This document shows, piece by piece, positions 1 to 29,152 of a stretch of 29,152 bases of DNA. The stretch comes from a virus: the IMG/VR virus record IMGVR_UViG_3300020032_000003, positions 1 to 29,152 of that record. One strand, 5' to 3'. The first letter of the stretch is position 1. Each line of letters opens with the position of its first letter. Below the pieces are notes generated by a model, which was not told where the DNA came from, searched no databases, and worked only from the letters and a program-made list of their open reading frames with translations. The position numbers and the translations under genes were made by a program.

Positions 1-102
1 TCATTAAATGCGGATTTCAGAAGTTGAGAAAGATGGATATATATAAAAGAAAAATAAAACTGATATAAAGATAGAAATTCTAAAATATTGAGATAATCTA
101 AT

Positions 103-229
103 TTTGAACCTCTTTGTAAAACGCTCTATATTCAATTTTTTCTTTGCCATCAATATAATTATATTTAGAAATCAATACAGCTCAAAATACAACGAGGTTG
201 TAATTCACTAATAATCAGTATTATAGAGA
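103..229 (-). repeat. Structured repeat element, copy 1 (MITE-like)
   Basis: Read on the minus strand, this 127-nt segment aligns along its whole length, with a single 1-nt indel, to 13783-13908 read on the plus strand. Blocks near both ends and a central AATATAATTATATT are the best conserved. Near its ends AACCTCGTTGTA can pair with TACAAAGAGGTT, and the stem covaries between copies. It ends in GAGGTTCAA, the same end as the right end of the IS605-type element at 22683. It lies beyond the late-operon terminator, in the gene-free stretch 1-330, where I see nothing else that can be supported. A non-autonomous IS200/IS605-type element fits best; a structured RNA is the alternative. Confidence 0.6.
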
Positions 230-330
230 AGTCTCATAATTTTAGAAATTTTATTAAAAATATAATCGCTAATATACTTATAAATAGTATGTTTTAAAAA
301 TCATAAAATATAAAAGAAATATAATGATGA

Positions 331-366
331 TATAAAATAAAAAAAATACCTCCATTACGGAGGCAT
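331..366 (-). terminator. Rho-independent terminator of the late operon
   Basis: On the minus strand an 8-bp stem (ATGCCTCC paired with GGAGGTAT, one G-U pair, 5-nt loop) is followed directly by a T-rich run. It lies 37 nt after the last stop codon of the lysis cassette, where the minus-strand late operon would be expected to end. Confidence 0.85.
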
Positions 367-403
367 AATGTCTACAGGAGTTTTGAGGGAGGATTGTATG
401 ATA

Positions 404-670
404 TTATTTTCTTTTGATTTCGTTCCAAGAATCAATTAATTGCTTATTCCATCGTTCGATATTTGCTTTTTCTTCAGGAGTTTGGAGTATTTGAAATATT
501 TCCTGATTAACTTCTTCCATCTTTTCTTGTGTATCAATCTTGATTACTTGCGGATAATGATAAAAATATATTCCGTTCTTTTTAATTTCTACAGTTATAT
601 CATATTTTTTTAGAAATTCATTTATTTTGTTTTTTGTTTCTAAAATAGTTTGAGAAATCGCTATAACAGG
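404..670 (-). CDS. Start-less ORF in the -1 frame after the holin-like gene (probable frameshift extension)
   Basis: This 88-codon frame is open from a TGA just upstream of the heptamer A AAA AAC (676-670) down to TAA at 404-406. It contains no ATG, GTG or TTG in its first half; the only ATG (518-520) would give 38 residues and has no convincing ribosome site. The product is Lys/Glu/Ile-rich and looks like real protein (for example KYDITVEIKKNGIYFYHY), mostly helical at the C-terminus. A -1 slip on A AAA AAC in the preceding gene enters exactly this frame at CCT (670-668) and would give a ~179-residue fusion whose N-terminal half carries the membrane segment. Alternatives are initiation at ATA (664-662) or ATT (658-656), or a start codon lost by mutation. 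I recognise no family. Confidence 0.6.
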   Translation of the reverse strand, partial: PVIAISQTILETKNKINEFLKKYDITVEIKKNGIYFYHYPQVIKIDTQEKMEEVNQEIFQILQTPEEKANIERWNKQLIDSWNEIKRK

Positions 671-942
671 TTTTTTAAATCATCTTCTATCTTTTTGAGA
701 GCTGTTTCCATTTCTTGAGTCGCTTGTGTAATGGAAGGCTTATCAGGATTCTTTTTTAAAATGTATACTGCCGTCTCTCCAAACTTGTATCCGAGATTGT
801 TCTCGATTTGATTAGCTTGCTCTTTATTTTTTAGTTTGTTGTTGAAAATATCTAACAGCCATCCAATTATCCATTCTGGTTTCAAGATTTGAATTAATAT
901 TGTCACTGCCAAAGTAATTATAACTGCCAAAGTTTCACTCAT
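661..942 (-). CDS. Holin-like small membrane protein
   Basis: A 93-residue protein with one long hydrophobic segment near the N-terminus (about residues 4-28, ending at an Ile-Gly-Trp-Leu-Leu stretch), then a charged Lys/Glu-rich helical tail. Size, topology and position directly after the muralytic enzyme suggest a role in lysis, as a holin or related membrane protein; no family was recognised with certainty. I chose ATG at 942 because GAGGTG lies 7 nt upstream; a TTG two codons earlier (948) is too close to that site. The gene overlaps the 3' end of the transglycosylase gene. Its last codons hold the canonical -1 heptamer A AAA AAC, four codons before the stop. Confidence 0.65.
   Translation of the reverse strand: MSETLAVIITLAVTILIQILKPEWIIGWLLDIFNNKLKNKEQANQIENNLGYKFGETAVYILKKNPDKPSITQATQEMETALKKIEDDLKNLL
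670..676 (-). promoter_or_regulatory. Candidate -1 frameshift heptamer A AAA AAC
   Basis: In the frame of the holin-like gene the codons read TTA AAA AAC CTG TTA TAG. A AAA AAC is a canonical X XXY YYZ site. Slipping back one base leads into the 88-codon frame that has no start codon of its own. I see no strong downstream stem or upstream SD-like stimulator, only a weak 5-bp hairpin. Confidence 0.45.
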
Positions 943-1438
943 GCTCAATCACCTCTTTTAAATTTTCTTTTGCCCATGCATACCACCACATTACGTCTTC
1001 ATTGTATTGCATCTTCTCAAACGGAAGCAATTCTGTTATTCTTTGATTATCTTGGTTTCCTTCATCAAGCCATTTCAAAATATATCCATAGCCCCAATTG
1101 TAGCACATGAGAGCAAATAACAAAGCCATTCCATTTTCATAGTCTTGGCTTAGAAAATACTGATACCAGCGAGTTAAATAAAGAGCTCCGATACGAATAT
1201 TTAGCAGTGGATATTTCATATCTTCTTTTGAAAATCGCATTCCAAAGTAAGAATTCACTTCTTGACGAGCTATATCCGTTATTTGCATAAGTCCAATAGC
1301 TCCCGACTTCGATTCAGCGTCAATTATACGATTGCTTTCTGTTTCTACAATTGCATATAACAAATATGGATCTAATCCCGTCTCTTTGCCTGCTTCAATA
1401 CAATACTCGAAGCAAGTTTTTCTATCAAGCTTTTCCAT
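935..1438 (-). CDS. Lytic transglycosylase, SLT/lysozyme-like (phage muralytic enzyme)
   Basis: Predicted to cleave peptidoglycan glycan strands at lysis. The SLT pattern is clear: an early Glu in IVETESNR (catalytic Glu about residue 34), then the SGAIGLMQI loop (about 45-53) and a later CYNWGYG corresponding to the AYNAG motif. The length of 167 residues is a bare catalytic domain with no visible cell-wall binding domain or signal peptide, so a membrane partner would have to let it out. ATG at 1438 is preferred: GGAGGTG lies 6 nt upstream, whereas the TTG at 1453 precedes that ribosome site. The start overlaps the stop of the XhlA-like gene, and the 3' end overlaps the holin-like gene, which indicates translational coupling within the lysis cassette. 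Transglycosylases also occur as tail-associated enzymes, but the position favours an endolysin. Confidence 0.85.
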   Translation of the reverse strand: MEKLDRKTCFEYCIEAGKETGLDPYLLYAIVETESNRIIDAESKSGAIGLMQITDIARQEVNSYFGMRFSKEDMKYPLLNIRIGALYLTRWYQYFLSQDYENGMALLFALMCYNWGYGYILKWLDEGNQDNQRITELLPFEKMQYNEDVMWWYAWAKENLKEVIEHE

Positions 1439-1439
1439 A

Positions 1440-1745
1440 CTATTCACCTCCAAGTAAAGTTATTATCAGTGTTATCAATGTTATTATATTTGCTGAAATT
1501 AATCCAATAACAAACTTTCCAAATTTCTTATTCAGCGTGTCCCCAATAATTTTATCCATGAGTTCATCGTTTTGTTTTATCGTTTTTATTACACGCTCAT
1601 CAATATAGCCGTTTTTTATTAAAGAAGTTAGCTCGTTTAGCTTGCTTTCAAATTTATCCACGTTCGTTCTTAGACTGTCAATATTTTCTTTCTGTTTAGC
1701 AACTTCAATACGTAGTTTATTCAATATTTCATTGCTATCTTCCAT
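1440..1745 (-). CDS. XhlA/holin-associated type membrane protein
   Basis: A 101-residue protein with a long amphipathic coiled-coil N-terminus (about residues 5-50) and one hydrophobic segment at the C-terminus (about 76-98, Ile/Leu/Thr-rich) ending LLGGE. This is the layout of haemolysin XhlA-type phage proteins, which are membrane-anchored lysis accessories. It lies between the tail fibre gene and the transglycosylase, as expected. A GAGGTG ribosome site precedes the ATG. The family call rests on architecture and position, not on a diagnostic motif. Confidence 0.6.
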   Translation of the reverse strand: MEDSNEILNKLRIEVAKQKENIDSLRTNVDKFESKLNELTSLIKNGYIDERVIKTIKQNDELMDKIIGDTLNKKFGKFVIGLISANIITLITLIITLLGGE

Positions 1746-1757
1746 GTATTCACCTCG

Positions 1758-4427
1758 CTAATAACCGATAATTGTGTAATTTACCTCGATTGGATGCCCA
1801 AACTGACGGTCCGCATTCAATATCGCTATTCTTTGTGCCTCAGCTGATGTAACTGGATCACCTGGTGAAACTTGAGAACTACTATATAAGATCTCATTAT
1901 TATCAAGCATTAATTCTCCTTCTAATAATTCAGTTACTGAACCTGTCTTTCTAACCCTCACTTTTAAGTCATAATTATTAATAGTTTGGAATGCACTTAT
2001 ATGTTCGAAATTTAATACAGCCCTAATTCTACTTCCAGCCAAGAATGATAGTGAAACTTTTATACCTTTTTCGCCTTGAATTGTTTCTATAGTATACCAA
2101 TCAGACCAAACATCAAGTGGAACCGTAGGGATAGTAATAAGAGGCCCAGAAGAACTTGCCCACACCGCATTTGTGATATAATTGGCTTGAATTGTAAAAC
2201 CATTATTTGGATTATTTGAATCTTTTGTATATGTTAATAGGGCTATAGGGGAATTCAAATAAGTCAAATAGTTTATGGGATTTGTGTGTAATGTTAAAAT
2301 AACATTATAATTAGTTAAATGTAAATCTCTAATATTTATATAAACTCCTTCGGATCCATAAATAGATACCATCCCGGTTTTTACCACAACAGGAATATTA
2401 TAATCCGTCCCGTAAATCCCACGTATAAGCCCCTGCGTACCATCAAGTTTGTAATTTCTATTAGCGTCGCCAGCTTGAATATATTGACCAGCACTTATTG
2501 TAAAATTCGATGTTAGTTTGTCGGCTGTTATAGTTCCTGCTGCTATTTTATCAGCCGTTATCGTTCCAGTCTGTATAAAATCTCCGTGAATAAGTGTAAA
2601 TCCCTTGTCAATCGCAGGCATAGCCACTTTTCCAGCAACGAATCTAACAACTCCGAGTGGATAGTATGTATAGCCTCCAATCTCGCCTTTTTCCATCGTT
2701 TCACTAAAAGATATAATATTTCCATTATTTAGATTTTCTGTATCGTTTTTGTCAATTCTTATCGACATAAAATAATCTTTTGTTGTAGTTTCTATTTTAT
2801 TGCCACTTGCAACTTTGTAAGAAACATCTTCAAAAACTTCTTGGAATCTGAACTCTGTCCAATCTATTCTTTCCAGTGTTGGAACTATCTCTAATCCATG
2901 AACTTGATAATTTCTATCTTCTGAACCGATTCTTACATATTCATTTTCATTTCCATAAAATTGCTTTTGCACTAAAAGCTCGTGACGCTCTAAAGCTGTT
3001 CTCGCAGTTTGAACTGAGCCGTTTAAAAGCAAAGCTTCTTCTCTAATTTTCTTTTGTTGTTCTGAAAGTTTTACATACATTTCGTCTATTATTGAGTTTA
3101 CAGGCATTCTTTCAAACGTATTTGAAAACGTTATTTTATTATACATTCCAAGCTTTAAATCGTATTCAAAGTCAAGCACTCTAACAACTGTATCAATCGC
3201 TTGGCTTTTATCGATTAATCTAACTGCATCTCCAATGTTTACACTTAAATTTATTTGCTGTCTGTCTTGTTCACTAAAATAAGCAAAGTTAATTGAATAC
3301 GTTATTTTAGCTTCTTTATGTTGTTCTAAATAGTTATTTGCTTCAGTAATTAACTGATTCTTAGCTTCATCATATTGAGTTTGTGTTATATAGCCCATAA
3401 GAATATATGAGCCGTTAGTAAAATCAATGTTGTAAATATCTTTATTTGTCAATTGCGGATAATAAACTATTCTTGTTGAAGTACACGAATCGTATTTTAT
3501 TCTAACTTCTTGAACTTGCTCAAAGCCCTTAGTCATAAACAAAGTGCATTGATTTGCTTCAAGTATAGATAAATCAATTGTTTTGTCAATATCAATGTAA
3601 TTATAGTTTTCTTCATCTATTGATATTTGCCCCCAAGAAACTACATTTCCGTTCAAGTTATGCAACTTTACATCGAACTCTTTTATTTGCTCTATAACTC
3701 CATACTGCCCGATAACACTCGAGTCTATATATAGTTGCGGATTATCTTCAATCTTTTTGTTGATAAAATCATAGTTTACAGGTCTCAGCTCGTTGTAATA
3801 ATAATTTTCAAGAACATCTAAATTGTCACTTTTGCCTTTTGGATACAATCTTGTTATTATATTTGACGTATCAATCTCTTTTGTGATTGCGTTTGTATTG
3901 CCACCAGCTTGAATAAATTGCTGTGGAATATCCAGTCCCACTCGAGTTTTGATATAAATGTTGCGATCATTGAATTCATGCTCAGCTCCAAAAGCTTCAA
4001 GAAACTTTGTAAGAGCCGATAAAACATTATCACTGCTATAATCAACTGCTTTTAAATTGTCTTTCAAGCTTGCATCTAAGTTATCAATCAGATTAAATCC
4101 AAAGCCAGTCAAATAGCTCTCCAAAGCCGTTTTATTTGCCTCATATCCAATTATTGCAAATTGGTCAGCCCCGTCCGTTTCTCTCAAAAAAAGCTTTTTT
4201 GATAAATCATAAATTCTATGATATGCTTTGTAACTATCTTTTTCTTTGACAATATTGAAAGTGAAATCAGTATCGTTTATCTTAGTTTTCAAAACATCGT
4301 TTTGCTGAATGTTTTGTTGCGTTTTAAATGTCAAGAAAAATACTCCAGAGAGCGAACGTGTTAGCTTGATTTCAGATGGAGCTAATTTCTCAATGAATTC
4401 ATTGTTTCGATATATGAAAAAATCCAT
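1758..4427 (-). CDS. Tail tip/fibre protein (Tal-like, prophage tail endopeptidase type)
   Basis: An 889-residue structural protein. The N-terminal ~400 residues have the pattern of the Tal/gp27-like tail hub domain of Gram-positive siphophages: an N-terminal FIYRNNEFIEKL strand pair, LTFKTQQN, and a later YDLKLGMYNKITFSNTF stretch. A middle helical segment (about 455-500) leads to a fibre-like region with the repeated phrase TGTITADKIAAGTITADKL (about 628-647), typical of phage fibres. The C-terminal ~200 residues are beta-rich and Asn/Ile-rich, and probably receptor-facing. It would form the distal tip below Dit and contact the host. It is the largest protein after the tape measure and directly precedes the lysis genes. 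I see no peptidase motif I can defend. Confidence 0.75.
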   Translation of the reverse strand: MDFFIYRNNEFIEKLAPSEIKLTRSLSGVFFLTFKTQQNIQQNDVLKTKINDTDFTFNIVKEKDSYKAYHRIYDLSKKLFLRETDGADQFAIIGYEANKTALESYLTGFGFNLIDNLDASLKDNLKAVDYSSDNVLSALTKFLEAFGAEHEFNDRNIYIKTRVGLDIPQQFIQAGGNTNAITKEIDTSNIITRLYPKGKSDNLDVLENYYYNELRPVNYDFINKKIEDNPQLYIDSSVIGQYGVIEQIKEFDVKLHNLNGNVVSWGQISIDEENYNYIDIDKTIDLSILEANQCTLFMTKGFEQVQEVRIKYDSCTSTRIVYYPQLTNKDIYNIDFTNGSYILMGYITQTQYDEAKNQLITEANNYLEQHKEAKITYSINFAYFSEQDRQQINLSVNIGDAVRLIDKSQAIDTVVRVLDFEYDLKLGMYNKITFSNTFERMPVNSIIDEMYVKLSEQQKKIREEALLLNGSVQTARTALERHELLVQKQFYGNENEYVRIGSEDRNYQVHGLEIVPTLERIDWTEFRFQEVFEDVSYKVASGNKIETTTKDYFMSIRIDKNDTENLNNGNIISFSETMEKGEIGGYTYYPLGVVRFVAGKVAMPAIDKGFTLIHGDFIQTGTITADKIAAGTITADKLTSNFTISAGQYIQAGDANRNYKLDGTQGLIRGIYGTDYNIPVVVKTGMVSIYGSEGVYINIRDLHLTNYNVILTLHTNPINYLTYLNSPIALLTYTKDSNNPNNGFTIQANYITNAVWASSSGPLITIPTVPLDVWSDWYTIETIQGEKGIKVSLSFLAGSRIRAVLNFEHISAFQTINNYDLKVRVRKTGSVTELLEGELMLDNNEILYSSSQVSPGDPVTSAEAQRIAILNADRQFGHPIEVNYTIIGY

Positions 4428-4431
4428 GAAA

Positions 4432-5085
4432 TCATCCCTTTACATATTTTTTTCTACCTTTGATTTCAAGTGTCAAGTTTGGAGATATTTCAATATTGTT
4501 ATTTCCTTCATAAATATGCAAATCTCCGAGATAAGGCAAATTAATAGTTTCAGGAATTGTTAATTGATACAATACAATATACGAGCCATCAGGAATTTCT
4601 TTCTCTTCAATGTTAGTTCCAGAAATCACTGAAACGTATACTTTGTTAGTTGCTGTATCGATTAGAATACATTTGTTCTTTCCACTTTTGGCTGTTGGAG
4701 AGAAAGTAGTTGCTTTTGTTACACTTTCTTTTTCCCATCTTTTTATTTTTTGTAATTTCCCGTTCTCAGTTGTTAATTCATCAGCAACTCCAAAAAGATT
4801 TATTAAATAGTTATCAATTGTTATTTGTTCTGTGATTATATCAGATATATTTTTGATTGTTATATTACTTGTTACTTGATTTGTTAATCCAGCCGTTTTG
4901 AAATTCTCAGTTGAAATATACGATAAAAGTTCGTTTTTAGCTTGCTCGTTGAGCAAACTTCCATATTTATATCTAAAATAAGCAGGCAAAACAATAGAGT
5001 TTATGAGATTTACTTTGATCTGATTTGTATCAAGTGTATAATTCAAATAATCTCCAAACTGTTCTTTAGCAATGAATAACTGCAT
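4432..5085 (-). CDS. Tail/baseplate-associated protein, unassigned
   Basis: A 217-residue protein, mixed alpha/beta. The N-terminal third is helical (Gln/Asn/Leu-rich); residues ~120-215 are beta-rich with short turns (SGKNKC, PDGSY, YLGDLHIYEG). It sits between the lectin-like protein and the Tal-like protein, 4 nt upstream of the latter, so it is probably part of the tail tip or a fibre/adaptor. A strong AAAGGAGG precedes the ATG. I recognise no family. Confidence 0.65.
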   Translation of the reverse strand: MQLFIAKEQFGDYLNYTLDTNQIKVNLINSIVLPAYFRYKYGSLLNEQAKNELLSYISTENFKTAGLTNQVTSNITIKNISDIITEQITIDNYLINLFGVADELTTENGKLQKIKRWEKESVTKATTFSPTAKSGKNKCILIDTATNKVYVSVISGTNIEEKEIPDGSYIVLYQLTIPETINLPYLGDLHIYEGNNNIEISPNLTLEIKGRKKYVKG

Positions 5086-5088
5086 AGT

Positions 5089-5346
5089 TTACCTCCTTTC
5101 GGATATATACTCTCCGTTAATTTGGATAATGTAATCACTATAATTTTCAGGATTGAGAAAAATATCATCGAAATTATTTTTTACAAAATTCAAATCAGCA
5201 TCTTTTAATAAAATCTCATCATAAAAATAAGTTGTATAAGTTGCTTCTTCTTCAATGATTTCTTTTTCTTCAATATTTTTTCTTATCCAAATGTAGTCTC
5301 CATATCGCTCAATTGTTTCTGGTTTAATTATACTATTTGCTTTCAC
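5089..5346 (-). CDS. Small acidic tail-region protein, unassigned
   Basis: About 85 residues, rich in Glu, Ile and Tyr, with no recognised motif. An ATG at 5355 abuts AGGAG with no spacing; the in-frame GTG at 5346 has AGGAG 9 nt upstream and is the better start. It lies 4 nt upstream of the next gene and is surely co-translated with it. The preceding 160 nt carry the partial copy of the lectin variable region. Function is unknown; a small tail accessory protein is likely from position alone. Confidence 0.6.
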   Translation of the reverse strand: MKANSIIKPETIERYGDYIWIRKNIEEKEIIEEEATYTTYFYDEILLKDADLNFVKNNFDDIFLNPENYSDYIIQINGEYISERR

Positions 5347-5400
5347 CTTTTTCATCTCCTTTTTTAATTTCTTTGTTTGTTATCCAAATTTCTTGTTCAA

Positions 5401-5454
5401 AGTGAACAGTCCAGCTAGCAAGCCATTATTCCAATTCGTGCTCGAATGAGCGAC
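5401..5454 (-). repeat. Partial second copy of the lectin variable region (DGR-like)
   Basis: On the coding strand this 54-nt segment aligns without gaps to 5593-5646, the start of the C-terminal variable region of the lectin-like gene: 40 of 54 identical. Of 14 differences, 8 fall on the 12 adenines of this copy and 6 on its 42 other bases. In the lectin frame it would encode a phrase with Asn-Trp-Asn-Asn-Gly and Ala-Gly-Leu-Phe, the usual wording of DGR template repeats. A stop codon lies just upstream in that frame and the similarity ends soon after. It is in the 171-nt gene-free gap 5347-5517, which otherwise holds nothing I can name. Confidence 0.7.
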
Positions 5455-5517
5455 TTACTTTTTCTCCCCTTGTTTTTAATTCACTTTCAAAAAACTCATT
5501 GAGATTTGCAAATACCG

Positions 5518-6561
5518 TCAAATCTCAATATAAGAAGCAAGGCGAGAGCCGACATACCGACGCGAATCAGAAGGAGTACCAGTCAGACTAAGAGCAAACA
5601 GCCCAGCTCGCAAACCATCTAGCCACTTCGCGCCCGAACGAGCGATTTTTGTGCCTGTATTCACCCAAGTAGAATCTGTTAAATAAGTTGATGATGAGCC
5701 ATTGAAAGAATATTCAGGAATCAGCCCCCATGGAATTCTTTTATCGGTTGACTTTATATATCCATAAGTATGATCAGTAACATCTTCTCTTGGATAAAAT
5801 TCTTTCATAGCCGATGGATTTGCGTTATTGTTCTCTTCATCAAAATGTAATCCATCTGCTGTTTTTATAAAGCCATCAAGAAATTCCCAAACGTTGCCCC
5901 ATAAATTCTCCATCCATAAGAATCTGAATGGATGTGTTGCAATTTCCCCTGATTGAAAAGTAGCGCCATTCTCGAGAGTAGTCAATTCTACCTGCCCATC
6001 TGAGTTCGAACCAAGTGATAGAGTATGCCCAGTATTTTGCGAATGATTTGCAGTTCCACTTTCTAGATTTGTAATTCCAACACTCAAAGTTGATTGAGAG
6101 TTTAAATTTCCATATTTCAGAGCAAATAATAATCCGAGTAGTCCATAATCATAGCCATTTTTCAACCCGTACGTAATTCCAGTAGCCGGAGTTCTATTTT
6201 TTGCAGCTGTTCTAAATTCATCAATTGTTTTCTCTGTTGTTGGTTGCACAAATGGAATTGAACGCAAGCGATCATCCACGTCAATGGATGCTTCAAAAGC
6301 TCCCAATCTTCTTTTGCAAACTTTGCCATTGTGGATAAAAGCAGGATGGAGTTCATAGCCAATTTTGTAGTCCCAACTTAGCCACGTTTTCCACGTATTG
6401 CCTTCTAACGCAGTTTTGTAATAAATTGGTGGAATTTCTACTTTGTAATCTACAACATCGTTATCAGCGCTTGTTATCGTTGAAGTATCTGAATATTCTC
6501 CAACTTTTGCACCTGTAATCTTGTCTACACTAATAAACTTTATTCTACTGAAATCAAACAT
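5518..6561 (-). CDS. Tail protein with FGE/C-type-lectin fold and DGR-type variable C-terminus
   Basis: A 347-residue protein of the formylglycine-generating-enzyme (FGE-sulfatase) superfamily, a C-type lectin fold used by phages as a receptor-binding domain. Seen: ENLWGNVWEFLDGF (218-231), matching the FGE core GNVWEW motif, and a C-terminus (306-347) with the DGR variable-region pattern SGAxWxxGxxAGLFAL, then PSDS and VGSRLAS. The enzyme's Cys pair is not evident, so binding, not catalysis, is expected. The last ~130 nt are clearly GC-richer than the surrounding DNA. Its ATG overlaps the 3' end of Dit by 8 nt, with GGAGGTG upstream. Position just after Dit suits a tail-tip adhesin. No reverse transcriptase is encoded in the window, so whether the region is still diversified is unknown. 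Confidence 0.8.
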   Translation of the reverse strand: MFDFSRIKFISVDKITGAKVGEYSDTSTITSADNDVVDYKVEIPPIYYKTALEGNTWKTWLSWDYKIGYELHPAFIHNGKVCKRRLGAFEASIDVDDRLRSIPFVQPTTEKTIDEFRTAAKNRTPATGITYGLKNGYDYGLLGLLFALKYGNLNSQSTLSVGITNLESGTANHSQNTGHTLSLGSNSDGQVELTTLENGATFQSGEIATHPFRFLWMENLWGNVWEFLDGFIKTADGLHFDEENNNANPSAMKEFYPREDVTDHTYGYIKSTDKRIPWGLIPEYSFNGSSSTYLTDSTWVNTGTKIARSGAKWLDGLRAGLFALSLTGTPSDSRRYVGSRLASYIEI

Positions 6562-7612
6562 TTTGCACCTCCAAATTTGTATTCATATTTTCAGTTTCCC
6601 AAATAAAATAGCCTTCCAAAGCTCCATGAGTGACGACGCTCAAACTTGTTGCAGGATTTTCAGTTAAATCTTCAGTTACTTCCATCAGAGTTGTACTTGG
6701 ATTTGTATACTCCCAAGCAAAGCCAGTTCCTACTCCATCGATATACAATAGCCATTCAAATCCTTCACCTCCAAAGCCATCATAATTATTTATTATAAAA
6801 TCTGTTTTTGCTACATATGGAGTATCAATAATTATAAATCCATTGCTATCAATCAGTTTCCATTCATCGTTTGTATTAGCACTCGTAATAGCTATGGAGC
6901 TAATATCTTCAGACATGAATGGAGTTATTAGCGGATACGATACATCGCTTTCAATTACTTTCGTATTTAAAACAGCTCCATCCAGTGCCCAATCCTCGCC
7001 GTAAAAATACGGATCGTGAGCTATGAAGTTTAGAGTAATTTTCTGTGCCGATGCTTTAAAAGTCGCTCCAGAGAATACGCTTGAAATAAACGGAGTAGTT
7101 CCACGTTTCACAAATATAGACTTACTTGTGTCAGGAAAAAATAGCTCTTTTGGAGTTTTAGCTGTTGCTGTACTGATTAACTCCGATAACTTTGTTGAAT
7201 TGTTCATGCACACAGAATAATCTTTTAGCCAAGCTTCTGCATTTGTGAAAGTTATATCAAAAGTTCCTTCGATTTCCAATTTTGTATCGGATACTATTTT
7301 AGCGATTTTATAAACTTCGCCATTTATTTTTAAATCGTTCCCAATTCTTAAATCTGTGAATTTCGTTCCAGTTCCAGTTAATTCATAGCTTCCACTTGTA
7401 GCCGATACTGTGCCAGCTATCTTTGTATCTTCTCCAAAGACAAATCCTTCAACTGTTATATTTCTTGAAGTCAAACGCTCGCTAAGAGAAATAGCTCCGT
7501 TCATTCCGTCAATTTCAAGAATTTTCTCATCATACTCAGCACTTCTATCATCAGATGTTACATAAAAGTTCAAAGTATGCAAATCAATTCCATCAAATAC
7601 AAGTCCCGACAT
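6554..7612 (-). CDS. Distal tail protein (Dit, SPP1 gp19.1-like)
   Basis: A 352-residue baseplate hub protein that joins the tail tube to the tip. The N-terminal 60 residues have the Dit/Sipho_tail pattern (FDGIDLHTLNFYV, then DGMNGAISLSERLTSRNITVEGF). Residues ~63-115 look like an inserted small beta domain (GTVSATSGSYELTGTGTKF). The core resumes with MNNSTKLSEL and ends in a beta-rich carbohydrate-binding-like part (FIAHDPYFYGEDWAL onward). It follows the tape measure directly, the standard order in Gram-positive-type siphophages. GAGGTG precedes the ATG. The inserted beta domain makes it longer than simple Dit proteins. Confidence 0.8.
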   Translation of the reverse strand: MSGLVFDGIDLHTLNFYVTSDDRSAEYDEKILEIDGMNGAISLSERLTSRNITVEGFVFGEDTKIAGTVSATSGSYELTGTGTKFTDLRIGNDLKINGEVYKIAKIVSDTKLEIEGTFDITFTNAEAWLKDYSVCMNNSTKLSELISTATAKTPKELFFPDTSKSIFVKRGTTPFISSVFSGATFKASAQKITLNFIAHDPYFYGEDWALDGAVLNTKVIESDVSYPLITPFMSEDISSIAITSANTNDEWKLIDSNGFIIIDTPYVAKTDFIINNYDGFGGEGFEWLLYIDGVGTGFAWEYTNPSTTLMEVTEDLTENPATSLSVVTHGALEGYFIWETENMNTNLEVQNV

Positions 7613-7628
7613 ATTGTCACCTCACTTT

Positions 7629-10600
7629 TTATGCACCTTGGGCCTGTTTTATTTCTTCGATTGTAAGTCCAACGGATTCTTGGATACTTACTCTTATAAT
7701 CCCATTTTTCAATACATTTGCAGTTTCATATGTATTTCTTTCAATGTTTTGCAAATGAATAAGAAACGTTGTAAGATAGTCTATCATGCGATTTGCTGTT
7801 TCTTCTGTTATCGTTCTCGAGATTTCTGCAGCTCCTGAATATTCTCCTTGCCCTCCGCCAGTTTCTCCTAAATCAAATCCCAAAGCTTTTATGTCTTCAT
7901 AAACGCTTTCGGATTGTGCAATCAAAGCTTCGTACATGGCTCGGACAGCTTCCAACTCTTCTTGTGTGAGTTCAGCATCGGAATAACTTTCTGAAATCAT
8001 TTGAACAAGAGCATCGATTTGTTGTTGCAGAGCTTTTGCCACCATTGCTTTTATTATTGCGTTTCTCAAACTTTCTTCCATACTTTCCGAGAAGTTTCTT
8101 ACAAAATCCTCATATGTATTCGTTCCTGAAAGAGCGTTTTCCAAAGCCGATATAATATCACTTTCTATATCTTCAGCTCCAACTCCAAGAGCAGAAGCAA
8201 ATTCTCCGGATGTTATTAACTCGTTTTTCAGCTCTTCTATTTTTCTTTTCTGTTCTTCTATTTTTTCATCAAGTTGAGCAGCTTCATTTTCCAGTTGCTC
8301 TACTCTTTCTTCATCTGTGCCCCACCATAAGAAATCCCATTCGTCTTCTTCTGCTTTTGCTTCTTGAAGAACTTTCTTTCTTTCCTCCATCATTTTTGTT
8401 AGTTCATCTTCAGCTTTTTCTATTTCTGCAACTGTTTTTTGATTGTTCTGATATTGATTCCAAACTTTTTGCAAGCTCGACTCTTCAATTCTGTTTAAAT
8501 CTATTCTTTCTCTGACATATTCGTTTATTTCTCTTTGTTGTTCTGCTATTGCTTCGGCAAGTTGTTCAGATTTAGCCGACTCGTTATTCCAAATATCAGT
8601 TAAATCTATAACTCTTTCGAGCAAATCAATCACCAAAACAATCCAACCAATCGGATTTGACAAATTCATCAACTCTTGAGCTTTTCTAATCTGTTCAAGA
8701 TAAGCAGGTATTTCCCTGAGTATATCAGCAAAGAAACTCCAATCTTGCCCTAATGCTTGCCCAATCGACACGAGCAAGTCTCCGACTTCTTGCAAGCCCT
8801 TTTCTAATTGACTTTTTACTAATTCTTCAAGCTCTTTATTTATCTCAGCTATTCTGTTTTTTGTATCTTCAAGTTTGTTATTCAAATCTTCTATAAAACT
8901 ATCAATTTCAGAAGTATCCAGTTCTTGCTCAGTCATCTCGTTTCTAATTTTGTTTAGTTCTTCTAAAGCTATTTTGATTTTTGTTATTTGAGTCTCTAAT
9001 TCTTTCATCGTTTCAGGATGTTCATCTAAAACGCTTAGCAATTCTTTAGCTTGCTCAATGTAAGTTCCTTCCATGCCAACTAAACTATTTAAATAACTTT
9101 CATATTCATTTGCTTTGCTTATCAAACGATTATATTCTTCTTCATCGATTAAGTTTAGTTTTGCCTGTCTTTCATAATAAGACTGTAACTCTTCGGCTAT
9201 TAGCTTCTTCCTTTCCCCTTCAGCTTTTTTAAACTCCGATTCTAATGCTTTTATTCTTTGCATCTCAGTATCTGACAATTCTTCAATTTCATTCTTTAAA
9301 TTATTTATTGTGTTTTCATAACTCCAGTAAATAGCATCGGCTTCTTCTGTTGATTCTGCAGCCATTATTTCAGTGTCTCGTAATCGTTCATATAGTCCTA
9401 CAAGATTGTTCAAAAGTTCTATTCTTTTCTCAATTGAGGTAGCTTGATCCAGCAATCTTTGCTGAGTTTCTATTTCTTTCTCGATATTATCAATATTTTT
9501 TGATTGTGTTTCAGATAACGCACCCAATCTATCTTGATATATTTTAATTTCTGCATTTCTTTGCTCCCAAATAGCAAAAGCTTCTTCTTGAGATTTTGCA
9601 GCGTCCATTTCCTCGTCTTTTAATTGCTCTGTCAATGAGATTAAATTGTTCAAAGCTTCTATTTGATTGTTAATATTTGTTGTTTTGTTTAGCATTGTGT
9701 TCCAATCTTCTATATCAGCTTTTATTTTGTCTATTGTGCTTTCAGTTGCAGCTTCTTCTGTTTCTGTTAATTCTTCTAATTCGTTTTTATACATTTGAAT
9801 TATATCGTAGTATTTATTAAAAGCTTCTATTCGACCTTCCACAGTATCAGCATTATCAGCTTCAATGTCTCTCAATTGTTCATATGCAGAAATAATTTCA
9901 TTCAAGAAATATTTTTGATCTTCTTCTTCTTTGTAAATTTCTTTTAATTTCTTATTAGCTTCTATTCTATCATTTAGCAGTTTTACTCTTTTATCTTCTG
10001 TTTCAACTTCAGTTTCGCTCAAAGATTTAACTTTATCTTCCAAAATATCAATTTCATCTTGATATTGAGTGAAAATTGATATTCTTTCCTCTTCAGTTTT
10101 TGCTAACTCCATTTCCAAATCCATACGATTTTGTAAAAGTGAGATTAAATCATTCAGCAAATCCACTTGTCTTTCTGGCTCTTTAACATTTGCCAGAAGT
10201 GATTGAGTATCCTCAATTTCTTTATTTACTTCTTCAAGCGATTTTTTAGTTTCAATTCCCAAATCTTCCAATTGTTTTTGATAATCTTCTATAACAGGAA
10301 TATACGAATCATATATTGCTAATTTTTCTTCAACGGATTTAGCTTGAGCAATTTCTTCATCTCTCAGGCTTTCAGTTAATTTTATAATATTTTGCAAAGT
10401 TTCGGCTTGGATTTCCTCTTCTTCTTTATATCGTTCTAAAAGTCCCTTGTGATATTCAATTTCTTGTTGTAATTGCTTTAATCTTTCGTTTTCAATTGCC
10501 GCAGTTTCACTTATATGCGTAGTGACACTTTCAACTGAGCTATCCAGCATATCAATAGTTGATTTTAGCCCCTCCGATTGTGCATTGAGTATTTTCAACT

Positions 10601-12839
10601 CGGCTTCTTGTTCTGCAAATTCATACATTGTCTGTGTATTTTCGATGAGCTGATTTTGAGTTTCTTGATATTTTTTATTTAGTTCATCTATTAGATTTTC
10701 TGTTGTTTTTACTACATCAATAACTCCATTCGTTTCTTCTATTATTTCCTCAAAGTTTATCCCCCATTGTTTTGCTATATCTTCAATCGGTAATTGTAAT
10801 CTTTCAAATTCTTTCTCAATCTCTTTTATAGTAGAGTCAGCTTCTTTTGTCAAATCCACAAATCCAAGATTAATTGTTAAATCTTCCAAGCTTTCTTTTG
10901 GAGTTTCTAACATATTTTTGTACATATCTTGGAGCAATTGAGCATCATTTTGTAATTGATTTAAAGCTTCTTCATTAGCTTTTATATTTTCTTCAACGAA
11001 TTGTTTTTGTTTTTTATAATATTCTGAACTCATTTCGAGTTCTAACATTGCTTTTCTTTGTTGAATCAAATCGTATTGAGCTTGCAGTCTTTGTTGCTCA
11101 AGATCTATTATGTTTTGTAATTCTTCTTTTTGAATAGTATACTGCCCGTTTACAATTTCAACGGCTTTTTGCAACGATGGATAAGTATCCAGTATATCGT
11201 TAATTCTTTGTTTTGAATCGTCTAAATTTTCAGTTCCATTTTCTAACTCTGTATTGTAATCAATGATAGCGTCTTGAAGATCAATGAGAGCATTGTTCAA
11301 ATTATTCGCTTCTCTTCTTGCTTTGTCAATTTCTGCACTAATAGCTTCTATTTCACTCGATACATCAGAGACGGCTTTTGAATCGAATTTAAATGAATCT
11401 GTGAAATCTTCTGCACTTTCTTCAGCGTTTGAAGTAGCTTCTTCAAGTTTTTCCATTTCGTTTGTTATGCCTTTTATTGTTGTAATCGCAATTGTAACTC
11501 CGGAGATGGCTTGAAGAGCTCCAACCCATCCCATTGTTGCCGTTTTCAAAAGTGTTACCCAAGTATACATTTGCTTCACGAGTGGAATAATAACTATCAA
11601 CGAACTTGAAACTCCGAGAATAGCTTTTTCGGCATCTGACATATTTTGTATCCATTCAAAGAATCCAGTCGCTATTTCAACTACATTTGTCAAAAACGGA
11701 GCAAAAGCCCTCGCAGCTTCGATTTTCATGACATCAATTAAGCCCTTCAATCTATCCATAGTATCTTTTAATCCTGTTTCCATCTTTGCAACGGCTTCAT
11801 CTGTTGCTCCCGTACTAGTTTCCATATCAGAGAGAATATTATTGAAATCTTCTGCGCCTTTTCCAGTCAAAGCTAAAGCTCCGTTCAAGCCTTCGATATC
11901 ACCAAAAAGTTTAGCCATTTTTTCGGAGTCGCCTTCAGTTGCTTCAGCTACATCTTGCAAAAATCCGGATAAGCCTTTTGCTTGTAATCCAGCTACATTA
12001 AACTCAATCCCCAACTCTTCTGCCATTTTTTGAGCTTCTGCTGACGGCTTGACTAAAGCTGATAATATGCCTCTTACTTGAGTCATCGCTTCAGCCGTTG
12101 AAGAGCCCTGTAAGGTTAAGGCTGCTACTGCTGATAAAAGCTCATCAATGCTTACTCCAGTTTGAGCTGCAAGTGGAGCTACTCGCCCGATACTGCTTGC
12201 TATCTCGTCAACTGTTGTTTTTCCCATTCTTACAGCTGTGAACAACAAATCGTTAGTTTTTGCTAAATCATCGATTGACAATTTCCAAGCGTTGTACATA
12301 GAAGTCAAGCCATCAACGGATTGAAATAAATCAGCATTACCTCCAATAGCAGCTTTGTTTGCTTCTTGTAAGACTGCCATTGCTTCAGCTAGATCTCCAG
12401 TTGCAGAAAGAGCTTGATAAAAAGCATTTGCCAGTTCTGTTGCTGAGAAATCTCCAGCTTTAGCCATTTCCAAAAGAGTATCTTCTATTTGTTTCAACTC
12501 TTCATCAGTAGCATTTGTCAAAGTTGCAACTTGTTTCATTGCTTCCTCAAAGCTTGTAAAAGAGCTTATAGCATCTTGAATTTGCGATGCTATTCCAGCC
12601 CCGATAACTATACTTCCAGCTAATTTTATTATATTTTTTGTGAATGTTTTAAATTGATTTTCGGCGTTTTGTAAGTTTTTTTGAAATGGAGTAGTATCGG
12701 CATCGACTTTGAGTTTGTCTCCGGATTGTTCTATCTCCCTACGGAATTTGTCAAAATTTCCTTCAGCTCGCTCCAAAGCTCTTTTAAAATCTTTTTCGTC
12801 AATGCCTAACTCATATATGAGAGTATCTATTTTTGCCAT
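7629..12839 (-). CDS. Tape measure protein
   Basis: A 1736-residue protein that sets tail length and is expelled during DNA entry. The N-terminal ~420 residues match the TP901-type tape measure core: a short conserved N-terminus (MAKIDTLIYELGIDEKDFKRA), then an Ala-rich helical domain with LFTAVRMGKTTVDEIASSIG and AETTGDSEKMAKLFGDIEGLNGALAL-like wording. A hydrophobic segment lies at about 408-465. Residues ~490-1640 are Glu/Lys/Gln coiled coil, including five degenerate ~80-residue repeats (about 813-1200). A second hydrophobic stretch (about 1390-1420) precedes the C-terminal helices. By the ~1.5 angstrom per residue rule the tail would be near 260 nm (inference). It follows the tail chaperone pair by 11 nt, as is standard. 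Confidence 0.93.
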   Translation of the reverse strand: MAKIDTLIYELGIDEKDFKRALERAEGNFDKFRREIEQSGDKLKVDADTTPFQKNLQNAENQFKTFTKNIIKLAGSIVIGAGIASQIQDAISSFTSFEEAMKQVATLTNATDEELKQIEDTLLEMAKAGDFSATELANAFYQALSATGDLAEAMAVLQEANKAAIGGNADLFQSVDGLTSMYNAWKLSIDDLAKTNDLLFTAVRMGKTTVDEIASSIGRVAPLAAQTGVSIDELLSAVAALTLQGSSTAEAMTQVRGILSALVKPSAEAQKMAEELGIEFNVAGLQAKGLSGFLQDVAEATEGDSEKMAKLFGDIEGLNGALALTGKGAEDFNNILSDMETSTGATDEAVAKMETGLKDTMDRLKGLIDVMKIEAARAFAPFLTNVVEIATGFFEWIQNMSDAEKAILGVSSSLIVIIPLVKQMYTWVTLLKTATMGWVGALQAISGVTIAITTIKGITNEMEKLEEATSNAEESAEDFTDSFKFDSKAVSDVSSEIEAISAEIDKARREANNLNNALIDLQDAIIDYNTELENGTENLDDSKQRINDILDTYPSLQKAVEIVNGQYTIQKEELQNIIDLEQQRLQAQYDLIQQRKAMLELEMSSEYYKKQKQFVEENIKANEEALNQLQNDAQLLQDMYKNMLETPKESLEDLTINLGFVDLTKEADSTIKEIEKEFERLQLPIEDIAKQWGINFEEIIEETNGVIDVVKTTENLIDELNKKYQETQNQLIENTQTMYEFAEQEAELKILNAQSEGLKSTIDMLDSSVESVTTHISETAAIENERLKQLQQEIEYHKGLLERYKEEEEIQAETLQNIIKLTESLRDEEIAQAKSVEEKLAIYDSYIPVIEDYQKQLEDLGIETKKSLEEVNKEIEDTQSLLANVKEPERQVDLLNDLISLLQNRMDLEMELAKTEEERISIFTQYQDEIDILEDKVKSLSETEVETEDKRVKLLNDRIEANKKLKEIYKEEEDQKYFLNEIISAYEQLRDIEADNADTVEGRIEAFNKYYDIIQMYKNELEELTETEEAATESTIDKIKADIEDWNTMLNKTTNINNQIEALNNLISLTEQLKDEEMDAAKSQEEAFAIWEQRNAEIKIYQDRLGALSETQSKNIDNIEKEIETQQRLLDQATSIEKRIELLNNLVGLYERLRDTEIMAAESTEEADAIYWSYENTINNLKNEIEELSDTEMQRIKALESEFKKAEGERKKLIAEELQSYYERQAKLNLIDEEEYNRLISKANEYESYLNSLVGMEGTYIEQAKELLSVLDEHPETMKELETQITKIKIALEELNKIRNEMTEQELDTSEIDSFIEDLNNKLEDTKNRIAEINKELEELVKSQLEKGLQEVGDLLVSIGQALGQDWSFFADILREIPAYLEQIRKAQELMNLSNPIGWIVLVIDLLERVIDLTDIWNNESAKSEQLAEAIAEQQREINEYVRERIDLNRIEESSLQKVWNQYQNNQKTVAEIEKAEDELTKMMEERKKVLQEAKAEEDEWDFLWWGTDEERVEQLENEAAQLDEKIEEQKRKIEELKNELITSGEFASALGVGAEDIESDIISALENALSGTNTYEDFVRNFSESMEESLRNAIIKAMVAKALQQQIDALVQMISESYSDAELTQEELEAVRAMYEALIAQSESVYEDIKALGFDLGETGGGQGEYSGAAEISRTITEETANRMIDYLTTFLIHLQNIERNTYETANVLKNGIIRVSIQESVGLTIEEIKQAQGA
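9240..10400 (-). repeat. Five degenerate ~80-residue repeats inside the tape measure
   Basis: Repeat starts are recognised by the phrase (L/A)LN(N/D/E)(L/I)(I/V)SL..(L)(R/K)D.E followed by an acidic AxSxEE segment and a YxxxIxxxxxxLxxLxxTE helix. They begin near nt 10400, 10160, 9910, 9655 and 9410, a period of 240-255 nt. Only the protein pattern is conserved; the DNA has diverged. Confidence 0.7.
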
Positions 12840-12850
12840 ACAATCACTTC

Positions 12851-13039
12851 CTACATTTTGATAGGTCCAAAAATAGACTGCATCGTACTTTTTATATCTT
12901 CTTTAGTCTGTGGAATTTCTTCCTCATCTTCACTATCGATATTGAAAACTTCTCCATATGCAACCAGCATAACAGGATTTGTTTTTGTAAGAAATTCAGA
13001 CGGCAATATTTGGAACGCTTGGCAATAACTCTTCATCAC
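12851..13039 (-). CDS. Tail assembly chaperone, T part of G/GT frameshift pair
   Basis: A 62-residue ORF (GTG at 13039) in the -1 frame relative to the gene before it, overlapping its stop. The frame stays open back to 13129, so it can be fused to the upstream protein by a -1 slip. The fused junction would read through FFYKVMKSYCQAFQILPSEF, an in-frame helical stretch that continues into the ORF and resembles the T domain of tail chaperones, ahead of an acidic tail (DSEDEEE). G/GT pairs directly upstream of the tape measure are the norm in long-tailed phages and the fusion recruits the tape measure. Independent translation from GTG or the next ATG cannot be excluded. Confidence 0.75.
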   Translation of the reverse strand: MMKSYCQAFQILPSEFLTKTNPVMLVAYGEVFNIDSEDEEEIPQTKEDIKSTMQSIFGPIKM

Positions 13040-13644
13040 TTTGTAGAAGAATTTGTTTGTTTTTTGAGTTCTCCCGTTAGATCTTTCATCTCGAGTGCCG
13101 CTTTTAGCGGACGTATAAAATTTATATAATCAGACATCTCCAGTACTTTCCAAGCAAGTTTGAAAAAATCTTTGCCTGTATATTTCATTTTTATATCATC
13201 AAGACTTATCTGTTCTTTTGCTAAAGCTTTATCCGGATTGTCTAAATCAAATCTATCTAATTCGCTTTTTCTTACAGGTCTTTGATTGATTAGCAAATAA
13301 ATAATTTCACAGAATAAATTAGTTACTTCCACCATATCAGCTTTCTTGACTCCATACAAGAAATTTAAAACAGCCTCATCAAACTTTTTATAATCGCTTG
13401 GATCATAATTTAGTAAATTCATTATTTTAGCGACTTTTTCAGTAACTAAAGCTTTTATCAGCCAAGAAGCTTCTTTTATTTGAAATTTCTTATCCCCGAT
13501 AATAACTTCTTCAGGAGCGTTCGATAAGACTTTTACAGGATCAGGTTTAAGCAACTCTTCTAATTGCTTGACTTTATTGAGCATATCTACATTGTTTTCT
13601 TTTTCAAAATACTCTTCTATTTGTTTCAACAGTGCACCTTTCAT
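13036..13644 (-). CDS. Tail assembly chaperone, G part
   Basis: A 202-residue soluble, helical, Lys/Asp/Leu-rich protein with strong AGGAGG ahead of its ATG. Position between the major tail region and the tape measure, plus the -1 overlapping ORF at its end, identify it as the G-type tail assembly chaperone that coats the tape measure during tail polymerisation. The candidate slip site is C AAA AAA C at 13059-13066, a run of six A in the codons CTC AAA AAA CAA. It is not a perfect X XXY YYZ heptamer, but A-site slippage on A AAA is possible. An A AAT TTT heptamer higher in the overlap (around 13118) is an alternative. Confidence 0.75.
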   Translation of the reverse strand: MKGALLKQIEEYFEKENNVDMLNKVKQLEELLKPDPVKVLSNAPEEVIIGDKKFQIKEASWLIKALVTEKVAKIMNLLNYDPSDYKKFDEAVLNFLYGVKKADMVEVTNLFCEIIYLLINQRPVRKSELDRFDLDNPDKALAKEQISLDDIKMKYTGKDFFKLAWKVLEMSDYINFIRPLKAALEMKDLTGELKKQTNSSTK

Positions 13645-13782
13645 TTTTTAACCTCCTAAATTTTATCCAAAAATAATTATTTCTATTTATATCAGTTTTA
13701 TCATTCGTTTATATCTTATAACTTTTAAAAGCCACTATTTATAATAGTTTTAAAAATAATGTTTTTAATAAAAATTGCTAAA

Positions 13783-13908
13783 TCTCTGTAATACTTATTA
13801 ATAGTGGATTTGCACCTCGTTATATACGGCTCATATTCAAAGTCCATATATAATTATATTCAGCTCAAAATAAAATCGCTTATAGCTCGGAATATAAAGA
13901 GGTTCAAA
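13783..13908 (+). repeat. Structured repeat element, copy 2 (MITE-like)
   Basis: This 126-nt segment aligns along its length to 103-229 in the opposite orientation. It begins near TCTCTGTAATACTTATTAAT and ends with AAAGAGGTTCAAA directly before the stop codon of the RusA-like gene (13910). CACCTCGTTATA can pair with TATAAAGAGGTT; the G-C pair of copy 1 in this stem is an A-T pair here, which is covariation. It fills much of the 265-nt gene-free gap 13645-13909; the rest (13645-13782) is AT-rich with only the ribosome site of the chaperone gene. Confidence 0.65.
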
Positions 13909-13909
13909 T

Positions 13910-14311
13910 TTAATCTACATAAGGAATTCGGATAATAATAGTAAAATGCTCTTTGTTTCCAAATTTAGCTTCCATATCTCTTGTTAAAGCCCATTTATCG
14001 TTTTCATATATTATTCCTTCCAATGCGTCTAAAACTATTTTGTGCGAGTTATTCGGATCTATAAATTTTTTCTTTGATTTAAACGTATAATATAGATCTA
14101 CAAAAAAGAATCTTTGTTCTCTAAAAAGTTTCCAATGATTTCGTAAAACTGCTTCTTTTGCTTTCCATGCCAATAATTCTTTATATTCTTTCGCTCTTTT
14201 TGACATAAACATGCCTTGCTTCCCAGAACTTAATTTTGCTCGTTGGTACATTGCATTGACCGATACAGGAATCTTATCTATATCTATTCTCAACTCTCTT
14301 TCATAATCCAT
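13910..14311 (-). CDS. rusA: RusA-like Holliday junction resolvase family protein
   Basis: A 133-residue protein of the RusA endonuclease family, which resolves branched DNA. Seen: the N-terminal strand with PVSVNAMY, and the core motif DPNNSHKIVLDALEGIIYENDKW (given here in two parts: DPNNSHKIVLDAL about 85-97, then GIIYENDKW). The family motif is normally DxDNxxKxxLDALxG..yxDD; here the second Asp of DxD is Asn and the first Asp of the late DD pair is Asn, so activity may be altered. The location is odd: RusA normally sits with replication genes, yet this lies between the major tail protein and the tail chaperones, in the same orientation, immediately next to a mobile-looking repeat. It may be an inserted extra gene. 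Confidence 0.8.
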   Translation of the reverse strand: MDYERELRIDIDKIPVSVNAMYQRAKLSSGKQGMFMSKRAKEYKELLAWKAKEAVLRNHWKLFREQRFFFVDLYYTFKSKKKFIDPNNSHKIVLDALEGIIYENDKWALTRDMEAKFGNKEHFTIIIRIPYVD

Positions 14312-14349
14312 AGTTTAGACTCCTTCTAAGATTAGTCAATAAGAATAAT

Positions 14350-14369
14350 GGGGGATATGAAAATCCCCC
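14350..14369 (-). terminator. Stem-loop just after the major tail gene
   Basis: A perfect 7-bp stem (GGGGGAT with ATCCCCC, 6-nt loop) begins 8 nt after the stop of the major tail protein gene on the minus strand. The sequence after it is AT-rich but has no proper T run, so a partial terminator or mRNA 3'-end stabiliser is more likely than a full stop. Confidence 0.6.
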
Positions 14370-14376
14370 TTATCTA

Positions 14377-14901
14377 CTAAATAGCTTCATAGTATCCCCA
14401 TTTGTATCCATTGCTATCACTGAGTACGTCTAATGTGAATGGGACAACTGTCTCAGCGTCAGCTAATTCAAGATCTGCCTCGCAAGTGAATTCAACGTTT
14501 GGATATACTATGTACAGTTTATCTCCAGTTTGAATATCTTGCGTTGTAAATCTCACTGCTTTCTTAGTTGATACTGGCTGTTTATTTACTATAAATCCAG
14601 TTGTAGTTGTTGTAGTAGCTGCTTCTCCTCCGAATATCGTCATGAGCTTTTCTTTATCAACTTCTAACAAATTCACTGTTAAAGTGCTTCCAGTTATTTC
14701 ACGATATTTGTAAACGGGCTCTTTTGAATCGTCTGCCATTATTTCAGTTAGCTCGATTGGCTGGGATAACGTAACGCCGCCTTGTGTACGTCCCCAGACT
14801 TCAGCTGCTTCCCAAGCTGTATCTTCCAATATCGTGTTTATATCTGTTGCTGGTTCTATAACTTCCATTTTTAACGGCCTAAACAATATTTTACCTGCCA
14901 C
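14377..14901 (-). CDS. Major tail (tube) protein
   Basis: A 174-residue beta-rich protein with the wording of tail tube proteins: an N-terminal strand, EVWGRTQGGVTL, EITGSTLTVNLLEVD and a C-terminal region (FTCEADLELADAETVVPFTLDV...). Its size and position, after the tail terminator and before the chaperones and tape measure, fit the tube subunit that polymerises around the tape measure. The start is GTG at 14901, with AAGGAGTGA 9 nt upstream. A stem-loop follows the stop, as it does for the major capsid gene, consistent with high expression. Confidence 0.8.
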   Translation of the reverse strand: MAGKILFRPLKMEVIEPATDINTILEDTAWEAAEVWGRTQGGVTLSQPIELTEIMADDSKEPVYKYREITGSTLTVNLLEVDKEKLMTIFGGEAATTTTTTGFIVNKQPVSTKKAVRFTTQDIQTGDKLYIVYPNVEFTCEADLELADAETVVPFTLDVLSDSNGYKWGYYEAI

Positions 14902-14919
14902 TTTTAATCACTCCTTTTT

Positions 14920-15345
14920 CTAAATTATATTTGTTAATACTTTGTATTTCAATACATAACATAACTCATCAGGCTTGTCTGGATCAACGAATGGATCTGA
15001 CAATTGCCCAGTAAAATCAATATCGATGAAAACTCCATTTGATAAAACTATTCCAGCGTCTAACAATTGATTTAATAGATTTTTAATCGCAAAGCATCGT
15101 TGATAATTTCTATAAGTTTGATTGTTATAAACTAAATGAGGCACGTAAATATTCAACCAAATATCGTTATACTGCAATTTAACAGGTCTATCAACATTCT
15201 TATTCAGAATTACTATTCTTTCTCCAGTTCCAGTCGTTTCATATTTTTTAATCTGTACATTTTCAAATCCGGCTATACTGTTTATATCTTTCAAACGTTG
15301 ATAAATTCCTGTGATAATTTCATCATCAAGCATATTTTCAATCAT
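14920..15345 (-). CDS. Tail terminator/tail completion protein
   Basis: A 141-residue alpha/beta protein. An N-terminal helix (LDDEIITGIYQRLKDI) is followed by strands; the middle contains DIWLNIYVPHLVYNNQTY and the C-terminus YVLKYKVLTNII. This layout and the position just before the major tail protein match the tail-to-head joining/terminator proteins of siphophages (SPP1 gp17, lambda gpU type). The start overlaps the stop of the gp10-like gene, with GAGGCG 7 nt upstream. The family call rests mainly on order. Confidence 0.6.
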   Translation of the reverse strand: MIENMLDDEIITGIYQRLKDINSIAGFENVQIKKYETTGTGERIVILNKNVDRPVKLQYNDIWLNIYVPHLVYNNQTYRNYQRCFAIKNLLNQLLDAGIVLSNGVFIDIDFTGQLSDPFVDPDKPDELCYVLKYKVLTNII

Positions 15346-15752
15346 TATAATCGCCTCACAGCATTCCCTAAAGCTTCAGCTAATAATTTGGAAGTTTCAG
15401 AAGCTTGCAAAGATCCACTTAAAACAACATATCCACGAGCTTCTACATATACTCCGTAGTACATTCCAGCGTAAATTACTAATGTATAGCCATTTACTTT
15501 TTCAAGTTCATTACTTATAGAACTTATTTGTTCAGAAGTTAGATTTCCATTATCTTGCAATAATTTTGAGTCTTTGAATATAGCATAATTAATCGAATTT
15601 CTAAGATTTCCAGTTCTATCAGTATAATTGCCGTTCTGTCTTGCCCAGTTTACTGCCTCAACTCCAATTCTGTTTAGAACAGCTATTAAGCCTTGTTCTT
15701 TTCTTTGCTCAAGCATCGATCTTAAATTTAAACTTTTCTTATTGAACGGCAA
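15345..15752 (-). CDS. HK97 gp10-like tail completion protein
   Basis: A 135-residue protein with the gp10-like pattern: a helical N-terminus, then NGNYTDRTGNLRNSINY (about 49-65), where the T-G-x-L-R-x-S core is typical, and GMYYGVYVEARGYVV later (about 96-110). These proteins sit at the head-tail interface. The start is TTG at 15752, supported by AGAAGTGA upstream, and overlaps the preceding gene by 14 nt. It is followed by the tail terminator gene, overlapping by one base. Confidence 0.8.
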   Translation of the reverse strand: MPFNKKSLNLRSMLEQRKEQGLIAVLNRIGVEAVNWARQNGNYTDRTGNLRNSINYAIFKDSKLLQDNGNLTSEQISSISNELEKVNGYTLVIYAGMYYGVYVEARGYVVLSGSLQASETSKLLAEALGNAVRRL

Positions 15753-16071
15753 GTAATATCACTTCTTTATGATCTTCTTGATCGTAATTCTTTCGTATAA
15801 TCTTATATTTCTTTCCATCAACATAAATCGTATTTCCAACTTCCAAATAATTAAATAGAGCAGGATTTTCTACAAATAAAATTGAGTAATCATGAATAAT
15901 TTCTCCAGTATCTTCTATTTTTATATACTCTCCACTACTTGCTTTTTGAAAATTTTCGTTCTCTGTTTCAAACGTTAGCTCGACCGTTGCAGGTTCAGGG
16001 ATAACAAGATTTCCATTTTCATCATAGTATGGCTCTTGTGTACTTTTTTGAAAGACTTTTAAAATTCTCAT
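15739..16071 (-). CDS. Head-tail joining protein (stopper/adaptor class)
   Basis: A 110-residue beta-rich protein: VELTFETEN, IHDYSILFVENPALF, LEVGNTIYVDGKKYKIIR. The last phrase, a strand pair around DGKKYKI, is characteristic of small head closure/stopper proteins (SPP1 gp16 class). Its place between the connector-like gene and the gp10-like gene agrees. The start is ATG at 16071, one base after the upstream stop. The exact family is inferred from order. Confidence 0.6.
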   Translation of the reverse strand: MRILKVFQKSTQEPYYDENGNLVIPEPATVELTFETENENFQKASSGEYIKIEDTGEIIHDYSILFVENPALFNYLEVGNTIYVDGKKYKIIRKNYDQEDHKEVILLAVQ

Positions 16072-16072
16072 T

Positions 16073-16369
16073 TTATTTCACTATCCTGTATCTCATTCTT
16101 ATTTTTCTTGCATGCTCTTTCCAATCTGTCTCAAGAAAAGTCTTTGAGATTTGCCCTTTTGTGTATGAACGCACTAATTGATGTTTTTTTCTATCAATAG
16201 CATCGCAAACATCAGCAAGGCAAAGCATTATGTCAGTTTGTTTATCGTTTTCGTACAAATCATCAGCGTTTAAATTGTCTATCGATAAAAAAGTTTTGTA
16301 CTGCTCATCTGTAAAAAACTCGTTGTTTGGATCAGGTACAAGATTTTTAAGCATTTCCAGATTCGTCAT
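16073..16369 (-). CDS. Head-tail connector (gp6/gp15-like adaptor)
   Basis: A 98-residue helical protein: LEMLKNLVPDPNNEFFTDEQYKTFL, then a Cys-containing helix (IMLCLADVCDAID) and a final basic helix; the pattern matches the small helical adaptor that docks under the portal. I prefer ATG at 16369, with GGAAGGTG 6 nt upstream, over the GTG at 16378. It overlaps the 3' end of the HeH-like gene. Confidence 0.65.
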   Translation of the reverse strand: MTNLEMLKNLVPDPNNEFFTDEQYKTFLSIDNLNADDLYENDKQTDIMLCLADVCDAIDRKKHQLVRSYTKGQISKTFLETDWKEHARKIRMRYRIVK

Positions 16370-16616
16370 CGTTTGCACCTTCCAACAAAGCGATTAACTC
16401 ATTTTTTCTTATATTAGAAGGATAATCTATACGCTTTTCTTCAGCTAAATCTTTCAATTCTTTTAAACTTAAATCAGAAAGTTCTTTTTCTTCAGCTTCT
16501 ATTTTCTCAACAACATCTTTCATAACTTTGTAGTCTTTATCATCTATTTCAAAAACTTGATTTGTGAAATAATATTTATCTTTGTATTTAGTTCCAATAA
16601 CAGCTTTAACTTTCAT
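16347..16616 (-). CDS. Small protein with C-terminal HeH/SAP-like motif
   Basis: An 89-residue protein. The N-terminus is a short beta stretch (KVKAVIGTKYKDKYYFTNQ). Residues ~46-79 (LSLKELKDLAEEKRIDYPS, then NIRKNELIALLEG) form a helix-extended-helix motif of the HeH/SAP type, common in phage genes that lie between the major capsid and connector genes. It may bind nucleic acid or assist assembly; its role is not established. A good GGAGGTG precedes the ATG. Confidence 0.7.
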   Translation of the reverse strand: MKVKAVIGTKYKDKYYFTNQVFEIDDKDYKVMKDVVEKIEAEEKELSDLSLKELKDLAEEKRIDYPSNIRKNELIALLEGANDDESGNA

Positions 16617-16637
16617 ATTTCACCTCCAAAAAGCAAT

Positions 16638-16662
16638 ATAAGGGACTTTATCGTCCCCTTAT
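16638..16662 (-). terminator. Stem-loop just after the major capsid gene
   Basis: On the minus strand ATAAGGGGAC pairs with GTCCCTTAT (9 bp, one bulged G, 6-nt loop), starting 3 nt after the capsid stop codon; a run of five T follows 6 nt later. It is probably an attenuator or mRNA stabiliser that raises capsid expression relative to downstream genes. Confidence 0.6.
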
Positions 16663-16664
16663 CA

Positions 16665-17684
16665 CTAATAGCTTATTATTGCCCATTTGTCCATCGTTTC
16701 AGCACTTGGAAGTCCAATCATGGATACAATCGTCTTGACGTTCACAGGAGACTCTCTCTTATACTGTACTGAAACAGCTATACCTTCATCAACGAGTTCA
16801 ACTTGTGAATCGACTTTGCCCATGAGATCGGCTTCTTCTGGAGTAGTTCCATAATAGAAGTTTCCGAGATCTCCTTCAGGTATCAAAGTCATTCTGGAAT
16901 CAGGATAGAATTTGCCAGTAGCGTGTCTCTTGTTGTAAATAGCGATTGATAATCCGAGCTCGTTCAGCATAAATTCAGACAAGTTATTTGTACTTGGATA
17001 CAATTGCATTGACGATAAAGCAGTTCTGATTTTCTCATTTTGTAAAATATCGTTGAATGTTTTTTGAGTACAAATAGCTCTCGTTGGTCTTTCTCCCGTA
17101 TCTTCTTCAACCTTATCCTGCATTGTTCTTATATCTTCTAACGGATTTGAGTTCGCAAAGTCCGTCCATGCAGCTGTTCCAGTGAGCCTAAGTTTATGGC
17201 TTGTATCAAAGCTATAATCATAACTTATCGGAGATCCTTCAAAATTCATTGTTATAGTTCCATATGCCAATAGCTGCATAATCATTCTTTCTTTTGTAAC
17301 ATATGCAGATCTTAGCAAAGACGTTGCATCGTCGTATATTCTATTTACAACAGCATCGATCAAAACTTGATTCCCAGTATCCAAAACTTTTAATAACTCT
17401 TGCCTGTCTTTTTCACCAATCATCAAACCTTCACGGAAGAACGGCATTTCACTCTCAATTTTTGTTAAGCCCTGTCTTTCTCTCATTGGAACTTCTGAGT
17501 CAAACGCTGAAGCTTTCAAAGAAACGGGAAGTCCAGAGTTGCCTTTGAGAAATGCAAGAGTTAATCCAAGTTGCTTAACTGATGGAAATAAAGCAAATCC
17601 CAAATAATCAACGTTATCATAACCAGCGTTAATCCAATAGTCTTTTATATATCTCGGAGTTACTAAATCAAATATAGTTGCCAT
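16665..17684 (-). CDS. Major capsid protein (lambda gpE-like family)
   Basis: A 339-residue HK97-fold capsid protein of the gpE-like family, forming the icosahedral shell. Seen: the N-terminus IFDLVTPRYIKDYW, a P-loop/E-loop region with DSEVPMRERQGLTKIESEMP (about 64-83), the spine helix VLIDAVVNRIYDDATSLLRSAY (split: VLIDAVVNRIYDDA then TSLLRSAY), TRAICTQKTFNDIL, and the C-terminal SPVNVKTIVSMIGLPS. It is preceded by scaffold and decoration genes, and AAGGAGG lies ahead of the ATG. No N-terminal extension suggesting protease processing is visible. Confidence 0.9.
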   Translation of the reverse strand: MATIFDLVTPRYIKDYWINAGYDNVDYLGFALFPSVKQLGLTLAFLKGNSGLPVSLKASAFDSEVPMRERQGLTKIESEMPFFREGLMIGEKDRQELLKVLDTGNQVLIDAVVNRIYDDATSLLRSAYVTKERMIMQLLAYGTITMNFEGSPISYDYSFDTSHKLRLTGTAAWTDFANSNPLEDIRTMQDKVEEDTGERPTRAICTQKTFNDILQNEKIRTALSSMQLYPSTNNLSEFMLNELGLSIAIYNKRHATGKFYPDSRMTLIPEGDLGNFYYGTTPEEADLMGKVDSQVELVDEGIAVSVQYKRESPVNVKTIVSMIGLPSAETMDKWAIISY

Positions 17685-17685
17685 C

Positions 17686-18090
17686 TTATACTACCTCCTT
17701 AGCTTCTGCTACAAATGTAATGCCTTTCAAAGCTGCAATAGCCTCTGTGCATGGAACCTCTGGGAGTCTATCCAATAGTACAAATCCATGAATAATCATT
17801 GATCCAGTTGCGGGTCCATGGGTAACGTCGACGTCGTATAGCAAAACGCCCTCAGCCTCAGCTCCATTTCCATCCGCACCTGTAGTGTTCTTCTTTGTAA
17901 CTGGCTCTCCACGATTTGTTAAAACGGGAACTGTAGAGCCTCCTACAATAGTACCTGCTGGAACTATTTTCTTTCCATCTGAATTTGCAACAACTCCATC
18001 ATCAGATACTAAAACGTTTATCGCTACTTTGTGATCGCAAAGCAATATCTGCTTTGTGTTTGAATATTCTGTTTCTGCATAAAAACTCAT
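17686..18090 (-). CDS. Head decoration-like protein
   Basis: A 134-residue Gly/Val/Thr-rich beta protein: VPAGTIVGGS, GAEAEGVLLYDVDVTHGPATGS, GFVLLDRLP. This composition and order (next to the major capsid gene) match the small decoration proteins that stabilise the shell (lambda gpD-like family members). It starts at the stop of the scaffold gene (one-base overlap), with GAGGAGG upstream, and ends 1 nt before the capsid ATG, so the three are translationally linked. The specific family is a likely but not certain call. Confidence 0.7.
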   Translation of the reverse strand: MSFYAETEYSNTKQILLCDHKVAINVLVSDDGVVANSDGKKIVPAGTIVGGSTVPVLTNRGEPVTKKNTTGADGNGAEAEGVLLYDVDVTHGPATGSMIIHGFVLLDRLPEVPCTEAIAALKGITFVAEAKEVV

Positions 18091-18743
18091 TATGATACGC
18101 CTCCTCTAAAGTATTTTTTCAATATATTCTCTGTTTCTTTTGTTTTTTGTTTCTTTTTCGCCAAACGTTCTCCAATCGACTCTTTCTTTTCTTCATTGTT
18201 TTTTGTTCTATACGTAGTTGTACTTGTTTTTTGTTTATTTTCTTGATCCTTCTCTGAGTAGATATTGAAGTCTTGAATAACTTCATCAATCTTTTTCTCA
18301 ACTTCATCGAGTTCTTTTATCTCATCTTTTTTCAAATACTTCATAACTTTTTCAGCTTGCTCTTCTGTAAGCCCTTTTTTCAAAATAATAACTTCGATTT
18401 TATGATTTAATCTTTCCTGAAATAGTTCCTGTTCTTTTTGCTGTTCAATTTCTTTTCTTTTTTCTTCAAAATATTTTTTTATTTCGTCTTTTTCTTTTTC
18501 TTTGAATATTTTTTCTTCTTCTTCTTTTTCTTTCTTTAGTTTTTCTTCTTCTGCTTTCTTTTTCTCTTCATATTCTTTTATTAGTCTCTCGACTTCATCT
18601 TTGCTAAATCTCTTCTCTTCTTTCATACTTGTTTTACTTGTCTCATTTGAATTTTCTAATTTACTCTGATTATCATCTCCCTTATTTGCATTTTCTGAAT
18701 TTTCATTCTCGGCAAACATTTGCAAATCATATTTTAAATCCAT
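18090..18743 (-). CDS. Capsid scaffold protein
   Basis: A 217-residue, extremely charged Lys/Glu coiled-coil protein (about residues 40-150 nearly all helix) with an N-terminus MDLKYDLQMFAENE, the typical opening of Gram-positive-type phage scaffold proteins, and a basic C-terminus that would bind the capsid subunit. It acts inside the procapsid during assembly. Order portal, gpF-like, scaffold, decoration, capsid supports the call. Confidence 0.85.
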   Translation of the reverse strand: MDLKYDLQMFAENENSENANKGDDNQSKLENSNETSKTSMKEEKRFSKDEVERLIKEYEEKKKAEEEKLKKEKEEEEKIFKEKEKDEIKKYFEEKRKEIEQQKEQELFQERLNHKIEVIILKKGLTEEQAEKVMKYLKKDEIKELDEVEKKIDEVIQDFNIYSEKDQENKQKTSTTTYRTKNNEEKKESIGERLAKKKQKTKETENILKKYFRGGVS

Positions 18744-18754
18744 TTTTCAACCTC

Positions 18755-19726
18755 CTAACTTTTTCTATATTCATTTTCAATCCATTTTTCAACAGGCGAT
18801 AAAATCATCGTTATATTGCATAAACAATTCGGATGAGCACTTAATCCGTTATGTGGAACTGCGTTTTTTGGATATACACCAGCTCCCAATCCGTACAAAT
18901 CCTGACTCGCATATGTTTCGCAATTACATGGCTCTTTATGACTTCGTGACAAATTCCATTTCACATTTTCCACAAAATCTAATTGATCCATCTTTTCTTT
19001 ATAACTTCCTTTCCAAGCATTGTTTATCTCTGTTCTCGCTACTCTCATTGCGTTATAATGAAGTGTTTTCTTTACATAGTTATCGATTAGACTTGAAGCT
19101 AAGTTTTTATTATCTAATAAATCAATTTGTTTTTGTAAATATTTTGGAATTCTAACTATTTGCTCGTTTGCTTCTTGAATTTGTCTCGCAGTATTTAAAG
19201 CTGAGTTTCCTAATCTAAGATTTAAAGCTATTTGATTTTGTATCTTTTGAGCTGACTCGTTCGCATACTTCCAAACTCTATCAGACAAAGATAATCTATC
19301 GTTATAATATTTTCTTGTATACCACTTTGAGGCAAATTCATTAACTATTATAGCACTTCTCCATTTATCTCCAACTTTTTTAAGCAAGTTATTGTAATTA
19401 AATTTGTATTCTGTTCTTTTATATCTAAACTGTTTTGGAAGTAGTCTTTTCAATTCTCTTTGAAATGAATCTAAAACTTCTTTATCAACATCATTCAAAT
19501 AATCTAAAAACAATTTTTCTGTGCCTAATCCCCAACTCTCCGCTATCTTTGTTAATTCTTTCCTAAAATCGTTCGGAAAAATAATCTGTGGATTAATCGT
19601 ACCTCTAACTTCAAAACTGCTGTTTAAGATTAATTTTCTAATTTCGTTTTCCATCGGTATTTCAACATATTTTGTATAAGCTTTCTCAAAGTTATCAATG
19701 AATTCTTTTTCTCTCTGTATATCCAT
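18755..19726 (-). CDS. Mu gpF-like minor head/morphogenesis protein
   Basis: A 323-residue protein of the phage Mu gpF/SPP1 gp7 family, a minor head protein needed for morphogenesis and DNA ejection. Seen: the C-terminal signature with ARTEINNAWKGSYKEKM (about 230-246), then CNCETYASQDLYG and SAHPNCLCNITMIL (about 266-311), a Cys/His cluster that could bind metal. The N-terminal 200 residues are helical. It follows the portal gene by 16 nt, as usual. Confidence 0.87.
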   Translation of the reverse strand: MDIQREKEFIDNFEKAYTKYVEIPMENEIRKLILNSSFEVRGTINPQIIFPNDFRKELTKIAESWGLGTEKLFLDYLNDVDKEVLDSFQRELKRLLPKQFRYKRTEYKFNYNNLLKKVGDKWRSAIIVNEFASKWYTRKYYNDRLSLSDRVWKYANESAQKIQNQIALNLRLGNSALNTARQIQEANEQIVRIPKYLQKQIDLLDNKNLASSLIDNYVKKTLHYNAMRVARTEINNAWKGSYKEKMDQLDFVENVKWNLSRSHKEPCNCETYASQDLYGLGAGVYPKNAVPHNGLSAHPNCLCNITMILSPVEKWIENEYRKS

Positions 19727-19742
19727 TTTTTAAAACTCCCTA

Positions 19743-20912
19743 TTATTGTACTTCTTGTCTCATACGAATGTCAAGTTGATCTATATCGTTTCTCAAAGAC
19801 TCTTTTATTCTTGTCAATAACTCTTCACTCCAGCCCTTCAATTCAGCTATTTGCTCAATTGCTATCTCATTTGAAATTAATCCACTTTGATACAATGTTA
19901 TCGTTTCTGTTATTTCCTCTTTCTGATTTTGAGGAATAATATCATATACTTCAACTTCTATTTGAGTTTGCAGTCTCAACATTTCTTGAATGTAGTTAAA
20001 TAATTTTCTTATACCTTTTGCAAAGTTATCTCTGTATAGTTCAATAATTGAAATTAAACTCAATAGTTTCAATGAAATTGCATAGCCACTTTCTCCACTG
20101 CCCTGTATTGCTTCTTGTAGTTTTAGCTCGGGATACTGCTCTTTAACTTGCTTTTTAAGCTCTTCAATTTTATCTTTGAGAATACTAACTACATTTCCTT
20201 GCATTTCCAAATATTTTATCTCTCCACCTTCTTCAACTTGCAAATGTTCAATTTCGTTGTCTTCAATATCCGATGCTGAACGTTGAATTTTCATTTGCCC
20301 CCAAGTTGGAGCGTCTGCGTGTTTTGTGAATATAACTTCCATATCCGCCTCGTATTTGTTTATGAGATCTAGCAAATCAGGCAAGTTTTCAATTCTTGAT
20401 ATAGTCTCCGTTCCACCTTCTTCATCTTTTCCGGAGATCTCAAAAATGGGGAAGATCATATCTTTGTATAGTATCGGCACAGCTTTACTTTCTCCAACTT
20501 GCATCCATCGCTTGTTTTCTTTATCAATGAAATATTTTTTTGGCTCAAACGGAGCATCTCTATTGATAGTTGCTTTGATAATATTTCCTTGTGAGTCGTA
20601 TTCGCAAGCGATTTGATCTGAGGAGTAAATAAAAATAACAGGCTTGTTATTCACAATTTCTATGTCAACAAAAGCCCGATCGTATAGTTGTTCTTTTATT
20701 ATTTTTGATTTTATGTAGTTCCAGTCTATTTGAGAAGTGATTTCATCTGCTCTAACTTTCACCGAATTTCGTATAAGAGAAACATCTGTATCAATGATAA
20801 CAGGCACAGGATTGTATATTTGTTTTACACGAGGCAAAAGTCCACGGAGATTTTTGTATGTCTCGTCGTATGCTTCACCTTTCGTTAGTTTCTCAAATAT
20901 AACTCTGTTCAT
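19743..20912 (-). CDS. Portal protein (SPP1-like)
   Basis: A 389-residue portal that forms the DNA entry ring at the capsid vertex. The wording agrees with the short portal family: NRVIFEKLTKGEAYDETYKN, a beta middle (FIYSSDQIACEYDSQGN), a long clip/stem helical region (ILKDKIEELKKQVKEQYPEL), EAIQGSGESGYAISLKLLSL, typical of the wing/crown transition, and a helical C-terminus. It sits directly after the large terminase gene. GGAGCG precedes the ATG. The protein is shorter than SPP1 gp6 (503 residues), with little crown. Confidence 0.85.
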   Translation of the reverse strand: MNRVIFEKLTKGEAYDETYKNLRGLLPRVKQIYNPVPVIIDTDVSLIRNSVKVRADEITSQIDWNYIKSKIIKEQLYDRAFVDIEIVNNKPVIFIYSSDQIACEYDSQGNIIKATINRDAPFEPKKYFIDKENKRWMQVGESKAVPILYKDMIFPIFEISGKDEEGGTETISRIENLPDLLDLINKYEADMEVIFTKHADAPTWGQMKIQRSASDIEDNEIEHLQVEEGGEIKYLEMQGNVVSILKDKIEELKKQVKEQYPELKLQEAIQGSGESGYAISLKLLSLISIIELYRDNFAKGIRKLFNYIQEMLRLQTQIEVEVYDIIPQNQKEEITETITLYQSGLISNEIAIEQIAELKGWSEELLTRIKESLRNDIDQLDIRMRQEVQ

Positions 20913-20916
20913 TTTA

Positions 20917-22149
20917 TTAGACGCTCCTTTTTATTTTTATCTTGATATTCCTTGCTGTTTCATCGTATCCCATGAAGTACTCACAAGCATATCTCATAGC
21001 GTCCATTGCGTGATCTTTGAATTTCACAGGTTCATCAAGTATATTCCCCTTCGAGTCTTCTTTGTATTTGTAGTTTTTAATCTCGTCTATTGTGTTTACG
21101 CAACTTTCGTGAATGTAAATCTTCTTTCTTTTTAGCAAGTCTATTCCATTTGCAACTTTTTGCTTTGCTTTCTTTGCAGCTCGGATATTAAAACCTGCTC
21201 GTTCTATTTCTTTTATTCGATCTGGCTCTGTATCAGAATATATTTCATCATATCTATTGTCTATAAAATCTTTCAATTTTTCAATTAAATCTTCATTCGT
21301 CAAATGAGTTTCATATAGCTCATCAAGAATATAGATATCATCATCTTTTATTCCGACTTTTAAGCATGCAGTCGGATTGTTATATCCAAAGTCAAGCCCG
21401 TAAACTATCTCATCGAATTTTGCAGGTACATCTTTTACAATTACATAATTATTATACACCTTATTTTTAAGTTCTGCAACTTCTCCGAGTGCATATATTT
21501 GATAAAAGCTCAAGTCTTGATTTGCTAAGTCTTCCAACGTTTTAACATAATCATCATCAAGAAATCTAATATTGTCTTTGTATGTAGTATGCAAAATTCC
21601 AGTATCTTCTTGTTTATGCTTTAGAAAGTAGTCTGTAGTCCATGAAGAAACAGGATTGAATGTTAGAAACATCTGATTTCGTTGACCGGCGTTTGCTCTT
21701 CTAAGCCTTAGTCTCAACTGTAAAAAATCATCCATAGAGAACTCAGTTGCCTCTTCCATCCAAATATAATTGAACTCTGACGATTTAATCTTTTCTGAGT
21801 CATCCATCCCTCTGAATAAGATCTCGCTTCCGTTTGCTAGTGTAATAAGTTGCTCTGATTTTTTCTCTTCATACTTGACACCAAATTTGCTAAGCCATTC
21901 TAACACAAGGCTATAAGCTGTCTGCTTCAGAGATGGATTGTATTTTCTTGTCACTAAAAGACGTTTGTTTTTATATCTCAATAATTTATTGACAATCAAA
22001 AATTGTGAGACTGTATATGATTTTCCACTTCCAGCCCCGCCATATACAACGTATATTTTATAGTTTGTGTTTTTCAAAAACTCATATATTTTTCTATTCG
22101 CTTGTATCTTTATTTCTGCTGTTTTTGCTGTCTCTAACACTTGCGTCAA
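20917..22149 (-). CDS. terL: Terminase large subunit
   Basis: A 410-residue packaging motor: ATPase plus headful-type nuclease. Seen: Walker A GGAGSGKS (37-44), Walker B YIWMEEATEF (128-137, catalytic Glu at 132/133), coupling motif TFNP (163-166), and the RNase H-like nuclease with Asp253 (GLDFGYNNP), Asp306 (YSDTEPD) and Asp383 (HAMDAMRY). It is of the Terminase_3 (PBSX/SPP1-like) class. The start is uncertain: TTG at 22149 abuts GAGG, while GTG at 22140 has it 9 nt upstream; nothing functional is lost either way. It overlaps the small subunit gene by 56 nt. Confidence 0.93.
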   Translation of the reverse strand: MTQVLETAKTAEIKIQANRKIYEFLKNTNYKIYVVYGGAGSGKSYTVSQFLIVNKLLRYKNKRLLVTRKYNPSLKQTAYSLVLEWLSKFGVKYEEKKSEQLITLANGSEILFRGMDDSEKIKSSEFNYIWMEEATEFSMDDFLQLRLRLRRANAGQRNQMFLTFNPVSSWTTDYFLKHKQEDTGILHTTYKDNIRFLDDDYVKTLEDLANQDLSFYQIYALGEVAELKNKVYNNYVIVKDVPAKFDEIVYGLDFGYNNPTACLKVGIKDDDIYILDELYETHLTNEDLIEKLKDFIDNRYDEIYSDTEPDRIKEIERAGFNIRAAKKAKQKVANGIDLLKRKKIYIHESCVNTIDEIKNYKYKEDSKGNILDEPVKFKDHAMDAMRYACEYFMGYDETARNIKIKIKRSV

Positions 22150-22504
22150 CCTCTTCTATTACTATCTTTATGCCGTTTTCTCCCTCCACCTCAATTGATT
22201 TCTTTTCGCCAAATTCGTTTGGCCAAAACATCGCTAAAGCTTCTTTGTACATATGCCAGTCATCTTTTCCAGTTTCCAGCATGCCTTTTTGAAGCTTCTG
22301 TATAGCTCTGCTTTCAGCTTTGTTTATGTCGTCATAGAATTCTTTATATTTTCCACTTTTAGCCTGTTTACCTTTTTTAAGCCATTCCCAATATGTTGAT
22401 TTAGCTATTCCTAAAGTCCCATATATAATTTCTTTTTTTACTCCTGTTTCAACTAACTTAACGGCAAGATCATGTATTTCTTTTGTTAACTTCGGTCTTG
22501 CCAT
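22094..22504 (-). CDS. terS: Terminase small subunit
   Basis: A 136-residue DNA-recognition subunit. The N-terminal helix-turn-helix (LVETGVKKEIIYGTLGIAKS, then TYWEWLKKGK, about 16-45) and the helical oligomerisation middle (FYDDINKAESRAIQKLQ) are typical; the C-terminus is acidic/basic and would contact the large subunit. It is the first gene after the late promoter at 22648-22675, with AAGGAGG ahead of the ATG, and is followed by terL. Confidence 0.87.
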   Translation of the reverse strand: MARPKLTKEIHDLAVKLVETGVKKEIIYGTLGIAKSTYWEWLKKGKQAKSGKYKEFYDDINKAESRAIQKLQKGMLETGKDDWHMYKEALAMFWPNEFGEKKSIEVEGENGIKIVIEEVDASVRDSKNSRNKDTSE

Positions 22505-22647
22505 ATTTCTTACCTCCTTATTTACAATTAAATTATATTTTTGTTTCTAAACGTTCGAAATGTCTATATGCAATTTATCCAACTTATGCAATTGTATATT
22601 TTGTATCTTAATGTATAATATTCACTCAATTTCTTATTTCTTATACA

Positions 22648-22675
22648 ATTATATCACATTTTTTTGCAAATGCAA
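22648..22675 (-). promoter_or_regulatory. Late promoter upstream of terS
   Basis: On the minus strand: -35 TTGCAT (22675-22670), 16-nt spacer, -10 TATAAT (22653-22648) with an extended TG (TGATATAAT). It lies ~145 nt before the terS ATG and would drive the whole structural operon. The leader (22505-22647) is AT-rich with no gene. It sits within 10 nt of the right end of the IS605-type element. Confidence 0.75.
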
Positions 22676-22682
22676 GTATTAT

Positions 22683-22900
22683 TTGAACCTCTCCCACTTA
22701 CGCTTCGCTAAGAAGTGGGAGATTCTTGAGAAGTTTGGTAGATTACACTACCCTTATTCTCAAAGGGTGGTTCAAACACCCATTATCCCTCGCAACTTGT
22801 ATTGCTCTGGGAATGCCTTTGATATATTTTCTTAATATATTCAATGCCCCATTTACGTCAGCATTAATTAACATACCATTGTTTGTTTTAAAAAGACCTC
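22683..22900 (-). ncRNA. Probable omega/reRNA region of TnpB and right-end hairpin
   Basis: In TnpB systems the guide RNA comes from the 3' end of tnpB plus the right end, with the guide taken from the flanking DNA. Here the last ~150 nt of tnpB, the 9-bp stem CTCCCACTT/AAGTGGGAG (22691-22699 with 22713-22721) and the TTCAA end fit that plan. The 5' limit is a guess from known systems; the flanking 'guide' would begin AATAATACTTGC. Confidence 0.5.
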
Positions 22901-23984
22901 TCGTTATTCTTCTTGACTTATTGTAATTAGCTTTATTTATTTCTTCTAAATCTATTGCACTACACCCACTTGTATAAGATTCATTAATCATTACTACCTT
23001 TAACCCTACCAACTCTGCCTTATATTTTATTTTATTGACTAATTCTTGTTGTGGTATTTGCACAAAACTCTTAGCGAAATTCTCTTGTTTAATTCCTCTA
23101 ATATCACCTATAACTATTGTATTACAATTCATTGTAAGTGCTAATTCTACTATTTTTTTACTTATTTTGTGTAATTTATCTTTAATATAATCATTTCTTT
23201 TCTTTTGTAATTTTATTATTTTCTTTGTTCTTTTAAAATTTTTGCTATCATTACATTGTTTCATAGCAATAGAAGTTAATCTTGCTATTTCTTTATTGTA
23301 ATAAGCATTTTTACTTTTTAAATGCTTACCACTAAAAATAATACATTGTTCATTATCTTTAAATACACAAGTTGCAAGATTATCTAATCCTAAATCAATT
23401 GCCATTACATTATCACCAGTTACTTTATTTATAATTTCATTTTCCCATATTATTAGTAAATACCATCTTTTAGAAGAATTATTCCATTGTAATTTAATTT
23501 GATTAATCCTCGATAAATTCACAGGTATTTTGATATTCTTCATGTCAAAATTTAAACTTTGAACCTGAAACTTATCTTGTATTGCCTTTGATAATGATAG
23601 CTTTAATATACCATTTTTATACCTTATCCCTGCTGTTGTAAATATTATCTCGTTCTTTTTATTATTTGTATTCTTAAACTTTGGTGGTTTAGGCAATCCT
23701 AAATATTTATTTGGGTTTTTCTTATAATCTTTTATTGAAGCAAAATAAGATTTCCAATCCTGTTCTAACATCTTCAAACACCATTGATAAGTGTGCGAAT
23801 GTAGAAATTGTGTATGATAATTTTGCTTATATAACTTTTCAGTTTCATAATAGTTTTTAAAACCATTTTCTCTATTTTCATAGTTTACTATGTTATATAG
23901 CTTTGTTGTATGATATGATAATTCTTCTATAATATTTTGTTGTAATTGATTTAATTTAGGATAGTATTTAAAACTTACTTTCAC
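22743..23984 (-). CDS. tnpB: TnpB, RNA-guided endonuclease of IS605-type element
   Basis: A 413-residue TnpB (OrfB). Seen: the N-terminal helical/beta region with WKSYFASIKDYKKNP, RuvC-I Asp197 (AIDLGLDNLATC), RuvC-II region VIGDIRGIKQ (291-300), and RuvC-III Asp376 (NADVNGALNIL). In classical TnpB the RuvC-II position is Glu; here it is Gly293 followed by Asp294, while a Glu at 335 in INESYTSGCS is a possible replacement, as reported for TnpB groups with a rearranged catalytic site. The usual four-Cys zinc finger between YTS and NADVNG is absent; the space holds AIDLEEINK and KRRITRGLF-like basic wording instead. The start is GTG at 23984 with GGAGGTG. A consensus promoter (TTGACA-17-TATAAT) lies just upstream. 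Confidence 0.92.
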   Translation of the reverse strand: MKVSFKYYPKLNQLQQNIIEELSYHTTKLYNIVNYENRENGFKNYYETEKLYKQNYHTQFLHSHTYQWCLKMLEQDWKSYFASIKDYKKNPNKYLGLPKPPKFKNTNNKKNEIIFTTAGIRYKNGILKLSLSKAIQDKFQVQSLNFDMKNIKIPVNLSRINQIKLQWNNSSKRWYLLIIWENEIINKVTGDNVMAIDLGLDNLATCVFKDNEQCIIFSGKHLKSKNAYYNKEIARLTSIAMKQCNDSKNFKRTKKIIKLQKKRNDYIKDKLHKISKKIVELALTMNCNTIVIGDIRGIKQENFAKSFVQIPQQELVNKIKYKAELVGLKVVMINESYTSGCSAIDLEEINKANYNKSRRITRGLFKTNNGMLINADVNGALNILRKYIKGIPRAIQVARDNGCLNHPLRIRVV

Positions 23985-24006
23985 ATTTTCACCTCCTTTT
24001 AGTTTT

Positions 24007-24057
24007 ATTATATCATAATGTTATCACCTTGTCAACTATGTTTTTTTATGATATAAT
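24007..24057. promoter_or_regulatory. Symmetric divergent promoters of tnpB and the RHH gene
   Basis: Minus strand: TTGACA (24035-24030), 17 nt, TATAAT (24012-24007). Plus strand: TTGTCA (24029-24034), 17 nt, TATAAT (24052-24057). Both have extended TGATATAAT. The -35 boxes share bases and the whole 51-nt unit is an inverted repeat with perfect 12-bp arms (ATTATATCATAA / TTATGATATAAT) and a TTGTCAA centre at 24032. Polymerase can hardly bind both at once, and the symmetry would suit a dimeric regulator. Confidence 0.8.
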
Positions 24058-24075
24058 ATATTTGGGGGTGATAAT

Positions 24076-24231
24076 ATGGCTATTTCAAAGGATAATACAA
24101 GGACTCTTATTACTATTCCAAAAGAGTTAAAAAAACAACTAGAAGAAATTGCTAAGCAAGATAATAGAAGTTTTAATAATTTAGTGGTCAAAATTCTAAA
24201 AGACTATGTTAGCAATTCATCTCCCACCTAA
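24076..24231 (+). CDS. Small ribbon-helix-helix DNA-binding protein in the IS
   Basis: A 51-residue protein encoded divergently from tnpB. Residues ~8-45 fit the MetJ/Arc/CopG ribbon-helix-helix fold: a strand TRTLITIPKEL, then helix KKQLEEIAKQD, turn, and helix SFNNLVVKILKDYV. Such proteins bind operators as dimers. GGGGGTG lies 5 nt ahead of the ATG. It has its own promoter overlapping that of tnpB. The last three codons and the stop lie inside the left-end hairpin, so the gene is an integral part of the element and not a bystander. A role in repressing tnpB and itself is inferred from the shared symmetric promoter. Confidence 0.8.
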   Translation: MAISKDNTRTLITIPKELKKQLEEIAKQDNRSFNNLVVKILKDYVSNSSPT

Positions 24232-24242
24232 AGAGGTGGGAG
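24221..24242. repeat. Left-end hairpin of the IS605-type element
   Basis: A perfect 9-bp stem CTCCCACCT / AGGTGGGAG with a 4-nt loop (AAAG). Its first seven stem bases equal those of the right-end hairpin. It overlaps the stop codon of the RHH gene. Confidence 0.8.
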
Positions 24243-24261
24243 TCTTCTTGCTTGTTTTCTG

Positions 24262-24293
24262 ATAAAAAAAGAAGAGATTTTTACATCTCTTCT
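24262..24293 (-). terminator. Rho-independent terminator of the early operon
   Basis: On the minus strand a perfect 9-bp stem (AGAAGAGAT with ATCTCTTCT, 6-nt loop) is followed by a run of seven T. It lies 13 nt after the stop of the 50-aa gene and directly before the left end of the IS. Confidence 0.85.
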
Positions 24294-24306
24294 CTTTTAT
24301 AGTTGT

Positions 24307-24459
24307 TTATTTTAGTTTTTTCTCTTGAGCCCATATAGAATAACACACTGCTATTCTTTGCTCTTGAGTTTTAAATTCTTTATTGATATTTGGATCTCGT
24401 AAACATCTTGAAATAAACTCTTTTTTGCTTTCCTTCGGTCTCGGCTTTGGTAAAGGCAT
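24307..24459 (-). CDS. Conserved 50-residue phage protein
   Basis: A 50-residue basic protein: MPLPKPRPKESKKEF, then ISRCLRDPNINKEF, then QRIAVCYSIWAQ. This is the wording of a small protein widespread in phages (opening with P-rich basic residues, a C-containing helix FxSRCM-like, and a QRxAVCxSxW end); its function is unknown to me. GGGAGGTG precedes the ATG. It is the last gene of the early operon, just before the terminator. Confidence 0.8.
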   Translation of the reverse strand: MPLPKPRPKESKKEFISRCLRDPNINKEFKTQEQRIAVCYSIWAQEKKLK

Positions 24460-24474
24460 ACTTTCACCTCCCAG

Positions 24475-24684
24475 TTATTCACTCATTGATGCTATTATCG
24501 CAGTTTTAAGTTCATCGATATATTTATAAGCCATTTGCAACTCTGTTATTTCTTTTTTCAATTCATAGTCTAACTCTTTTGAATAAAAATACGTTCTCAT
24601 AAGTTCAAGCTCCTTGAATTTATATTTTAGTTTATCGTTTATAAGTTGTAAAATCAAATCTAATATTTTTATTTCCTCTCTCAT
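24475..24684 (-). CDS. Small helical protein, unassigned
   Basis: A 69-residue, Glu/Lys/Leu-rich helical protein, probably a helical hairpin (two amphipathic stretches around 5-30 and 40-65). AGGAGG precedes the ATG and the start overlaps the stop of the upstream gene (ATGA-type coupling). No family recognised. Confidence 0.65.
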   Translation of the reverse strand: MREEIKILDLILQLINDKLKYKFKELELMRTYFYSKELDYELKKEITELQMAYKYIDELKTAIIASMSE

Positions 24685-25106
24685 TTTCCTACCTCCTCAA
24701 ATATTTTTGCTAGTTCATTGTATTTTTTAAATAGCTTGCTAAAATTCGTGCTTTCTAACGCATCCCCTCCCAAACTAATATTGTAATCATCTACATAAAT
24801 CATAACTTCATGAATTGTGAAATCGCATCTCTCTACTAACGTATCCAATTCAATTGTAAAACAAAATAAGTATTCATTGATTTCGTTTTTGATAAATAAG
24901 TGTAATAGTAAATCTCCATAAAATTCCATACTATCACTGTCAAACTCAACTCTCCAATTTTCCGGTATTTCTATTCCTTGAAAAAACTTTTCCATATTTG
25001 CTATATGATTCTTTATTATATCTTTAGAATTATAATTCCTTCTAACTTCCCTCTCGAATATCTCCCATTCTCCATTTTCTTTAACAATCTCAAGTATGTT
25101 TTTCAT
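24681..25106 (-). CDS. Paralogue B of a tandem pair, unassigned
   Basis: A 141-residue acidic protein related to its upstream neighbour: both begin MKN...DIVKENG.W or close (here MKNILEIVKENGEWEIFE), share a His-rich K.HI..M.KF helix, then a P(E)(E/N)W(K/R)(I/V)EF turn, and a hydrophobic beta middle. GAGGAGG precedes the ATG; it overlaps the upstream stop by 4 nt. The tandem copy suggests duplication and divergence. Function unknown. Confidence 0.7.
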   Translation of the reverse strand: MKNILEIVKENGEWEIFEREVRRNYNSKDIIKNHIANMEKFFQGIEIPENWRVEFDSDSMEFYGDLLLHLFIKNEINEYLFCFTIELDTLVERCDFTIHEVMIYVDDYNISLGGDALESTNFSKLFKKYNELAKIFEEVGK

Positions 25107-25540
25107 TTTATAACCTCCTCAATTAATTTCTTAAATTCTTCACGTTTTGATATAAGTTTAGTAAAATCAATTTTTCCTTTGTCTCTTTCCGAAGCTTCAC
25201 TTTCTAACTCAATTTTATAGTTATTTAGATGTATTATTATATCATGAAACAAAAACACAGCTTTATTTTCACGCTCATCAAGTTCGATCCCGAGATAAAG
25301 AATATTTTCGTTTTTCTCATTTTCAACAATAAGATCTATAAACATATCGTAGAAAAATAATTCAGTATAATAATTGAATTCAATTTTCCATTCCTCAGGT
25401 ACTTGTAACTCACTAAGAAATTTCTTCATATCTCTAATATGCTTTCTTTGAGTTTTTTCAGAATGATAATGATGCTCAATCTCTTTCTCTAACTTTTTCC
25501 AATTTCCGTTTTCTTTTACTATATCAAACGCATTTTTCAT
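25103..25540 (-). CDS. Paralogue A of a tandem pair, unassigned
   Basis: A 145-residue protein opening MKNAFDIVKENGNWKKLE, with a middle VPEEWKIEFNYYTELFF and a Glu/Lys-rich C-terminal helix. I start it at ATG 25540 because GAGGCGAGG precedes it and the opening then lines up with its paralogue downstream; an ATG at 25603 would add 21 residues that overlap the preceding gene. Function unknown; soluble, acidic. Confidence 0.7.
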   Translation of the reverse strand: MKNAFDIVKENGNWKKLEKEIEHHYHSEKTQRKHIRDMKKFLSELQVPEEWKIEFNYYTELFFYDMFIDLIVENEKNENILYLGIELDERENKAVFLFHDIIIHLNNYKIELESEASERDKGKIDFTKLISKREEFKKLIEEVIK

Positions 25541-25562
25541 TTCCTCGCCTCCATTATTATTT

Positions 25563-25877
25563 TTATTTATTTTCTTCAAGAATCTTTTGATAGTCCAAAT
25601 CATAATTTTCTTTTGATAGTACCAGCCACATGATTGAATATCCAGCTATATCCTTCAATGTATCATCCAACGACTCATTGTTTAGCTCTGAATTGTTTAA
25701 CACATGATTTTTCAAGCGTTCCAACTTATCCGACAATCTTATCAAAATTCCAAGATTTCCAAAAGTCAATAAGTTTTTAGCTCCATAATCCTTGTTCTTC
25801 TTTATTAGCAGCTGCTCAATCTCACTAATAACTGCATGTAAAATTTCTTCAAATTCTTTGTTCTCATTACTTTCCAT
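25563..25877 (-). CDS. Nmad1/DUF1599-like protein
   Basis: About 104 residues, all helical. The core KKNKDYGAKNLLTFGNLGI (about 26-44), LSDKLERLKNHV and ESLDDTLKDIAGYSIMWL (about 68-85) matches the DUF1599 family, described as 'nucleotide modification associated domain 1' and frequent in phages; it recalls MazG-like all-alpha nucleotide hydrolases by its DxxD-containing last helices. A role in the nucleotide pool or in base modification is possible but not shown. ATG at 25877 is preferred (GGAG 9 nt upstream); the ATG at 25901 overlaps the previous stop and has no ribosome site. Confidence 0.75.
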   Translation of the reverse strand: MESNENKEFEEILHAVISEIEQLLIKKNKDYGAKNLLTFGNLGILIRLSDKLERLKNHVLNNSELNNESLDDTLKDIAGYSIMWLVLSKENYDLDYQKILEENK

Positions 25878-25897
25878 ATTCTCAGCTCCCTTTTTAC

Positions 25898-26455
25898 TCA
25901 TTTTTTAATTATTTCTTTTACTTTCATATCAATATCCCAATATTTTCCTTCTTCAAAAACCCCGTCCATTACGAAAGTTATATACCCCACATGTCTTACA
26001 GGCACTACTGTACCATTTTCCAGATACAACTTTGTTTCATAAAACCAATCTGGTAATTTATTTTCATCATAAAAAGTGTGTTCTTTTAAGAAATTTTCTT
26101 CACCTTCGGGTGTAATAGAAAAGCTTTCGAGTTTCTTTTTTAAGGGCGATGAAATAGCCATTGTGCTAATATTCCATTCTTGTACGTAATAACCGTTATT
26201 GTCTGTATGCATTTTCCCCGTCATATATTTTATAGGCAGTCTTACTACCCCGACGTCACCCTTGTGTAGTTTCAAGTCTATTCTAGCAGTATTTTTGATA
26301 CTTTTGCTTTCAATTGCAAAATATACCTGTTCACTTGAATATTGTTCTTTTAAACTTTGTATACTTTTTTCTATATCATCTAATTTCTTTTCCAACTTCT
26401 GAAATGCCTTCATAACAGCTCCATATGCAATAATTACCGCTTTTTTAGCAAACAT
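25898..26455 (-). CDS. Unassigned early protein with N-terminal coiled coil
   Basis: About 185 residues: a short hydrophobic N-terminus (KKAVIIAYGAVMKAF), a coiled coil (LEKKLDDIEKSIQSLKEQY), then a beta-rich domain (VGVVRLPIKYM, NNGYYVQEWNIS, YITFVMDGVF). I prefer ATG at 26455, with GGGAG 9 nt upstream, over the ATG at 26464, which abuts it. No family recognised. Confidence 0.65.
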   Translation of the reverse strand: MFAKKAVIIAYGAVMKAFQKLEKKLDDIEKSIQSLKEQYSSEQVYFAIESKSIKNTARIDLKLHKGDVGVVRLPIKYMTGKMHTDNNGYYVQEWNISTMAISSPLKKKLESFSITPEGEENFLKEHTFYDENKLPDWFYETKLYLENGTVVPVRHVGYITFVMDGVFEEGKYWDIDMKVKEIIKK

Positions 26456-26481
26456 TCTCCTCATCTCCCTTTTTTTATTTT

Positions 26482-26919
26482 TTAATCTATATCTCTCAAT
26501 TTATCCATTTCCTTCAACTTTCCATCCAATTCAATATTTTGTAATAGCAATTCTTTATTTTGCTTTTTCAACTTTTCTACTTCTTCAACTAACGCTTTAT
26601 TACTTTCCATTAGCTTTAAATTTTGCTCTTGATAAAATAGTATATTTTTGTCTGCCTCGTTTAAAATATTTTTCTGATACCGCTCTATTAGTTTTTCTCT
26701 GAGATCATTACACAAATCTTGGAAGTATTCTTTTTCTTGACATAAATTTTTATTTTCTTCTAACAGAGCTTTGTTTTTCTCTATAATTTCATGATTAGTC
26801 TGTTCTAACTCTTTGATTTCTTCTTCTATTTTTCCATTCTTTGACTTTTCTACCAACTTATCAGCTAACATCTCCGCAAACTCATCTAAAAATTCATTAA
26901 AATCTTTGCCATTACTCAT
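26482..26919 (-). CDS. Coiled-coil protein, copy 2
   Basis: About 145 residues, almost entirely coiled coil from ~25 onward. The phrase KELEQTNHEIIEKNKALLEE is nearly the same as in the gene at 27790, and QNLKLMESNK recurs, so the two are paralogues. ATG at 26919 is preferred because GGGGAG lies 8 nt upstream; GTG at 26928 is too close. No function can be assigned. Confidence 0.7.
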   Translation of the reverse strand: MSNGKDFNEFLDEFAEMLADKLVEKSKNGKIEEEIKELEQTNHEIIEKNKALLEENKNLCQEKEYFQDLCNDLREKLIERYQKNILNEADKNILFYQEQNLKLMESNKALVEEVEKLKKQNKELLLQNIELDGKLKEMDKLRDID

Positions 26920-27085
26920 TTTTCTCACTCCCCTTTATTATCTTTTCAAACTTGCCACTTAGTTTGTCTACATCGCATAAACTTTCTAAAATAGCTCCAA
27001 TCTTCTCAAATGCTATTTTGCCATCGTATTTAAACTCATAACTTCCGCCTCCAATATAATTTATCTTGATTTTACAGCTTTTAAA
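26912..27085 (-). CDS. Start-less ORF in the -1 frame after the 76-residue gene
   Basis: A 57-codon open frame that has no ATG, GTG or TTG at all, bounded upstream by TAA at 27088-27086. The product reads like real protein: KINYIGGGSYEFKYDGKIAF, then EKIGAILESLCDVDKLSGKF. The preceding gene carries T TTA AAA (27085-27079) in its own frame, a canonical X XXY YYZ heptamer, and a -1 slip there enters this frame at AGC. It ends 8 nt into the next coding region. Alternatives: initiation at ATT/ATA, or a lost start codon. No family recognised. Confidence 0.5.
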   Translation of the reverse strand, partial: FKSCKIKINYIGGGSYEFKYDGKIAFEKIGAILESLCDVDKLSGKFEKIIKGSEKNE

Positions 27086-27291
27086 TTATGTATTAGTTTA
27101 TAATCTCCATAAAAAATTATATAATTTTTTAGATCTGATTTTCTGTTAAACTCAATCCAATATTCTCCTGTTCTAAAATCGTTTAAATATTTTTCAATTA
27201 TAATCCAATCTTCATCGATTGTCTTATAAATCTCTTCTAATCTTTGTTTAATGAATTCTTTTGCTCTTTTGATTTGCATATTGCTCATCAT
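27061..27291 (-). CDS. Small early protein, unassigned
   Basis: A 76-residue basic protein: helix MQIKRAKEFIKQRLEEIYKT, then a beta part (TGEYWIEFNRKSDLKNYIIF). AAGGAGG lies 8 nt ahead of the ATG. Near its end the codons AAT TTA AAA GCT contain the slippery heptamer T TTA AAA, from which a -1 shift would replace its last five residues by the 57-codon frame downstream. No family recognised. Confidence 0.65.
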   Translation of the reverse strand: MMSNMQIKRAKEFIKQRLEEIYKTIDEDWIIIEKYLNDFRTGEYWIEFNRKSDLKNYIIFYGDYKLIHNLKAVKSR

Positions 27292-27294
27292 CCC

Positions 27295-27765
27295 TCAATA
27301 CCTCCTTATCTCCTTGTAATTTCCTTTTAATAGTTTTTTGAAATTTTCTAAAAATGAGACCGGATGACTATTAAAAAACTCTCTATCCCATTTTTGTTCA
27401 TTCGTTGGATCTTCAACTAAGTAATAAGGTCTTGACTTTTCAAATCCATATCCTCTCGCTAATTCTGGATAATAATCTAAATATCCTTCTTGACAAGAAA
27501 ATCCAAATACTATATTTCCATTCTTTTTAAATTCTTGATAATCTTCAAGAGTCAAGCAATTTCGATTAAGAATTCCAACATTAAACAACAATTCTCTTTG
27601 TTCTTTAGTAATCGGCATTTCTCCTGTCTCTATTATAGAAGTAATATTTTCAAAATATCCGTTTAAATCGAATTTCTTTAAGTCTTTGATAGGTACTTCT
27701 ATTTGAAAATATGGATCTCCTCTACATTTCTCTTCTAAGAATTTCATAAATTTTGTTCTTGTCAT
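27295..27765 (-). CDS. Early protein, unassigned
   Basis: A 156-residue soluble protein, mixed alpha/beta, with aromatic-rich stretches (GYLDYYPELARGYGF, SRPYYLVEDP) and a C-terminal helix. No catalytic motif that I can defend. GGAG-type sites precede the ATG, and it ends 3 nt before the next start. Function unknown. Confidence 0.65.
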   Translation of the reverse strand: MTRTKFMKFLEEKCRGDPYFQIEVPIKDLKKFDLNGYFENITSIIETGEMPITKEQRELLFNVGILNRNCLTLEDYQEFKKNGNIVFGFSCQEGYLDYYPELARGYGFEKSRPYYLVEDPTNEQKWDREFFNSHPVSFLENFKKLLKGNYKEIRRY

Positions 27766-27789
27766 TCACCTCATCTCCCTTTTAGTTTT

Positions 27790-28215
27790 TTAACTCCAAT
27801 CAATTCCTTTTTCTTTTAGTCTCCTCTTCATTCTTTCATTTTCTAATCTGTATCTTTTTCCATTATCCTGCAGATAACTATTTTCATCTAACAATGTATC
27901 ATTCAACTTTTTCAATCTTTTTATCTCTTTTTCTTGTTCTTGATTTTCTTTCATTAGCTCTAAATTTTGATTTTCGTACTGCATAATTACATCGTTTAAT
28001 TTTTTCTTTTCTGCTTCCAAAGATTCTATTATTTTGTTATAATGCTCATTTCCATTTTTTAACTCTTCATTCTCTTTTAATAATTTCTTATTCTTTTCTA
28101 TCAATTCATGATTAGTTTGCTCAAGTTCTTCAATCATTTCTTTATATCTTTTTTGATCTTCTAGCAATTTCATCCTTTCTACACTCAAATATTTTTCTAA
28201 ATTAAATTCACTCAT
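27790..28215 (-). CDS. Coiled-coil protein, copy 1
   Basis: About 141 residues, nearly all coiled coil (Glu/Lys/Asn/Leu heptads from ~15 to the end) with EELEQTNHELIEKNKKLLKE, closely matched in the paralogue at 26482. I prefer ATG at 28215 (AGGAGG 8 nt upstream) over 28221. It lies directly after ssb. A structural or adaptor role is plausible; no family recognised. Confidence 0.7.
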   Translation of the reverse strand: MSEFNLEKYLSVERMKLLEDQKRYKEMIEELEQTNHELIEKNKKLLKENEELKNGNEHYNKIIESLEAEKKKLNDVIMQYENQNLELMKENQEQEKEIKRLKKLNDTLLDENSYLQDNGKRYRLENERMKRRLKEKGIDWS

Positions 28216-28233
28216 CGCCATAACCTCCTTTTT

Positions 28234-28707
28234 TTAATATCTTAACGGGAAATCATCGTCTGAAAGATCTTCTAAATCATCGAATAGTTTATCATCCTCA
28301 AATTCACTTATGTCTAATTGCTCTTCTTCTTGTATTTTATCCTCTTTTCCCATGACTTCATTGTATGCTTTGTTACTACTTTCATGATAATCATCTTTTC
28401 TCTTTTCAAAATTTCTGACAACATTTGCAATTATCTTCGGTTTGGTACGATTCACTCCGTTTCTATCAGTCCACTTATCTATTTGCAAGTTTCCTTCGAT
28501 TAATACTAGATAACCTTTGTGAACATAACTTAAAATGTAATCAGCAGTATTTCCAAATGCTACACAGTCAAAGAAGTCTGCTTCGTTCGACTTGTAGTTC
28601 CTGTTCACTGCTAACGTGAAATTCACAAATGTTTTCCCTTCACCTGAAACTCTTCTTTCTGGCTCTTTTGTCAACCTACCTGCCATAATAACTTTATTAA
28701 AGCTCAT
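28234..28707 (-). CDS. ssb: Single-stranded DNA-binding protein
   Basis: A 157-residue SSB that coats ssDNA during phage replication. The OB fold is clear: MAGRLTKEPERRVSGEGKTF, NFTLAVNRNYKSNEADFFDC, VAFGNTADYILSYVHKGYLV, EGNLQIDKWTDRNG (residues ~7-85). After a linker comes an acidic tail ending DDDFPLRY, where the canonical partner-binding end is DDDIPF; here two extra residues follow, an uncommon ending. The start overlaps the stop of the helicase gene (ATGA), with GGAGGAG upstream. Confidence 0.95.
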   Translation of the reverse strand: MSFNKVIMAGRLTKEPERRVSGEGKTFVNFTLAVNRNYKSNEADFFDCVAFGNTADYILSYVHKGYLVLIEGNLQIDKWTDRNGVNRTKPKIIANVVRNFEKRKDDYHESSNKAYNEVMGKEDKIQEEEQLDISEFEDDKLFDDLEDLSDDDFPLRY

Positions 28708-29152
28708 ACTTTCTCCTCCTCTAAAAATTCAAGTGTATTTTTTCTAAAAATCAAGTTCACAACGCCCGTAGGTCCGTTCCTGTGCTTTGCTATGCTTAGT
28801 TCCGTTTGACTGTCATTGCTACTTTGTTCGCCAGTTTGTTCTAAATAATAGCCTTCCCTGTATAAGAACCAGACATTGTCTGCGTTTTGTTCTATTTCCC
28901 CGCTGTCCCTAAGATCGGCTAAATTTGGTCTTTTGTTCGTTCTATGTTCTACTTCCCTGTTTAACTGTGCCACTGCCACGACTGCAACGTCAAGTTCCTT
29001 AGCCAATATTTTCAAATTTCTACTTATTTCACCCATTTCAATAGCCCTGTTTTTGTACACGCTTTCGGTATTAAGAAGTTGTAAGTAGTCAATATACACT
29101 ATTTCAATGCCTTTGCTTTTAAGCGTTTTTGCTTCAACAATCATGTCGCTAA
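28704..29152 (-). CDS. dnaB: Replicative DNA helicase DnaB-type, C-terminal part (runs off the edge)
   Basis: The C-terminal 149 residues of a DnaB-family helicase; the reading frame is open to the window edge, so the first ATG seen (29144) is internal. Seen: Walker B-like IEIVYIDYLQLL, then EISRNLKILAKELDVAVVAV, AQLNREVEHRTNKRPNLADL (H3/H4-type motifs) and IEQNADNVWFLYR. It unwinds the replication fork as a hexameric ring. Followed by ssb in an overlapping pair, a common replication cassette. Confidence 0.93.
   Translation of the reverse strand, partial: SDMIVEAKTLKSKGIEIVYIDYLQLLNTESVYKNRAIEMGEISRNLKILAKELDVAVVAVAQLNREVEHRTNKRPNLADLRDSGEIEQNADNVWFLYREGYYLEQTGEQSSNDSQTELSIAKHRNGPTGVVNLIFRKNTLEFLEEEKV

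Follow-up and report, generated by a model that had tools for sequence, protein, structure and literature searches.

Programmed -1 frameshifting at heptamers of the form X XXY YYZ is known from the tail chaperones of phages, from IS elements and from dnaX. In E. coli, which may not be the host of the phage considered here, the selected motifs of one study include U_UU.A_AA.G and U_UU.A_AA.U, the former being among the most efficient (PMC4066793). Stimulators resembling Shine-Dalgarno (SD) sequences were considered there at 6-17 nt before the motif, and motifs devoid of stimulator reached motif/no-motif ratios of 10 at most, which on a background of about 0.055% amounts to less than 1% frameshifting (PMC4066793). 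Two other classes come close to the present locus: singleton frameshifted genes validated by homology, of the GeneTack type (PMC3711429), and corrective or 'savior' indels (PMC5009743).

The DNA analysed here, called the window below, is a 29,152-base IMG/VR virus record, and the feature of interest lies on its minus strand. The original prediction was that of a -1 frameshift site, and the arrangement that it described is present on that strand: a 76-residue gene carries T TTA AAA in frame near its end, the -1 frame behind it runs for 57 codons without ATG, GTG or TTG, and the upstream stop that touches the heptamer is a TAA codon of the -1 frame (ACA TAA TTT AAA AGC). The heptamer conforms to X XXY YYZ and lies in the overlap of both frames. 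The features of the locus are as follows.

27061-27291, minus strand: 5' part of the broken gene, a 76-codon ORF with its ATG start at 27291
27083..27085, minus strand: site of the missing T, TTT in the window and TTTT in both relatives
27085..27079, minus strand: T TTA AAA heptamer, in frame near the end of the 76-codon ORF, probably created by the deletion as judged by comparison with the relatives
26912-27085, minus strand: 3' half of the gene, a -1 frame of 57 codons that contains no ATG, GTG or TTG and corresponds to residues 70-126 of the intact protein
26482-26919, minus strand: next gene, coiled-coil-like, with an 8-base overlap between its ATG and the TAA of the 57-codon frame

Comparison with relatives and paralogues

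Two relatives of the locus were found, the IMG/VR records 3300034685_000103 and 3300033999_000086, and in both of them the two halves form one continuous 126-codon ORF. The 57 codons, which had been judged to encode convincing protein, are real protein sequence beyond chance, with a 98% match over all 57 residues to residues 70-126 of the intact 126-residue gene product. Codons 1-71 of the 76-codon ORF are the counterpart of the intact gene, and its tail AVKSR is out-of-frame sequence past the deletion. The alignment of the gene contains a single gap (window, CATAATTTAAAAGC; both relatives, CATAATTTTAAAAGC), and the junction differs by one T, reading AATTTAAAAGC in the window and AATTTTAAAAGC in the relatives. 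By sequence comparison, the two ORFs are one gene, and the frameshift is located in the DNA record itself. The proposal of a single product made from the two parts has thus held, whereas that of a programmed site has not, since the ORF is continuous, with one more T, in 2 of 2 relatives, and neither the site nor the split is conserved in either of them.

The start of the 26482-26919 gene overlaps the last codons of the preceding gene in the window as in both relatives. With the 76-codon ORF closing early, the stop ahead of this gene lies at 27061 in the window instead of 26912; any translational coupling between the two genes would be conjectural. A perfect 22-base AT palindrome is also present within the broken gene, at 27110-27131, and is altered in both relatives.

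The 126-residue protein is identical between the two relatives, which from their sequences may count as a single witness; the independent witness is provided by paralogues. A 117-residue gene of the first relative matches the 126-residue protein directly (E 8e-6, or 2.5e-5 among 730 ORFs), and a profile built from these two proteins, without the 130-residue paralogues, finds the 130-residue genes of both relatives with E values of 3e-8 to 4e-8. These three paralogues share 31, 26, and 27% identity with the 126-residue protein and are all unbroken across the junction, which is flanked in them by the invariant residues F70 and C73 (numbering of the intact protein). Because the paralogues are unbroken and the conserved F and C flank the junction, the continuous state is most likely ancestral, the base having been lost in the window. 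In all, the first relative has three copies of the family and the second two, against the one broken copy of the window, where no other was found. At 25540-25563, both relatives have an extra gene that is missing from the window, namely the 130-residue paralogue of the broken gene. The 24 bases of the window at this place match both ends of that gene as it stands in the first relative, a pattern that recombination between similar gene starts would leave.

Beyond the two relatives, no homologue was detected in viral contigs with the 57-residue half, the intact protein, the profile or DNA patterns, nor was one found in genome contigs, or among annotated phages by DNA or protein. In particular, no homologue of the 57-codon part begins with its own ATG at the KIKINYIG position, the finding that had been named as contradicting a fusion, and this part is without a start of its own. 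The exact deleted junction is absent from every other viral contig searched, a point against a deletion that exists in nature.

A putative single-base deletion

The pattern very probably reflects a single-base deletion private to this record, either a recent mutation that made a pseudogene or a consensus error, in an otherwise continuous early-region gene of about 126 residues. Either origin would give the three-T record. One T would have been lost from a run of four in the coding sequence, upon which the frame would close after 76 codons, with the other 57 stranded in the -1 frame and deprived of a start. The intact codons AAT TTT AAA AGC, minus one T, would become AAT TTA AAA GCT, which contain T TTA AAA. 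As NNT TTT AAA A minus T always gives NNT TTA AAA, the heptamer would be a by-product of the deletion, and since the old frame becomes the -1 frame in mid-gene, there is no reason for it to contain a start codon. A one-base deletion would thus be one cause for the heptamer, the missing start and the open second frame together. As the loss of a single T suffices to produce the heptamer and the missing start, these two traits are no evidence of programming before homologues have been compared. Translation would mostly yield a truncated protein without its last strands and helix, the gene being newly broken, or else the base would be missing from the consensus only. We infer that the deletion, if real, is recent and its truncated product non-working.

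The frequency of such patterns in the window bears on the same point. Among the 35 minus-strand ORFs listed (8,843 codons), T TTA AAA occurs in frame 11 times, in agreement with the earlier caution that such heptamers are common in AT-rich DNA, and X XXW WWN heptamers occur in frame 82 times. The missing start had been considered the stronger part of the argument; open start-less frames of 45-75 codons are no rarity either (minus strand, 5 of 22, the 57-codon frame included; plus strand, 15 of 122). Since neither in-frame heptamers nor start-less frames are rare in the window, their combination is weak evidence.

An audit against the two relatives found this frame break to be the only one in a sense-strand gene. 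Of the ORFs with a match in the window, 36 in the first relative and 35 in the second, 1 each is frame-broken, and it is the same gene both times; in the reverse direction, with window ORFs compared to the relatives, indels break none of the sense-strand genes. A lone sense-strand break points to a single case, be it a recent mutation or a single consensus error. Six other flagged candidates were dropped as not being breaks of sense-strand genes: three antisense ORFs, on the plus strand, of the first relative; the window segment 25106-25645, which the first relative's extra gene explains; and two further antisense ORFs on the plus strand, 16473-16769 of the window and L019:341-793. Relative to the two relatives, the 3' part has two synonymous and one non-synonymous codon changes in 57 codons, and the 5' part has pS 0.108 and pN 0.032, numbers that, together with the three changes of the 3' part, are too small to judge relaxed selection. 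A segment of about 1.6 kb, at 22683-24261, is absent from both relatives, whose sequence continues there without gap. It contains the following gene.

22743-23984, minus strand: TnpB-like gene with OrfB_IS605 and Cas12f1-like_TNB domains

The 22683-24261 segment is an insertion of the IS200/IS605 type that, of the three records, this one alone carries.

The intact protein is predicted to form one small domain, in the order helix, five strands, helix (mean pLDDT 80.1 and pTM 0.74, with four sequences only). The junction falls at the start of the fourth strand (69-78) of this predicted domain, and the 76-residue product would lack two of the five strands as well as the final helix. In Pfam and PHROG, the gene has no family match at E <0.01, only weak PHROG matches. 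The profile search for solved structures gave no convincing relative: three weak matches, the best with E 0.014, all fall within the last helix. A Foldseek search of PDB and BFVD gave nothing at E up to 0.001. In view of these family and fold searches, no function is assigned. The broken gene sits among early genes, close to those for SSB and DnaB (DnaB_C), and at a guess from these two neighbours it might encode a small early accessory protein. The three and two copies in the relatives, against one broken copy in the window, would be in keeping with a dispensable accessory role.

Alternative readings of the split

A -1 slip at the heptamer would restore exactly 126 residues, with one change from F to L, and low-level slippage could therefore make some full-length protein, so that the gene may still be functional. 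A real deletion might on this account be tolerated as a corrective indel, adventitious slippage at the new heptamer, ribosomal or less likely transcriptional, giving a little full-length protein. The deletion would create its own slippery site, and the 3' part still differs from the intact gene by no more than 3 codon changes in 57; the class itself has been described (PMC5009743). Stimulator-less motifs yielded less than 1% in published measurements (PMC4066793), and this counts against the account. We regard the reading as improbable. A run of three T and four A is moreover short for transcriptional slippage. Equally improbable in our view is the extension of this idea in which a real deletion has been kept in the phage population because slippage at T TTA AAA supplies a low, constant amount of full-length protein; the mutation would then down-regulate the gene at once rather than knock it out.

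Programmed -1 ribosomal frameshifting at T TTA AAA, with the 76- and 126-residue products both intended as at other phage recoding sites, would account for the in-frame X XXY YYZ heptamer, for the start-less but real coding sequence in the -1 frame, and for the fact that a slip yields exactly the full-length protein. Against it stand the unsplit, continuous gene of both relatives and the high frequency of T TTA AAA in this record. No stimulator was detected either. The 106 nt from the site fold with -11.4 kcal/mol, a stability not above that of shuffled sequences (z 0.00; 87 of 200 shuffles at least as stable; pseudoknot-free folding), and no SD-like element precedes T TTA AAA at 6-17 nt, the sole GGAG lying about 20 nt upstream. 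The motif U_UU.A_AA.A is also absent from two E. coli lists in the text of PMC4066793, one of shift-prone and one of most efficient motifs; its absence from the first is a weak argument, as that list also required under-representation, and the comparison serves as a guide only, since the host and its tRNAs may differ from those of E. coli. Programmed frameshifting is thus very unlikely at this locus.

That the halves are two separate genes, the second starting from a non-canonical codon, is hardly credible: ATC, ATA or ATT codons are available at codons 6, 8, and 11 of the frame, but no SD-like sequence occurs in the 20 bases ahead of any of them, a nearby ATG preceded by GGAGG is out of frame and opens 8 codons only, and the halves are one gene in the relatives, with the break cutting the predicted domain.

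Consequences and comparison with described systems

With a single-base deletion as the preferred reading, one of the three recoding candidates of the record is eliminated, and the count of three -1 candidates in 29 kb has to be lowered by the 26912-27291 locus. The analysis also provides a rule for scans of AT-rich phages, namely that a T lost from NNT TTT AAA A yields T TTA AAA and a start-less -1 remainder. The locus had been likened to a second site of the same record, given as 404-676 and made up of the following features.

661-945, minus strand: small gene ahead of the 91-codon frame, with GAT TTA AAA AAC CTG TTA TAG, in which both T TTA AAA and A AAA AAC are in-frame heptamers
404-679, minus strand: start-less -1 frame of 91 codons behind the small gene

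The likeness does not extend to the homologues. Both relatives keep the 404-679 arrangement free of indels (0 and 3 substitutions in its 91 codons), whereas neither keeps that of 26912-27291; no further relatives of the 404-679 region were found beyond the two. Having passed this first homologue check, the 404-679 site merits attention in place of 26912-27291, as the better candidate for real -1 frameshifting or for an unusual start.

Among described systems, programmed -1 sites of the X XXY YYZ type resemble the locus by their in-frame heptamer ahead of a start-less -1 frame, but here the site is not conserved, no stimulator was found, and the gene is continuous in relatives (PMC4066793). The likeness to 'savior' or corrective indels lies in an indel beside a slippery run whose slip restores the frame (PMC5009743); in the present case both the slippage product and selection for it would be hypothetical. 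With the GeneTack-class singleton genes validated by homology, the locus shares a frame transition in one record and homologues that are continuous, the difference being that the genomes covered there were complete prokaryotic ones, and that here the transition is found in a metagenomic virus record (PMC3711429).
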